Assembly (NCBI RefSeq): GCF_000024725.1
Contig: NC_013960.1
Location: forward strand, 2,156,001 to 2,220,000
Origin: Nitrosococcus halophilus Nc 4
GTDB taxonomy: Bacteria > Pseudomonadota > Gammaproteobacteria > Nitrosococcales > Nitrosococcaceae
Length of the DNA stretch: 64,000 nt
Reading direction: 5' to 3'
How positions within the stretch are numbered: the first letter of the stretch is position 1; each line of letters begins with the position of its first letter. The position numbers and the translations under genes are program-made. Positions 1 through 64,000 of the stretch are shown piece after piece. The notes below the pieces were generated by a model that made no database searches, was not told where the DNA came from, and worked only from the letters and a program-made list of their open reading frames with translations.

Positions 1-15
1 AAGGAGGGTGAGGAA

Positions 16-588
16 ATGAATAAAGAACGTTATTTATTGGGATGGGCATTAATCATTTTACTGATAACTTTACCTTCTGTAGCAGCCGAAACGCTTTACC
101 GTTGGACTGATGCTTCGGGCACGGCGAGATATGGTTATCAGCCGCCCCTAGGCATCCAAGCTGTTCCTGCTGCGGAGGTGCAGAGGGAATTGATGAGGCG
201 TGAGCCCCCCGTGAGTTGCCCAGAGTTAGAGATTGAGCACCTGCATTTAATTAACAAGGAGATCAGCCGCGTCAAGGCAATGCCGGCTGGATTGGGACTA
301 GACTACGAACTGACACCAGCGGCTAAGCGGGAATTGATCTTAGACTTGCTTGCCCACCGGGCAGCTTTGATTACCGGGCGAAGTGCTTTAGATTTCCATT
401 CGTCAAAGAACTACGAATTTGACCATTTGAGAGCTCAGTATGAGCAGGAAAAGACCCGGTTGTTGGAGACCTTGGAAGACCAAGAGAGCATGTTACGGGC
501 TCAGCGCATTCAAATTGAGCGAGAACGGCGGCGGGCGGAGGCAGCGCTGCATCTACTCCACAGGCCGTTGCCTGTGCTAGTTTGGTAG
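16..588 (+). CDS. DUF4124 domain-containing exported protein
   Basis: The 190-residue product has an N-terminal hydrophobic signal segment (about residues 8-24, ending VAA) followed directly by a motif ETLYRWTDASGTARYG, typical of the DUF4124 domain of proteobacterial envelope proteins. The rest, from about residue 110, is rich in Glu, Arg and Gln and probably forms a coiled coil. The start is supported by AAGGAGG at positions 2-8, about 7 bases before the ATG. No enzymatic motif is visible, and a specific role cannot be given. The upstream neighbour lies outside the window; downstream come two tRNA genes on the other strand. Confidence 0.75.
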   Translation: MNKERYLLGWALIILLITLPSVAAETLYRWTDASGTARYGYQPPLGIQAVPAAEVQRELMRREPPVSCPELEIEHLHLINKEISRVKAMPAGLGLDYELTPAAKRELILDLLAHRAALITGRSALDFHSSKNYEFDHLRAQYEQEKTRLLETLEDQESMLRAQRIQIERERRRAEAALHLLHRPLPVLVW

Positions 589-683
589 AACAGCGGTAGA
601 AGTCATGTCTTGGAACTAGGCAGAGCCAATTAAGTAACAAGCCGTGAGATTGATGGAAAATCCCTTGGTAGGTTGAGAATAGC

Positions 684-709
684 GAAACCCACCGCTTCGC
701 CTGGGTTTC
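684..709. repeat. Short perfect hairpin, REP-like
   Basis: GAAACCCA and its exact reverse complement TGGGTTTC enclose a 10-base loop. The surrounding text (GGTTGAG...AGCGAAACCCACC) resembles short extragenic repeats common in proteobacteria. It lies between the DUF4124 gene and the 3' end of tRNA-Glu and could help end transcription of either, but no T-run follows on either strand. Confidence 0.3.
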
Positions 710-763
710 TGGGTAGCCCTAGGTCGGTTATCTGCGGTTGTGGGTTAATTTACCAGAGGGAAT

Positions 764-840
764 TGGCGTCCCCAAGGGGATTCGAACCCCTGTTACCGCC
801 GTGAAAGGGCGGTGTCCTAGGCCGTCTAGACGATGGGGAC
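764..840 (-). tRNA. tRNA-Glu (anticodon TTC)
   Basis: On the minus strand the sequence begins GTCCCCATCGTCTAG and ends with the complementary GGGGAC, a discriminator G and an encoded CCA. The anticodon stem CCGCC/GGCGG holds the loop CTTTCAC, giving anticodon TTC for glutamate. The T-arm contains GGTTCGAATCC. The 77-nt length fits tRNA-Glu. tRNA-Ala lies 58 bases upstream on the same strand, so the two are probably co-transcribed. Confidence 0.95.
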
Positions 841-898
841 AAATTCTGTTTTTTGGCTGGGCCTACCCACCTTAGGAAGGCGAGCACGCCTAAATGCC

Positions 899-974
<76 letters not shown>

Positions 975-1097
975 TTCAAAAAAACGCACACTTTACGAGC
1001 TTGGCGGTCATATGTCAAGCGCCATTTTGAAAAGTTTGAAGATCCGTGGATTCTATGCGATTTTTACCCGCCATATTAATAATAATACTCATGCTGC

Positions 1098-3308
1098 GTG
1101 GAACAGAAAAAGAATACTATCTTGCTTGTGGGGCTCTTTTCTTTCCTGTTGGGACTAGTTCCTATGGCCAGGGCACAGATACCCCAGTGGGAAAAATGTG
1201 AGCGGTTTATTGAACCCGCCTCAGAGGAGTTACTGGACCCGGAACCTAGAGGCCCAGTGGATGTTACCGCTGATCAGGTTGAATCCGAAAAGGAGGGGAT
1301 CTCTATATTTAGTGGTGATGTTAAATTTAGACGCCGGGGACAGTGGTTAGATGCGGATGAGGTGCACTACGACAAGCCAAATAACACCGTGAAGGCTTTT
1401 GGCGATGTGCGCTATCAGGATGCCACGGTGGATGTGATCAGTGACTCCGCTAAAGTAAATCTGGAGACAGATATTGGTGTCGCTGAAAATGCCCGCTATT
1501 TTTTACGAGATTACCATGCCCGTGGAGAGGCGGCTGAGGTGGAGCGAGAAGGTTCCGCTAAAAGTGAGTTGCAGGATGCCACTTTTACCACTTGTGATAT
1601 TGGGGATAATGCTTGGCAGTTGAAGGCGAGCCAGGTAAGCCTGGATCACGAAGAAGGGGTAGGTTGGGCCCGTCATGCCCGCCTCAAATTGTGGGATGTC
1701 CCCATACTCTATGCTCCCTTTCTACGCTTTCCCATCGACGATCGGCGTAAATCTGGGTTTTTGGTCCCCTCCGTGGGGAGTTCCAGTAACTCGGGTGTGG
1801 ATATCAGTACGCCCTATTATTGGAATATTGCCCCGGATCGGGATGCGACCATTACTCCCCGCTACTTGTCCGAGCGGGGTCCCATGCTGGAAGGGGAATT
1901 GCGTTATCTTAATCCCCGCAACCAAGGGAAAATCCAGGGATCGATTCTGCCCCACGATGACAGGAAGGGGGATTATCGCGGCGCTTTCTCCTATCAGCAT
2001 ACCGGCAGCCCTTGGTCGCGCTGGTTTACCAACCTGGATATCAATCTCGTTTCTGATGACACCTATTTTGAGGATCTAGGTAACAGCCTGAGCATTGCCA
2101 GTACTACCTACCTCAATAATCAGTTGGATGTGAGCTACCAAGGGGAGGGTTGGTATGCCCTAGGGCGTTTCCAAGGCTTTCAAACCATTGACAGGACTAT
2201 TCCTGGTTTTTCTCGCCCTCACCAACGTTTACCTCAGCTTTTAGTGGATGGCTTTTTTCCCGATCGGTTTTTAGGATTGGATTTGGACTTTCACGGGGAA
2301 GTGGTAAACTTTCAGCGGGATGCGCTACCGAACGGGGTACGTTTAGACTTGTGGCCTACCGTGAGTTTGCCCTTCCGCACTCCCGGTACCTTCTTCACCC
2401 CAAGTCTTGGTGTACGGGATACCCGTTATTTCCTAGATGATACCCCGCCGGGTACGGACAACACGGTCAGCCGTACCTTACCGGTTTTCAGTATAGATAC
2501 CGGCGCTGTTTTTGAGCGATCACTGTCTTTATGGGGTAGCCGTTTGCGTCAAACTTTAGAACCGCGTGCCTACTATCTTTATATTCCTTTTGAAAATCAA
2601 GAAGATTTTCCGGTTTTTGATAGCGCTCCGTTGGATTTTTACTTTGCTCGGCTATTCCAACCCAACCGTTTTACGGGAGCGGATCGCCTTAACGACGCCA
2701 ATCAACTGACTCTAGCCGTCACTACCCGCTTACTGCAGTCCAGTACGGGGGATGAGTTGCTGCGGGCATCCATCGGTCAGATTCAGTTTTTTCGCGACCG
2801 CAAGGTCACCTTGCCTGGATTTCCTGAGGAGACTGACTCTAGTTCTTCCATTATTGCGGAAATGGCGGCTCGGTTGGCGCCAGAGTGGTCGCTGCGAGGT
2901 GAGTTGCGCTTTGATCCTCATCAGGAGCGGGCGGATTTGGGGTCTGCCGAGTTGCGTTATCGTGGAAAAGGGGGGAGCCTGCTGAATATGGGTTACCGTT
3001 TCCGTCGGCAGTTGTTGGAGCAGGTTGATATCTCTGGCCGCTATCCCATTACGAAGAATTGGAGTGTCGTCGGACGTTGGTATCATTCAATTGCCGATGA
3101 TCGGCTCCTTGAGGTCCTGGGGGGGGTGGAGTATGACAGTTGTTGTTGGGCGATACGCTTGGTGGGGCGCAGTTACATTACCAACATCGAGGGGGATAGG
3201 AACAACTCGGTTATGGTCCAATTGGAGCTAAAGGGATTAGGTAATTTGGGGCAAAACGTGGAATCGTTGCTGAGGCGAACGGTGTTGGGCTATGGAGAAC
3301 AGTTCTAA
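1098..3308 (+). CDS. lptD: LPS-assembly protein LptD
   Basis: Outer-membrane beta-barrel that, with LptE, inserts lipopolysaccharide into the outer leaflet. The 736-residue length is close to the family norm (784 in E. coli). A signal peptide (residues 1-26, ending ARA) is followed by an LptA/OstA-like jellyroll domain (about 40-160) and a long barrel. The four disulphide cysteines known from E. coli LptD have counterparts: one in WEKCERF, one in TTCDIGDNAW and the adjacent pair in YDSCCWAIRL near the C terminus. The start is GTG; a nearby upstream ATG at 1091 is in another frame. Downstream surA encodes the chaperone that folds LptD, a classic gammaproteobacterial order. Confidence 0.96.
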   Translation: MEQKKNTILLVGLFSFLLGLVPMARAQIPQWEKCERFIEPASEELLDPEPRGPVDVTADQVESEKEGISIFSGDVKFRRRGQWLDADEVHYDKPNNTVKAFGDVRYQDATVDVISDSAKVNLETDIGVAENARYFLRDYHARGEAAEVEREGSAKSELQDATFTTCDIGDNAWQLKASQVSLDHEEGVGWARHARLKLWDVPILYAPFLRFPIDDRRKSGFLVPSVGSSSNSGVDISTPYYWNIAPDRDATITPRYLSERGPMLEGELRYLNPRNQGKIQGSILPHDDRKGDYRGAFSYQHTGSPWSRWFTNLDINLVSDDTYFEDLGNSLSIASTTYLNNQLDVSYQGEGWYALGRFQGFQTIDRTIPGFSRPHQRLPQLLVDGFFPDRFLGLDLDFHGEVVNFQRDALPNGVRLDLWPTVSLPFRTPGTFFTPSLGVRDTRYFLDDTPPGTDNTVSRTLPVFSIDTGAVFERSLSLWGSRLRQTLEPRAYYLYIPFENQEDFPVFDSAPLDFYFARLFQPNRFTGADRLNDANQLTLAVTTRLLQSSTGDELLRASIGQIQFFRDRKVTLPGFPEETDSSSSIIAEMAARLAPEWSLRGELRFDPHQERADLGSAELRYRGKGGSLLNMGYRFRRQLLEQVDISGRYPITKNWSVVGRWYHSIADDRLLEVLGGVEYDSCCWAIRLVGRSYITNIEGDRNNSVMVQLELKGLGNLGQNVESLLRRTVLGYGEQF

Positions 3309-3384
3309 CTGGCAGATAAATGTACAATCATAGACAGATAAAGTTTTTTGCGGTTAATCCCACTGTGAAGCTGATGGAGTAGCT

Positions 3385-4662
3385 ATGCGAAGATTGCTTG
3401 TTGCTGTCCTTGCGGTATTTTGGTCTATGGGGAGTTTTGGGGCGACCATCCTCGATCGTATTGTGGCGGTAGTGAATGAAGAAGTCGTCTTGGAAAGCGA
3501 ATTGGAGCAGATGGTTCATACGGTTCAAGAACAATTAGTGGCTAAGGGAACGCCGCTCCCGCCAGACTATATGCTAGAGCAGCAGGTGTTGGAACGGCTG
3601 GTGATGCAACAGTTGCAGTTGCAGTTGGCTGCACGTACCGGCATCCGCGTTGGTGATGAAACCCTCAATCAGGCTTTGCGCCGGATCGCTGAGGATAACG
3701 GGTTAACTCTTAGCCAGTTTCGTGATGTCCTAGAACAAGATGGTTATAATTTTCCTTCTTTTCGCGAAAATATTCGCAGGGAGTTGATCATTTCTCAGCT
3801 CCATAAGCGGGAAGTTAACGATCGTGTGACCGTAAGCGAGGCGGAGATCGATAATTTTTTGACAACCCAGAGAAAACGAGGCAATCAGGACGTTCAATAT
3901 CAGCTGGGCCATGTTTTGATCGCGGTGCCTGAAGCGGCTTCCCCAGAACAGCTCCAGGCAGCTCGGGCTAAGGGAGAGCAATTGTTGCGCCAGTTGCGGG
4001 AGGGAATGGATTTCCAGAAGGCGGCACTCGCCTATTCCGATGGGCAACAAGCCTTAGAAGGAGGTAATCTAGGTTGGCGTAAAATGGGGCAACTCCCGAC
4101 CTTGTTTGTTGATGTGGTTCCCAAACTCCAGGTAGGTGAGATAAGCGAATTAATTCGCAGCCCCAGCGGCTTCCATATCGTTAAGCTCCTGGATCGTCGA
4201 GGGGAAGAACAACAGGTTGTGACTCAGACTCATGCCCGCCATATTCTTCTTCGTACCGATGAACTAACCAGCAACCGGGATGCTCGGTTACGCCTTGGCC
4301 AGTTGCGCCAGCGGGCATTACAAGGGGATGATTTTTCTGAATTGGCACAAGCCCATTCCGATGACAAAGCCAGCGCCTTAAAAGGGGGAGATCTGGGTTG
4401 GATTAGCCCAGGCCAGATGATCCCCCGCTTCGAAGAAGTGATGAGGTCCCTGGACCCGGGGGAGATCAGCAAACCCTTCCAGACACAATTTGGTTGGCAT
4501 GTGGTTCAAATACTGAATCGGCGACAGCAAAACATGACCGAGGAGTTCAATCGGAATCGGGCGCGGATGGAGATTCGCCAGCGTAAAATCGAAGAAGAAC
4601 TGGAAAACTGGCTGCGGCAGCTCCGAGATGAAGCCTATGTGGAATATCGCCTGGATAGCTGA
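3385..4662 (+). CDS. surA: Periplasmic chaperone and peptidyl-prolyl isomerase SurA
   Basis: Periplasmic chaperone for outer-membrane proteins. The 425-residue product has a signal peptide (about 1-20, ending SFGA), an N-terminal SurA core starting TILDRIVAVVNEEVV, and two parvulin-type PPIase domains (about 170-270 and 280-385), each with the HVLI/HILL start and GG-L-GW signature (GGNLGWRKMGQLP and GGDLGWISPGQMIPRF). A C-terminal helix completes the fold. It lies 76 bases after lptD and just before pdxA, the standard order for this locus. Confidence 0.96.
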   Translation: MRRLLVAVLAVFWSMGSFGATILDRIVAVVNEEVVLESELEQMVHTVQEQLVAKGTPLPPDYMLEQQVLERLVMQQLQLQLAARTGIRVGDETLNQALRRIAEDNGLTLSQFRDVLEQDGYNFPSFRENIRRELIISQLHKREVNDRVTVSEAEIDNFLTTQRKRGNQDVQYQLGHVLIAVPEAASPEQLQAARAKGEQLLRQLREGMDFQKAALAYSDGQQALEGGNLGWRKMGQLPTLFVDVVPKLQVGEISELIRSPSGFHIVKLLDRRGEEQQVVTQTHARHILLRTDELTSNRDARLRLGQLRQRALQGDDFSELAQAHSDDKASALKGGDLGWISPGQMIPRFEEVMRSLDPGEISKPFQTQFGWHVVQILNRRQQNMTEEFNRNRARMEIRQRKIEEELENWLRQLRDEAYVEYRLDS

Positions 4663-4680
4663 AGGACGTTGTCTTTCCCC

Positions 4681-5664
4681 ATGACCTGTTTGCGGCTGGT
4701 GCTGACTCCTGGTGAACCTGCTGGAATTGGCCCTGATATCTCGATCCAATTGGCTTGCCACCGGCGGGAATATGAACTGGTGGTGGTGGCCGACCCGGAG
4801 GTCCTCACTCAGCGCGCGCGGCAGCGGGGGCTAGCGCTAGCCCTTGATATCTATGATCCCGTCCAGCCGCCGGAGCCGGGGATACCCGGAAGGCTGAAAA
4901 TCCTCCCGCTAGAGGCTCCAGCACCAGTGACTCCAGGCCGCTTGTCCCCCGCTAATGGAGCTTACGTCTTGGAGGGCTTGCGGCGCTCTGTGGCGGGATG
5001 TTTGCGGGGAGAGTTTGCTGCTTTGGTCACCGGTCCCGTCCATAAAGGGGTTATCAATCAGGCGGGAATGGCCTTTACCGGCCATACCGAGTTTCTGGCG
5101 GGGCTTTGTGGTAGTTCCCAGGTGGTGATGATGCTGGCAGCCCCTGGGTTGCGGGTTGCCTTAGCCACCACCCATTTACCCCTGCGCGAGGTCAGTGATG
5201 CCATTACCCCCCAGGGTCTAGAAGGTACCCTGCGGATATTGCATCGTGACTTGAAGCAGCGCTTCGGAATCCCCGAGCCACGTATTTTAGTCTGTGGGCT
5301 GAATCCCCATGCAGGAGAGGGGGGGCATTTGGGGCGGGAGGAAATCGAGATCATCGAGCCGGTCCTGGAAACCTTGCGGACAGAGGGAATGCAACTTTTG
5401 GGGCCGTTGCCCGCGGATACGGTGTTTGTGCCTCGCTACTTGGAAAAGGCTGATGCAGTGCTCGCCATGTATCATGATCAGGGATTGCCTGTACTCAAAC
5501 ATCTGGGCTTTGGACAGGCGGTTAATATTACTTTGGGATTGCCAATTATTCGCACTTCGGTGGATCATGGCACGGCCTTAAACCTTGCCGGCAGCGGCCC
5601 GGTGGATAGTGGCAGCCTGGAGGCCGCCGTTAAGGCCGCTTTGGAGTTGGCAAAGAGACAATGA
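4681..5664 (+). CDS. pdxA: 4-hydroxythreonine-4-phosphate dehydrogenase PdxA
   Basis: Oxidises 4-phosphohydroxy-L-threonine in the DXP-dependent pyridoxal phosphate pathway, using NAD and a divalent metal. Visible family motifs are [11 protein letters not shown] at the N terminus, FTGHTEFLA with a metal-binding His, [32 protein letters not shown], and [16 protein letters not shown]. The start is uncertain: a TTG at 4669 would add four residues, but sits only 2 bases from AAGGA at 4662; the ATG at 4681 gives the N-terminal length seen in E. coli PdxA, though with a long 14-base spacing. The 3' end overlaps rsmA by four bases (ATGA), implying translational coupling. Confidence 0.95.
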
Positions 5665-6458
5665 ATATTCCAAGCTACCAGGCGCGCAAGCGCTTTGGGC
5701 AGCATTTCCTCCATGATAAACAGGTTATTGATCGCCTGCACAGAGTTATTAATCCCCAGCCGGGTGAGTTAATGGTGGAAATTGGCCCGGGTCAAGGGGC
5801 CTTGACTCTTCCCCTGCTTCGTCGCCTTGGGCATCTTGAAGCGATTGAGTTAGATCGGGATTTAGCGGCCTACCTGGTCGAAAACTGTGCCTCGGAAGGG
5901 GATTTGCACCTGCATAATGTGGACGCCTTAACCTTTGATTTTCGTACCCTTGCCCGGGAACAGAACCAGCGCCTGCGGGTGGTGGGCAATTTACCCTATA
6001 ACGTCTCAACCCCCTTGTTGTTCCATCTATTGGCCCAGGTCGAGGTCTTGGAGGACATGCATTTTATGCTGCAACGGGAAGTGGTGGTTCGATTGGCCGC
6101 CAAGCCTGGGGGTAAGGATTACGGACGTTTGAGTGTAATGGTGCAGTTTTATTGTGGGGTTGAACCCTTATTCACGGTGAAACCTGGAGCTTTTATGCCC
6201 CCACCGAAGGTGGATTCGATGGTGGTGCGCTTGAAACCACACCGACCGTCTTTGGCACCGGAAATTCCCCACGCTGCTCTCAATCGGGTGGTTTCCCAAG
6301 CTTTTTCCCAGCGGCGTAAGACTCTGGCCAATGCCCTCAAGGGTCTCTTGGGTTCAGCCGATTTAAAAGTCCTGGGGATTGATCCCCGGCAGCGGCCGGA
6401 GACGGTGGATTTGGAACAGTATCTTGCTCTGACTCGGTATTGGCTAGCCCATCGATAG
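5661..6458 (+). CDS. rsmA: 16S rRNA dimethyladenosine transferase RsmA (KsgA)
   Basis: Uses S-adenosylmethionine to dimethylate the two adjacent adenosines near the 3' end of 16S rRNA during small-subunit maturation. The 265-residue length is typical. Motifs seen are [11 protein letters not shown] at the N terminus, the SAM-binding [15 protein letters not shown], the acidic EAIELDRDL, and the catalytic [12 protein letters not shown]. The [12 protein letters not shown] and [15 protein letters not shown] segments belong to the C-terminal helical domain. It overlaps pdxA by ATGA, and its 3' end converges on the Maf gene after only 6 bases. Confidence 0.97.
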
Positions 6459-6464
6459 GTCGTT

Positions 6465-7055
6465 TTATAAAACCGGATAGCTTTCTTGTTCCAGCAGTTC
6501 AGTCAAACGAATGAGGGGGAGGCCAATCAAGGTGTTCGGGTCGTCTCCTTGAAGGCGTTTGAAAAGGGCGATTCCCAATCCCTCGGATTGGAAACTCCCG
6601 GCACACTGATAAGGACGCTCCCGCTGAAGATAGTGCTCTATCTGTTTTTCCGTGAGGGGGCGAAATTGGACCCGAAAGGGTTCAACGGTGGTTTTGGCTT
6701 CACCGGTGGTAGTATTGAATAGACAAAGCCCAGTATAAAAGATCACCTCCCGTCCTGAGGCGGCCCGCAGTTGTTGCAAAGCCCGTTCGTGAGTCCCTGG
6801 CTTTCCCAGAATGTACCGATCCAGAACCGCCACTTGATCAGAACCAATGACCAAAGCATGGGGAAATTCAGCCCCTACCGCCCGTGCTTTAGCCTCCGCT
6901 AGGCGGGCCACTAATTCCTCGGGCTGTTCTTGGGGCAGAGGGGTTTCATCGATATGGGGAGCGCAGGTCTCAAAAGGCAAGCCCAAGCGTTCTAGCAAGG
7001 CGGCCCGATAGGGAGAACTCGAAGCGAGGACGAGGGTCGGAGGCGCTAAACTCAT
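6465..7055 (-). CDS. Maf-family nucleotide pyrophosphatase (YceF-like)
   Basis: A 196-residue Maf/HAM1-type protein that hydrolyses modified nucleoside triphosphates; the nearest experimentally known subgroup is YceF, a 7-methyl-GTP pyrophosphatase. The N-terminal signature LASSSPYRAALLERLGLPFE, the ETPLPQEQPEELVARLAEAKA segment and the acidic GSDQVAVLD motif are present. Its ATG overlaps the stop codon of pycB by four bases, so it is probably translated from the same mRNA. The YceF assignment rather than another Maf subgroup is an inference from sequence resemblance only. Confidence 0.88.
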   Translation of the reverse strand: MSLAPPTLVLASSSPYRAALLERLGLPFETCAPHIDETPLPQEQPEELVARLAEAKARAVGAEFPHALVIGSDQVAVLDRYILGKPGTHERALQQLRAASGREVIFYTGLCLFNTTTGEAKTTVEPFRVQFRPLTEKQIEHYLQRERPYQCAGSFQSEGLGIALFKRLQGDDPNTLIGLPLIRLTELLEQESYPVL

Positions 7056-8878
7056 TGGGGGTTGCTTTCGATCTCAAGTAGTCGTTCTTCTGGGGTCACG
7101 TAATCCCCTTTGGCCACATGGAGGGTCGTTACTTTACCCCCAATAGGGGCCACGATTTCCGTTTCCATTTTCATCGCCTCCACCACCAAGACCGGCTCCT
7201 TGGCGGCCACCTGCTGGCCGGTTTCTACCAGCACCTCCACAATGGTCCCCGGCATGGAAGTCATCACATGGCCTGGTGCCGTTGCCTTTGGTCGGGAGCC
7301 CGTCTTTTTCCCCGGAGCGGTGGCTTCATCCTGGGGTGTGGGCGCCTCCGATAGGGTTTCTAGCAACAGTTCTTCTTGCAGCCCGTCCACGTAGACATGG
7401 AACAAGCGTTGACCGCCTGGATGCAAACCGCTGCCGCTGACCCGAACGTTGTAGGTTTCGCCATGGCGAGTAATATTGAACTCAATGGGAACGCCCCCTT
7501 TTTGGCCCTGCTCAGGCGGTGGGTTGAGGGGCTCTGGCTGCAAGGTGCCGGCAGCCCGCTCTTGAAGAAAAGTTCGACCAATTTCTGGGAACATGGCATA
7601 GGTCAGGACATCTTCCTCTGACTGGGCCAAGTCGCTGATTTCCCGCTTAAAGCGTTCCATCTCTTCCGGTAATAGATCGGCGGGGCGTCCTTCAATGACG
7701 GGCGTGTTGCCAATGGCAAGCTGGCGTACACTGCCGTTAATAGAGCCAGGAGGTTGGCCATAGCGGCCTTCCAGGTAGAGCTTAACCTCATTGGTAATAT
7801 TCTTGTAGCGCTCGCCAGTCAGCACATTAAGCACCGCCTGGGTCCCCACGATTTGGGAAGTAGGAGTCACTAGAGGGGGATATCCCAGATCCTGGCGAAC
7901 CCGGGGAATTTCTGCAAGCACCTCATTCATGGCCGTGAGCGCCCCTTGATCCCGCAGTTGATTAGCCAGGTTAGAAATCATTCCTCCAGGCACCTGGTTG
8001 AGTTGGACCCGGGTATCCACCCCCGTATAGTCGCTCTCGAATTGTGCATATTTGCCGCGCACATCCCGGAAGTAAAAGCCAATCATTTGCAGGAGTTCTA
8101 GATCTAAACCCGTATCAAAGGGGGTGTCTTTAAGGGCGGCCACCATGCTTTCGGTAGGTTCATGGCTGCTGCCGCCCGCAAAAGAAGAGATGGCGGTATC
8201 GATATGGCGGCAGCCGCATTCGATTGCCTTAAGGTGACACATGCTAGCCAGGCCGGCAGTAGAATGGGTATGGAGGTGGAGGGGTAGCGACACCGAGTCC
8301 ACGAGAGCGGAGACCAGCTCGGCGGTGGCAAAAGGCGTGAGAAGTCCCGCCATGTCCTTAATCGCAAGACTGTCGCAGCCCATCGCCTCCAGTTCTTTGG
8401 CTTGGGCGACAAAGGCCGCAATGTTGTGGACCGGGCTGACCGTGTAACAGATAGCCCCTTGGGCATGTTTGCCGGCGGCTTTGACGGCCTCGATGGCGAC
8501 CCTGAGGTTACGCAAGTCATTGAGTGCATCAAAGATTCGGAAGACGTCAATTCCCCCGGCCGCCGCCCGTTGGACAAAGGCCTGCACCACATCGTCTGGA
8601 TAGTGGCGGTAGCCCACTAGATTTTGCCCCCGTAGGAGCATCTGTAGGCGGGTATTGGGGAGCGCCTCCCGTAACCGGGTGAGACGCTGCCAGGGATCCT
8701 CCTTAAGAAAGCGTAGACAGCTATCGAAAGTGGCTCCTCCCCACACTTCCAAGGACCAGTAGCCCACTTTATCAAGCTCCGGACAGATGGGCAGCATGTC
8801 CTCAGTGCGGAGCCGGGTGGCGATAAGGGACTGGTGGGCGTCGCGCAAGATGGTGTCGGTGATATGTACCCGGGACAA
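7052..8878 (-). CDS. pycB: Pyruvate carboxylase subunit B (carboxyltransferase with biotin domain)
   Basis: Carboxyltransferase subunit of two-subunit pyruvate carboxylase; transfers CO2 from biotin to pyruvate to make oxaloacetate. The N-terminal TIM-barrel begins ITDTILRDAHQSLIATR and has LQMLLRGQNLVGY; the C terminus carries a biotinyl domain with VVEAMKMETEI, whose Lys is the attachment site. The start is taken as TTG at 8878, preceded by AAGGAG at ideal spacing; a longer frame starting at 8929 would overlap pycA by 23 bases. The same architecture occurs in oxaloacetate decarboxylase alpha (OadA), but no oadB or oadG lies nearby while a biotin carboxylase gene is adjacent, favouring the carboxylase. 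Confidence 0.9.
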   Translation of the reverse strand: MSRVHITDTILRDAHQSLIATRLRTEDMLPICPELDKVGYWSLEVWGGATFDSCLRFLKEDPWQRLTRLREALPNTRLQMLLRGQNLVGYRHYPDDVVQAFVQRAAAGGIDVFRIFDALNDLRNLRVAIEAVKAAGKHAQGAICYTVSPVHNIAAFVAQAKELEAMGCDSLAIKDMAGLLTPFATAELVSALVDSVSLPLHLHTHSTAGLASMCHLKAIECGCRHIDTAISSFAGGSSHEPTESMVAALKDTPFDTGLDLELLQMIGFYFRDVRGKYAQFESDYTGVDTRVQLNQVPGGMISNLANQLRDQGALTAMNEVLAEIPRVRQDLGYPPLVTPTSQIVGTQAVLNVLTGERYKNITNEVKLYLEGRYGQPPGSINGSVRQLAIGNTPVIEGRPADLLPEEMERFKREISDLAQSEEDVLTYAMFPEIGRTFLQERAAGTLQPEPLNPPPEQGQKGGVPIEFNITRHGETYNVRVSGSGLHPGGQRLFHVYVDGLQEELLLETLSEAPTPQDEATAPGKKTGSRPKATAPGHVMTSMPGTIVEVLVETGQQVAAKEPVLVVEAMKMETEIVAPIGGKVTTLHVAKGDYVTPEERLLEIESNPQ

Positions 8879-8906
8879 AGTTTTCACTCCTTCGGCCTTT
8901 ATTAGA

Positions 8907-10325
8907 TCAGGCTCCCATATGGGCGGCAATGGCTGCAGCCACCACGGCTGCTAGCTCCGGCTCGCGGGTATCGGCGCTGTAGTTTAGCAATTCTAGGTGG
9001 TTGTCCACGAAAGAGGTATCAAACTCTCCCCTTCGAAACTCTGGTGAGGCCAGGATTTTTCGGTAATAGGGAATTGTGGTTTTGACGCCATAGATACCAA
9101 TGTCATGCAAAGCCTGGTGGGCGCGATTAAGCAATTTTTCCCAGCTCATGGCCCAGACCGTGAGTTTGACGCAGAGGGAGTCGAAATAAGGGGGTAAATC
9201 ATACCCGGTGTAAATAGCTCCATCGGTGCGTACGCCTGGACCGCCTGGTGCATAGTAACGGGTAATGCGGCCAAAACTAGGCAAAAAGTCATTTTTAGGA
9301 TCTTCAGCATTAATCCGAAGTTCCATCGCATAGCCCCGGTGTTGGATATCTTCTTGCCGGTAGCTCAAGGATTCACCGGCTGCAATGAGCAGTTGCTCTT
9401 GGACGATGTCTACTCCCGTGATAGCTTCGGTGACCGGGTGTTCCACCTGCAGCCGTGTGTTCATTTCCATGAAATAGAAATTGCCCTGGGCATCCAGTAG
9501 AAATTCCACTGTGCCGGCATTACGGTAACCCACCGCCCGGCAGGCTTTAACGGCCAGCTTACCAATTGTGGCCCGTTGTTTCTCGCTGAGCTGAGGAGAA
9601 GGGCCAATTTCAATCAGTTTCTGGTGGCGCCGTTGAATGGAGCAGTCCCGCTCGAACAAGTGAATGGCATGGCCCTGGTGATCGGCCAGGACCTGGACCT
9701 CAATATGACGTGGATTAACCACGCACTTTTCTAAAAAAACCTTGGTGCTGCCGAAGGCCTTTTGGGCTTCGGAGACCACCCGCTCGTAATTACGGCTTAG
9801 TTCTAGGGGGGAATTACAGCGGCGAATACCTCGCCCACCGCCGCCAGCGGTGGCTTTTAGCATGACGGGATAGCCGATTTGCTCAGCAAGGCTTAGGGCC
9901 TCATCTACCCCTCCTAAGCTGGTGTGGCTGCCAGGGACGATGGGAATGCCCGCCGCCTCCATGGTATGACGGGCCTCGATCTTGTCGCCGAGGCGGTGAA
10001 TGACTTGGGCGGGGGGGCCTACAAAACGGATCCCATACTGTTCACAGCGCTCCGCCAAGTGGGGATTCTCTGATAAAAATCCGTAGCCGGGGTGGATGGC
10101 ATCGCATCCGGTGGCGCGGGCAAGGGCGACGATACGGCGGGCATTGAGGTAGCCGGCCAGGGGATCTGCGCCTACATTATAGGCTTCGTCCGCTTTTTTG
10201 ACGTGGAGGGCGTGGCGGTCCACATCCGTGTAGGTCACCACAGAAGTGATGCCCAGTTCGGCGCAGGCACGGATAATACGTACCGCGATCTCACCTCGAT
10301 TGGGAATTAAAAGTTTTTTAATCAA
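8907..10325 (-). CDS. pycA: Pyruvate carboxylase subunit A (biotin carboxylase)
   Basis: ATP-dependent biotin carboxylase partner of pycB, producing carboxybiotin from bicarbonate for anaplerotic oxaloacetate synthesis. The 472-residue product has the N-terminal GEIAVRIIRACAELGI motif, the ATP-grasp glycine loop KATAGGGGRGIRRC, ERDCSIQRRHQKLIEIGPSP, and the catalytic FYFMEMNTRLQVEHPVTE. AccC of acetyl-CoA carboxylase is closely related, but the downstream carboxyltransferase gene and the extra length beyond AccC (about 450) argue for PycA. It lies first in a pycA-pycB-maf run on the minus strand; pgm is 41 bases upstream. Confidence 0.9.
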   Translation of the reverse strand: MIKKLLIPNRGEIAVRIIRACAELGITSVVTYTDVDRHALHVKKADEAYNVGADPLAGYLNARRIVALARATGCDAIHPGYGFLSENPHLAERCEQYGIRFVGPPAQVIHRLGDKIEARHTMEAAGIPIVPGSHTSLGGVDEALSLAEQIGYPVMLKATAGGGGRGIRRCNSPLELSRNYERVVSEAQKAFGSTKVFLEKCVVNPRHIEVQVLADHQGHAIHLFERDCSIQRRHQKLIEIGPSPQLSEKQRATIGKLAVKACRAVGYRNAGTVEFLLDAQGNFYFMEMNTRLQVEHPVTEAITGVDIVQEQLLIAAGESLSYRQEDIQHRGYAMELRINAEDPKNDFLPSFGRITRYYAPGGPGVRTDGAIYTGYDLPPYFDSLCVKLTVWAMSWEKLLNRAHQALHDIGIYGVKTTIPYYRKILASPEFRRGEFDTSFVDNHLELLNYSADTREPELAAVVAAAIAAHMGA

Positions 10326-10366
10326 CTACTTAATCCATATGGTCTGGTTGACTGTTAGAGCTAAGT

Positions 10367-12046
<1,680 letters not shown>

Positions 12047-12097
12047 TTAGATATCATGAAATAGCCCCATTCAACCATAAGGAGTATTTGAAATCGA

Positions 12098-12125
12098 CCC
12101 TTGATTCCGGAGGAGTTGCCCTTAT
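12098..12125 (+). promoter_or_regulatory. Candidate sigma-32 heat-shock promoter for htpG
   Basis: CCCTTGAT at 12098-12105 resembles the sigma-32 -35 element (CCCTTGAA). After a 13-base spacer, CCCTTAT at 12119-12125 resembles the -10 element (CCCCATTT). The site lies 55 bases before the htpG start, and htpG is a classic sigma-32 target. The match is imperfect in both boxes. Confidence 0.5.
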
Positions 12126-12179
12126 GTTAGCTGATTGGCATCAATCTAGTTTCCATCATACGGAGGAGATCCACATACT

Positions 12180-14078
12180 ATGACTGTAGCAAGCCATAAG
12201 GAAACTCTGGGCTTCCAAACCGAGGTTAAGCAACTGCTGAACCTCATGATCCACTCTTTGTACAGTAACAAGGAGATTTTCCTGCGGGAGCTAATCTCTA
12301 ATGCAGCCGATGCGGCTGATAAGCTGCGTTTCGAAGCCCTCACCGATGATGCGCTTTACGAGGGTGACAGTACCCTCCGTATTCGTCTCAGCTACGACAA
12401 AGAGAAGCGTACGATTACCATCACCGATAACGGTATTGGTATGGGGCGCCAGGAGGTCGTCGATAATATCGGCACCATTGCCAAGTCGGGCACCCGGGCC
12501 TTTTTGGAAGCTCTTTCTGGCGATCAAGCTAAAGATGCGCATCTTATCGGGCAATTTGGCGTGGGTTTCTATTCTGCCTTCATTGTCGCTGACAAGGTGG
12601 TTTTGGAAACCCGGCGGGCAGGAGTAGGTTCGGAGCACGGCGTATGCTGGGAATCGAGAGGCGAGGGCGATTACACCATTGAGACCATAGAGAAAGCGCC
12701 TCGTGGGACCGAGGTGACCCTCCACTTGCGGGAAGGGGAGGAGGAATTTTTAGATGGTTGGCGTTTGCGCCATATTGTCACTAAGTACTCGGATCACATT
12801 GATTTGCCCATTGAAATGAAGCAGGAAAGCGGGGGTGACAAGGAGGGGGAGCAGGAAGAATGGGAGCAGATCAATAAAGCTACTGCTCTTTGGACCTTGC
12901 CTAAAAGCGAAATCAAGGAGGAAGAATATCAGGCCTTCTATAAACATGTGGCCCACGACTTTGAAGATCCCCTGGCGTGGACCCATAATCATGTGGAAGG
13001 TAAACTCGAATACACCTCGCTACTTTTTATCCCTTCCCGGGCTCCCTTTGATCTCTGGGACCGGGACCGTATGCACGGTATCAAGCTCTATGTGCAACGG
13101 GTATTTATTATGGATGATGCCGAGCAGTTGATGCCCCGCTATCTCCGCTTTGTCCGGGGAGTGGTGGACTCTAATGATCTACCCCTCAATATTTCCCGTG
13201 AAATTCTCCAGAACAACAGGATCATTGATAGTATCCGCGCGGGTTCGGTTAAGAAAGTTCTGGGGTTGTTGGAAGATATGGCGAAGCGTGACTCCCAAAA
13301 ATACCAAAGCTTCTGGAAAGAATTTGGGCAGGTCATGAAAGAAGGGCCCGGTGAAGATCCCAATAACCGAGAGCAGATTGCCAGGCTGTTACGCTTTGCC
13401 TCTACTTATCATGACAGTGCCGAGCAAACCGTCTCTTTGGCCGATTATCTGTCACGGATGAAAGAAGGGCAGGAAAAAATCTACTATATCACTGCTGACA
13501 GTTTCCTGGCCGCCAAGAGTAGCCCCCATCTGGAAGTGTTCCGGAAAAAGGGGGTTGAGGTGTTGCTGCTTTCCGATCGGGTGGATGAGTGGTTGGCGGC
13601 ATCGCTCCCTGAGTTTGAAGGTAAGCCTTTGCAGTCGGTCACCAAAGGCGAACTGGATTTGGGCAACTTGGAGGATGAGGAGGATAAACAACAGCAAAAA
13701 GAGGTTGAAGAAAACTTTAAAGGCCTCGTTGATAGGGTTCAGAAAAGTCTAGGTGACAAAGTCAAGGAAGTGCGAGTTACCCACCGTCTAACGGATTCTC
13801 CGGCCTGTTTAGTCGTTGAACAGCATGATATGAGCGGCTATCTTGAGCGCCTCCTTAAGGAGGCAGGGCAACAGGCGCCCCATGTCCAACCTATTCTTGA
13901 ACTGAATCCGACTCACCCCCTCGTTATTCGTCTTAAAGGGGAGGAGACGGAAGAAGGCTTCGATGATTGGGCTAACTTATTGTTTGAACAAGCCTTGCTT
14001 GCCGAAGGAGGGCGCCTTGAAGAACCCGCCCTGTTTGTTAAACGTTTAAATAATTTGCTCTTGACAGTAGCAGGCTAA
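12180..14078 (+). CDS. htpG: Chaperone HtpG (Hsp90)
   Basis: ATP-dependent bacterial Hsp90 of the cytoplasm. The 632-residue length is close to E. coli HtpG (624). The GHKL ATPase domain shows [11 protein letters not shown] (catalytic Glu region), the ADP-binding DNGIGM and [11 protein letters not shown]; the middle domain includes [13 protein letters not shown], and a C-terminal dimerisation domain follows. GGAGGAG at 12162-12168 precedes the ATG. A short charged segment near residues 215-230 ([10 protein letters not shown]) is the variable linker. It stands alone, behind a probable heat-shock promoter. Confidence 0.97.
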
Positions 14079-14160
14079 GCGGGTTAAACCCGGGGTGGAG
14101 TCGATAGTCTCCATTGATCCCCCTAAGAATCGAAGGTGACCCCCCGATGAAAGCTTAAGC

Positions 14161-14778
14161 ATGGCTACACGTGAACCAGTGGTGTTTATTGTCGATGATG
14201 ACTTTGCAGTTAGAGACTCGTTGGCCCTGTCGCTCTACTCAGTGGGTTATCGCGTAAGGTGCTGCGAATCCGTCAAAGTTTTTCTCAAAGCCTATGAGCC
14301 CAATCAGCCTGGCTGTGTTGTTTTAGATGTCTGTATGCCAGAGAACACAGGGTTGGAGCTGCAAGAATATCTTGTTTCTGAACAGGTCGATATTCCGATT
14401 ATTTTCATCACGGGCCATGCCGATGTGCCTACAGCAGTGCGGGCGGTGAAGCAGGGGGCAGTGGATTTCTTACTTAAACCCTTCAACTTTGAGACCTTAC
14501 TAGAGTGCGTTCATAAGGCCATTGACTTAGACCAGGTTAAACGGGCCGAGCGAGCGCAACGGGATACCATCGAAAAACGATTGGCTTCCCTAACTCCTAG
14601 AGAACGGGATGTCCTCAACAAGGTTATCGAAGGAAAGCTCAATAAGGTGATTGCCGCCGAATTGGGGGTTAGCATCCGTACTGTGGAAATCCACCGCGCC
14701 CGGATTATGTCTAAGATGAGAGTAAGGCGTGCTACGGAATTAGCACGCCTTGTACTCATGCTCCGACGTTCCTCATAG
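14161..14778 (+). CDS. FixJ/NarL-family response regulator, orphan
   Basis: A 205-residue two-component regulator. The receiver domain (about 5-120) has the acidic pair IVDDD, the phosphoacceptor region VVLDVCMPENTG, the conserved FITGHADV (switch residue Thr) and the LLKPFNFETLL Lys. A LuxR-type helix-turn-helix follows: LTPRERDVLNKVIEGKLNK and IAAELGVSIRTVEIHRARI. This is the FixJ/TodT arrangement. No histidine kinase is encoded nearby, so the partner is unknown. The ATG at 14161 has no clear Shine-Dalgarno site. The STAS gene downstream (232 bases later) might be functionally linked, but this is speculation. Confidence 0.9.
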   Translation: MATREPVVFIVDDDFAVRDSLALSLYSVGYRVRCCESVKVFLKAYEPNQPGCVVLDVCMPENTGLELQEYLVSEQVDIPIIFITGHADVPTAVRAVKQGAVDFLLKPFNFETLLECVHKAIDLDQVKRAERAQRDTIEKRLASLTPRERDVLNKVIEGKLNKVIAAELGVSIRTVEIHRARIMSKMRVRRATELARLVLMLRRSS

Positions 14779-15009
14779 CCTTGGCCGCAAGCGCGAAAAT
14801 GACCCTTCTTATATAAGTAGAATTACCTATTTAGCTCCTACAGCTTGCTATTTATACTGGGGCGGATATTCGCCGGACCTGTTAATCAAAAGGCCAAAGG
14901 TCCAGAGGATAGCTGCCGCGTTCTACTTCGTAGTGTGAAGCAGTGCAGAGTAAAGGGAAGTACTGCTGCTGCAGCAATTCCCAACCTATTGAACCAAGGA
15001 GAGCCTGCT

Positions 15010-15315
15010 ATGTCTTTTAACGTTGGCACTGCTACAGAAACGAATGTGATTACTTTGGCCACCTCTGAAATACTAGATTTTTCCGTGTGCCAAGAGTTTT
15101 GGCATGCAGCGCAACAAGCCCGTGATAGGGATGTAATATTTGTTATTGATATGGGGCAGACTGAGATGATTCGCGATTCTGGTTATGCCTTGCTATTAAT
15201 GTTAAGAGAATGTACGGGAAAGGATCAGAGCGATATCAATATAGTTAATTGTCGCCCAGAACTACACAGGCAGCTGCAAGCACGAGACTTTGATCGTTAC
15301 TTTACATTCATGTAA
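15010..15315 (+). CDS. STAS-domain protein (anti-sigma factor antagonist-like)
   Basis: Start chosen at the ATG at 15010 because AAGGAG lies 8 bases upstream; the frame is open further up but without another supported start. The 101-residue product has the alternating strand-helix pattern of STAS domains: an N-terminal strand (NVITLATSE), a helix (SVCQEFWHAAQQARDRD), a hydrophobic strand VIFVIDMGQTEMIRDSGYA, whose Asp-Ser corresponds to the phosphorylatable serine region, and a following helix. STAS proteins of this size bind anti-sigma factors or act in signal relays; no kinase or phosphatase partner is adjacent. Confidence 0.65.
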   Translation: MSFNVGTATETNVITLATSEILDFSVCQEFWHAAQQARDRDVIFVIDMGQTEMIRDSGYALLLMLRECTGKDQSDINIVNCRPELHRQLQARDFDRYFTFM

Positions 15316-15378
15316 CGCCGGGGGGATGTTCTAAGATAGAGAAAAGCTTTTTTTATCAATATACATTTACAGATAAGA

Positions 15379-15789
15379 TTAGCACTGGCGTAAGTGGGGC
15401 CAGCGCCGGGTGAGATCCGCTAGGGTAATTTGATTGAGAAAATCATAAAGCCGTGCGCTGAAGTCATTCCAAAGCCGCTCTGCTTCACTCACGGAATTAT
15501 TTGCGATCGCTAAAGGATTGAGCTTACCCGGTTGTTTATCTACCGCGGCAATAATCTCTGCAATGGTGATTTCCTCCGCAGCTCGCGCAAGATGATAGCC
15601 TCCTCCTGGACCCCGCACTCCTTCCACTAAACCATGGTGGCGTAGGCTGGCAAAGATTTGCTCTAGATAAGAAACAGAGATATTGTCAAGTTGGGCTATA
15701 TCTCCTAGAGTAACTGAGCTTGGCTGCTTGGCCAAGGCCAAATTCATCATAGCGCTAATCGCATAACGGGGACGGTTAGAAAGTCTCAT
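15379..15789 (-). CDS. Rrf2-family transcriptional regulator lacking Fe-S cysteines
   Basis: A 136-residue winged-helix regulator of the Rrf2/IscR family. The N terminus MRLSNRPRYAISAMMNLA is the family signature; the recognition region SVSYLEQIFASLRHHGLV and the wing GVRGPGGGYHLAR are intact, as in IscR. The three cysteines that bind the 2Fe-2S cluster in IscR (around residues 92-104) are absent: that loop reads KQPGKLNPLAIANNS, and the only Cys is the last residue. It should bind DNA but sense something other than an Fe-S cluster. A TTG at 15795 is a possible alternative start. No isc genes are next to it. Confidence 0.88.
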   Translation of the reverse strand: MRLSNRPRYAISAMMNLALAKQPSSVTLGDIAQLDNISVSYLEQIFASLRHHGLVEGVRGPGGGYHLARAAEEITIAEIIAAVDKQPGKLNPLAIANNSVSEAERLWNDFSARLYDFLNQITLADLTRRWPHLRQC

Positions 15790-15895
15790 AGGCAACTAAT
15801 ACATTACCGGACTAGATAAGATAGTAACATACAGAGCGTCAAAAAATCACCAGTGCGCTGTATATAAATCTTGAGTATTCTAGTCAAGATAGACG

Positions 15896-17044
15896 ATGCA
15901 GAATAGGGTTGCCATGCGATTTAAGGTTACTGAGTCTATCGAGGTTCTTGGTTCTAGGCAGTGGAATGCTTTGAAGGGAACCGATAATCCTTTCTTATGC
16001 TATGAATTCCTAAGTGCCCTTGAGCGCCATGGCTGCATCGGCGCTCATGTGGGTTGGCTTCCGCGATACCTTCTTGCTGAGGATGAACAGGGGAACTTGC
16101 TTGGAGCGGTCCCTTTATACCTGAAATACAATTCATTTGGCGAATTCGTATTTGATTGGTCCTGGGCTGAAGCTTGGGAACGGGCCGGGGGGCGTTATTA
16201 CCCCAAATTGGTAGCCGCCGTACCCTTTAGCCCTGTGACCGGCTCACGGCTGCTGTTGAGGCCGGATGTGGATGAAACGGTTGTCCATGGGCTTATTCAG
16301 ATGGCAATGACGCTAGCTAAAGAATGGGGAGTTTCATCCCTTCACTGGTTATTTCCTCACCAGCGAGAGATGGAGTGGCTAGGGAGTTGCGGGTTGCTCT
16401 TGCGTCAGGGTTATCAGTTTCATTGGCGCAACCGAGGTTATCGAGATTTTGAGGAGTTCTTGGCGGCCTTGAGTTCAAAGCGACGCAAAGAGGTTAGGCG
16501 AGAACGTCGCCAGGCTCAAAAACAAGGGGTAGACATCAAAGTTATCCATGGCAATGAAACTACCGACTTAGAGTGGCACGCCATGTATCAATTTTACCAG
16601 GCCACTTTTAATGCCAAAGGAAATTACCCTGTTCTTACTTTGCCCTTTTTTAAGTCTCTAGGGCAGACCATGGGGCAAGCCGTAATATTGGCGTTGGCTA
16701 CTCGAGGGAATCAGCCCATTGCGGGGGCTTTATACCTCCGAAGCCAAGACACCCTTTATGGCCGCTATTGGGGGTGCCACGAGCACTTGGCTGGCATGCA
16801 CTTCGAACTGTGCTATTACCGCGGTCTAGAATATTGTATTGAGCACCGTTTACAATGCTTCGAGCCTGGAGCCCAGGGGGAGCACAAGATTAGCCGTGGT
16901 TTTTTGCCCACCGCTACTTGGTCCGCTCATTGGCTCAGTGACTCCGGCTTCCGTGGGGCGGTTGCTGATTTTCTTGCCCAAGAACGCCGGATGATAAGGA
17001 ACGCCATGGTGGAATTGGGAGAACATAGCCCCTATAGGCAATAA
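15896..17044 (+). CDS. COG3146-type N-acyltransferase (GNAT/FemAB-like)
   Basis: A 382-residue protein of the family annotated as GNAT-fold or peptidoglycan-biosynthesis-like N-acyltransferases (COG3146). Characteristic segments are NPFLCYEFLSALERHGC near the N terminus, the basic FEEFLAALSSKRRKEVRRERR in the middle, and GRYWGCHEHLAGMHFELCYYRGLEYCIE followed by EPGAQGEHKISRGFLP. The substrate is unknown. A second ATG at 15914 (MRFKVTES) is an equally good start; neither has a strong ribosome-binding site. It is followed by a peptidoglycan L,D-transpeptidase gene, so a cell-envelope role is possible. Confidence 0.8.
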   Translation: MQNRVAMRFKVTESIEVLGSRQWNALKGTDNPFLCYEFLSALERHGCIGAHVGWLPRYLLAEDEQGNLLGAVPLYLKYNSFGEFVFDWSWAEAWERAGGRYYPKLVAAVPFSPVTGSRLLLRPDVDETVVHGLIQMAMTLAKEWGVSSLHWLFPHQREMEWLGSCGLLLRQGYQFHWRNRGYRDFEEFLAALSSKRRKEVRRERRQAQKQGVDIKVIHGNETTDLEWHAMYQFYQATFNAKGNYPVLTLPFFKSLGQTMGQAVILALATRGNQPIAGALYLRSQDTLYGRYWGCHEHLAGMHFELCYYRGLEYCIEHRLQCFEPGAQGEHKISRGFLPTATWSAHWLSDSGFRGAVADFLAQERRMIRNAMVELGEHSPYRQ

Positions 17045-17142
17045 TAAGCAAAAAAGGCATAGAAGTTGCTAAAACTTCTGGGTAAGTCAAAACATTGGCG
17101 GCAGGATAATTGTTCCAAAATAACAATAGGACATCGTGAACA

Positions 17143-17781
17143 ATGCCTAATTTTTTGTTGTTATTCATTAGCTTGGCATTAAGTTTAGCAAGCCCATTTG
17201 TGCTCGCAACGCCGCCTACCGAGTTTCCTTACGAAATCATTGTCATAAAGTCCAAACGGTTACTGGTGGTGAAAAAGGGAACACGGGTGATTAAAAAATA
17301 TCATGTTGCCCTGGGACAAGGGGGAATAGGGGGGAAGCGTGTTGAGGGAGACAAACGCACCCCGGAGGGAGAATATGAGATAGTCGGTTCTTGGCCCAGT
17401 CGTAAGTTTTATTACTTCATACATCTCAATTATCCTGGTCGTCAGGATGCCATGGCGGGGTACAAAAAGGGGCTGATTTCATGGGAGGAGCTAATCCATA
17501 TTTATCGGGCCCATCAAGAACAAAATGGTACTCCCCCCCAGCAAACCCGGTTAGGGGGATTTATTGGGATTCATGGTATCGGGGAAGAAACAAATCAAAA
17601 ATTGGCGATCCACCAGGATTTTGACTGGACTCGAGGTTGTATTGCTCTCACCAACACTGAAATTGATGAATTGCGTCAATTTATAGGGCCCGGCACTCCG
17701 GTAACGATTCTTAATGAGCCTGATGATAAAGGTTTGCTTGCCGATATTGGCGTAGACTCAAAGGTTTCCCTTGCGAATTAA
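17143..17781 (+). CDS. L,D-transpeptidase (YkuD family), exported
   Basis: Periplasmic enzyme that cross-links peptidoglycan stem peptides or attaches proteins to them. A signal peptide (about 1-22, ending VLA) precedes a YkuD domain: FPYEIIVIKSKRLLVVKK, then GDKRTPEGEY, and the catalytic pair of motifs GIHGIG and TRGCIALTN with the nucleophilic Cys. Length 212 is small, as in single-domain enzymes without LysM. A 31-base gap separates it from the following hydrolase gene on the same strand. Confidence 0.9.
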   Translation: MPNFLLLFISLALSLASPFVLATPPTEFPYEIIVIKSKRLLVVKKGTRVIKKYHVALGQGGIGGKRVEGDKRTPEGEYEIVGSWPSRKFYYFIHLNYPGRQDAMAGYKKGLISWEELIHIYRAHQEQNGTPPQQTRLGGFIGIHGIGEETNQKLAIHQDFDWTRGCIALTNTEIDELRQFIGPGTPVTILNEPDDKGLLADIGVDSKVSLAN

Positions 17782-17811
17782 CCTATTTCACCCTGTTGAT
17801 AAAAGTAGTGT

Positions 17812-18450
17812 ATGAAATTTGAAATCTTACCCGTTACCCGGTTTATGCAGAACTGCACACTGCTTGGTTGCGAAGAGACCGGGAAGGCGGCGGTTGTGGA
17901 TCCCGGGGGCGATTTGGATCAAATCTTGGAAAAAGTTGAGGCTAGCCAATTAAAGATAGAAAAGATCCTGGTAACCCATGGGCACATTGATCATGCGGGG
18001 GGGGTGACCGAATTGGCACGCCGGTTAGACGTGCCAATAGAAGGCCCCCAAATAGAGGATAAATTTTGGATCGATTCATTGCCTTCACAAAGCGAAATGT
18101 TTGGTTTTCCTCCCGCTGAAGCTTTTGTGCCTGATCGTTGGTTGGAGCAGGGCGATACGGTCTCCTTTGGCAAAGTGGTCCTTAACGTCTATCATTGTCC
18201 AGGACACACGCCTGGCCATGTGATTTTTTTTCATCTGGACAGTCATCTGGCCCTCGTTGGGGATGTCCTGTTTCAGGGCTCCATTGGCCGCACTGATTTT
18301 CCCCGTGGCGATTATGATGCCTTAATTCGATCTATTCGTGAACGCCTGCTTCCTCTAGGAGATGAGGTCCGATTTATTCCAGGTCATGGACCTATGTCCA
18401 CTTTTGGAGAAGAGCGACGATCAAATCCATTTTTGAGGGAAAATAGCTAA
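17812..18450 (+). CDS. MBL-fold metallo-hydrolase (GloB/YcbL-like)
   Basis: A 212-residue metallo-beta-lactamase-fold enzyme related to glyoxalase II. Metal ligands are visible in THGHIDHAGG, CPGHTPGHVIFF, the GDVLF aspartate and the FIPGHGPMST histidine. The C-terminal GEERRSNPFL is typical of the short YcbL type, which lacks the glutathione-binding extension of GloB. It probably hydrolyses a thioester such as S-lactoylglutathione, but the substrate cannot be read from sequence. It converges with the cytochrome gene on the other strand. Confidence 0.88.
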   Translation: MKFEILPVTRFMQNCTLLGCEETGKAAVVDPGGDLDQILEKVEASQLKIEKILVTHGHIDHAGGVTELARRLDVPIEGPQIEDKFWIDSLPSQSEMFGFPPAEAFVPDRWLEQGDTVSFGKVVLNVYHCPGHTPGHVIFFHLDSHLALVGDVLFQGSIGRTDFPRGDYDALIRSIRERLLPLGDEVRFIPGHGPMSTFGEERRSNPFLRENS

Positions 18451-18463
18451 GCCAAAGGTTCTG

Positions 18464-18868
18464 CTATTGCTCCTCTCTCACATGCTTGTGGCATTTTGCG
18501 CAAGTTACGGTCAGTTGGGAGTAACTACGGGCCGCTATATCAAGGTTTTTATCCTTAGCCGCACCTATGAGTTCCTGCAGGTGGTCACGAAACTCAGTGC
18601 TATATTCTTTATATTTGGGGGTTTTCATAACATACCATTCACTTGCATGACTCATTGCTAGCATTCTTTTTGCTTCCCCTAAGATCTTATAAAAATCTTC
18701 CTCGACTAAGCCTTCCAAAACATCATGGGAGCTAGAGAGCTTCACCTGCATAAACTCTTTTACCTTGCTTTCTTCCTCTGGGTCGGCTGCATTGAGGGGA
18801 TGGGTCGCCACCACAGACAGCATGGCAATGGCAAAGATACGAGAACTGGTCAGAGTGAATTTATTCAT
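18464..18868 (-). CDS. Class II-like (cytochrome c'-type) periplasmic cytochrome c
   Basis: Start at 18868 is fixed by AAGGAGG five bases upstream of the ATG. The 134-residue product has a signal peptide (about 1-27, ending LNA), a mainly helical body and a single haem site CAKCH at residues 123-127, close to the C terminus (C-x-x-C-H followed by KHVREEQ). A C-terminal haem motif on a four-helix body is the hallmark of class II cytochromes c. Redox partner and function are not known; members bind NO or carry electrons. Confidence 0.75.
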   Translation of the reverse strand: MNKFTLTSSRIFAIAMLSVVATHPLNAADPEEESKVKEFMQVKLSSSHDVLEGLVEEDFYKILGEAKRMLAMSHASEWYVMKTPKYKEYSTEFRDHLQELIGAAKDKNLDIAARSYSQLTVTCAKCHKHVREEQ

Positions 18869-18981
18869 AGAACCTCCTTGCTTTGTTCCAATTATTAAAG
18901 CTGTAAATGGCTCTATATTAAAAATTAGGATATATTGAGACAGGAATCCAGGAATCAAAGTCTAGAAGTTAAAATACCCTA

Positions 18982-19280
18982 TTAAATATAGGGAATAGGC
19001 ATTTCCGAGATACCAAGATCTCTTCCCACAATGATGATCCCCATAAGGGCACGAGGTGCTAGCCGATAGCCCTTCTTGTCCATTTGGGTAGCCCATAAAC
19101 CCGTTTCCCATTACAAGTAGGTGACTCATCCCACCGAGGGGAAGTGTAAAGCCATATTAAACTATCCGATTTTACTAGCATTAGTATCAACAAAGGCGTA
19201 AATTGGGATTAAGGATAAAGCGCCTAAAATGGTAAAGGGTGGTTCTGTTTGAACGATGTTATAGGGGGTCCACTTGCTCA
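18982..19280 (-). pseudogene. Degraded hupE/ureJ-like gene
   Basis: Reading the minus strand in the 5' to 3' direction, pieces in different frames line up with a HupE/UreJ protein: a signal-peptide-like piece (TEPPFTILGALSLIPIYAF), then after a stop and frame change GFTLPLGGMSHLLVM, matching the family's HPLGG-D-HLLAM core, then after another frame change GLWATQMDKKGYRLAPRA and ISEMPIPYI before a TAA at 18982. The conserved His and Asp of the core read Leu and Ser here. The C-terminal half is missing. HupE/UreJ are membrane proteins linked to nickel for hydrogenase or urease. The identification is by eye and the 5' boundary is approximate. Confidence 0.5.
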
Positions 19281-19413
19281 ATTTTTGGACGCCTTTTAGG
19301 AAAGCCTATTTAAGATCATTTTTCAACGAGTCTTCTCCGGCATGGCCATTGTGATTATGAATGTAGGCAAATCTTAGTGTGGCGGGGGAGGCTGATAGTG
19401 GAGCTTAAGAAAA

Positions 19414-19632
19414 ATGATTAAGTTAATATATATCAGTTTTGGAACCGTTTCTGTCTTCACTGGTTTGATAATATTTTGGTTACCAATCCCGCTTGGTCTT
19501 CCATTAATCTTAATTGGATTGCCAATTTTAATAAAACATTCACCGCGTGTACGAAATTGGACAGAACGACTAGCTGGGAAATATCCGGTAGTTGAGCAGA
19601 TATTAAAGCGTATTAGCCCTGATAAAAAATAA
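19414..19632 (+). CDS. Small membrane protein, PGPGW-like
   Basis: A 72-residue protein with a hydrophobic hairpin: one membrane segment at about residues 5-22 and a second at about 27-44, joined by LPIPLGLP, followed by a basic tail (KHSPRVRNWTERLAGKYP). The pattern resembles the PGPGW family of small transmembrane proteins, in which a Pro-Gly turn links two helices, but the exact motif is altered. Function unknown. It lies 50 bases before the PhoD-like gene and shares its AT-rich composition. Confidence 0.5.
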   Translation: MIKLIYISFGTVSVFTGLIIFWLPIPLGLPLILIGLPILIKHSPRVRNWTERLAGKYPVVEQILKRISPDKK

Positions 19633-19682
19633 ATATTTTTTTTGAAAATTAGCTTACCCATATCCTTAGCCGCTTAAATAAT

Positions 19683-21224
19683 ATGGAAAATTTAAAAAGC
19701 TTTCAGATTGAGCCGCTCCGAAATATGGTATCTGTCAGTGCTGTAAAGGCAAGATCAGCCCGGCTATGGATTCGCTCAGAAAGACCCGGAATTTTGCGTT
19801 TACGTTGGTGGAAAATGGGAGATCAGGAAAATGCACAGGAAGGATATATAGAAATTGAATATGAGAATAAAAATGATAACACTCGCAGTGTGGAACTGCC
19901 ACTTACTGTAGATAATTTATTTTTAGAGCCTTTAACCTGGTATGTTTATGAAGTAAAAAATGTAGCAGATGATCAGCTCATTGGAGTGGGATCCTTTGAA
20001 ACAGCTCCTGACCATCCCGATCAAACTCCACATCGTTTTTCAATTGCATTAATGAGCTGTAATCAGCCATTTAATGAAGATGGTTCAGTCCGCTTAGAAT
20101 CTATTCAAATGCTACGTGCCGCAAAGCGATGTATGAGGCGTCATGATACCAAATTCGTTTTGATGGTGGGAGATCAGATGTATTCTGATCATCCTCAAAA
20201 CCTTTCTCTTTTTAATCCAAAATACTTTTCTCTTATTGCGCCTAAAGGTAATAAAAATATTCTGGAATATAAATCTGAAAGTATACGGAAGATACTTCAA
20301 CGCCGTTACCGATATTTCTGTAATCTTGCTGATTTAAAAGTAATACACACTGAGTATCCATGCTATCCTATCTGGGATGATCATGACATCGTTGATAATT
20401 GGGGTTCTGATCCAAATCATCAAAACCCCCAGTGGCAGGAGTTCTTTAAAGGAGCAAAATTATCTTGTTTTGATTATCAGGCTTCCCGCGTTATGGCTTC
20501 TCAGAAGGAGCTACCCGATTCATTTGATTATAGCTTTACCTATGGAAATATAGCCCTTTTTGTCTTGGATCTGCGTTCTAATCGAAAAGCTGGAAGGAAT
20601 GGTAAGCTTTTTTCTGAAAATCAGCATATAAAAATTAAACAATTCTTAAAAACTCATAGAAAGAAAAAGGTATTGTTTTTTGTGCTGAGTGTACCCGTTA
20701 TCCATTTACCTCGTTTTCTAGCAAAACTGGCGGCTAAAATCACTTATTCTGGCGAAGATTTCTCAGATCGATGGTCTTCTGGCGCCCATGTGCAGGATAG
20801 AAATAGGTTTTTAGAAACGATTTATCAGCATCAGCTTAAACATCCTTCACAAAAAATTATTTTGCTGAGTGGCGATATTCATATTGGATGTGTCCACCGG
20901 ATTAAATGGGAGAAAGAAGGACCTAACATTTATCAAGTGGTTTCCAGTCCCATTACCCATATTAATTCTTTTTTTGTTCAATTTTTCTCAAAACTGCTTA
21001 TTCGGGCTAATCGAAAGATATCAATTAATAATGGTTTATTGAGTGCAAAAGTTAATTTTTTAAAGGGGATAAAAAACTATAGAAAAAATCCTTATGGTGG
21101 ATTAAATCTTGGTCTTATCGAAATTAAAACACCACAATCTGGTGTTGATCCGGAAGTTCGATTTTATATTTACGGACATCAAGGGGAAGAACCTGTGTGT
21201 GTTTACTGTTCACCCTATGTCTGA
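19683..21224 (+). CDS. PhoD-like metallophosphatase family protein
   Basis: A 513-residue protein resembling alkaline phosphatase D. An N-terminal beta-rich domain (about 1-110, SARLWIRSERPGILRLRW) precedes a calcineurin-like phosphatase domain with FSIALMSCNQPF, FVLMVGDQMYSDH, IWDDHDIVDNWG (metal-binding Asp/His) and ILLSGDIHIGCVHRI. No signal peptide or Tat motif is present, unlike Bacillus PhoD, so it may act in the cytoplasm. The gene is AT-rich compared with the housekeeping blocks, consistent with horizontal gain. Substrate unknown. Confidence 0.78.
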   Translation: MENLKSFQIEPLRNMVSVSAVKARSARLWIRSERPGILRLRWWKMGDQENAQEGYIEIEYENKNDNTRSVELPLTVDNLFLEPLTWYVYEVKNVADDQLIGVGSFETAPDHPDQTPHRFSIALMSCNQPFNEDGSVRLESIQMLRAAKRCMRRHDTKFVLMVGDQMYSDHPQNLSLFNPKYFSLIAPKGNKNILEYKSESIRKILQRRYRYFCNLADLKVIHTEYPCYPIWDDHDIVDNWGSDPNHQNPQWQEFFKGAKLSCFDYQASRVMASQKELPDSFDYSFTYGNIALFVLDLRSNRKAGRNGKLFSENQHIKIKQFLKTHRKKKVLFFVLSVPVIHLPRFLAKLAAKITYSGEDFSDRWSSGAHVQDRNRFLETIYQHQLKHPSQKIILLSGDIHIGCVHRIKWEKEGPNIYQVVSSPITHINSFFVQFFSKLLIRANRKISINNGLLSAKVNFLKGIKNYRKNPYGGLNLGLIEIKTPQSGVDPEVRFYIYGHQGEEPVCVYCSPYV

Positions 21225-21250
21225 GATTTGTTCTAATTTCGTAGTAATCA

Positions 21251-21628
21251 TTACCAGTGGTGTTTTCGCAGATTCCACTTATATAAAAACCAGGCAAACG
21301 TATTATAGAGAAAGATAGAAATTTGCTTTATTATGGGAAGAGAGATGAGCTTGGCTTTCCAGTGCTCATTAGGTGAATGTCTCCAAATGACTTCGAATGC
21401 CTCAATTCCTACTTTTATTTCTCCTTTCTCATTCACTGCATGAAGTCTTTTGCGGACAAATTCAAGATCAGGTGAGACCTCATTATGAATGCCTAATTGG
21501 GTATGAACATCTTTCCAGTCTATTTCACAGTTAGCCATTTTCGACTTTTGATTTTTTATCCCTGCATTACAGACTGGGCATGCGCTGTTGTAGTACACCT
21601 TTATAGTTTTTTTATTGTTATTTCCCAT
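21251..21628 (-). CDS. DCC-family (DUF393) thiol oxidoreductase-like protein
   Basis: A 125-residue protein with KVYYNSACPVCNAGI near the N terminus, where the family usually has DG-C-x-x-C; here the Asp-Gly is replaced by Asn-Ser but the CxxC pair is kept. A central helical part and a C-terminal hydrophobic segment (ISIFLYNTFAWFLYKW) also fit DUF393. The fold is thioredoxin-like; the substrate is unknown. It starts four bases after the stop of the upstream GFA-YkvA chimera on the same strand, so the two are probably co-transcribed. Confidence 0.75.
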   Translation of the reverse strand: MGNNNKKTIKVYYNSACPVCNAGIKNQKSKMANCEIDWKDVHTQLGIHNEVSPDLEFVRKRLHAVNEKGEIKVGIEAFEVIWRHSPNEHWKAKLISLPIIKQISIFLYNTFAWFLYKWNLRKHHW

Positions 21629-21631
21629 AAG

Positions 21632-22231
21632 TTACCTTTTAAACCACTGTTCGACTTTAACCTTTGCTTTGTCTGAGTGTTCTTCTTTAATATGAACCGA
21701 TACTGTTGCAACTGCAGATAATAACGTGCCTAAATCGTCCACATAACCCCCTGGCAGCAAATCGGGTAGGGCGTCAACTGGAGAGATGAAATAAATTAAA
21801 GCACTATAAATAACCGTTTTTGCCCATTTGGGAGTATCTTCATCTTGTAAAGCATAATAAAGTTTTAAGGAAGTTTCGATAACATCTAGCCCTACTGATT
21901 TTGCATATATGTTGATTTTCTCCCAGAAGGCCTTATCTGAGTACTGTGTTGTCCGCTTTGGTTTCTTCATATTTTTGCAGAAATTCCGCTGTGCTGGGCT
22001 TTTCTTAACTTCCCCTGTTTTAGGGTCTGAAATTCTTGCTTGGTATACACTGAGATGTTTTTTACCCTTTATTTTCAGGGTTTCATAATCTCCACCTAGG
22101 TTGATAGCATAGCCTCCACCACCTGCTGTTTTCCGGCAGATAGAGCAATAACAGAGGTTAAAGGGGTAAGGGTGTGGGGAATGAAGTGTAAAGCGTACGT
22201 TGCCGCAATGGCACAAACCTTTAAGTTGCAT
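21632..22231 (-). CDS. Chimeric protein: truncated GFA domain fused to YkvA (DUF1232)
   Basis: The 199-residue product joins two unrelated parts. Residues 1-87 are the first half of a GFA/CENP-V-type zinc domain: GLCHCGNVRF and NLCYCSICRKTAGGGG carry zinc ligands, and the text runs to SPAQRNFC, where a complete domain would continue with a second Cys-Gly pair. There it switches to MKKPKRTTQYSDKAFWEKI and a YkvA/DUF1232 domain (YFISPVDALPDLLPGGYVDD). The YkvA part begins with its own ATG at 21970 but has no ribosome-binding site in front. An in-frame deletion joining neighbouring genes is the simplest explanation. The GFA half is probably non-functional; the YkvA half, a small membrane-associated domain of unknown role, looks whole. 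Confidence 0.8.
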   Translation of the reverse strand: MQLKGLCHCGNVRFTLHSPHPYPFNLCYCSICRKTAGGGGYAINLGGDYETLKIKGKKHLSVYQARISDPKTGEVKKSPAQRNFCKNMKKPKRTTQYSDKAFWEKINIYAKSVGLDVIETSLKLYYALQDEDTPKWAKTVIYSALIYFISPVDALPDLLPGGYVDDLGTLLSAVATVSVHIKEEHSDKAKVKVEQWFKR

Positions 22232-22253
22232 GGACTAAACCTTCCCATGGTTT

Positions 22254-22697
22254 TTAGAAAACAAAAGGGATAAATTTTTTTGTTCTTGCCATATAATCGA
22301 GATACTCAGGGAAAGAATCCTTCAATAGAGTCTCCTCAATATGGGATTTGGCTATTAAAACTGGCACTAAAATTGTCAAGCCGATAAAATTTAGGTAATG
22401 AAAATTGTAGATTGTGATACCCAACATCACTATGAATAAACTGGTGTACATAGGATGGCGAATATACTTGTAAGGGCCATGGGTAATGAGGTCGGCATTA
22501 TGTTTTATTTCAGGATGGATGTTAAAATTACTTAATCGGTTAAAGTATAGCGTGATTATCCCAGCGACTAATCCAATAGTCACTAATAACAAGCTAGCCA
22601 TAAAGTTCCTATCTGCTAGACCAAAAGGAAAACAGCATAAAATAATTGCTAAAAACTGTAATGTGACTAGAAAATAACCCATCAATTTAATATGCAT
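22254..22697 (-). CDS. Isoprenylcysteine methyltransferase-like (ICMT/PEMT) membrane protein
   Basis: A 147-residue integral membrane protein with about four hydrophobic segments. The motif LITHGPYKYIRHPMYTSLF is the SAM-binding signature shared by ICMT, phospholipid methyltransferases and NnrU-like proteins, and a Glu pair follows in IEETLLKDSFPEYLDYM. The start is the ATG at 22697; a TTG at 22715 would add six residues. The methylated substrate is unknown. It is divergent from the LOG gene, with only 56 bases between them. Confidence 0.78.
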   Translation of the reverse strand: MHIKLMGYFLVTLQFLAIILCCFPFGLADRNFMASLLLVTIGLVAGIITLYFNRLSNFNIHPEIKHNADLITHGPYKYIRHPMYTSLFIVMLGITIYNFHYLNFIGLTILVPVLIAKSHIEETLLKDSFPEYLDYMARTKKFIPFVF

Positions 22698-22753
22698 GAG
22701 ACAAAGTATATCCAACTCTTTGATTATACTATTATCTCTTAAAAGAGATAATC

Positions 22754-23461
22754 ATGAATGACAAAACTACTACTGATGATACAGCCCATTATTCGCTCCT
22801 CGGAAAAGTGGAGGGAGCAGAGAAGGTATTCCTGTCGGGAAGACGGAACCGGGAATCAGATTTAGAAAGCGCGGTCACTTTTTTTCTAGAGTTTTTGCGG
22901 GGGTTTGAAAGTTTTGACTTTAAGCCCCCCTGTGTCACGATTTTCGGTTCATCCCGCTTTCCGGAGAATCATCGCTATTACCAACTTGCAAGACAGCTTG
23001 GCAGTGCCTTGGCCAAGGCAGGGTATGCGGTGATAACCGGTGGCGGATCCGGAATTATGGAAGCCGCTAATCGTGGCGCCAAAGAAGGAGGAGGCTTGAG
23101 TCTGGGCTGCAACATCCAACTCCCCCAAGAGCAAAAGCCTAACCCTTATCTTGATAAGTTTATCCAGTTTGAACATTTTTTTGTTCGTAAGGTAATGCTT
23201 GTCAAATATTCCTCTGCATTTGTGATCATGCCCGGCGGTTTTGGTACTCTTGATGAAGCCTTTGAGGTTGTCACGCTGGTGCAGACAGGCAAGTTAGAGC
23301 GGTTTCCTATTATCGGCATGGGTGGCGATTTCTGGGAACATTTACGGCGCTTCGCTCAAGAGACCATGTTGGGCGAAGGGGTGATTAGCCCCAAAGACAT
23401 AGATCTTATCCATATTGCGAACACTGTGGGTGACGCTGTTGAAATCATTCAACAAGCGTAG
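22754..23461 (+). CDS. LOG-family protein (nucleoside 5'-monophosphate phosphoribohydrolase type)
   Basis: A 235-residue Rossmann-fold protein with the LOG signatures TIFGSSRFPENHRYYQLA, ITGGGSGIMEAANRGAKE and the catalytic PGGFGTLDEAFE. Family members cleave nucleoside monophosphates at the N-glycosidic bond (cytokinin activation in plants; general nucleotide salvage or PpnN-like roles in bacteria). The 60-residue N-terminal extension before the domain is common in proteobacterial members. The last 17 bases overlap the 3' end of the convergent DUF454 gene. Confidence 0.88.
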   Translation: MNDKTTTDDTAHYSLLGKVEGAEKVFLSGRRNRESDLESAVTFFLEFLRGFESFDFKPPCVTIFGSSRFPENHRYYQLARQLGSALAKAGYAVITGGGSGIMEAANRGAKEGGGLSLGCNIQLPQEQKPNPYLDKFIQFEHFFVRKVMLVKYSSAFVIMPGGFGTLDEAFEVVTLVQTGKLERFPIIGMGGDFWEHLRRFAQETMLGEGVISPKDIDLIHIANTVGDAVEIIQQA

Positions 23462-23822
23462 GGTGGACAGGGTGTATTTTAATCCTCGCAATAAAAAACA
23501 GGGCATAGACAATGATTAAGGTGCCTAAAATTTTGAGGATAGTATTCTCGATAGCAAAGATCACCGAATAACCACCGAAAAAAATTAATGAGAGGATGGC
23601 AATGATCTTAGCTCTCAGGGGAATCGCCCTATGCTCATGCCAGTTCTTGATCATCGGTCCGAAGGTGGCATTTTCTATAAGCATTTGATGAAGCCTTGGA
23701 GAGGATCTGGCAAAGCATCCCGCGGCCAAAAGGAGAAAAGGGGTCGTAGGAAGGAGGGGAAGAATAACTCCCATTGTGGCAAGACCCGTAAAAACGAAAC
23801 CTAGAATTTTGTAAAACCACAT
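23445..23822 (-). CDS. YbaN-family (DUF454) inner-membrane protein
   Basis: A 125-residue protein with hydrophobic segments at about 5-35, 70-85 and 90-110. The segment GVILPLLPTTPFLLLAAGCF followed by ARSSPRLHQ is the DUF454 signature. Function is unknown for the whole family. Its 3' end overlaps that of the LOG gene tail to tail. Confidence 0.85.
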   Translation of the reverse strand: MWFYKILGFVFTGLATMGVILPLLPTTPFLLLAAGCFARSSPRLHQMLIENATFGPMIKNWHEHRAIPLRAKIIAILSLIFFGGYSVIFAIENTILKILGTLIIVYALFFIARIKIHPVHPTLVE

Positions 23823-24137
23823 GAATGAAACGACCTAAAAATAAGCACCTTTACCTTCTGTGTGGTATCAAGGGTAAATATCGGTGGGACTAGACCCGGC
23901 TGCGCTGGTGTTTGAGCTTTACATATTATAGATAATTGTATTAAAAGAATCAGGGGCTATGGGCACCTATTTAGCTTTGGCCGGGCGGCAAAGGGAGAAA
24001 ATAACGTCTATTATTGGCTTTTCATTAGCCCTTAACGATACTGCCATTTAACAGACATAAAACTTCAGTAGTGTGGCGCGTTGGATCCTTTTCGATCCTG
24101 CCTGAACCCTCTTTATGCTAAAGAACTGGAGGATCTA
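23823..24137. other. Intergenic region without recognisable gene
   Basis: About 315 bases between a minus-strand DUF454 gene and a plus-strand phosphodiesterase gene; it must hold both promoters. No open frame with plausible codon use, tRNA, or strong hairpin was found. GGAGG at 24128 is the ribosome-binding site of the next gene. Confidence 0.5.
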
Positions 24138-25442
24138 ATGCGCCTAAATAGCTCTATGCTTATGATTGCTACTATTTTTATGGCGTTATCCGCCCTTGCC
24201 CCTGCTGACGGTTTTGGAGATAACGAAAACCATAAGTGGGGAAAAGATAAGGGGGAAAAGCTGTCCGCCAACAAAAAAGGGGGGCAACATGTGCAGTTGG
24301 GTCCCCGGCCATTCTACCTCGTGGAGGACATGGAGGAGAGTAAGCTCAAGGAGGCCCTTCAAGGGTGCACCAAAGGTCCCTTCTATAAGACCGATTTTTC
24401 CATAGGCCACCGGGGCGCTCCCCTGCAGTTCCCCGAGCACGCCCAGGAGTCCTACGAAGCAGCCGCCCGCATGGGGGCCGGTATCCTAGAGTGCGATGTC
24501 ACCTTCACTCAGGACAGAGAGTTGGTGTGTCGCCATTCCCAGTGCGACTTACATACCACCACCAATATCCTTGCCACCGGCCTGGCCGCTAAGTGCTCTG
24601 TACCTTTTACGCCCGCTGAGATCGATCCCGTGACCGGCGAAACTATCGCACCGGCTTCGGCCAAATGCTGTACCAGCGACATTACCCTTAAGGAGTTCAA
24701 GACCCTCCAGGGTAAGATGGATGCTTTCAACTCCAACGCCACTACCGTCGAAGAGTACATGAATGCTACGCCAAATTGGCGTACTGATCTGTACTCCGCC
24801 AAGGGTACTTTACTGAGTCATGCAGAGAGCATTGAGCTCTTTAAGACGTTGGGCGTGAAGTTTGCCCCTGAGCTCAAAACTCCTGCCGTTGCCATGCCTT
24901 TTGAAGGCGATTATACCCAGGAGGATTATGCCCAGCAGTTGATTGATGAGTACCATGAGGCAGGTGTTCGAGCGAGGAAGGTGTATCCCCAATCTTTCAA
25001 TCTCAATGATGTACTCTACTGGATTCATAATGAACCCGCCTTCGGCAGGCAGGCGGTGTTCCTTGACGACGCCAACTCCGTCGGCGAGTTGGATTCCTCC
25101 CCGGCTGCCATGGAGAGCCTCGTTGCCCAGGGGGTGACAATTATCGCGCCCCCCCTGTGGGCCCTGCTGGAACTGAATGAGAATAATGAGATTGTGCCCT
25201 CGGAGTATGCCTTGAATGCCAAGGCTGCTGGTCTTGATATCATCACCTGGACGATTGAGCGTTCCGGTCCGCTCAAGGGCGGCGGCGGTTGGTACTATCA
25301 GACCACTACCGACGCCATCGATAATGATGGCGACATGCTGGAAGTGCTTGATGTCTTGGCGAAGGATGTGGGTATCCTGGGCATTTTTTCCGATTGGCCT
25401 GCTACGGTGACCTACTATGCCAACTGCATGGGCTTAAGATAG
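24138..25442 (+). CDS. Exported glycerophosphodiester phosphodiesterase family protein
   Basis: Start at 24138 is supported by GGAGG 5 bases upstream; the frame is open to 24081 but without such a site. The 434-residue product has a signal peptide (about 1-25) and a GDPD domain: [19 protein letters not shown] holds the catalytic His-Arg and Glu, [14 protein letters not shown] the metal-binding acid pair, and CRHSQCDL the second catalytic His. It would hydrolyse glycerophosphodiesters outside the cytoplasm. It is longer than GlpQ (about 358), with an insert around residues 150-220 containing several Cys, also found in fungal-like members. No glpT transporter lies next to it. Confidence 0.82.
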
Positions 25443-25453
25443 CCCCAGCTAAA

Positions 25454-25497
25454 GGGCAGGCGGGCACGCTAAGGTTTCACGAGAGGCCCGTCTGTCC
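25454..25497 (+). terminator. Imperfect hairpin after phosphodiesterase gene
   Basis: GGGCAGGCGGGC at 25454-25465 pairs with GCCCGTCTGTCC at 25486-25497 (10 of 12 positions), and AGCCC/GGGCT lie just outside. It begins 11 bases after the stop codon but has no T-run, so it would at best be a weak or Rho-assisted terminator. Confidence 0.3.
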
Positions 25498-25599
25498 TGG
25501 GCTAGGGCGAGAGCCCCTTCCTTCCCGCTCTCCCATCTAGGCCGAGTTGTGGGGAGGTGCCCCCTAGCTGGTGGACCCACCGTCCACGGGTGTCATCCA

Positions 25600-26328
25600 T
25601 CACTTGGTTAGCACGATGAGGACGGCCACCAGGATGCCAGCACCGAAGGCAAACATGCTGTACTTTCGGTGTTCCTTTTCCGTCTGAGGCAACAGATGGG
25701 TGGCGCCCACATAGACGAGCGCGCCTGCCGACAGGGATAGTAAAGCTCCCAATAACGGTTTGTCGATCTGGTTAATGTAGGGATAAGAAATCAGCATACC
25801 TAGAGGGGTGGTCAGTGAGGCGGCGAGGAAGGCTAGAATCAAAGAAGTTTTTTCGCTAAACCCCCCGCGCAAAAGCAGCAAATAGGTGATGATTCCTTCA
25901 GGAAATTCATGGAGCACCATGCCGGTGGCGGCCAACGCTCCAGTAAAGATGCTGACGGTAAACGTGATGGAGTACACGAACCCGTCGATGAATGAATGGA
26001 AACCGATGCCGAGCATGGGGATCAGTCCGATACCGTAGCGGGAATTTGGATTCCGCTCACAGACAAAAGCGGTGATAAATCGGTTGAACAGGTGCAGTAG
26101 GACAAACCCAATAAGCAGATACACGGGAGCATTGGCATTCATCTCGAAGGACTTCGGGATAATGTGCAAAAAGGAGACGGAAATCAGCACGCCAGCCGCG
26201 AAGCAAACGAAGTAGATACTATATTTTCGGCCCCAGGCCTCAAAATGGCGAATGGTGTAGATACCCAGTGCCGTCACCAGTGCTGCCAAGGAACTGGCGG
26301 CCAATGCCACCCAGAATGTATTTTCCAT
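25600..26328 (-). CDS. ZIP-family divalent metal transporter
   Basis: A 242-residue inner-membrane protein with about eight hydrophobic segments. The ZIP metal-binding motifs are intact: GIGFHSFIDGFVYS in helix IV and VLHEFPEGIITYLLL in helix V. The family imports zinc, iron or other divalent cations, or in some cases exports them; the ion cannot be told from sequence. The usual histidine-rich cytoplasmic loop is absent. It stands alone between two accessory genes. Confidence 0.9.
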   Translation of the reverse strand: MENTFWVALAASSLAALVTALGIYTIRHFEAWGRKYSIYFVCFAAGVLISVSFLHIIPKSFEMNANAPVYLLIGFVLLHLFNRFITAFVCERNPNSRYGIGLIPMLGIGFHSFIDGFVYSITFTVSIFTGALAATGMVLHEFPEGIITYLLLLRGGFSEKTSLILAFLAASLTTPLGMLISYPYINQIDKPLLGALLSLSAGALVYVGATHLLPQTEKEHRKYSMFAFGAGILVAVLIVLTK

Positions 26329-27121
26329 GTTATTTGCTCCGGGGCACCTTATTGATTATTGAGTGCAAGCAACACAGCGAGCAAACCCCCTTCTAGATGG
26401 ACAAGGCGCGGCGTATCTTGACCACCACAAAAACCTCCTTGCCATGGCCGCTACGCAAAACTTCAATCCCACGGATCTCTGGCAGTCAAAGCTGTTATTC
26501 GTAAAAGGGAATGCTTCGGTGATGACCTGTGTAGTAAAAATGCCTCTTTTTGTAAACCATAGATAGGCGCATGTTTTCGTTTTTTGCTCTTGCCTAATGC
26601 TCGATTCAATTATTGTAAAAAAGCATGATCAAAACTATAAGAATTATCAGGCAGCTTTGCTACTCAAGATTAATAGATTAAAAATTTAGATTAATAAAGG
26701 TTTCCCAGAGATTAGGTCTGGAATATTGCATTTCTGTTTAGCAACCACACCAATGTTATCACTTCGTTAAATTCAAGGGATGAAAAAACATAGAAAAATT
26801 AAAATTTATAGGCTATCTATAAATTTAAACTCATACCAATTTAACCAAAGAATGCAATCTATTAAGGCTTCAAGTGGTTGTTTAGACTGAATCCATACAA
26901 TGCAAAATCACATGAAATTGGTATCAACTTAATGAAGAGAATAAAGTAATCATATAGTCATAAATAATCATAAAAGTCTGCAAGATTTTCCTAACCATGT
27001 GAAGCGTTCTTAATCCATATTAAGCACAGAAAGTCGGTTTAAGCAAAGAGCAGTGAGCGGCTTAGGGAAAGTTCGATCACTGCCTATATTTTTTTGACCG
27101 TAGTAAAGGGAGGAGTTATTG
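26329..27121. other. Long AT-rich intergenic region
   Basis: About 790 bases. It holds one MITE-like repeat (26833-26924) and the ribosome-binding site GGGAGGAG at 27108-27115 of the following gene. Minus-strand positions 26395-26488 read LPEIRGIEVL and VFVVVKIRRALSI before a stop, which is protein-like and may be the tail of a vanished gene, but it was not identified. The rest is AT-rich with no supportable gene. Confidence 0.4.
26833..26924. repeat. MITE-like repeat, copy A (92 bp)
   Basis: The element begins ATACCAATTT and ends AAATTGGTAT, a perfect 10-base terminal inverted repeat. Its interior closely matches copy B at 29555-29645 (about 12 differences in 92 positions by eye). It is too short to encode a transposase. 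Copies A and B lie in the same orientation either side of the broken secreted-protein gene. Confidence 0.75.
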
Positions 27122-29483
27122 ATGAGATGGAAAGTATCCCCGCTTCTAATCGGAGCATTTCTGGCGGGTGGGGCGGCCTTTGCCGATGACGGCGGCAACG
27201 GCAATCCCGGTTCGCCGTTCCAGAAAAGCATGTCGCAGAAACTACCCCCAGGTGGTGAAGCAGAACACGCCTTCATTGATGTGATGAATCTGTATGTGCC
27301 GGCCCAGGCGGCCGATGGTACCCTACTCAACACCGATGGAGGAGTCGAGCACTACAACATCGATGGCGTCCTTGAGGAGACACTTAGCGACGCCAAGCCC
27401 CAGATTGGGGTGTTTCTGTACGGCCCCGTTGAGCACGTGGAAGGCAACGAGGAGATCGGCTTCACCGGCCACGGCAAGCGGGAGGCCTATGCGGCGGTGA
27501 GCCTGGACGACGGCAACACCTGGAAGTTGACCAATCTGTCTGAATCGGCCGACAAGAGTTCCGCGGATTTCGACCGGAGGGATGTCAAGCTCTACAAAAA
27601 TGACGATATCAACTACCCGGGCGACGTTCTCAACATCGCCCAGGCCACCGCGGGCAAGCAGACCATCGTGGCTTGGTTTAGCCGCTACTGCGGCAGTGGG
27701 CAGCCGAACTACTCGCTGAAGAACGATGAGGCGCGCCTTGGCGCGATTGTGGATTATCTCGGCCTCGATCTGAGCGACCCGTCCCCCGATGATCTCTATC
27801 TCACCGACATGTACAGGGTTTCCGGACAGCAGCAATCGGTGGATTATGCGGAGGATGAATTTGAAAAAAATCAAATTGTTGGCGAGGTACCCTACGCTTG
27901 TCTGTGGGCCGCACGGGGCACACTTGAACAACAGGATGACGACACCTACCAGATAGTCTGGCGTAAGGCCGAGCGGCTCACCTCTGGTCGGCGGGACGTC
28001 AACCGGGTCGAGGCGGATATGGTGGAAGGTGTCGGTGCCGTGATCACCTGGCAGGAAGATCCGGAAGGTTTGCGGCCCGGCCGATGTCATGGCCCGGCGG
28101 ATGCTGCTGCCAAGCGGCTACCAAGAGGGTGAACACAACCCCTATGCTTTCACCAACATGGCCTGCGACAACTGGGTCGTTAACGCAGGAGAGAACCCAT
28201 ACTATCCAGATGGACTGTGCGGGGCACCGGCCATCAATCTGTCGTCGGTGACCCCGGATACCTGTACCGATACCTCACTTGACAATCCACAGCCAGGAGA
28301 TGCCGACTGTCCGTCGGTTGATCCGGCGACGGGAATCGGGGATACCAATCCCATTCTGCAGGGCAGCGAGATCCCAGAGCCCAACACCACCAAGGTGCTC
28401 ACCTGGCATCAGTGCCCGTCCGACGCTGCGGTGGTTAGCTATAGCGACGGTATCAGCCCGGTGACGGCCTGCGAGGACAGCGCCACCAACCGGGCCAACA
28501 ACATCCTCGACCAGTCTTGGTACAATCCCCTGGATGTGGCCAAAGGCCACCGGGGCTTCGTGGACGGCGACTTCATCATGCTCCTCTATGCCTGGTCGCC
28601 CAACTGGAAGCTCAATACCCGCGGCCGGGATCGTTATGAACTCTACATCCGGCGTTCCTTCGATGGCGGTCAGACCTGGACCACTTTGCCCGATAATTAT
28701 TCCCATTCGGGCGAGATTTTCGATGGCAATGGCACGGTTACCACCTGCGAGACCTTCCGTACCGCAGAAACCCAGGTAGGAAGTGATCAAGGTGAGGTAA
28801 GCGATGAACCCCAAGCCTGCTTCAGCTATGATGCCGGCGGCGCTGAACAGGCCCGTAACGTGTCGCAGCTCAAATCCATGCGCTTCACTATCTTGGACCC
28901 GCGCTATTCGGAAACGGCGCCGACCATCCCGGACACTGGGAGAGAGGAAGACGCTAGGGATCCTTCGCGCTACTTCATTGTCTACGAGACCGGCGACAAC
29001 CGGACCGTGGAATTTGGTGAGGCAGAATCACTAAATCTGTTCTACAGCCGCGGCGTCCAGTTCGGGAACAACTATCAGGTCTGGGCCGAAGAGGACGATC
29101 TGAGCGTGTGCTATCCTTCTGATCCACACGGTGACCCCGATGTGATTGACTCGGTGGTGGAAGGTTCTGGCTTCTGCAACGAGTTCGACGATCTGGAGGG
29201 CAAGCAGGACATCACCTCCGGTGAGGGCAGCATCGAGGCCAATCCGGGCGGTGAATGGCTCTATGGTGTGTGGTCGCAGGCCACGGGCGAGGCCACGCCT
29301 CCGGGCAATGCGCCTGCGGTCAACCCAGGCCAGGGCCTGGGTCAAGGCAATTCCGCCGGCGCCAATCCGGGCAGGCCTGATTTTGAGTCCGATGCCATGT
29401 GGCGGCGGGTTTGGTACATAGACGGCTACATCTCGGACACGTATGCCTGGGATGTGGTTGGTCAGGGGGTCGCTAGTCCATAA
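27122..29483 (+). pseudogene. Frameshifted gene for a large exported protein (choice-of-anchor O-like)
   Basis: Two overlapping frames form one gene. The first (27122-28132) has GGGAGGAG ahead of the ATG, a signal peptide (about 1-21, ending AFA) and runs to EDPEGLRPG before changing into unrelated residues. The second frame, open from about 28080, continues ADVMARRMLLPSGYQ and runs to WYIDGYISDTYAW at 29483. A single missing base near 28079-28082 explains the switch. The product would be about 785 residues, acidic, with repeated Asp/Asn-rich segments (SLDDGNTWKL, SFDGGQTWTTL) resembling Asp-box or sialidase-like beta-propellers. It resembles proteins named choice-of-anchor O, of unknown function; that name is tentative. 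GC content is clearly higher than in the flanks. A sequencing error could mimic the frameshift. Confidence 0.75.
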
Positions 29484-29508
29484 AAACCCCTGACAGGGTA
29501 TGAGAACG

Positions 29509-29549
29509 AGCGGCAGATCACCGGTAACGGCGATCTGCCGCTTTTTTTT
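29509..29549 (+). terminator. Strong Rho-independent terminator
   Basis: AGCGGCAGATC at 29509-29519 pairs perfectly with GATCTGCCGCT at 29532-29542 across a 12-base loop and is followed by a run of eight T. It ends the large exported-protein gene, 26 bases after its stop codon. Confidence 0.88.
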
Positions 29550-29554
29550 ACTTG

Positions 29555-29645
29555 ATACCAATTAATCAAAGAATGTAATTTATTAAGTCTCCAAGTGCTT
29601 GTTTAAACTGCATCTATACAATGCAAAATCCCATGAAATGGGTAT
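29555..29645. repeat. MITE-like repeat, copy B (91 bp)
   Basis: It begins ATACCAATT and ends AATGGGTAT, a slightly decayed form of the terminal inverted repeat of copy A at 26833-26924; the interior (CAAAGAATG, ATACAATGCAAAATC, CATGAAAT) is shared in the same order. It starts five bases after the T-run of the upstream terminator. Confidence 0.75.
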
Positions 29646-29665
29646 GAGCCCCTTTTTTATGACTG

Positions 29666-30028
29666 CTATTCTTCGACAAGCTTTTGATAAGCTTCGCATT
29701 CTGGTGTTAGCGGTCCGTCAGCTTGTTGAAGGTCCCCGCATGTAAGGCCCTGCATACTTTCCATGCAGCGGGTAGCGGGTTCATATAGCTTATGATTTTC
29801 AAGTGCAGCGTTATAATTTTGCTGTATAGAGGCACACATATTTTCCATCATGGGGGCCATCATTTGTTTCATTTGTGGCGATAGGTCTTTCTGCTCTAGG
29901 CTTTTAAGGGCGCAGAATTTTATTTTCTCACAAAGTTTCTCGGACGCTTCACTGAAAGAGTCGGCTGAGCAGATACTCGGGACCATGCTTAATATAAATA
30001 CCATTGAATATAAAGTAATTTTTTTCAT
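29666..30028 (-). CDS. Hypothetical exported cysteine-rich protein
   Basis: Start at 30028 is chosen because GGAG lies six bases upstream; an ATG at 30040 would add four residues before the signal peptide. The 120-residue product has a signal peptide (about 1-20, ending CSA). The mature part has six cysteines (in KLCEKIKFCALK, ENMCASIQ, TRCMES, GLTCGD and PECEAY), suggesting disulphide bonds in the periplasm, and a Met-rich stretch QMKQMMAPMMENM. I do not recognise a family. Copper or redox chemistry is conceivable from Met and Cys content but unproven. Confidence 0.65.
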   Translation of the reverse strand: MKKITLYSMVFILSMVPSICSADSFSEASEKLCEKIKFCALKSLEQKDLSPQMKQMMAPMMENMCASIQQNYNAALENHKLYEPATRCMESMQGLTCGDLQQADGPLTPECEAYQKLVEE

Positions 30029-30121
30029 TGTTATCTCCATAAGTCGTGTTTGGCCGTTTCAATAGGAATATTCTACTGTTTCGGATAGTTGAGACATGAT
30101 CTTAATGGGTCGGTATTTCTA

Positions 30122-30266
30122 ATACCAATTTCATATATAAGGATCTTTGGGGGATCGCATGCTAAACTTAAAGTAAATATTCCTGAAAAATAGCGAAGTC
30201 ACGATACATCGCTGTAGTGGAATGAAAAATTAAGCTCAAAACTGCACAAATTTGTCAAATCAGTAT
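30122..30266. repeat. Possible third ATACCAATT-bounded element (145 bp)
   Basis: The segment begins ATACCAATTTCAT, like copies A and B, and AAATCAGTAT at 30257-30266 matches eight of ten bases of the expected right end. The interior is different from A and B, so it is either a distinct member sharing the ends or a chance match. It lies in the upstream region of the first DUF1269 gene and could carry its promoter. Confidence 0.3.
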
Positions 30267-30330
30267 CATTGAGTACAGGCGGTATATAGAAGTTCATGTG
30301 CAGAAGACGTCGCAAAGAGGAAAAAAAGAT

Positions 30331-30840
30331 ATGAGAAGACTCTATTTTATGGTACCTAATGTTGACAGTGCCAAAGCTATTGTTGACGAGCTACTGTTGG
30401 CTCGGGTAGAAGAGCGGCATATCCATATTATTGCCAAGGAAGGAACCCCCATGGAAGATCTACCGGAGGCGGGACTCGCGCAAAGAAGCGATGTTATTCC
30501 GGCATTAGAGAGGGGGATTACGCTAGGTGGCGCCACCGGTGTCTTGGCGGGAATAGTCGCGGTCACCTTTCCGCCGGCAGGGCTCGCCTTGGGGGGAGGG
30601 GCTATATTAGCGATTAGCCTTGCGGGTGCAGGTGTGGGAAGTCTGATGTCCACTATGATAGGTGTGGATGTTCCCAATTCGCGGATTAAGCAATTTGAGG
30701 AAGACATCGAAAAGGGAGAACTCCTGATGATGGTGGATGTTCCCAAAGATCGGATCGATGAAATTGATGAATTGGTGAAAAAACATCATCCCGAAGCCGA
30801 AATTAATGGGACCGAGCCTACCATTCCGGCCTTTCCCTAA
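30331..30840 (+). CDS. DUF1269 family membrane protein, copy 1
   Basis: Start at 30331 gives 169 residues, the same length and N terminus (MRRLYF-VP) as the paralogue 390 bases downstream. An N-terminal alpha/beta part (about 1-60, ARVEERHIHIIAKEG) is followed by a glycine-rich hydrophobic hairpin (about 65-115, TFPPAGLALGGGAILA) and a C-terminal soluble part (PNSRIKQFEEDIEKGELLMM). DUF1269 proteins are membrane-associated and of unknown function; they are often found near stress genes, and here Hsp20 lies just downstream of the pair. Confidence 0.82.
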   Translation: MRRLYFMVPNVDSAKAIVDELLLARVEERHIHIIAKEGTPMEDLPEAGLAQRSDVIPALERGITLGGATGVLAGIVAVTFPPAGLALGGGAILAISLAGAGVGSLMSTMIGVDVPNSRIKQFEEDIEKGELLMMVDVPKDRIDEIDELVKKHHPEAEINGTEPTIPAFP

Positions 30841-31228
30841 TATCCAAGTTTTTTCTTCCCTACTCCAATAGGAGAAGGGCCTCGTTTCTGAGGCCCTCGT
30901 CAATTCTCCCCGGCTGGTCTTTCCCGCTAACAGGGATGATCCAGTCCCGGGGAACGGATTTTTAAGCTCACCCTCTAATCGAATATAGCGCTCCCTGCTG
31001 GTTCAAACCCAGTGGGATTGTAAAAAGCGCTGGGTTTGCCTATTTCCTAAAACGGCGAAGGCACAGGGGTAGGTTCAATTCTTTGTACTGTTCTCTTTTT
31101 TGTTAGTTTCTTGGTGGAGCTGAAAAGTAAATCTCGAAATTAAGCGAAGTTTTTACTATACAACATAGAGTAAAACAAGTGCTTCGTTCAGAAGCCTATA
31201 TGCAGATGCATCAAAGAGGGAAAAGAAC
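30841..31228. other. Spacer between the two DUF1269 paralogues
   Basis: About 390 bases with two hairpins and no gene. GGGCCTC/GAGGCCC at 30877-30896 (7 bp stem, 6-base loop) lies 36 bases after the first gene and may terminate it, although no T-run follows. CAAACCCAG at 31004-31012 pairs with CTGGGTTTG at 31030-31038. The last part must hold the promoter of the second copy unless both genes share a transcript. Confidence 0.45.
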
Positions 31229-31738
31229 ATGAGAAGACTTTATTTTTTGGTACCTGATGTTAAAGATGCCCGAGAAATTGTCAACGAGTTGTTGTTGGCC
31301 CGGGTGGAAGAGCGGCATATCCATATTATTGCCAAGGAAGGAATTTCCCTGGAAAATCTTCCGGAAGCAGGATTGATGCAAAAAAGTGATTTTATTCCCG
31401 CGCTTGAGAGAGGAGTTGCGGTAGGTGGTGCTACCGGTGCTTTGGCGGGATTAGTGGCCGTTACCTTTCCGCCGGCAGGGATTGTCCTTGGTGGAGGTGC
31501 CGTATTAGCGATGAGCCTTGCAGGCGCCGGTTTCGGAGCGTGGTTTTCCTCTATGATTGGCTCAGATGTACCCAATTCCCGTATTAAGAAGTTTGAAAAA
31601 GCCATTGAAGAAGGAGAACTCCTGATGATAGTAGATGTCCCCAAAGCTCGGGTCGATGAAATTGATGAATTGGTGAAAAAACATCATCCCGAAGCAGAAA
31701 TTAGTGGGACTGAGCCTACTGTTCCGGCATTTCCCTAA
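31229..31738 (+). CDS. DUF1269 family membrane protein, copy 2
   Basis: A 169-residue tandem paralogue of the upstream gene, roughly three quarters identical by eye over its whole length. Identical blocks include LLLARVEERHIHIIAKEG, AVTFPPAG and VDEIDELVKKHHPEAE. The differences concentrate in the hydrophobic hairpin (for example GFGAWFSSMIG against GVGSLMSTMIG), hinting at different membrane or partner contacts. The upstream sequences share AAAGAGG before the ATG. Function unknown. Confidence 0.82.
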   Translation: MRRLYFLVPDVKDAREIVNELLLARVEERHIHIIAKEGISLENLPEAGLMQKSDFIPALERGVAVGGATGALAGLVAVTFPPAGIVLGGGAVLAMSLAGAGFGAWFSSMIGSDVPNSRIKKFEKAIEEGELLMIVDVPKARVDEIDELVKKHHPEAEISGTEPTVPAFP

Positions 31739-31809
31739 AGGAAGTTACCCTTTGCAGGGTTGAGTAGAAAAATAATGGGGCTTATTGAGAGTGAGTTTGT
31801 AATCCTAAA

Positions 31810-31865
31810 CTCCGGTGCATAGCGGCAAAGCTGCCGTGGCAGAGCAATGCCGCTATGCACCGGAG
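31810..31865. repeat. Perfect 18-bp inverted repeat between converging genes
   Basis: CTCCGGTGCATAGCGGCA at 31810-31827 is exactly complementary to 31848-31865. The 20-base loop contains a second hairpin (CTGCC-GT-GGCAG). It lies between the 3' ends of the second DUF1269 gene and hsp20 and would be a strong bidirectional stem, but no T-run follows on either side. It may be a repetitive extragenic palindrome. Confidence 0.75.
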
Positions 31866-31882
31866 ATATTGTGAGGAGTGCT

Positions 31883-32398
31883 CTATTCGACTTTGATGCG
31901 GCGCCGTTTTGATTTTTTCACCTTGGGCAAGGTGAGCTCCAAGATACCTTCTTTGAAAGAGGCCTTCCCTTTCTCACTTTCTACATCACTGGGTAACGCG
32001 ACGGTGCGGGCAAAGCTGCCACGGGATATCTCGTGGCGAAAATAATCTCCTTTTTCTTCTTTTTCCTCGGTGCTGGTGGTGGCTTTAATTGTGACCGTGT
32101 TATCGGTAACCGAGATATCCAGGTCTTTTTTTTCTACTCCCGGCAGTTCGGCGCGGACAACCACTTCCTCATCCCGGTCGACCACATCAACCCGGGGAAT
32201 CCTGCCTTCAGGGGGCCAGGCGAGTTCACCCAACATCGGCCATTCCCGTTGGAAAGGGCGCATCCAACCCCGGGGAAGGGCGCTTTCGAACCACCGTTCC
32301 ATTTCTTCAAAGGGAGAGAGCATGCGGGCGGGTTCCACCCTCTGCCTTTCTATTTCTTTCCCCGTTTCTGACATTTGTTTTCCGCTTTCTTTCGGCAT
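31883..32398 (-). CDS. Small heat-shock protein Hsp20 (alpha-crystallin family)
   Basis: ATP-independent chaperone that holds unfolding proteins. The 171-residue product has a variable N-terminal part with FEEMERWFESALPRGW, then an alpha-crystallin domain (about 65-160) containing PRVDVVDRDEEVVVRAELPG, YFRHEISRGSFARTVALP and ASFKEGILELTLPK, the most conserved A-x-x-x-G-x-L element. The final tail is very basic (KKSKRRRIKVE) and lacks a clear I-x-I motif. AAGGAG lies nine bases before the ATG. Confidence 0.93.
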   Translation of the reverse strand: MPKESGKQMSETGKEIERQRVEPARMLSPFEEMERWFESALPRGWMRPFQREWPMLGELAWPPEGRIPRVDVVDRDEEVVVRAELPGVEKKDLDISVTDNTVTIKATTSTEEKEEKGDYFRHEISRGSFARTVALPSDVESEKGKASFKEGILELTLPKVKKSKRRRIKVE

Positions 32399-32547
32399 TG
32401 CTAATTCTCCTTAATTTCTTTTAATAAAGGTAATAAAGGCTAGCCAAGCCAAAAATACAATCCTTAGTATTATCTAGAACACTATAGCTGAGGTTTCAAT
32501 AGGCTAGAGCGATTTCTTGGTCAATTATCGCAACAGATTTAATTCTC

Positions 32548-34146
32548 CTAAAAATACTCAGCAAATTTTTCCTGAGCTTGTTGACCAAACAGGGTCTCAC
32601 AGGCTTCCCTTAGTTCTGCTGATCTTTTAAGGTCTTGCGGCCCTACGATTAAAGAGATTTTAGAGCGTCTGCGTAGAAAATCTTCTAGTTTGACAATCAT
32701 TTCGCCTCGCGCGGCTAGTTGTAGTTCGCAGCGGAGATATTCTGTTCCTTCAATGAGAGCTTCAGCTTGTTGAGGATCGGCTTGGATCATTTCTAATAGG
32801 CCAATCGCCTCTGATCCATATCTTCGCCAGAGGCGGCAGGTCAGTTTTTCCGTCGAATTGGGTGGAGTGTAGCGGTCTAAATCCATTAACTCGGCCTGAT
32901 GCAAAAAGGCTTTTTTTATGGCTTCCGGTGGTTCACCAAACCAGGGGTGTTGGGGATGGGGAAGGGTGACTCCTAGCGCCTGTACTAATTCGCTAACCTC
33001 TTCCCCCACATTGAGGCAATCCGTCAGTTTTCCCCCAAAAATACTGATATGGTCACTTTCCCAATTGATGTCAATCTCATGTTTGCGGGAAAGCTCCAAC
33101 CAATCCCTTTTTCTCGAGGTGCCTGTTTTGACGACTAGAGGTCTGACCCCGCAGCGCTCAGCAATGATATCTTCCACCTTCAAGGGTTTCTTGAGGGTAA
33201 GCAATTTATTGATATTATCAAGAATAAATTGACGATCTTCCGCCGTGACGGTGGTAGTAGGATCTTTTACCGGGGTGTCGGTCGTTCCGATACAGGTTTT
33301 TACGCCCATGGGAATGGCAAAAAATAAGCGTCCGTCACTGGCAAAAAAGGCAAGTACCCGTTGGTGAGGGGTGAGTTTATCGACGATTAAATGTACCCCT
33401 TTAGAGAAGACATGTTGATGGGGCGTTTTTTGGCCGGTCAGCTGGTTATGTTGGTCCACAAAGGGGCCCGTGGCATTGAGCAGGACTTTAGACTTAATTT
33501 CAAATTCTTCACCACTCATATGATCCCTGGCCTGGGTTCTCCACACCTTATCGGTACCTCTTTGGGCTCCTAGGGATTCCACATAATTGGCGGCGATACA
33601 GCCACAGTTCAAGGCAGAGCGGATAAAGTTGAAGACAAACCGAGCATCATTGTCGTATAGGTAGGCATCCGAATACTCGAATCCTCCTTGGATGCTTTCT
33701 ATATTGATAATGTCTTCTTCTTTTTTTATATCATTCCGTGACAGGAGGCGGGGGGGTTGGGTAAACCCCTTGCCCATCAACCAATAGAGCCAAGCACCTA
33801 GCCATAGGAGTAAGCGGGGGTATCGAAAGTTTTGGGGAACCGTTGTAAAAAAACGGATTTCTTTGACGGTGGAGGGATAATTCTTCATTAATTGATTTCT
33901 AGACTGGCACAGTTTCCAGACCAGCCGGAAATCGTAAGTTTCCAAATATTTGATTCCGCCCCAAATGAGATTAGAGGAGTGCTGGCTGGTAAAACCTGCA
34001 AAATCCCCCTTGTCAATTAGAGCGACTTTAGCGCCTTTGCCAGCAAGGGCGGCCGCAGAGACCGCGCCGTTAATCCCTCCGCCAATGATCAGAACATCAT
34101 AAGTGGTTTGAGGCAGCCTTTCCAGATTGCGCGCTCGCAGTTGCAT
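32548..34146 (-). CDS. glpD: Glycerol-3-phosphate dehydrogenase (FAD-dependent)
   Basis: Oxidises sn-glycerol 3-phosphate to dihydroxyacetone phosphate and passes electrons to quinone at the inner membrane. The FAD dinucleotide-binding motif YDVLIIGGGINGAVSAAALAG starts the protein; the signature FTSQHSSNLIWGGIKYLE follows, with FAIPMGVKTCIGTTDTPV and the RCGVRPLV motif later. At 532 residues it is slightly longer than E. coli GlpD (501). The ATG at 34146 or a TTG at 34152 (closer to AAGGAG) may be the true start. It lies 8 bases after glpK on the same strand. Confidence 0.92.
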   Translation of the reverse strand: MQLRARNLERLPQTTYDVLIIGGGINGAVSAAALAGKGAKVALIDKGDFAGFTSQHSSNLIWGGIKYLETYDFRLVWKLCQSRNQLMKNYPSTVKEIRFFTTVPQNFRYPRLLLWLGAWLYWLMGKGFTQPPRLLSRNDIKKEEDIINIESIQGGFEYSDAYLYDNDARFVFNFIRSALNCGCIAANYVESLGAQRGTDKVWRTQARDHMSGEEFEIKSKVLLNATGPFVDQHNQLTGQKTPHQHVFSKGVHLIVDKLTPHQRVLAFFASDGRLFFAIPMGVKTCIGTTDTPVKDPTTTVTAEDRQFILDNINKLLTLKKPLKVEDIIAERCGVRPLVVKTGTSRKRDWLELSRKHEIDINWESDHISIFGGKLTDCLNVGEEVSELVQALGVTLPHPQHPWFGEPPEAIKKAFLHQAELMDLDRYTPPNSTEKLTCRLWRRYGSEAIGLLEMIQADPQQAEALIEGTEYLRCELQLAARGEMIVKLEDFLRRRSKISLIVGPQDLKRSAELREACETLFGQQAQEKFAEYF

Positions 34147-34154
34147 GGGCAAAG

Positions 34155-35666
34155 CTACTCCTTTTCCTGGGCCCAACCTTTGGCTCGTTCTACGGCCCTT
34201 TGCCACTGATGGTAAAGGCCCATGCGCTCCGATTCAGGTAGAGTGGGCTCATAGCGGTGGGCAAGTTGCCACTGGGAATCCAGCTCCTCACGGCTATGCC
34301 AGAATCCGGTGGCAAGTCCCGCCAAATAGGCCGCCCCCAAGGCGGTGGTTTCTGTAATCTCAGGAACTTCTACCGCCACGCCGAGGATATCTGCCTGGAA
34401 TTGCATCAGAAAGCGATTGACTGAAGCCCCCCCATCGCAGCGTAGCACTTTTAGCGGGATTCCCGAATCCCGTTCCATAGCCTCTACCACATCTCGGGTT
34501 TGGTAGCCCATGCTTTCTAGCACTGCCCGCGCCAGATGGGCTTTAGTGGTGCCGCGGGTAACTCCCAGCAAGGTGCCGCGGGCGTAGGGATCCCAGTGGG
34601 GGGCGCCAAGGCCGACGAGAGCCGGCACAAAGTAGACCCCCTCGTTGGTTTCCACCGAGCGGGCTAGGGCCTCGGTTTCTGAGGCGTGGCTGATGATTCC
34701 TAGGCCATCTCGCAACCATTGAATTCCTGCCCCGGTAATAAAGATGGCGCCTTCCAAGGCATATTCAACGGGGTCATCGCCAATCCCCCAGGCGATGGTG
34801 GTCAGCAGCTTTTCCTGGCTGAAAATAGCCTCTTTACCGGTATTCATCAGCACAAAGGAGCCAGTCCCGTACGTGTTCTTGGCCAATCCTTCCCCATAGC
34901 AGGCCTGGCCGAAGAGGGCGGCCTGTTGATCCCCTGCAATTCCCGCAATAGGAATACCGCCGCTTCCGGGAAGGGCTTGGGGGACTGTTTCCCCATAGAC
35001 ATAAGAAGAGGGCTTGACTTGGGGCAGCAGGGCAGGGGGAATCTGGAGCATTTGCAAGATTTCCTCATCCCACTGTAGGTCGTGGATGTTGTAAAGCAGG
35101 GTCCGGCTGGCGTTGGAGTAATCGGTAATATGATTCTTGCCGCCAGTGAGTTTCCAGACGAGCCAGGAATCAACGGTTCCAAAAGCGATCTCACTGGCTT
35201 CTGCCCGTTGTCTGAGGCCATCCACATGGTCGAGAAGCCATTTGACCTTAGTGCCTGAAAAATAGGGGTCGATGACCAGCCCGGTTCGGTGCCGGAAGGT
35301 CTCCTCTAGACCCCTGGCTTTGAGTGCTTCACAGAGGGGGGTGGTGCGCCTATCTTGCCAGACAATCGCTTTTGCCACGGGCTCTCCCGTGCGCCGGTCC
35401 CACATCACCACTGTTTCCCGCTGGTTAGTGATGCCGATTGCTGCCAGATTAGCGGGATCTAAATGGGCCTCGTGCAAGGCGGTGGCGACTACCTTTTGGG
35501 TGACTGACCAAATCTCGTTAGGATCATGCTCCACCCATCCTGGCCGGGGATAATGTTGGGTAAACTCTGAATAGGCTCGGCCTTGAATGCGCCCCTGCTG
35601 ATCAAAAATCAAAACGGTGATGCCGGTCGTGCCCGCATCGATAGATAATACATGACTTGCTGCCAT
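34155..35666 (-). CDS. glpK: Glycerol kinase
   Basis: Phosphorylates glycerol with ATP to sn-glycerol 3-phosphate. The 503-residue length matches the family (502 in E. coli). FGGY-family motifs are present: [15 protein letters not shown] at the N terminus, [16 protein letters not shown], the substrate loop [12 protein letters not shown], and the ATP-site [13 protein letters not shown] and [19 protein letters not shown]. With glpD it forms a two-gene glycerol-use operon. No glpF facilitator or GlpR regulator is visible in the window. Confidence 0.96.
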
Positions 35667-36008
35667 TTCGCTTTAAAGCCTCACATGGATGTTAGGCGAC
35701 CCCCTAGTGACGATGCAAAGCGCAGCGGCGCACGGAACGCGAGGGCCGGTTAAATGTTGTTTCAGCGTCAAATTCGTACTACACTTTTCTTGCTCACGGG
35801 GCCTAGGGTCGGGAGGACCCGAAGTCAAAGCGCGTGGAGCGGTAAAGACCCCGAGGTCAAGGTAAACCCTTTGCCGAGGACTGCTGAGAAACGCGAATTT
35901 GTCGGACTGATGAAATTTTGAATGGACAAAATTGAAATCAGTCACGATGAAACTCCAACCTAATGGGTTTGAAATCACCTCTTCTTTGATACGCCGTTCC
36001 CTGGTCCC
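35667..36008. other. Intergenic region upstream of glpK
   Basis: About 340 bases, GC-rich in the first half. A 101-codon minus-strand frame (35673-35978) exists, but it has no ribosome-binding site, an odd Pro/Arg/Cys-rich composition and no recognisable domain, so I do not call it. The region should contain the glpKD promoter; no clear sigma-70 or GlpR operator pair was found. Confidence 0.4.
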
Positions 36009-36920
36009 TTAAATTCCTAAGTATAAATGCTCCCTATTGATTTTGCTTGATTTTAAATTTCTGTCCAGTAGGGGTTGTCCCATTCGTACTTGGGTTTGCG
36101 GCCGAAGCCAGGCACAGGGTTTCAATTGGTGGGTAGAAAAAACAATAATGGTGGAGCCCTGATGAAAATAGCCCATCTCCTCGCCTTTTTTAAAGGAAGC
36201 TTCACAAGGGATGTGATTCGGTCCTCGGTATTTGAGGTTAAGCAGGACGTTCAGAAAATTCAGGTGAATGCTAGCGACCAAGATGGCGGCGACGGGCACC
36301 AAAGTGATGGCCTGACCAAAGGCGGCGGTGTCTAGGGGAATCACCACCCGTTCATTTTTGCAATAGAGCCGTTCAATGCGTTGCAAGGCAATCGGGTTGA
36401 CATTCCAGACATCGCCGGAGATATAGTTGACCGTTCGAACTCGGCCATCGCAGGGGGCATGAAAGCGATGGTACATGCTGGATTTGAGCCGCAGTGTCAC
36501 ATACCAGCCATCCCGGTAACGGGCCACTTGTTCCGAGTCGCCCAGTAGGTCTTCCAAAGTACAGGGGAATCCTTTCGCCTGTATCAATTGTGTCCCTTGA
36601 ATGGCCCCTATCTCGCTGACGATAGCATCGCAGGGACTGATCACTATTGCTGGGTCGGGATCAATCGTTCGGGCACCGTCTTTAAGCTTGCGGGTAAAAC
36701 AGTCATGTAGACTTCGAAAGGACTTGTTTTGCGCTTCTTCCAAACGTAGATCGTCCACAAATAATTGCCAAATCGCAATTGAAACTTTGGCAATTAGAGG
36801 ATTTTCTATTCGACTAAATCAACCCATGAACAAAGTCAGGAGTCGACGGGGAATTCGATTAGTCAGCCAGAAATTGATATTCTCTTGCTGAAAAAATTGA
36901 ACAACAAAGTTTTTTTTCAT
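36009..36920 (-). pseudogene. psd: Phosphatidylserine decarboxylase gene interrupted by an in-frame TGA
   Basis: The open part (36758 down to 36009, 249 residues) is a decarboxylase proenzyme: SFRSLHDCFTRKLKDGAR, SPCDAIVSEIG, MYHRFHAPCDGRV (catalytic His) and the self-cleavage site QGSTIIVF, where Ser becomes the pyruvoyl group. Upstream, the same frame continues to an ATG at 36920 and reads NFWLTNRIPRRLLTLFMG, then a TGA at 36821-36819, then FSRIENPLIAKVS, joining smoothly to the open part. The frame is protein-like on both sides, so a TGG tryptophan codon probably mutated to TGA. Restart at the GTG at 36758 would lose the N-terminal helices and has no ribosome-binding site. The gene product would make phosphatidylethanolamine. 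Confidence 0.8.
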
Positions 36921-36950
36921 TATTGATGTCCTTGCACGGTAAATAAGACA

Positions 36951-37401
36951 ATGAATTCAGAAACTACAATTTTTATTACAATTATGTTACTTGGCGGAAG
37001 CGCGCTAGTTTTTTTATTGCCCCAGTTACGATCAAGGTTTCTTTTGTCCCAGGCGAAACACGGCTCCCTCTCCGGTCATGCCAAAATATCGAAGCTGATT
37101 GCCAGCATAATTCCAAATTATGACTATGACGAGACACAATTTTTTCCTCCGATGATGTTCCTCCTGCCATCGCCCAGAAACGTAGGGCGGGCTTTGATCG
37201 TCTAAGTACCATATTTGCGCAGCGCAACCCAGCAGCAATCTGGATGGGAGAGCGTCTTGCACCTATTATTTCCGATTGCTGGGTTATGACTTTTACAAAG
37301 ACTGTATTGGCGGGGGGATTGAAAAGGTCAGGAAATTAGGGCCGGTGCTGGGACTTTACCATCCTATTATCGAAGAAAAGGATTATTACAAGATTTATTA
37401 A
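36951..37401 (+). pseudogene. Remnant of a class III aminotransferase-like gene
   Basis: The plus-strand frame from ATG 36951 encodes an N-terminal membrane-anchor-like segment and then NYDYDETQFF, where a six-T run (37140-37145) seems to have lost one T. In the next frame the text continues SSDDVPPAIAQKRRAGFDRL and stays coding-like to IISD near 37275. It then jumps frames again to LLGYDFYKDC, GIEKVRKLGPVLGLYHPII and stops at 37401. The pieces resemble the start of PLP-dependent class III aminotransferases, with an internal deletion at about 37275 and the whole catalytic part missing. The family name is from memory of similar text and is tentative; the decay itself is clear. Confidence 0.55.
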
Positions 37402-37603
37402 AAAATATTAAGAATTGTTAAAGGTGTTTTGTCGGCTTGTAGGAGCGGTTCACTTGTCTACGCGTTACTGAATGCAAGGAAGGCAATGCGAAACAGACTG
37501 CTATTGGGTGAGGATTTACGCGTTAACTGATGAGAAACCGTTTTAAAAATAGCAAGTTTGTGCTGAGACTCGGTGAGGCGCGTTTGAGAAGTGCGGTTAG
37601 CTG

Positions 37604-37639
37604 CTAAGCCACGCGGCATACCATTGCCGCGTGGCTTAG
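37604..37639 (-). terminator. Perfect 15-bp hairpin after the cytochrome P460 gene
   Basis: CTAAGCCACGCGGCA at 37604-37618 pairs exactly with TGCCGCGTGGCTTAG at 37625-37639 over a 6-base loop. It lies 22 bases past the stop codon of the minus-strand cytochrome gene. There is no T-run, so termination may depend on stem strength alone, or it may be an extragenic palindrome. Confidence 0.5.
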
Positions 37640-37661
37640 ACTTAGGTTTAGGGTTTTGCTT

Positions 37662-38186
37662 TTAATGATGTTTTACGTAGTCGATAAGTTTCTGGTGGGT
37701 GAACATGTGGTCCTGGCTTTCCAGAGGAGTATGGCATTGGGCGCACTCTAGATCATTGCTCTTGGGGGTACCGTCAGGGTTATACACGGCGAATCCCCAA
37801 TTGCCTGCACGATGCTCCTGGGGGTAAGCCGCATCCCAATTGTCCTTTTTTTCCATGACGGCAACGGCAGCGAGTGCATCAATTTTGAAAATACCGTTAT
37901 CGCCGGGAATGGGTTTACCTTCAGCATCTGTCTTGGGTTTATAGACTTCCATGACAATGGCCGATCCTGAATCCGCGGTCTGACCTTCCTTATGGCTGGA
38001 AACGGCAGTCTCATTAGCATAGAGTTTGGCTACCTGTTTCTGGTTGGCGCGGTTGATTGTGGCATAATGACTAAAAGATTGCTCATAACCTTCTGGAAAC
38101 TTCACAAATTCAGGGTCCCCGCCCCCATAGGCGTAGAGTGGAGACAAAGCACAGATTATAGCCACTAACTTCAAAGGGTTTTTCAT
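37662..38186 (-). CDS. Cytochrome P460-family haem protein
   Basis: A 174-residue periplasmic c-type cytochrome. After a signal peptide (about 1-20) comes FPEGYEQSFSHYATINR, a mostly beta-strand body, AGNWGFAVYNPDGTPKS, and the haem site CAQCH at residues 148-152, all in the order of Nitrosomonas cytochrome P460 and cytochrome c'-beta. P460 enzymes oxidise hydroxylamine with NO to nitrous oxide and have a Lys cross-linked to haem; which Lys (for example in SSHKEGQ) would do so here cannot be settled by eye. If none, the protein would be a c'-beta NO binder. GGAGAA precedes the ATG at 38186. Such genes are typical of ammonia and methane oxidisers. Confidence 0.82.
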   Translation of the reverse strand: MKNPLKLVAIICALSPLYAYGGGDPEFVKFPEGYEQSFSHYATINRANQKQVAKLYANETAVSSHKEGQTADSGSAIVMEVYKPKTDAEGKPIPGDNGIFKIDALAAVAVMEKKDNWDAAYPQEHRAGNWGFAVYNPDGTPKSNDLECAQCHTPLESQDHMFTHQKLIDYVKHH

Positions 38187-38492
38187 GTATTATTCTCCTT
38201 TATCGTTGTGTGTTGCACTCAATTGGGTTTTTTCAGAAAATCGCTTGTCAGGATATTGGCATTAAGTAGGCCTGGTAATTGTCCTAATAGACCTTCGAAC
38301 GGCTACTTTTACCCTGATGGGCGAATCCTGGTTGTGCCCCTTCAAGCATTATATAGCGCAGTTACCCATAATATAAAACGGGTTCCTTACTCAGGTAGCC
38401 CGAATCCCTATTGACAGGAGGGGATTTATAAGGAGCCTTAATTTCCTAGCGAGGGAGAGTAAGGACAAAGCAGTGAATGAGAATTGACCCTA
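38187..38492. other. Intergenic region upstream of the P460-like gene
   Basis: About 306 bases between two minus-strand genes. No convincing open frame or hairpin terminator was found. The part next to 38186 carries the ribosome-binding site AAAGGAG of the cytochrome gene; its promoter must lie here. Confidence 0.4.
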
Positions 38493-39059
38493 TTAGTAGG
38501 CCTTAATCCATTCAATCTCCAACTGAAAATCGCCTGCCTGCTTGTCGGCAATCATCACGCCTACCTGGAAAATTGCGCTAGAATCGAGTGGTTTTTCATC
38601 TTCCAAAATGCGGCCACGGAAAGTAGGCACAAACCCAGAAAAGGGTAGTTTCACTACTTCCCAAGCTTGATTAGAGGTCTGAAATTTTGTTTGATAGGCG
38701 ATTCCATCGAATTGAGCATCGGTACGCAATCTAAGGCGATATAGCTGGCCATCGCCACGAATACGGACTGCTAGACCAGTGAAAGACGACAGATCTAATT
38801 TTCTAACCGGCCAACGTACTGAGGCAAAGCCCCCTCTGTTTGCTAAGGACACCTGCCCTTCAAAAACACCTGTTCCCGATGAGGTTGTCCGGAAGTTGCT
38901 TTTTGAAAGGCCGCCCATGACCCCATCATTGATGACTTGCCAGGAGCGAGGCTCTTGGTTTCTAAAGTCAATAATCATTTGATTTTCTAATAAAAAACCA
39001 GTTAATGGTAATAGCATTAAAACAATAAGAACAATGAGTCGGATTAGTGTTTTCATCAT
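38493..39059 (-). CDS. CIA30-family protein, membrane-anchored
   Basis: Residues after about 30 form a CIA30 (complex I intermediate-associated protein 30) beta-sandwich: SWQVINDGVMGGLSKSNF, FEGQVSLANRGGFASVRW, LAVRIRGDGQLYRLRLR and AWEVVKLPFSGFVPTFRGR are family landmarks. An N-terminal hydrophobic segment (IRLIVLIVLMLLPLTGFL) acts as signal or anchor. The 188-residue start at 39059 is favoured by AAAGAG nine bases before it; ATGs at 39068 and 39056 are alternatives. Mitochondrial CIA30 helps assemble complex I, but bacterial members are not shown to do so; the nuo operon here is 10 kb away. Confidence 0.82.
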   Translation of the reverse strand: MMKTLIRLIVLIVLMLLPLTGFLLENQMIIDFRNQEPRSWQVINDGVMGGLSKSNFRTTSSGTGVFEGQVSLANRGGFASVRWPVRKLDLSSFTGLAVRIRGDGQLYRLRLRTDAQFDGIAYQTKFQTSNQAWEVVKLPFSGFVPTFRGRILEDEKPLDSSAIFQVGVMIADKQAGDFQLEIEWIKAY

Positions 39060-39109
39060 GCACAGCATCTCTTTACAGCGGTTATTTAATATTGAATTAT
39101 AGAGATCCT

Positions 39110-39307
39110 ATGGAGCGCAAAATAGTCGATTATCATCAAGATGAGGAGGGCGATTGGGTGGCGGATCTGGAGTGTGGTCATAGCCAACATGTTCGGCACC
39201 AACCCCCATTTATCAATCGACCTTGGGTCGTGACTGCGGAAGGGCGCAAGTCCAGGTTGGGGCGAGTACTCAACTGTATCCAATGCGATTCAAAGGATGG
39301 GAATTGA
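39110..39307 (+). CDS. DUF3565 family small protein
   Basis: A 65-residue protein that matches the short conserved DUF3565 pattern: MERKIVDYHQDEEGDWVADL, ECGHSQHVRHQPPF, and NRPWVVTAEGR, ending NCIQCD. The Cys-Gly-His, several His residues and the C-terminal Cys-x-x-Cys suggest a metal site. Function is unknown. It is divergent from the CIA30 gene and converges on the glycosyltransferase gene. Confidence 0.78.
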   Translation: MERKIVDYHQDEEGDWVADLECGHSQHVRHQPPFINRPWVVTAEGRKSRLGRVLNCIQCDSKDGN

Positions 39308-39325
39308 AGATACCCTCTCAATGAT

Positions 39326-40003
39326 TTAGCGTACATCCTGAAAGAAAGTCAAAGCCGTCCTTGGAATAGGCAAGCGTAATGTCACGCACAACTGAATCAA
39401 GACGACCTGTCCGGTGCTACGCCATATTCCCTTCTTGATGAATTTACGGGAATCGGTGACGACCGTGCTTTCCATAAGTATGGGCTGGGTCACCTGAATA
39501 AGTTGCTGACAAAAGGCAATGTCTTCCAAGATGGGCTGGTCTGGAAATCCACCCAGTTCTTGGAACAGCCGCTGCCTAACAAACATGGCTTGATCCCCAT
39601 AAATAATTCGAGTTGAACGGCAGCGGAAATTATCCATGAGGGAGATCAATCGCAAGGATCCATTCTGGCCAGAGAAGCGATGGCGAAATCCTCCTGCAGC
39701 TATATTGCCGTCCAAGGCGTCAATCGTCATGAGGGCATCTTCAGGGAGCAGAGTGTCTGCATGAAGAAAGAGTAACCAATCCCCCCTGGCTCGAGCGGCA
39801 CCGGCGTTCATTTGAGAGGCCCGGCCTTTGGGAGAACTCAGAAGTTGAATGGAATCATGGGCTTTTGCAATCTCTTGGGTTCGATCAACGCTGCCCCCGT
39901 CAACCAGGATAACTTCAAAAACACCAGGTTGGTTGAAGAGGCAGTCCAAGGTGGCGGGAAGAGCCTTTTCCTCATTATAGGCAGGGATGATAACGGAAAT
40001 CAT
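39326..40003 (-). CDS. Family 2 glycosyltransferase (TIGR04283-like)
   Basis: Taking the ATG at 40003, the product (225 residues) starts exactly at the GT-A fold: MISVIIPAYNEEKALPATLD, then FEVILVDGGSVDRTQEIA, SSPKGRASQMNAGAARARGD, LLFLHADTLLPE (DxD-like), and GDQAMFVRQRLFQELGGF. This is the compact type called TIGR04283, named for a proposed arsenosugar pathway. The frame stays open to an ATG at 40144, which would add 47 residues without a counterpart in the family. No partner TIGR04282 gene or arsM lies nearby, so the arsenosugar role is doubtful here. Confidence 0.85.
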   Translation of the reverse strand: MISVIIPAYNEEKALPATLDCLFNQPGVFEVILVDGGSVDRTQEIAKAHDSIQLLSSPKGRASQMNAGAARARGDWLLFLHADTLLPEDALMTIDALDGNIAAGGFRHRFSGQNGSLRLISLMDNFRCRSTRIIYGDQAMFVRQRLFQELGGFPDQPILEDIAFCQQLIQVTQPILMESTVVTDSRKFIKKGIWRSTGQVVLIQLCVTLRLPIPRTALTFFQDVR

Positions 40004-40148
40004 AGAGATTTGGATGGCTTGGTTGATACCCCTGGGAGGAGTGGCGTGGAACTTCGAACCTATGGCCGCCCTTGCGAGCCGTAAAATCAAGGGGCAGTTC
40101 CCTTGCCTCTTGGTATATAGATTAGTGTAGTCCACAGCATTCATGGAT

Positions 40149-42287
40149 TCAGCTTGAGTTCAAATTATCACATCGGCTTGCCTTCTCAATGTGTGCTGGG
40201 GGGGTGCCCATAAGGTGTAGCAACCGCTCGAATTCTGTAAGGTTAAACCTGCTGCAGGTCAGCATGCGCCAAATCTGCTGTTCCGCCTCCTCTGACAAGA
40301 GCCAGCCTAGGGCAGGTTCGGGATCCCCCTCCGCCACGTCCATGCGGAAATGAAAGAATTCCGGTTTCACCGTCGCCCTGCATGGGGTGGGTTGGGCTTG
40401 ACAGCGTTTCACCCAGTCGCGCAACTCCTTTGCAGCGAGGATTCCCCGTCCTCCGCGGGTGCTTAAAAGGCCCTGTACTGGCCCGAAGGCTTCATTGGCG
40501 CCTCGGTTGGTGGGAAGTTGCGTAAGGGGTTTGTCATTTTCAATGGTATTATTTTGGGCTAATTCAGGATCGCTGCTGATGAGGACAAAAATGGGTTTTA
40601 AGTTATCGCCAGGATTTTTGGCAAGGACCGCTTGCATCAATTGCATTGCGGTGATGGCGCCGAAATTCTCAAAATAACCGCCGTCTAAAATATGGCCATT
40701 GCGGCACAGTAAACCCTGCCAGAACCCCATTTCTTCATCCGGCCTACAGGGGAGGGTGCCTGGGGGGCTGACATAGGGGAAGCGGGCGCTATTTCCTGCT
40801 ACGGTGCTTAAGGGAAGATCCGTTCCGGTCAGTTGGAAAAAATCTACCGTGTCCGTAAACTGCTCCGGTTCTAGTTTGAGAGTAGTGGTGACAATGCGCT
40901 TGCCAGTTTCCATATGGGTGCTATTGACCATCAACAGGGGCAGCCGGGCTTCCTCCATATTGCGGCTAAATTTGGTAAATCCGTCCGCCAAACCACGGCT
41001 ATAGGCATTCTCAAAAATATTTTGCCAGGCCTTTTCCCATCCCAGTTCCATGGCTCTTTGTCGATCCGGCATGACTGCGAGGGGGAGAAAACGCTGCATT
41101 AAATCCGGATACAGCATGCTGGCAAAATTAGGAGCAAGGAAATCGGCGGATAAGGCCTGTTGTGTTTGCCATTGGTAACAGGTTTTGCTCCAATCGTGGG
41201 TTTGTGCCTTGGCCTGTTCGCATTGGGTGTTGTTTTCCCGCAACGTGGCCTCAAAGAAGGCAGCGCCCACGCTGCCCCCGGATACCGAACTGATAGCAAA
41301 GAGCGCATTCTGAAATTTCGGTTCGGCGTCAGTCAGGCCTCCTAACACGGTTGCCGTCCATTGGGAAGCGCGGATACCACCTCCCGTGGTTGCTACAATG
41401 ATCAACGGCTTAATATTCCCCTCGATCAAAGGGGCTGATTCGGACCATTGCCTATAGGCCTTTTCCAGGGGTTGCTGGGTCGGTACCGACTCCAGGGTGC
41501 GGATATCGTGGTTATCATTGATAAAGCTGAACCCCACCGCCACTAAAAAAAGCGTCAAAATTACTGGAAAATCCCGGGCTCTAGTTTCGGTACCCAGGTC
41601 GAAGCGGGTGGTTTTATAGACCAGCCAACTGCCCACTGGAACTATGGAACTGAGGGCAAAAAATAAAATCCCCAGGGAGCCCACCCAGAATCCGAAATAG
41701 GCGGGGGCTGCAAAGCCGCCTAGGAGGAAAACGAGGCTGTAGGTCACGGTTACAGGAAGCAGAATTTTCTGGATAAAATCTAAATCAGCGCTCGAGCCCT
41801 TGGATGAGGAATCCAGGTTAAAATGTTGCATCCAGTGGCGGCGCTTTACCAAGGAGAAATAAAAAATGACTCCCGTGGCCACTGTCAGTAACAATAAAGC
41901 CCCATGAAGTGTCATCAGGGAATAGCCTTTTTGTTTCCAGGCAAACAGCAAGGAAAGGGTTGCGCAGAAATAAGCGATGACGGCGATAATACGGGGAATA
42001 TGATTGACACTCCAAGAAAGAATGGGATTTTCTTCCCAAGTGGGACGCCCAAAGCGAAACTCCACCAGACGCCGGCAAGCAAACCAACTATGCAGTGCCC
42101 AGAAAAATATACCCAGATAAAAAAACAAAGCGTGGACGCCGCTATCCCCTACCCGTAGCGCCAATTCTTGCCCTTGTTGAATGAAAAGCAACCCTCCGCC
42201 TCCTAGTGCTACCACCAAAACGCTGAAGCGACAGTAGTAAAGCACAAGTAGAGCATCGTGAAATTTGTTCCAGAGTCTCACTAGCAT
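40149..42287 (-). CDS. Patatin-like phospholipase with N-terminal membrane domain
   Basis: A 712-residue protein. The first ~240 residues contain about six or seven hydrophobic segments. From about residue 290 a patatin domain follows: IIVATTGGGIRASQWTATVL (oxyanion-hole glycine loop), AISSVSGGSVGAAFFEATL (nucleophile in a G-x-S-x-G-like site, near residue 335) and HILDGGYFENFGAI (catalytic Asp near residue 535). It probably acts as a membrane-bound lipid acyl hydrolase on the cytoplasmic side. The substrate is unknown. It is divergent from the GH31 gene, with 95 bases between them. Confidence 0.82.
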   Translation of the reverse strand: MLVRLWNKFHDALLVLYYCRFSVLVVALGGGGLLFIQQGQELALRVGDSGVHALFFYLGIFFWALHSWFACRRLVEFRFGRPTWEENPILSWSVNHIPRIIAVIAYFCATLSLLFAWKQKGYSLMTLHGALLLLTVATGVIFYFSLVKRRHWMQHFNLDSSSKGSSADLDFIQKILLPVTVTYSLVFLLGGFAAPAYFGFWVGSLGILFFALSSIVPVGSWLVYKTTRFDLGTETRARDFPVILTLFLVAVGFSFINDNHDIRTLESVPTQQPLEKAYRQWSESAPLIEGNIKPLIIVATTGGGIRASQWTATVLGGLTDAEPKFQNALFAISSVSGGSVGAAFFEATLRENNTQCEQAKAQTHDWSKTCYQWQTQQALSADFLAPNFASMLYPDLMQRFLPLAVMPDRQRAMELGWEKAWQNIFENAYSRGLADGFTKFSRNMEEARLPLLMVNSTHMETGKRIVTTTLKLEPEQFTDTVDFFQLTGTDLPLSTVAGNSARFPYVSPPGTLPCRPDEEMGFWQGLLCRNGHILDGGYFENFGAITAMQLMQAVLAKNPGDNLKPIFVLISSDPELAQNNTIENDKPLTQLPTNRGANEAFGPVQGLLSTRGGRGILAAKELRDWVKRCQAQPTPCRATVKPEFFHFRMDVAEGDPEPALGWLLSEEAEQQIWRMLTCSRFNLTEFERLLHLMGTPPAHIEKASRCDNLNSS

Positions 42288-42382
42288 TTTAAATAACCCT
42301 TTTATTTAGACTTTTACACGACTCTCTTATAGTCGCTATATTTGAACTATCCATTAAAACAACTAAAAAAGGAATTCCCCCC

Positions 42383-44845
42383 ATGACTGAGAGTGCGGTG
42401 AGCTGCGGCTCCCTCATAAAATGGGCATTATCTGACAGGGTGCTGATGGCCCACCATGAACGGGGGATCCTGGAGATTGAATTAATCGCGGATGAGATTT
42501 TGCGGGTGCGGTTTAATCCTCAAGGCATTTTTACGCCGCGCCGTTCCTGGGATGTGGTCAAGGAAGAGGGCTTGCAGCCAAGTGCGCCCTTACAATGCCG
42601 GGAAGTCCCCGAAAAACTGATTGTTCAAGCGCCTAGCTGTGAGATCGAAATCCACCGGGGGACAGGGCAGTTGCGTTTTCGTCATATTTCTGGGCATTCT
42701 TTTGCAGAAGATCTCAGTGGACCCTATTGGCGAACCGTTTCCCTAGAGGAGACTCAAATCGTCGCTAGAGCAGGCGACAGGCTTCCAGCAGGGAAGGCCC
42801 AGATGGGGATTGCCGTGGAAAAAGGGATGGCGGCTAATGAAGGGTACTATGGTTTTGGCCAGCGGACTGGCAAGCTCAATCGCCGCTACCGCCGCCTTAC
42901 CAATTGGAATGTGGATTTGGCGGGGGCAAGTCATTCCCGGGGAGATGACAATCTTTACCAAGCTTGCCCGTTTTTTCTAGCCGCACGCCCGGGTTTTGCC
43001 TGGGGCCTTTTTCTCCACTCCACTTGGTACAACCAATTCGATGTGGGGGCTAGCCAAGAGGACCGGTTGCGGATTTTTACCCTGGGCGGGGAGCTGGATT
43101 ATTACCTATTGACCGGCCCTACTCCCGCAGCCGTGGTTGAACAACTCACCCGTTTAACTGGCCGGCCCTTGCTGCCGCCCCTTTGGGCCTTGGGCTTTCA
43201 CCAATCTCGCTGGAGCTATTCAAACGATCAAGAAGTAGAAGGGATTGCTCAAGATTTTCGCGCCCGCAATATTCCCTTGGATGTGGTGCACTTGGATATC
43301 GATTACATGGAGGGATTTCGGGTCTTTACTTGGGATACAGAACGGTTTGCCGACCCCCAGGAAACCATAAACCGTCTCCATGCCCAGGGGATTCGGGTGG
43401 TGGCTATCCTTGACCCGGGGGTTAAGGGGGAACTACAAAAAGGCTATGGGGTCGCCGATGAGGGAGTTGCTAAGGAGGTATTTATCACTAATCCTGATGG
43501 CAGCCTCTTTAGGGGCTATTGTTGGCCCGGTGAAGCCCTTTTTCCCGATTTCAGCCGCTCCTTGGTCCGTGAATGGTGGGGCGAACAACAGCGGGTCTTA
43601 CTGGAGGCAGGGGTAGATGGCCTCTGGAATGATATGAACGAACCTTCCATTTTTGACCGCCCCTTTGGGGAACCTAATCTCCAACAGCAGCCTATGCCGC
43701 TGGCCGCGCCCCAGGGGGAAGCGGGAGAGCGTACTTGCCATGCCGAGGTGCACAACCTCTATGGTGCCCTCATGGCTCAGGCGAGCTACGAGGGTTTGCG
43801 GCGTTTACGCCCCCATAAGCGACCCTGGGTACTGACCCGAAGCGCCTTTTTAGGAACCCAGCGGTATGCCGTGAGTTGGATGGGGGATAATAGTTCCTGG
43901 TGGGAGCACTTGGAGTTGAGTTTGCCTCAACTTGCTAGCATGGGGTTGTGTGGCATGCCCCACGTGGGGGTGGATATTGGGGGCTTTTATGAAAATGCTC
44001 ATTCGGAACTTTATGCTCGCTGGATGGAGCTGGGGACCTTTTATCCCTTTATGCGCTGCCATACGGCACTGGGTACCCGATTACAAGAGCCCTGGTGCTT
44101 TGGGCCGGAGGTGGAAGCACTCAGCCGACGGGCGATTCTGTTGCGCTATCGCCTCTTGCCCTATTTTTATACCCTGGCCCATCTAGCTCACCGCACCGGT
44201 GCGCCTCTGGTGCGCCCATTGCTTTACCAATTCCCCGAGCAACCGGAACTTTACCCGGTGGAAGACCAGTGGATGGTGGGTCCCCACCTCATGGTGGCCC
44301 CGATTTATCAACCGGGAGCAAGACAGCGTTTGGTCCACCTTCCCCAGGGGCTCTGGTATGATTTTTGGACGGGCGAGCCCCTTTCGGGGGGAAAACCCAG
44401 GGTTTGGGAGGCTCCTTTAGGAAAACCCGGTGTTTTTGTTCCCGCAGGGGCTCTGCTGACCCTGGGCAACCCCCGGCAATCGACGAATGAGCCGCTCGCC
44501 GAACTTACCCTGGCCGTCTATCCCGGCGTATCCGGCCATTGGACTTTGATTGAAGATGATGGGGATTCCAATGATTATCAGCAAGGGGGGATAGCCGAAA
44601 CCCGTTTTGCCCTTGAGTCCGATGGGGCTGCGGTCATTGTCCATGTTGATCGCCGTCAAGGCCCCTATCAGCCCTCACCAAGAATGTTTACTTTAAAAGT
44701 ATACTTGCCCCAGCCACCGAAACAGGTTCTCTTTGATGACCTTGTGATAAATGACGGGCAATGGGAATCGACTTCCCAGGCCCTCCTGTTTTCCTATACC
44801 GACGATGGTCAGGCCCATAGGCTAGTGATTTCCCACTTATCATGA
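42383..44845 (+). CDS. Glycoside hydrolase family 31 (alpha-glucosidase type)
   Basis: An 820-residue enzyme without a signal peptide, so probably cytoplasmic. The N-terminal beta-sandwich (YYGFGQRTGKLNRRYRRLTN) leads into the catalytic barrel with PPLWALGFHQSRWSY, the nucleophile motif DGLWNDMNEPSIF near residue 416, and SWMGDNSSWWEHL with the acid/base Asp near residue 500; C-terminal beta domains follow. The family includes alpha-glucosidases, alpha-xylosidases and sulfoquinovosidases; the sequence around the nucleophile fits alpha-glucosidase. AAGGA precedes the ATG. The stop overlaps the next start by ATGA. Confidence 0.92.
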   Translation: MTESAVSCGSLIKWALSDRVLMAHHERGILEIELIADEILRVRFNPQGIFTPRRSWDVVKEEGLQPSAPLQCREVPEKLIVQAPSCEIEIHRGTGQLRFRHISGHSFAEDLSGPYWRTVSLEETQIVARAGDRLPAGKAQMGIAVEKGMAANEGYYGFGQRTGKLNRRYRRLTNWNVDLAGASHSRGDDNLYQACPFFLAARPGFAWGLFLHSTWYNQFDVGASQEDRLRIFTLGGELDYYLLTGPTPAAVVEQLTRLTGRPLLPPLWALGFHQSRWSYSNDQEVEGIAQDFRARNIPLDVVHLDIDYMEGFRVFTWDTERFADPQETINRLHAQGIRVVAILDPGVKGELQKGYGVADEGVAKEVFITNPDGSLFRGYCWPGEALFPDFSRSLVREWWGEQQRVLLEAGVDGLWNDMNEPSIFDRPFGEPNLQQQPMPLAAPQGEAGERTCHAEVHNLYGALMAQASYEGLRRLRPHKRPWVLTRSAFLGTQRYAVSWMGDNSSWWEHLELSLPQLASMGLCGMPHVGVDIGGFYENAHSELYARWMELGTFYPFMRCHTALGTRLQEPWCFGPEVEALSRRAILLRYRLLPYFYTLAHLAHRTGAPLVRPLLYQFPEQPELYPVEDQWMVGPHLMVAPIYQPGARQRLVHLPQGLWYDFWTGEPLSGGKPRVWEAPLGKPGVFVPAGALLTLGNPRQSTNEPLAELTLAVYPGVSGHWTLIEDDGDSNDYQQGGIAETRFALESDGAAVIVHVDRRQGPYQPSPRMFTLKVYLPQPPKQVLFDDLVINDGQWESTSQALLFSYTDDGQAHRLVISHLS

Positions 44846-46116
44846 GCATACCCATGCAGACCCAAAAAGAGCAATTGTTTGCGGTCCTTGAAGAGGCGGG
44901 AATGCCCCCCGTCCCCGATGAATTTTCGGTGGTGCCATGGTATCAAGCCATTTCTCCTGGGATCCTAGAGGAAATCCAGGTCTTTATTCGCACTTTTGAA
45001 GATGTCACTAGGCGGCCGAGTTGGCAGGAAACCGTGACTGCCGCCGCTCCAGAGATTGCCCGGCACCCACGCCCCGAGGTTTGTTTTTTCAGCGCTTGGG
45101 ATTTTCATTTGCCACCGGATCAGAACTGGCAAATGATTGAATTCAATGATAATGGTTCCGGTCTTCTCTTTGCGGGGCTGATCAATGATCGCTACTATCA
45201 AATCTTTGACTTATCCCAACAGGCTGCCCTCCAGCCCCCGCCTGTTTATACTGAATTGACCGAACGGATCATTGCCTCTGTGAAGCAGGAAGTCATGGCA
45301 TTTTTTCCCCGCTGGCCCCAGGGATTGTTCTTGATTTTAGAGGATAGGGAAGCGTTGCAAAGGGGAAAATTTCGTCACGAATTGATGCTCCTGCGGGATC
45401 TTTTTCGGCAACAGGGTTGGCGAGCGGAAATGGCCGCCCCTGGATATATGGACTGGGATGGGCAGCAGCTATGCTGGAAGGGGCAGAAGGTTTCTTTTAT
45501 TGTGAATCGATCCACGGATTTTCTCTGGCAGGCGGAGGTTTTTTCTCCGCTGCGCGCTGCCTATGAAGCAGGCCAAGTCTATGTGGCGCCCAATCCTTTT
45601 ACCTATGCAACCCGCAGCGATAAGCGCCTCATGGAACGGCTGTCCTTATCTGACTGGGATCAGGCATTGGGGATTCAACCTCAAGAACGGGCTATTCTGA
45701 GTGCCCATATTCCGGAAACCCACTGGCTGCGTCCAGAGAATGTGGAAGAACTTGCCCGCAGGAAAGAAGAATTTATCTTTAAGCCTGCCCAAGGATTTGC
45801 CGCCAGGGGTGTGCTGGCCAGTACCCAGGTGGGACGCTCCCGCCTGCGCCGCCTGCTCAAGGAAGGGGTCGGCTATGTGGCCCAGAAAAAAATCCCCAAA
45901 AGCCTTTTGAGGGGGAAGGAACCCAAAAATACTCGGCTTTGGACGGATCTGCGGGTTTGGGCCTATCGAGGGCAAATTCTCCTCTTGTCGGGCCGGGCTT
46001 CCAGCCGCCCCGATAGCCTCGATTTATCCCCGCCAGGGGGGTGGATTCCCACTTATGTTCGTTGCAGCAAAATACCATTATCGCTTAGATGGAGTGGAAT
46101 AAAACCAGGAGCTTAG
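44842..46116 (+). CDS. Hypothetical ATP-grasp-like protein coupled to GH31
   Basis: A 424-residue protein I do not recognise at family level. The fold hints at ATP-grasp: FLILEDREALQRGKF, PNPFTYATRSDKRLMERLS, FIFKPAQGFAARGVL (a glycine-rich loop like the ATP-binding loop) and LRVWAYRGQILLLSGRASS near the end, in the order used by glutathionylspermidine-synthase and circularly permuted ATP-grasp enzymes. WQMIEFNDNGSGLLFAGLIN near residue 95 may bind metal or substrate. The start overlaps the GH31 stop by four bases, so the two are co-translated and probably act together, perhaps on a glucan or sugar conjugate. Confidence 0.55.
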   Translation: MSIPMQTQKEQLFAVLEEAGMPPVPDEFSVVPWYQAISPGILEEIQVFIRTFEDVTRRPSWQETVTAAAPEIARHPRPEVCFFSAWDFHLPPDQNWQMIEFNDNGSGLLFAGLINDRYYQIFDLSQQAALQPPPVYTELTERIIASVKQEVMAFFPRWPQGLFLILEDREALQRGKFRHELMLLRDLFRQQGWRAEMAAPGYMDWDGQQLCWKGQKVSFIVNRSTDFLWQAEVFSPLRAAYEAGQVYVAPNPFTYATRSDKRLMERLSLSDWDQALGIQPQERAILSAHIPETHWLRPENVEELARRKEEFIFKPAQGFAARGVLASTQVGRSRLRRLLKEGVGYVAQKKIPKSLLRGKEPKNTRLWTDLRVWAYRGQILLLSGRASSRPDSLDLSPPGGWIPTYVRCSKIPLSLRWSGIKPGA

Positions 46117-46379
46117 AAGTGCCGGCCCCGGAAATGTGATTTTATTTATAATCTCAGTTTTCCGGCCGATATTACCCAATACCTCGACAAAAGTTTTGGG
46201 GATCTATTCCCCTGTACCCTAGTTCTACCCTGCTAGGCCGTTCTAAAAACATAAATATAGGAGGGGGCGTCGACCTAGGCTAAGTAGTCCTATGGTGCCA
46301 TGTCACTGCCTATGGTATCCCGCCATTGTGTTTTTTTCAGGTGCTTGGTTGGGTACGATAAAGATAGTCATGGTGCGTA

Positions 46380-48917
46380 GTGATTAATTTTATCGATCTC
46401 GGCTCTGAAATCTTCCGTACTGGTTTTTTACTGGCCATTTTTGGGTATCTGCTGTGGGTGGGTAGGACACGACGTAGTTTGCCTCCAAGGGGTTGGAATA
46501 CCCTCCTCAGCGGCTTTGGCCTGCTGGTATTTGGAAGTCTCCTTGATATTACCGATGAATTCGAGGCGTTAAACCCTTTTTTTATTGTCGGCAACACTCA
46601 TATCCAGGCGCTATTGGAAAAGGTCGTAATTTTTCCCCTGGGCTATCTCTTGCTGTTGCTGGGATTGATGCGGTGGATGCCGGCTGTCCATGGATTATCC
46701 CGGGAAGTGGAGAGTCGCAAGCAGGTGGAAAGAGCCCTAGAAGCGACAGTGGAAACCCGCACGGGTGAATTAAAAGCCGCCAATTTGGCCCTGGCGGAAG
46801 AAGTCGCTGTGCGCAGGCAAGCGCAGGAGTTTTTGGAAATAACGCGGGCAAGGCTTGAGCACCTACTCACTGCCAGCCCCGCCGTTATCTACTGTTGCAA
46901 AGTCGGCGGCAACTATGTCAATACCTTTGTCAGTGAAAATGTCCAGGCCTTAGTAGGCTATAAGCCCAAGGATTTTATTGAGGATTCTTGTTTCTGGATT
47001 AATCATGTGCATCCAAGGGACCAGGAGCGAGTGGCGGCGGATCTGGGGGCATTACTTCAGCGCGGTAAGGCTTGTTATGAATATCGTTTCCGGCATCAAG
47101 ATGGAAGCTACCTCTGGATACATGATGAGTTGCAATTGGTGAGGGATGCAGATGGACAGCCCTTGGAGATCGTTGGCTATTGGGTTGATATTACTGATCG
47201 CAAGCGGGTAGAGCAGAGGCAGCAACGGTTAAGTGTTATTTTGGAAGCTTCTACCGATTTTGTCGGCTTTTCGGATAATGAGGGGATTGCCCAATATGTC
47301 AATCAGGCCGGCTGCCGCCTGGCGGGGATGACCGCTGAGGAAGCGGTGGGCCAGCCGATCACCGTATTTACCCCGGACTGGGCCAACATTATCATCCAAA
47401 ATGAAGGTTTACCAGCGGCGAAGCGCCAGGGTTGGTGGCGGGGGGAGACGGCTTTGCTGCACCGGGAGGGCCGCGAAATTCCCGTATCTCAGCTTATCCT
47501 AGCCCATCGCACTTCTGAGGGGGAGGTTGAGTTTTTTTCCACCGTAGCCCGGGATATCAGTGAACACAAGGCCTACGAATCCCAACTAGAGTACCAGGCC
47601 AATTATGATAGTCTCACAGGCTTACCTAACCGGAATCTGCTGCAGGACCGACTCGAGCACGCCATTGCCCATGCCCGGCGCATCAGGCAGGGGGTCGCCG
47701 TGCTTTTTTTGGATTTGGACAGATTTAAAATGGTCAATGATAGCCTGGGCCATGATGTTGGTGATGCACTGTTAAAGGCCGTGGCCGAGCGGTTAAGGGG
47801 CTGTGTTCGTGACGAGGACACGGTTTCCCGCCTGGGCGGTGATGAATTCGTTTTGGTGTTGGAAGAATTGCGTGGGGGCGAGATGTCACGCCTCATCGCC
47901 AACAAAATCCTAGCGGCCCTGCAAGCCCCTTTTGCCCTTGAGGGACAGACTTTCCGTATCAACGCCAGTGTGGGTATTAGCCTCTTTTCCAGGGATGGGA
48001 AGGATGCCTTGACACTGCTCAAAAGCGCTGATACCGCGCTTCATTGGGCAAAAGCCCAGGGACGGGGATGCATTCGCAGCTATACCTCGGAGATGAATGC
48101 CCAGGTGGTGGAGCGCCTGACCATGGAGCAGTCACTGCGCCAGGCCTTGGAGCGAGAGGAGTTCGTACTCCAATATCAGCCGATAATGGATTTGCAGACC
48201 GGCAGTATGGTGGCGGTGGAGGCACTGTTGCGTTGGCAACACCCCCAGTTGGGGGTTGTTCCCCCTGCCAAGTTTATTCCTTTGGCCGAAGAGTTGGGAA
48301 TAATGCCCACGGTTGGGGAGTGGGTGCTGAGGACCGCTTGCCTTCAAGCCCGCCGTTGGCAGGATGCTGGGTTGCCTATGCTGACCATGTCGGTGAACCT
48401 CTCGACGCAACAGTTTATCCAGGTCGATCTTACCGATCGGGTCGCCCACATCCTAGATGAAACCGGTTTACCGCCTTCTTGCCTTGCCATAGAAATTACC
48501 GAGAGCCAGATTATGCAGGATGTGGAGAGTGCGATCGCTTCCTTGAGGGCTTTCAAGGAAATGAAGGTGCATTTATCCATTGATGATTTCGGCACGGGTT
48601 ATTCTTCGCTGATCCACCTCAAGCGTTTTCCCTTGAACCGGTTGAAGATCGGTAAGGATTTCATCCATGACTTCACCAAGACTCCAGAGGATGAGACTAT
48701 TGTACTGGCGGTGATTTCTTTAGCCCATAGCTTAGGCCTTAAGGTGGTTGCTGAAGGTGTGGAGACGGAAGAACAGCTTCGCTTTTTATGGGAAAATGGT
48801 TGCGAGGAAATGCAAGGCCATTATTTCAGCCGTCCTTTACCTGCCTCGGAGATGGAAGTCCTGTTGCAAGAAAATCGTCAATTGCCCTTGCGTTCAGCCT
48901 ACCAGTCATACCATTAA
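46380..48917 (+). CDS. Membrane PAS-PAS-GGDEF-EAL cyclic di-GMP protein
   Basis: An 845-residue signalling protein. About three hydrophobic segments (residues 10-90) anchor it; a coiled coil (95-155) leads to two PAS domains (about 155-275 and 285-395). A GGDEF domain follows with an intact RLGGDEFVLVLEE motif near residue 485, then an EAL domain with QPIMDLQTGSMVAVEALLRW near residue 612, IDDFGTGYSSLIHLKRFPL and VVAEGVETEEQ. Both active-site motifs are intact, so it may make and degrade cyclic di-GMP. The start is GTG with no strong ribosome-binding site; an in-frame stop lies just upstream, so no earlier start is possible. Confidence 0.93.
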   Translation: MINFIDLGSEIFRTGFLLAIFGYLLWVGRTRRSLPPRGWNTLLSGFGLLVFGSLLDITDEFEALNPFFIVGNTHIQALLEKVVIFPLGYLLLLLGLMRWMPAVHGLSREVESRKQVERALEATVETRTGELKAANLALAEEVAVRRQAQEFLEITRARLEHLLTASPAVIYCCKVGGNYVNTFVSENVQALVGYKPKDFIEDSCFWINHVHPRDQERVAADLGALLQRGKACYEYRFRHQDGSYLWIHDELQLVRDADGQPLEIVGYWVDITDRKRVEQRQQRLSVILEASTDFVGFSDNEGIAQYVNQAGCRLAGMTAEEAVGQPITVFTPDWANIIIQNEGLPAAKRQGWWRGETALLHREGREIPVSQLILAHRTSEGEVEFFSTVARDISEHKAYESQLEYQANYDSLTGLPNRNLLQDRLEHAIAHARRIRQGVAVLFLDLDRFKMVNDSLGHDVGDALLKAVAERLRGCVRDEDTVSRLGGDEFVLVLEELRGGEMSRLIANKILAALQAPFALEGQTFRINASVGISLFSRDGKDALTLLKSADTALHWAKAQGRGCIRSYTSEMNAQVVERLTMEQSLRQALEREEFVLQYQPIMDLQTGSMVAVEALLRWQHPQLGVVPPAKFIPLAEELGIMPTVGEWVLRTACLQARRWQDAGLPMLTMSVNLSTQQFIQVDLTDRVAHILDETGLPPSCLAIEITESQIMQDVESAIASLRAFKEMKVHLSIDDFGTGYSSLIHLKRFPLNRLKIGKDFIHDFTKTPEDETIVLAVISLAHSLGLKVVAEGVETEEQLRFLWENGCEEMQGHYFSRPLPASEMEVLLQENRQLPLRSAYQSYH

Positions 48918-48934
48918 AAGCCTTCGGGCTTTTA
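48915..48934. terminator. Bidirectional terminator between GGDEF-EAL gene and nuoN
   Basis: TAAAAGCC, the tetraloop TTCG and GGCTTTTA form an 8-bp stem that begins at the stop codon of the GGDEF-EAL gene. Both strands end in a short T-run, so it can serve this gene and the converging nuo operon, whose last stop codon lies 60 bases away. Confidence 0.7.
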
Positions 48935-48993
48935 AATTTCTCCACGTTTTCGGCAGTCTGGAGCAAGCTAGTCTAGGATTAAACTTTAAGGGG

Positions 48994-50430
48994 CTAAAGC
49001 AGCGTCATGGCTACAGTTTGAATGAACTGCATTAATGGTTCAGGGTAGACCCCCCACCACACTAGCAACAAGGCAAGTAAAGCGAGCATTAAACTGCTGG
49101 TCAGCGGTAGGGTAGAAGGATAAACCCGTTCTATTTCTGCGGTAGGCAAGCGGTACAGGGCAATGATGATTCGCAGGTAATAAAATAGGCCCAGGGTGCT
49201 GCCAATGATGAGTGTAAACAGGAGTGGCCATAGGGCGGCCTCAACACTGGCGGTGAAGATATAGAACTTGCCGATAAACCCTGCCGTCAGGGGGATACCC
49301 GCTAGGGAGAGCAGGGTGAAAGTAAACATGCCAGCCAGCGCCGGCCGGTGCCAGAATAACCCCTGATAGTCCTCTAGGTTTTGCTTTTCCTGGGCCGGTG
49401 AGGAGAGCACGGTTACTACCCCAAAGGCCCCTAAATTCATTATGAAATAGACTACCCAATAGAACATGACTGCTTCCATGCCCAGGCTTCCGCTGGCTAG
49501 AAGGGCTACTAATAAGTAGCCCAGGTGAGCGATGGAAGAATAGGCCAGAATCCGCTTGATATTATTTTGCAGCAGCGCAAGTAAATTACCGACCAAAATG
49601 GAGAGCCAGGCGATCAGGCTGAGTATCACGGTGAGGAGGTGATGGTTGTCACCTTCCACTTGAATAAAAAAACGCAATAACAGGGCAAATACCGCCCCTT
49701 TGGATACGGTGGTGAGAAAAGCAGTCACCGGGGCCGGTGCCCCTTGATAAACATCGGGAGTCCAGAGGTGAAAAGGCACCCATGAAAGTTTAAAGCTCAA
49801 ACCGCTAATGATGAAAACGAGGCCCGCCAGAAAAAAGACATTAGAAGAAATTTCGCCGCGGTTCAGAAGGGTACTGAGATGCCCAAATTCTAGGGTCCCC
49901 ATTTCGGCATAGATAAGGGCGATACCAAACAGTAACATCGCCGAAGAAGCGCCGGAGAGAATCAAATATTTCACCCCCGCCTCAAGGGAGGGTCGGAAGT
50001 GGCGCGGGTAGGCCAGCAAAGCAAACAGGGAGACGCTTAAGATTTCAAGGCCCAGGAAGAGGGAGATAAAATGATTGCTGGCAGCCAGGACGGTTGCCCC
50101 TAGGGTGGCTAAGAGCAAGAGCATATAGAACTCTTCTGGCTGATCTCCAAGCCCTTGCAGATAACCATAGCCCAGGAGGGCCACGGCCAAGGCTGCGGCC
50201 AAGATGAGCCCGGTGTAAAACAGGGCATATTGATCGATGATCAACAAGGGCGATACCTGATGGGGGGTCACCGTAGCGGCGATGGGTATCATCTCTAGGC
50301 AGAGCAGCAATGGGAACACCGTCGCCAGCAAGGTCAACCGATGCTGGCGATAAAAGGCCACCACCAAGGTGAGGGCTAGGGACCCGAGGGTTAGGAGCAG
50401 CAAAGGCAGCAAGGCAATAAAATCAGACAT
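48994..50430 (-). CDS. nuoN: NADH-quinone oxidoreductase subunit N
   Basis: Antiporter-like proton-pumping subunit of the complex I membrane arm. The 478-residue product has about 14 hydrophobic segments; [19 protein letters not shown], the conserved Lys/His-bearing [18 protein letters not shown] and [21 protein letters not shown] are family marks. It is the last gene of the operon, 3 bases after nuoM, and its end faces a bidirectional terminator. Confidence 0.96.
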
Positions 50431-50433
50431 GGG

Positions 50434-51930
50434 TCAGTTTTGTCTTGGCGGTTCCATGACCCATTGCTGTAACCCCTCCAGGGCAGGATGGGCCATATCG
50501 AATACCGGTTGGGGATATAGTCCCAGCCAAAAGAGGATGAAAATCATGGCGCCCATGGCGGCCATATCCCCGGTAGAAAAATCCGCGAAGCGCCGTTGTT
50601 CTTCCGCCTCACCGTGGAGGGTTTTCTGCACCATGATCAAGGCATAGACCACGGAGAGAATAAGCCCCAGGGCGGCGGCGGCGGTGAAAGCAATACTGAC
50701 CTGATAAGTTCCCAGCAATACCAAGAACTCTCCCATAAAATTGGCGAGCCCAGGGAGACCCAGGGCCGCTACGGCAAAAAATAAGCTGATGGCCGCCAGC
50801 CGGGGAGCTTTGCTCCACAGCCCTCCCATGCGGCCCATGTCCCGGGTGTGAAGGCGTTCTTGCAGGGCGCCGGCGACCATAAACAGGGCCGCGACGGAGA
50901 TGCCGTGGGCCAGCATTTGCATGACCGCGCCTTGGAGGGCCACCGGATTCCAGGCAAACACGCCTAGGAGGACAAAACCCATATGGCTGATACTGCTGTA
51001 GGCGATTAAGCGCTTGACATCTTGTTGGGCGAAGGCCAGTACCGCTCCATAGAGGATCCCGATTACCCCTAGCAGCATGATCACCGGGCTATAATCAAAC
51101 GCAGTGGCAGGGAACAGGGGAACCACGAAACGGAGCAATCCATAAGCCCCCGTCTTTAAGAGTACTCCCGCTAGAATCACGCTGCCGCCGGTGGAGGCCT
51201 GAGTATGGGCATCCGGCAGCCAAGAGTGCAAGGGCACTGCGGGCAGCTTGACGGTAAAGGCAATAAAAAATCCGAGCGCTATCCAAAAGGCGGTATTGGG
51301 ATCGAGGGAGGCGCCCAGCAGGTCAAAATAATCAAAGGTCAACACACCCGTATGCTGATAATGAGTCCAGACCAGCACCAGGATCGCCACCAGCAGCATC
51401 AGGCCACTGCTATGGGTAAAGATAAAAAACTTGAAGGCCGCCGGGAGGCGACGCTCGTGGCCCCAAATGGCGATGAGAAAATACATGGGGACCAGCATCA
51501 CTTCCCAGAAGAAAAAGAACAGAAACAAATCCAGGGCCATAAAGACCCCAATGACTCCCGTGAGGACCCATAACAAGTTGAAATGAAAAAAGCCAACCCG
51601 GTATTGGATCTCAGTCCAGGAAGCCACTACTGCCATGAGCCCCAGGAAACAGGCCAGGAGCACCAAGAGGAGGCTCAGTCCATCCAAGGCCAGATGAAAG
51701 CGGATCCCAAAATGGGCGATCCAGGGCCAGTCCAATTCCACCAACCAAGCCCCTTGCCCGGCAATGGCAAAGGGATTCGCTTGCGATAGCCATAATGCCG
51801 CCACCAAGAGGAAATTGATTCCTAGGGCAAGCAAGGCAATGATCCGAGACCAGAGGGGATGCTGGCGTTCGGCAACCCAGGCCCCAACTCCCCCTACGAT
51901 TAAGATTACAAGTAACCAGATGAGTATCAT
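50434..51930 (-). CDS. nuoM: NADH-quinone oxidoreductase subunit M
   Basis: Second antiporter-like subunit of the complex I membrane arm. The 498-residue product has the GIRFHLALDGLSLLLVLL entry, the Glu-bearing FFFFWEVMLVPMYFLIAIWG, VPLHSWLPDAHTQASTGGSV, and QQDVKRLIAYSSISHMGFVL, all diagnostic. It overlaps nuoL by four bases and precedes nuoN by 3 bases. Confidence 0.97.
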   Translation of the reverse strand: MILIWLLVILIVGGVGAWVAERQHPLWSRIIALLALGINFLLVAALWLSQANPFAIAGQGAWLVELDWPWIAHFGIRFHLALDGLSLLLVLLACFLGLMAVVASWTEIQYRVGFFHFNLLWVLTGVIGVFMALDLFLFFFFWEVMLVPMYFLIAIWGHERRLPAAFKFFIFTHSSGLMLLVAILVLVWTHYQHTGVLTFDYFDLLGASLDPNTAFWIALGFFIAFTVKLPAVPLHSWLPDAHTQASTGGSVILAGVLLKTGAYGLLRFVVPLFPATAFDYSPVIMLLGVIGILYGAVLAFAQQDVKRLIAYSSISHMGFVLLGVFAWNPVALQGAVMQMLAHGISVAALFMVAGALQERLHTRDMGRMGGLWSKAPRLAAISLFFAVAALGLPGLANFMGEFLVLLGTYQVSIAFTAAAALGLILSVVYALIMVQKTLHGEAEEQRRFADFSTGDMAAMGAMIFILFWLGLYPQPVFDMAHPALEGLQQWVMEPPRQN

Positions 51931-53900
51931 AGGAACACCACCATGGCGATAAGTAGGGCAGCCCCAGCGGCAATGCCTCCGGTATACCAGCGTACCAGTC
52001 CGGTTTGGGTCCGGCTGAGCCCCTGGTGGCCCACTTGCGCTAGCCAGGCCATTCCCCGATAAAAGGCATCAATGAAGTCATTTTTATTAACTCGGGCGAG
52101 CCACAGGAAAGGCCATACCAATAGCCAGCCCATTCCCCGAGAAAAGGCATCGATAAAGTCATTTCTATTCAGGTGGGCAAACCACTGCAAAGGGCGTACT
52201 AGGAACAGCTGGTATACCCCATCAAAGCCCCAGCCGGCGTACCAGAAACGCCTTAATGCCGAAACCGGCCTTTTTTCTAGCAGGGCCTGGCGCCATTGGG
52301 GCTTACTCAAGAAAAATAAATAAGCCAGCACAACACCTAGCAAGGAGGCCGTCGAGGCTGTAATTTGCAAACTAAGCTCCACCCATGGGCTTCCATGCCC
52401 TGCTTCCAGCTCAGGAAGGGTTAAGTGCAATAGGCTAGAGAAAAAGGGTTGATCCCCGCCCATTGGCAACCATTCCACCCAGCCCCCAACGATGGAGAGC
52501 AAGGAGAGCACCAGTAAGGGAATACCCATAAGCATGCCCGGTTTTTTGCCCACGGTCGTTTTTACCGGGCCAAAAAAGGCGATAAACCAGCCCCGAAAAA
52601 TGTATACCGCCGTTAATAGAGCCCCTATGAGGCCTGCTGCCCAGAGCCAGCCTCCCCCTAAGGGGGACGACCAAACCTGCCATAGAATCAAATCCTTACT
52701 ATAGAAACCGGCAGTAATCAGGGGTAAAGAGGCCAGGGAGGCGGCACCGATGAGAAACCCCCAGAAGGCAAGGGGAAGCTGCCTTCGTAAGCCGCCCATT
52801 TTGAAAATGTTATGCTCGTGCTGCAGGCTGGTAATGACCACCCCAGCGCTCAGGAACAGCAGGGCCTTAAAAAAGGCGTGAGTCATGAAATGAAAAATAG
52901 CCGCCGACCAAGCGCCGACCCCTAAGGCCAAAAACATATAGCCAATTTGGCTCATGGTGGAGTAGGCCAGAATCCGTTTGATATCGGTTTGGACCAAGGC
53001 GCTACAGGCTGCCAGCAGTAAAGTGAACGCTCCGATCACCGCCACCGCCGTATGGACGGGGGGAGCCAGTTCAAACAGCACATGAGTGCGGGCGATCAAG
53101 TAAACTCCGGCAGTAACCATGGTGGCGGCATGGATAAGGGCACTGACCGGGGTAGGACCGGCCATGGCATTGGGCAGCCAGGTTTGCAGGGGCAGTTGGG
53201 CTGATTTGCCGACCGCGCCCCCGAGCAGCAGGGCGGCCGCCGCTAGGGCTAGCACGGAGCCCACAGGCCACGCTTGCGAGGCCCGTTCCATGAGCAATTG
53301 AATATTGAGTGTCCCCAGGTGAGTGACCAACAACAGCAGCCCTAGGGCCATGGCGGTATCCCCGACTCGAGTGACCAGAAAAGCCTTGCGGGCCGCATAA
53401 CCATTGGCAGGGTCCTGGTACCAAAAGCCAATCAGCAAGTAACTGCACAGTCCCACCCCCTCCCAGCCCAGATAAAGGAATAACAAATCATCGGCCAATA
53501 CCAGCAGCAGCATGGAGGCAACAAACAGGTTCATATAGGCAAAGAAGCGCTGGTAACCGGCTTCATCAAGCATAAATTCGGTGGAATAAAGATGGATCAG
53601 AAAGCTTACCCAGGTGATGACCAGGATCATGACCAGGGAGAGGGAATCTAAATAGAGACCAATGTGGGGAGTAAAATCAGCAATAGTCATCCAGGTCCAT
53701 AAAATTTGCCTATAGGCATTTCCCGAAGGCGGGGATTGTAGAAACTCCATGCCAAGGCCTAAGGCTAAGAGGGCGGATAACGCCACCGAGCCCACGCCAA
53801 TGAAGGCGCTAAGTTTTTTGGACAGTTGGCCAGGGGCCAGTATTAACAGGACAAAACCGGCCAAGGGCAGGGTGGGGATGAGCCATAGGAGTTTTAGCAT
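51927..53900 (-). CDS. nuoL: NADH-quinone oxidoreductase subunit L
   Basis: Distal antiporter-like subunit of complex I with the long lateral helix. The 657-residue product shows FFAYMNLFVASMLLLVLADD, LYLGWEGVGLCSYLLIGFWY, LPLQTWLPNAMAGPTPVSA and [20 protein letters not shown]. Near the C terminus a 27-residue unit is duplicated: NRNDFIDAFSRGMGWL followed by NKNDFIDAFYRGMAWL (see the repeat entry). GAGGGG lies just before the ATG, one base after nuoK. Confidence 0.97.
   Translation of the reverse strand: MLKLLWLIPTLPLAGFVLLILAPGQLSKKLSAFIGVGSVALSALLALGLGMEFLQSPPSGNAYRQILWTWMTIADFTPHIGLYLDSLSLVMILVITWVSFLIHLYSTEFMLDEAGYQRFFAYMNLFVASMLLLVLADDLLFLYLGWEGVGLCSYLLIGFWYQDPANGYAARKAFLVTRVGDTAMALGLLLLVTHLGTLNIQLLMERASQAWPVGSVLALAAAALLLGGAVGKSAQLPLQTWLPNAMAGPTPVSALIHAATMVTAGVYLIARTHVLFELAPPVHTAVAVIGAFTLLLAACSALVQTDIKRILAYSTMSQIGYMFLALGVGAWSAAIFHFMTHAFFKALLFLSAGVVITSLQHEHNIFKMGGLRRQLPLAFWGFLIGAASLASLPLITAGFYSKDLILWQVWSSPLGGGWLWAAGLIGALLTAVYIFRGWFIAFFGPVKTTVGKKPGMLMGIPLLVLSLLSIVGGWVEWLPMGGDQPFFSSLLHLTLPELEAGHGSPWVELSLQITASTASLLGVVLAYLFFLSKPQWRQALLEKRPVSALRRFWYAGWGFDGVYQLFLVRPLQWFAHLNRNDFIDAFSRGMGWLLVWPFLWLARVNKNDFIDAFYRGMAWLAQVGHQGLSRTQTGLVRWYTGGIAAGAALLIAMVVFL
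52051..52212. repeat. 81-bp tandem duplication inside nuoL
   Basis: ATTCCCCGA at 52051 and again at 52132, each followed by AAAAGGCATC and AAGTCATTT, gives a period of exactly 81 bases (27 codons), so the frame is kept. The two copies code for N-(R/K)-NDFIDAF-x-RGM-x-WL plus a hydrophobic tail. The boundaries of the second unit are approximate. Confidence 0.75.
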
Positions 53901-53901
53901 C

Positions 53902-54210
53902 TCAACCCCTCATCTCACTGATGCGATCGGCATCTAAAGTGCCAAAATGCCGGTAAATCAGCAGAATGAGTGCCAGACCGATGGCCGCCTCTGCAGCGGC
54001 TAGGGTCAGAATAAGCATGAAAAAAATCTGCCCCTCTGCTTCCCCCCAGCGGGCACCGGCCACGATGAAAGCCAGCCCGGTGGCATTGAGCATGATTTCC
54101 AGGGACATGAGCATGAATATCAGATTGCGGCGCACCAGAACGCCCATTAACCCCAGTAAAAAAAGGGCGGCAGCTAAATACAAACCATGCTCTATGGGAA
54201 TCGAAATCAT
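53902..54210 (-). CDS. nuoK: NADH-quinone oxidoreductase subunit K
   Basis: Small three-helix membrane subunit (102 residues) of complex I. The conserved membrane Glu residues lie in [17 protein letters not shown] and [20 protein letters not shown], which are diagnostic. Its start overlaps the nuoJ stop by one base and nuoL begins 1 base after its end. Confidence 0.96.
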
Positions 54211-54713
54211 TATGGGCCCTCCTCCTGTTCTCTTCGCCCGAGGTGATAGGCTCCCACCAAGCCTGCTAGCAGCAGCATGGCCGCCAGTTCAACCGCCAAT
54301 AAATAAGGACCAAATAGGGCCCTGCCCACCTGTTGGGGTTCAACCATTTCAGCACTGGAGAGGAGACTGCTCTCTTTTTCCAGGAGATAAATCAGTTCTA
54401 TCAGCAAAATAAAGGACAAAGCTCCAGGACCTATCCACATCTGGGGGTTGAGCCAGCGATTTTCCTGGGCAATCGCCTCTTTTCCTAGATTGAGCATCAT
54501 CACCACGAAGACGAAGAGCACCATAATGGCACCGGCGTAGATGAGGACTTCTAAGGCGGCTGCAAAGGGCGCGCCGAGGAGAAAAAAAATTAAGGCCACC
54601 GAGAGCAGAGAAACGATTAAATAAAGCAATGCATGGACGGGATTTAAGCGGGTGATCACCATGGCAGTGGAAACAACGGCGACAAAAGCTGCAATATAGA
54701 AGGTGATTTCCAT
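54210..54713 (-). CDS. nuoJ: NADH-quinone oxidoreductase subunit J
   Basis: A five-helix membrane subunit of complex I (167 residues). The conserved segment [20 protein letters not shown] and the Glu/Gly-bearing [20 protein letters not shown] are clear. A 110-base AT-rich gap without a gene separates it from nuoI upstream, unusual in this otherwise compact operon, and no strong ribosome-binding site is seen before the ATG. Confidence 0.95.
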
Positions 54714-54823
54714 AAGTATTTTTAGTTTTCCGGTGCTGACTACTCCTAAGAATAGATTGGATTAGCTGACTTTTTAGTTTGTTTTTTTTCTCCTTCCTAA
54801 ATTAAAAGCTGATTTTAGGGCGA

Positions 54824-55366
54824 CTAAGGCATTAAGCCGCGCACATCCACGGGGGGTTCTTCGTTTTCCGCTTCTCCTTTATCCTTACCGCGAACTGCCA
54901 AGCCGGCCACTCGATAAAAATTATAATCGGGATATTTTCCGGGGCCGTTGATCAATAAATCTTCTTTTTCGTAAACCAAATTTTGCCGCTCATATTCGCC
55001 CATTTCGAAATCTGGAGTAAGTTGAATCGCATAGGTGGGGCAGGCTTCTTCACAAAGGCCACAAAAAATGCAACGGGAAAAGTTGATACGAAAAAACTCA
55101 GGATACCAGCGGCCCTGTTCGTCTTCCGCTTTTTGCAGGGCAATGCAATCCACGGGGCAGGCGACGGCACATAAATTACAGGCGACGCAGCGTTCCTCAC
55201 CGTCCGGGTCCCGGGAGAGGATAATGCGTCCCCGCCATCTTGGCGCAATATAGGGTTTCTCCTCTGGATATTGGATCGTGGCCTTGGGCCGGAAAAGATG
55301 GAGAAATACGGTCCAGAGGCTTCTCAATTCACTGCCTAGGGAAAGGCTTTTTAATTGGTTCCACAT
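54824..55366 (-). CDS. nuoI: NADH-quinone oxidoreductase subunit I (two 4Fe-4S)
   Basis: Peripheral-arm ferredoxin-like subunit carrying clusters N6a and N6b. The 180-residue product has two complete four-cysteine motifs, [18 protein letters not shown] and [27 protein letters not shown] stands six bases before the ATG. It follows nuoH after 18 bases. Confidence 0.97.
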
Positions 55367-55384
55367 GACATCCCTCCTTTGAGA

Positions 55385-56344
55385 TTAGGTTCCTTCGATG
55401 GTGAGTACCACAGCGCCCGTAACCACTAAGTTGAGCAATGTCAGGGGCAACATGAGTTTCCAACCATAGGCCATGAGTTGATCATAACGGGGCCTGGGGA
55501 GAGCGGCCCGTAGTAAAATAAAGAAAAACGCAAAGAAAGAAAGCTTGATAAAAAACCAAACTAGAGGCGGTAGCCAAGGGCCTCGCCAACCGCCAAAGAA
55601 AAGAGTCACAATCATGGCTGAGATAAGGAGGATGGCCAGGTACTCACCAACAAAAAAGAGGCCGAATTTCATACCCGAATACTCGGTATGGAAACCCGCC
55701 ACCAATTCATTTTCAGCCTCAGGGAGATCAAAAGGCAGACGATGGGCTTCTGCAATTCCAGCGATCAGAAACACCACCAAGCCAAGAAATTGGGGAATGC
55801 AAAACCATAGTCCTTGTTGCGCGGCTACAATTTCTCGCAGATTAAAGGAGCCGGCCAGCATTACGACCCCCATCAGAGACAGGCCCATGAAAACCTCATA
55901 GCTCAACATTTGCGCCGCCGCCCGCAGACTGCCCATTAAGGAGTACTTGTTGTTGGAGGCCCAGCCGCCTAAAACCACGCTGTAGACGGCCAAAGAGGAC
56001 ATGGCTAGAAAAAACAGCAGTCCAATATTGAGATCGATAATGCCAATATCCGGGGTAATGGGAATGACCGCAAAGGCGAGTAAAGCCGTGATTACCACTA
56101 CCGTTGGCGCCAGGATGAAGACCCCCTTATCGGCAAAAGGCGGTATCCAATCCTCCTTGGTAAAGAGCTTGATGACATCGGCCACCACTTGCAAGATGCC
56201 GAAGGGACCTACCCGATTGGGACCGTAGCGATCCTGCCAAAATCCCAGCAAGCGACGCTCAATCCAAATCAACAAGGCCGTCAGGGTGAGCAATGTCCCT
56301 AAAATGCCGAGGATATTAAACAGCGATGCCAAGACGGTTTTCAT
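55385..56344 (-). CDS. nuoH: NADH-quinone oxidoreductase subunit H
   Basis: Membrane subunit of complex I that forms part of the quinone-binding site. Start at 56344 gives 319 residues and an ATGA overlap with the nuoG stop; a longer frame from 56371 would add nine residues inside nuoG. Diagnostic segments are [40 protein letters not shown], the Glu-rich [20 protein letters not shown] and [18 protein letters not shown]. Confidence 0.97.
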
Positions 56345-59052
56345 GGCGCCCCCTTGGATAGCTGGCCCCAAGCGGGCAGAGCTACCCTAGCTTTCCATGC
56401 GGGTAGGCCCCAGGGAATTCCGGCCACTCCGAGGGGTAAAGAATCTTGGTGGCGGACCGGCAGGTGGTAGGATTTTCCGGCCAGGATAAGCTCCACCTGG
56501 CCGCTGGGTTCCACTTCCAATTGAGCCGCATCTTCCGGGTGAAGGGCAAGATAGGGGGCGGGGGCACGTTCAGCAATGGCAGGCGCCAAGGCGCTTAGCT
56601 CCTCACTGCCAAAAATGTGGTACAGGGGCAAGATTAGCCACTGATCGACACGGCGTTGGAAGGGGGGTGGCGTTTGAGTGAAATAGGCGATCTTTGCCCC
56701 CGAAGGGGGTTCAATCAGACGGACGCCCGGATCTCCTCCCCGCAGGGGGCCACCCACTTCCTCCTGGAATTTGTTGACCGACTGGATGGAGTTCCAGGAG
56801 GGGGCCCAGAAATAGGGTATCAGCGCCCCCGGTAGTTGGCCATAATACCCCTCCATGGAGAAGGAGAAGGGGGAATCGGGATCTTCCGGGGTTTTGGGTT
56901 CATGGACATTCCGGTGAGCGCCCATGGCGGTGCGCCCGCTGTAGCGATGGGATTCCCGGGCGATCCGCATGCCTTGGAGGCGAAACTTTGCTGGGGGAGC
57001 GGCTTGGGTGATATCTTGCAGAGAAGCTATGCTTTCGGCGCAGGCGCGGGTGACTTCATCTAAGCGTTGCCAAAGCCCTTCTTTAGAGCCAGCAGGGGCC
57101 ATGGCCTCACTCAGCCAACGCCAGCTCTCCTGGATATCCCCCTCTGGAACAAACACCTGGAAGAACCGCTGGGCCCGGCCTTCATGGTTGAGCAGGGTTC
57201 CATCCCCTTCGGCAAAGGTGGCGGCGGGGAGTACTAATTGGGCCTTTGCTGCGGTGGCGTGGTCAAGATGGTCGATGACGATGAGCTGTTGGGCCCTATT
57301 TAGGGCGGACTCTATAGCCCTGTTATCCGCCCGCCGGTAGAGGTCGTTTTCCAGCACGATTAGGGTATCCGCCATGCCCTCCTCCAGGGCCTTAAAGGCC
57401 TGATCTAGATCGCCGCCCTCCATAAGGCCCAGTCCTAGGCTGTTACACTCGGGCACGGTGAAGAGAAGGTCGATCGGGCGCTCATCTTTGCGCAACGCCA
57501 GGGCCACATTGGCTGCAGCTTGGAGTACCGTCCCGCTTTGGCAGCCAGTACCAGAAACCACCAAGGGACGCTTGGCTGACTTCAGAGCTTGTGCCATGGA
57601 CTGGGCCAGCTCGCCCAGTTCCCCGGAAAGATCGGCTATCCCAGGAGCATCAGGATTAAGTTCATGGGCTATGGCAAAGCCCAATCGGGCCAGATCCTCG
57701 GGAGCACCCTGCCAGGTCTGGGTGGCGATATCGTCGAGTCGGGTGGCGGTCGGCGAGGCGATAAACAGGGGGCTTCGCTGCTGCTGGGCGGCCTCCCGCA
57801 CCGCGGAATCCTGCCAGTGGGGAATTTTCTGCTGATCGGCAATTTCAAAGGCCCGCTGTCGCACCGATTGGCGCAGGGTGAGGGCCAGCCGGGGAGCCGT
57901 ATTAGTGACGTCTTCGCCCAGGATCAGGATGGCATCGGCCTGTTCCGCATCCTGCAAAGAGGCCGGGTGGACGGAGCTGTTTTTAAGGATATCTAGAATA
58001 AGGGAGACGAGTTGCTGCTCACGGGCCGCCATTCCGGAATAGAAGTTGGCAGGTCCCACCAGGGTGCGCAGGGCGAAATTGGCCTCCAGGGAGGCACGGG
58101 GTGAACCGATGCCCATGATCCTACCGGCTTGGGAAAGCAAGGAGGCCAGGTGTTGGCGGGCCTCTGGTTTATTGAGCGGGTCGGTTTTTTCCCCCTTCCT
58201 CTCCCGGGGCTGACGGATTCTCCGCTTGCTGTTGACAAAGTCGTAGCCGAACCGGCCCCGATCGCAAAGGAAATAACCATTGATCTCCCCGTTATAGCGG
58301 TTTTGAATTCGTCTCAGCTCCCCGTAGCGTTCCCCCGGGCTGGTATTGCAGCCCAGGCTGCAATGGACGCACACGGAAGGGGCGGTCTGCAGGTCCCACT
58401 TGCGGGTGTAGCGGGCACTCAGGGTCTTATCGGTAAATACCCCCGTGGGGCAGACTTCCACCAGGTTGCCGCTGAACTCGTTCTCCAGCACCCCGTCCTC
58501 ATGGCGGCCGAAAAAGACATGGTGGTGGGTGGCAAAGACATTGAGATCGTGTCCGCCGGCATATTCCCGATAAAAGCGCACGCACCGGTAGCAGGCAATA
58601 CAGCGGTTCATCTCATGCTTAATAAAAGGACCCAGGTATTGATTACGGAAGGTGCGCTTTTTGAACCGGTAACGGCGATAGGTATGTCCGCTCATTTGGG
58701 TCATGTCTTGAAGATGACACTCTCCCCCCTCCTCGCAGACCGGACAATCATGGGGGTGATTGATCATCAGCCATTCGATAATGCTGGCTCGAAAGGCTCT
58801 GGCCTCAGGATTATGAATAGAGATGCGGGTACCGTCTTGAGCTGGAGTCATGCAGGACATCACGATGCGCCCCTGGGTATCTTTCTCGTCCTGGAACTGT
58901 TTGACCGCGCATTGCCGGCAGGCCCCCACCGATCCCATGGCCGGATGCCAGCAGAAGTAGGGTAGGTCAAAGCCCAGAGACAGGCAGGTCTGAAGCAGGT
59001 TGTGTCCGGCGTCGACCTCATAGGATTGGTCATCAATATGGATGACGGCCAT
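56341..59052 (-). CDS. nuoG: NADH-quinone oxidoreductase subunit G
   Basis: Large Fe-S subunit of the complex I peripheral arm, 903 residues as in E. coli (908). The N-terminal 2Fe-2S ligands ([19 protein letters not shown]), the His-coordinated N5 region ([18 protein letters not shown]), the 4Fe-4S set [13 protein letters not shown] and the E. coli-type N7 set CVHCSLGC with a later Cys in [12 protein letters not shown] are all present. A molybdopterin-oxidoreductase-like domain follows and has no cofactor role. It shares one base with the nuoF stop and overlaps nuoH by four. Confidence 0.96.
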
Positions 59053-60344
59053 TAGCTCCTCCAGGGGCAGTGCTGTTCACGGATATGTTGTTCGAAGTCT
59101 TCCCGGAAGTATTTGAGGGCGCTCTGCAATGGCTCCATGGCCCCTGGGGCGTGCATGCAGAAGGTTTTACCCGGCCCCAGAAATTGGGTGTGCATTTCCA
59201 GTATCTCCAAATCCTCCATTTGTCCCCGGCCTTCCTCGATTGCTTGTAGAATGTGCGCCACCCAGGGCAGGCCGTCCCGGCAGGGCGTACACCAGCCGCA
59301 GGACTCCTGGGCGAAGAACCGCTCCAGATTAAGGACCATAGCCACCGGACAAGTTTTGTCATCCAGAATGATCATTCCTCCTGTGCCCATACGGCTACCT
59401 ACCTTCATGACCGCATCGAAATCCATGGGAGTCTCCAAATGCTCCTCCACCAGGAAATCGGTGGAGGCACCGCCTGGCAGCAGCCCCCGGAAGGTATAGC
59501 CTTCTTGCATTCCTCCCGCATATTCCTCCAGAATCTCCCGAATTGGGGTGCCCATGGGAAGTTCCCAGGCGCCGGGCCGTTTGACCCGGCCACTGGTCCC
59601 ATAGATCTTGGTTCCTCCGTCTTCGCTGCGGCTTAGGTTTTGATACCACTCGGCGCCGTGATTGATGATATGGGGCACATTACAGAGGGTCTCCACGTTG
59701 TTCACTACGGTGGGTTTGCCCCATAGGCCGCAGGTCTGAGGATAGGGGGGTTTTTGACGGGGGATAGCCCGCTTGCCTTCCAAAGAGGTGACAAGGGCAG
59801 TTTCTTCCCCACAGATGTAGCGGCCGGCGCTAGTATGGATATGGAATTCCAGGCTAAATCCCGAACCTAGGATATGCTTTCCCAGCAAGCCCTGTTCACG
59901 GGCCTCCTGAGCCGCCTGCTTGAGGCGGTGGGCTGCCAATTTATATTCGTCACGGAGGAAGATATAGGCCACGTCGGCTTGGGTAGCGTAACTGCTCACA
60001 ATCATTGCCTCGAGCAATTGGTGGGGATCACCCTCCATGAGCAGGCGGTCCTTGAAGGTGCCCGGTTCCATTTCGTCGGCATTGGCGATCAGGTATTTGG
60101 GATGAGGGGCGTCATCGCCCATGGGGATGAAGCTCCACTTCATTCCCGTGGGAAAGCCTGCCCCGCCCCGGCCCCGGAGTTTGGAGTCTTTGACTGTTTG
60201 TTGAACCTCCTGAGGGCTCATTTCCCGGAGGGCTTTACGAAGCGCTTGGTAGCCACCAACCTGTTGGTATTGCTTGATATCCAGCGGTTCCCGGTCAGGG
60301 GTGATGTTTTGGGTGAGGGGAGTGGCCATAAATTTTCCATTCAT
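59052..60344 (-). CDS. nuoF: NADH-quinone oxidoreductase subunit F (NADH/FMN site)
   Basis: Binds NADH and FMN and holds cluster N3. The 430-residue product has the NAD/FMN motif LRGRGGAGFPTGMKWSF, ANADEMEPGTFKDRLLMEGD, AGRYICGEETALVTSLEG, and the N3 ligands SCGWCTPCRDG with a later Cys near residue 395. GGAGG lies 5 bases before the ATG, which overlaps the nuoE stop (ATGA). Confidence 0.97.
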   Translation of the reverse strand: MNGKFMATPLTQNITPDREPLDIKQYQQVGGYQALRKALREMSPQEVQQTVKDSKLRGRGGAGFPTGMKWSFIPMGDDAPHPKYLIANADEMEPGTFKDRLLMEGDPHQLLEAMIVSSYATQADVAYIFLRDEYKLAAHRLKQAAQEAREQGLLGKHILGSGFSLEFHIHTSAGRYICGEETALVTSLEGKRAIPRQKPPYPQTCGLWGKPTVVNNVETLCNVPHIINHGAEWYQNLSRSEDGGTKIYGTSGRVKRPGAWELPMGTPIREILEEYAGGMQEGYTFRGLLPGGASTDFLVEEHLETPMDFDAVMKVGSRMGTGGMIILDDKTCPVAMVLNLERFFAQESCGWCTPCRDGLPWVAHILQAIEEGRGQMEDLEILEMHTQFLGPGKTFCMHAPGAMEPLQSALKYFREDFEQHIREQHCPWRS

Positions 60345-60808
60345 TGATACCTCCCCAAAATCTCATCCACTTTCTCCGGGGCCAGATCCCGATGTAGATC
60401 CTCGTCCACCATCATCACCGGGGCATGGTTGCAATCCCCCAGACAACAGGTGGGCAATAGGGTAAACCGGCCATCCTTCGAGGTTTCCCCCAGCCCGATC
60501 CCCAAACGATTCTGCAAGTGTTGGTACAGCCGGTCGTAGCCCATGATCCAGCAGCTGACGCTGTTGCAGAGCAAAATGGCGTGCCTGCCCACCGGTCGAC
60601 GGAAGATCAGATTATAGAAGGTGGCCACCCCATCCAGTTCCTCGGCCGACATTCCTAGTATTTGTGCGACCTCGCGCAGATGCGGGTCAGAGACCCAACC
60701 ATGGCGCCGCTGCACTATCTTCAGTGCCTCCACCGAGGCCGCTTGCTTCTGGGGGTACTGTTTGAACTCCGTTTCGATCTCTTTTCTTTCTTCGTCACTT
60801 AGCATCAT
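60341..60808 (-). CDS. nuoE: NADH-quinone oxidoreductase subunit E (2Fe-2S)
   Basis: Thioredoxin-fold subunit with cluster N1a. The 155-residue product has its four ligands in LLCNSVSCWIMG and TCCLGDCNHAPVMMVDE. The start is ambiguous among TTG 60811, ATG 60808 and ATG 60805, none with a ribosome-binding site, because the region just upstream is the right end of an insertion remnant. The native leader was probably replaced, so expression of nuoE may rely on sequences from the inserted DNA. Confidence 0.93.
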   Translation of the reverse strand: MMLSDEERKEIETEFKQYPQKQAASVEALKIVQRRHGWVSDPHLREVAQILGMSAEELDGVATFYNLIFRRPVGRHAILLCNSVSCWIMGYDRLYQHLQNRLGIGLGETSKDGRFTLLPTCCLGDCNHAPVMMVDEDLHRDLAPEKVDEILGRYQ

Positions 60809-60811
60809 CAA

Positions 60812-61110
60812 ATTTTCGCGCTGGAGACCCCGCCGTTCAGGGCGGGGAGGAAAGCGCGCCTCCTTTTGTTATGTGCTAAAATAAACTTGTCCAAAGGCGC
60901 CCACCGGGTAAACAGTTTAAGGACACGTTCTTTGAAACTGATGAGTATGAGGTTCCGGCATGAACCGTTCGCCGGGTAAAACTCTGAACGTCTCCACAGA
61001 ATTATGGTGCTAGCCCTGAGCCGCAATCTCGCAACCCAGGGCTCCCAAGGTCCATCGGCCTTGGGACCGGCGCTGTAACCCGTCGGAATGTGGCGTCTTC
61101 GGGCGACCAT
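60812..61110 (-). mobile_element. IS200/IS605-type right-end remnant between nuoCD and nuoE
   Basis: Where complex I operons normally have nuoE directly after nuoD, about 330 bases intervene. Next to nuoE lies CCCCGCC-GTTCAG-GGCGGGG (60828-60847) inside the outer stem CGCGCT/AGCGCG (60817-60822 and 60853-60858). This double-hairpin arrangement is typical of IS605-family right ends. Further along the minus strand are other short inverted repeats, for example TCCCAAGG with CCTTGGGA. No transposase frame survives; a 100-codon minus-strand frame here is not credible as a gene. The left boundary is not defined, and no target-site duplication is expected for this family. Confidence 0.5.
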
Positions 61111-61142
61111 AAAGCTCCTTCCTTTAGGTGGGAGATTGGCTA

Positions 61143-62885
61143 CTAGCGATCCACATCTGCCATCACAAAGTCGATGCTACCTAGGGTAGCAATCAGATCA
61201 GAGACCATCTCCCCTCGGCTAATGAGGGGAATCATCTGGAGATGGGGGAAGGAGGGGGTGCGGATACGCACCCGATAAGGGTGCGGGTGGTCGTCGCTAA
61301 TAAGATAGTAGCTGTTGTTGCCCTTAGTAGCTTCAATCCCTACACAGGCTTCCCCTGCTGGAATCACGGGACCCCAGCTCACACTCAAGAAATGGGAAAT
61401 TAAGGTCTCAATATCATGCATGGAGTGTTCTTTGCGCGGCGGGGTGGTTAGGGGGTGATCGGCCTTATAGGGACCGGCGGGCATATGGTCGAGGCATTGC
61501 TGGATGATCCGCAGGCTTTGGCGCATTTCCTCGATGCGTACCCAGCAGCGGTCGTAACAGTCGCCGTGCTGGGCAATGGGGATATCGAACTGGAATTGTT
61601 CATATCCTGAGTAGGGACGTTGTTTACGAAAATCCCATTCCAGGCCGCAAGCCCGTAGACCTGGTCCCGTGACTCCCCATTCAATGGCTTCCGCAACGGT
61701 ATAATTCCCCACGCCCTGGGTGCGTTTTTTGAGAATCCGGTTTTGCATGGCAATTTTGTCGTACTCGTCCAGGCGTGGCGGTAAATAATGGAGAAAGTCT
61801 CGGATCAAAAACTTCCAACCGAGGGGCAGATCTTGGGCTACGCCGCCGATACGGAACCAGCTTGGATGCATCCGACCCCCACAGATGGCTTCGATAATGT
61901 CAAAAACCCGTTCCCTATCCGTAAACATGTAAAAGACCGGGGAAAGCTGGCCCACGTCTTGGGCGAAAGTGCCGTAAAACACCAGATGGCTGGCAATGCG
62001 AAAGAGCTCTGCCAGCATGACCCGAATGATCTGAGCCCGCTCCGGGACTTGGATGCCTGCCAACTGCTCGACGGCCAAGACATAGGGGAAATTGTTCATC
62101 ACCCCACCCAGATAGTCGATCCGATCGGTGTAGGGAATGTAGGTGTGCCAGGATTGGCGCTCACCCATTTTTTCAGCGCCCCGATGGTGATAACCGATAT
62201 CGGGAACCGCATCGACAATTTCTTCCCCATCGAGTTGCAGGACAATCCGGAAAACCCCATGGGCACTGGGGTGATTGGGGCCAAGGTTAAGGAACATAAA
62301 ATCAGTGCTTCTGGAGGTCCGTTTCATCCCCCAGTCTTCCGGTCTAAAACGTAGGGCCTCCTGTTCCCGCACCTGTTTCTCTTCAGACAGCTGAAAAGGG
62401 TCCATCTCGGTTGCCCGGGCCGGATAATCCTTGCGCAAGGGATGACTTTCCCAGGTCGGTGGCAAGAGAATACGGCGAAGATGAGGATGGCCTTCAAAGT
62501 TGATGCCAAAGAGGTCCCATACTTCCCGCTCATACCAGTTCGCGGCGGGCCAAATGGGGGTGATGGTCGGTAAGGAAGGAGATTCCCCCTTTAAGGGAAC
62601 TTTAAGACGGATATCCTCATTCCGGTCAAAGGATAAAAGGTGGTACACCAGGCTAAAATCGCTCTCTGGTTGAGCAGGGCGATGGGTTCGGACCCGCTCA
62701 TCAATGGCCGTTAGGTCATAGAGCATGGGATAGGGACGCTCCACCTCTGATTTGAGATATTTTAAAACTTTAGTAATTTGTTCTTTTTTTACCCAGAAAG
62801 TGGGAATCCCCTCGCCGGTTTCTTGCAAGATAAAGCTGGATGGGCCAAATTGGTGGTAGAGTTTCTCCGTAATAGGACTAGCCAT
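61143..62885 (-). CDS. nuoCD: NADH-quinone oxidoreductase fused subunits C and D
   Basis: A single 580-residue fusion, as in E. coli (600). Residues 1-170 are NuoC ([53 protein letters not shown]) and residues 190-580 are NuoD ([60 protein letters not shown]). NuoD forms the quinone pocket with NuoB. It begins 5 bases after nuoB and is followed by the insertion remnant. Confidence 0.97.
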
Positions 62886-62890
62886 AGGGT

Positions 62891-63529
62891 TTAAATTTCA
62901 TCCGGACTTCGCAGGACGGTCGCTTGCTGGCGTTGAGGGCGTTTTTGATCCCGTAGGCTAGGCTGGGGTAACCGCTCTACCCCTTGGGGACCGATCATCC
63001 AGCTTAAGGGACGTTGTTCTTTGCCGATGGCTTCCTGAAGCAATAATAGCCCTTCCAGTAGGGCATCGGGACGGGGAGGACAGCCGGGAACATAGACATC
63101 CACCGGAAGAAATTTATCGACTCCTTGAACCACGCTGTAAATATCGTACATTCCACCGGAATTGGCGCAGGAGCCCATAGAGATCACCCAGCGGGGTTCC
63201 ATCATCTGTTCATAGAGGCGTTTAATCACAGGAGCCATCTTGATAAATACCGTTCCCGAGATCACCATGAGGTCGGCTTCTCGAGGGGTGGCGCGGATGA
63301 TTTCCGAACCAAAGCGGCCGAGGTCATATTTACTGGTAAAACTGGTGGCCATTTCCACATAGCAGCAGGAGAGCCCGAAATTAAAAGGCCAGATAGAATT
63401 TTTCCGGCCCCAGGCAATAAGATCCTGTAGTCGAGCAAATAGCAAATTACGGCGGATGGCATCCTCAAAAGAACCTTTGCTCTGTTCAATTGAAGCTGCT
63501 GTTTTGGGTTTGCTTAACCACCATCTCAT
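62891..63529 (-). CDS. nuoB: NADH-quinone oxidoreductase subunit B (cluster N2)
   Basis: Carries the terminal 4Fe-4S cluster N2 that reduces quinone. The 212-residue product has the adjacent ligands in [15 protein letters not shown], the third Cys in [13 protein letters not shown] and the fourth in [15 protein letters not shown]. It is 4 bases after nuoA. The C-terminal tail (about residues 180-212) is basic and variable. Confidence 0.97.
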
Positions 63530-63533
63530 AGAG

Positions 63534-63938
63534 TCACAACTGCCTTGAGGTTTGTCTTTTTCTTTCCTGGGGTTGCCAATCCAGAGCCCCTACCCGCCAT
63601 TCATAGATCAGGGCCACCACCAAGATGGCGATAAAAGTCAGTGCCCCCCCATATCCTATCCAGCCAGTTTCTCGGAACGCCACCGCCCAGGCGAAAATAA
63701 AGACGGCTTCCATATCAAAGATGACGAACAAGACGGCAACCAAATAAAACTTGGCGGAAAAACGTAGCCGTGCGAAGTCGACCGGCACGATACCGGATTC
63801 AAAAGGCTCACCGGTTGCTTTTTCCCCATGACGCTGTCCCAAAATATAGGAGAGTCCTAGTATCCCCGCGACTAAGGCAAGGACAATGCCGGCATAGAGA
63901 ACAAAAGGCCAAAATTCAGTTGATTGCATTAGACTCAT
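63534..63938 (-). CDS. nuoA: NADH-quinone oxidoreductase subunit A
   Basis: Three-helix membrane subunit, 134 residues. Diagnostic parts are [20 protein letters not shown] and [20 protein letters not shown], whose acidic residues lie near the quinone site. It is the first nuo gene; the operon promoter would be upstream, partly beyond the window. The start is the ATG at 63938, with another at 63929. Confidence 0.96.
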
Positions 63939-63945
63939 AAAAATC

Positions 63946-64000
63946 CTAAAAGGCTTTTACTAAACCGTAGGCGAGGAAAGCGCTGGCTGCAAGGTTGATA
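63946..64000 (-). CDS. C-terminal end of an unidentified membrane protein (partial)
   Basis: The minus strand is open from the window edge to a TAG at 63946 and reads INLAASAFLAYGLVKAF, a hydrophobic tail with a credible codon pattern. It ends 7 bases before the nuoA ATG, so it is probably the preceding gene of the same transcript. Too little is visible to name it. Confidence 0.4.
   Translation of the reverse strand, partial: INLAASAFLAYGLVKAF

Follow-up and report, generated by a model that had tools for sequence, protein, structure and literature searches.

The palindrome-associated transposable elements (PATEs) of Haloquadratum walsbyi are short, lack a transposase gene, carry subterminal palindromes and cause no target duplication, some of them being of the IS605 type with the core deleted; no discussion of guide-RNA scaffolds was found in the parts of their account considered (PMC3119063). 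A PATE-like element of 271 nt in Halanaerobium hydrogeniformans, present in one copy, is made up of a hairpin at its left end, the final 58 nt of tnpB and a right end of 160 nt, and the word RNA was not found in the text of that paper (PMC7290912). In the omega-RNA of IS200/IS605 TnpB, the 3' end of the scaffold coincides with the right end, a subterminal hairpin lies at most 10 nt from that end, and the guide is located outside the element (PMC10278001). The element described here, which interrupts the complex I operon of Nitrosococcus halophilus Nc 4, is like the Haloquadratum PATEs in its anatomy and differs from them in that their host is an archaeon (PMC3119063). Its anatomy is nearly the same as that of the Halanaerobium element (PMC7290912), whereas its middle is not tnpB and several families occur in Nitrosococcus. 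Its scaffold agrees with the TnpB omega-RNA in the right-end layout (PMC10278001), but there is neither a tnpB in cis nor a match to an Rfam family.

The window analysed is a stretch of 64,000 nucleotides (G000:C2:2156001-2220000, where G000 is the window's own genome) that contains the nuo operon on its - strand. About 331 bases separate the nuoCD stop codon (61143-61145) from the ATG of nuoE at 60808, compared with -31 to +5 bases at the remaining nuo junctions within the window. The original prediction had singled out this gap in an otherwise compact operon and ascribed it to an insertion of the IS200/IS605 type. Both points are borne out by an empty site in the same-genus genome G003 and by ends that the insert has in common with a tnpB-bearing element, L091. 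G003 is the closest congener, with a nuoE 90% identical to that of the window, and its nuoCD-nuoE junction (...GATCGCTAATTATGCTAAG...) is uninterrupted. When the sequences that flank the insert in the window are joined, up to 60808 and from 61144 on, the resulting 40-base site is identical to G003 at 36 of 40 positions; because this alignment is free of gaps, it defines the exact limits of the element (60809-61143, 335 bp; Table 1). The nuoCD stop codon was split, TAA in G003 having become TAG in the window with its last base supplied by the element, while nuoE is intact and has its ATG directly against the element's other end. The gap between nuoCD and nuoE is a real insertion.

Comparing the spacing in relatives, as had been suggested, thus gave an insert-free junction in G003 and short spacers of unrelated sequence in G001 and G002. 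If the insert were a regulatory spacer with no relation to transposons, this would fit its structured nature and its leader position in the complex I operon. This explanation deserves next to no credence: the 335-base insert is absent from all three congeners (G001, G002 and G003), most of 80 other loci have nuoD and nuoE closely spaced, and the ends are common to the insert and tnpB elements. Conservation of the spacer across genera, named at the outset as the finding that would speak against an insertion sequence, is not observed: the congeners lack it, and 83 other nuoD-nuoE junctions have a median spacing of 19 bases. Spacers of unusual length between nuoD and nuoE (214-746 bases) do occur in other genomes, at L021, L046, L048, L052 and L063.

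Table 1. Positions in the window of the inserted element, its parts and its flanking genes
Feature	Position	Strand	Evidence or remark
Whole tnpB-less IS605-type element, 335 bp	60809..61143	+	Joined flanks compared with the G003 empty site
Target / transposon-adjacent motif (TAM) ATCAT, complementary to the nuoE start ATGAT; sister copies have TTCAT	60804..60808	+	Same position in L085, L087, L089, L150 and the L174 family
Left-end double hairpin, outer CGCGCT/AGCGCG, inner CCCCGCC/GGCGGGG	60817..60858	+	Inverted repeat; also upstream of the L091 tnpB start
Left-end hairpin arms	60817-60834 / 60841-60858		Inner stem CCCCGCC/GGCGGGG
Shine-Dalgarno-like AAAAGGAGG	60859..60867	-	50 nt before the nuoE ATG linearly, 8 nt with the left-end hairpin folded
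Possible extended -10 TGCTAAAAT, weak	60877..60882	+	By reading; TATAAT at a like position in L003, L153 and L150; promoter scan negative
22-base module GGCGCCCACCGGGTAAACAGTT, tnpB-less elements only	60896..60917	+	4 copies in 59 relatives
Remnant of a tnpB 3' end with a frameshift: one frame reads RNLA... up to 61078, a second one SIG...NVA	61013..61105	+	Translation compared with L091 and L105 TnpB C-termini; weak by itself
Scaffold hairpin 1	61043..61066	+	
Scaffold hairpin 2	61067..61086	+	Two-sided changes in 6 of 6 pairs
Scaffold hairpin 3, bulged, ACCATA at its end	61089..61111	+	
Right-end subterminal hairpin	61115..61134	+	85% match to the right end after tnpB in L105/L002
Right terminus ATTGGCTAC (GTTAC / GTTTAC in sister copies)	61135..61143	+	
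Position of the would-be guide TAGCGATCCACATCTGCC, complement of the nuoCD 3' end	61144..61163	+	The G003 empty nuo site is the only other match among four genus genomes
nuoCD; stop TAG, whose third base comes from the element	61143..62885	-	
nuoE, intact, ATG immediately after the element	60341..60808	-	

Several features place the insert in the IS200/IS605 family. It is inserted 3' of a fixed short target that was not duplicated, as indicated by the gap-free empty site and by the TTCAT or ATCAT that precedes the left end in sister copies. Subterminal hairpins are present at both ends (60817-60858 and 61115-61134) and terminal inverted repeats are absent, and the ends recur in tnpB-bearing L091. 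The element contains no transposase gene and no ORF of the size usual in the family, just a frameshifted tnpB tail; its middle (60880-61010) is not tnpB sequence, which blurs the position of the deletion relative to tnpB. We consider it very probable that the insert is a non-autonomous element of this family without tnpA and tnpB, i.e. a PATE, which descends from a tnpB-bearing ancestor and has kept the scaffold. The insert folds better than its shuffled versions on both strands (z -2.2 on +, -3.1 on -). Two candidate features were rejected: a hammerhead reading of GAAACTGATGAG on the + strand near 60936-60947 has, by reading, its two motifs in the wrong order, and an ORF of 100 aa on the - strand (61110-60808) shares sequence with the hairpins and, apart from a conserved stretch of DNA, is not represented in other copies.

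The orientation of the element follows from its relatives. A BLAST search with the insert located its two ends in congener G002 (L091/L087), where they lie 1.2 kb from each other and are oriented relative to one another as in the window. The G002 element (L091/L198) is 1260 bp long and of the tnpB-only type, with an intact TnpB (Pfam Cas12f1-like_TNB, E 7.6e-23). It resembles the window element in both ends, the TTCAT target and the scaffold layout, and differs from it by the presence of the 362-aa TnpB and the absence of the 22-base module. Its tnpB start adjoins the end that matches the nuoE side, and its stop adjoins the end that matches the nuoCD side. A tnpB C-terminus in the window's own genome likewise precedes the same right end (L105/L002), and the L104 element, which represents a second family, has the same order of ends. 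Because of this tnpB order in L091, L105 and L104, the + strand of the window is the top strand of the element, antisense to the nuo operon; the double hairpin at nuoE is the left end, and the right end lies at the nuoCD stop codon.

The double hairpin adjoining nuoE had been recognised in the original prediction, where it was likened to a right end, with a possible relic guide pointing at nuoE inside the nuo mRNA. That a palindromic hairpin looks alike on both strands favours such a view, but the order of the ends around tnpB in the three relatives contradicts it, as do the covariation and the excess of G-U pairs of the scaffold on the + strand described below, and we regard it as highly improbable. 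Since the right end adjoins nuoCD, the TnpB guide would be nuoCD sequence (TAGCGATCCACATCTGCC, flanking the element at the 3' end of nuoCD) on the opposite strand, antisense to the operon, rather than the start of nuoE, and the nuo mRNA would carry just the complement of the scaffold.

The last 102 bases of the element are predicted to form four hairpins in the layout that is also predicted for its tnpB-bearing relatives. In L165/L091 and L166/L105 the scaffold overlaps the 3' end of tnpB and stops at the right end, as is characteristic of TnpB omega-RNAs. An unfitted alignment (A1), which comprises four sequences, has 95% of its cells paired and 12 pairs with two-sided changes, and none of 500 shuffles reached this. 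In a 13-sequence alignment (A2), two-sided changes occur in 27 of 31 pairs and 90.6% of the cells are paired, which no shuffle reached, and 58 G-U stand against 4 A-C among paired cells, the pairing and the G-U count being inflated by the fit of this alignment to the model structure; slid controls gave at most 53% paired. This large excess of G-U over A-C places the structure on the + strand, which is antisense to nuo. A conserved RNA structure with compensatory changes, another characteristic of TnpB omega-RNAs, is therefore apparent in these alignments, and judged by the tests of sequence and structure the window element holds a scaffold of the TnpB omega-RNA type. To this extent the original prediction of a guide-RNA-type scaffold inside the insert is supported by the four covarying hairpins.

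The search for a known omega-RNA family that had been proposed with it returned no match in Rfam at the gathering score and no useful one at relaxed thresholds (HgcC, 16.9 bits compared with a cutoff of 50). A covariance model of the scaffold brought in more copies across the genus; in 274 gammaproteobacterial genomes, at 1e-4 and with strict filters, its matches were confined to the window's genome and one genome of another family. With up to 3 mismatches allowed, a single further match to the would-be guide is present in the four genus genomes, namely the G003 empty nuo site with 1 mismatch.

The window element is single-copy, with only short stretches matching elsewhere in the genus at the DNA level. 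Among the tnpB-less elements with the same scaffold or ends are L003 and L153 in the window's genome, L088 in G003 and L150 in G001. Further tnpB-less copies are L171/L170, L172 and L174-L177. The L174 family, in which the scaffold is accompanied by an extra terminal hairpin, comprises in the window's genome three copies of about 290 bases and L177, apparently without a left end, and in G003 L172. The 22-base module occurs among 59 relatives in four copies (three in the window's genome, one in G003), all of them in mini-elements without tnpB and between the left end and the scaffold. An orthologous tnpB-less scaffold occupies the same place in two species, L171 (G000:C2:1498262-1498371) and L170 (G003:C1:3363154-3363263); there it adjoins a 252-aa ORF (MCTLVILRRPNHEW...), and the left end is unrecognised. 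Looking for tnpB elsewhere in the window's genome, as had been advised, revealed about 46 matches to the tnpB zinc ribbon versus 17 to Y1 transposases (six strong), none of the latter tied to the ends of the window element. The chromosome of G000 contains many tnpB-only elements and fragments. The closest TnpB encoded there is a C-terminal remnant of approximately 142 residues with 71% identity to the L091 TnpB.

From sequence comparisons one may further propose, in addition to the PATE explanation, that the element is a stand-alone mobile guide-RNA gene: a promoter of its own would give rise to a guide RNA of about 250 nt, which together with TnpB in trans would cut insert-free nuo junctions and thereby keep the tnpB-less element in place. 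In the case of IscB, stand-alone omega-RNAs are known. The scaffold has been kept in several tnpB-less families with strand-specific covariation, the L174 family has spread as a tnpB-less unit, and the guide matches only the congener's empty nuo site, beside CATAAT (CATCAT in the window). TATAAT is present between the left end and the scaffold in L003, L153 and L150; the window copy has TGCTAAAAT only, and its promoter scan reported no promoter and one terminator-like site at chance level. The lack of an intact cognate TnpB in the window's genome, apart from the 142-residue remnant, and the changed TAM at the G003 site also argue against such a gene, and we view it as a tentative addition that is rather unlikely to be correct.

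The left ends follow TTCAT (ATCAT in the window), and since TTCAT is the complement of an ATGAA start, IS605-type left ends come to sit on start codons. Of 11 junctions examined, 7 coincide exactly with the ATG of an antisense ORF, each ORF encoding 155 aa or more; six different genes are affected, L089 and L150 lying at the same gene in two species. Left ends on start codons include those of the window (60804-60808), L087, L089, L150, L175, L176 and L196. Within the window, start codons account for 12 of the 337 TTCAT/ATCAT sites and for 12 of the 49 such sites outside coding sequence, a rough count because the genes are picks of long ORFs. Most of the start-codon bias results from target choice plus the loss of harmful insertions. 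L196 (G153:C322:11000-16000), from another gammaproteobacterial family, has two opposed IS605-type left ends a few hundred bp apart, one of them on the start of a 354-aa ORF.

The original prediction that nuoE has no visible ribosome-binding site is correct for the linear sequence, but folding of the hairpin would bring AAAAGGAGG (60867-60859, - strand), which lies immediately past it, to a distance of 8 bases from the ATG. Structure modelling thus allows a co-opted leader, compatible with a PATE origin: the left-end hairpin in the nuo mRNA would place AAAAGGAGG 8 nt from the nuoE start as its own ribosome-binding site, replacing the coupling to nuoCD. The left-end hairpin is predicted to be stable and GGAGG to be unpaired (0.86-1.0), nuoE is intact and 90% identical to that of the congener, and the arrangement of GGAGG, hairpin, 8 nt and ATG recurs at L085 and at the 354-aa ORF start of L196 in the other family. 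On the other hand, the nuoE start is predicted to pair with upstream element sequence, the layout is a property of the end that does not require selection, and a second copy of complex I may make this nuoE less necessary; we therefore hold co-option to be possible but rather unlikely. A second nuoE (L143, G000:C2:3811014-3811475), 46% identical and probably part of a second complex I gene set, is found in all four genus genomes.

For the PATE itself, we propose descent from a tnpB-bearing element like the 1260-bp one of G002, in which nearly all of tnpB would have been lost and the four-hairpin 3' scaffold kept. The element entered the lineage after its split from G003, probably moved by TnpA in trans, and landed on the + strand 3' of TCAT, a target that complements the start codon of nuoE, and within the stop codon of nuoCD. 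The scaffold may have been kept because guide-RNA-bearing derivatives were once favoured by TnpB in trans. The present effect on the cell is presumably in the main a longer nuoCD-nuoE leader that would uncouple nuoE from the translation of nuoCD.

The empty site and the full-length relative settle the orientation and the origin of the insert, and the preference for start codons suggests why operon insertions of such elements are tolerated. A broader view, which we put forward with considerable reserve, is that Nitrosococcus may hold mobile protein-less guide-RNA genes composed of left end, promoter, 5' stem-loop, scaffold and right end. Several tnpB-less families would keep the scaffold under selection, TnpB encoded elsewhere would serve as the shared nuclease, TTCAT would steer the elements onto start codons, and the left end would act as a replacement leader. 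If the scaffold in the tnpB-less copies is expressed, guide RNAs for TnpB would move independently and work in trans; this, if true, would bear on how RNA-guided nucleases parted from their guides.
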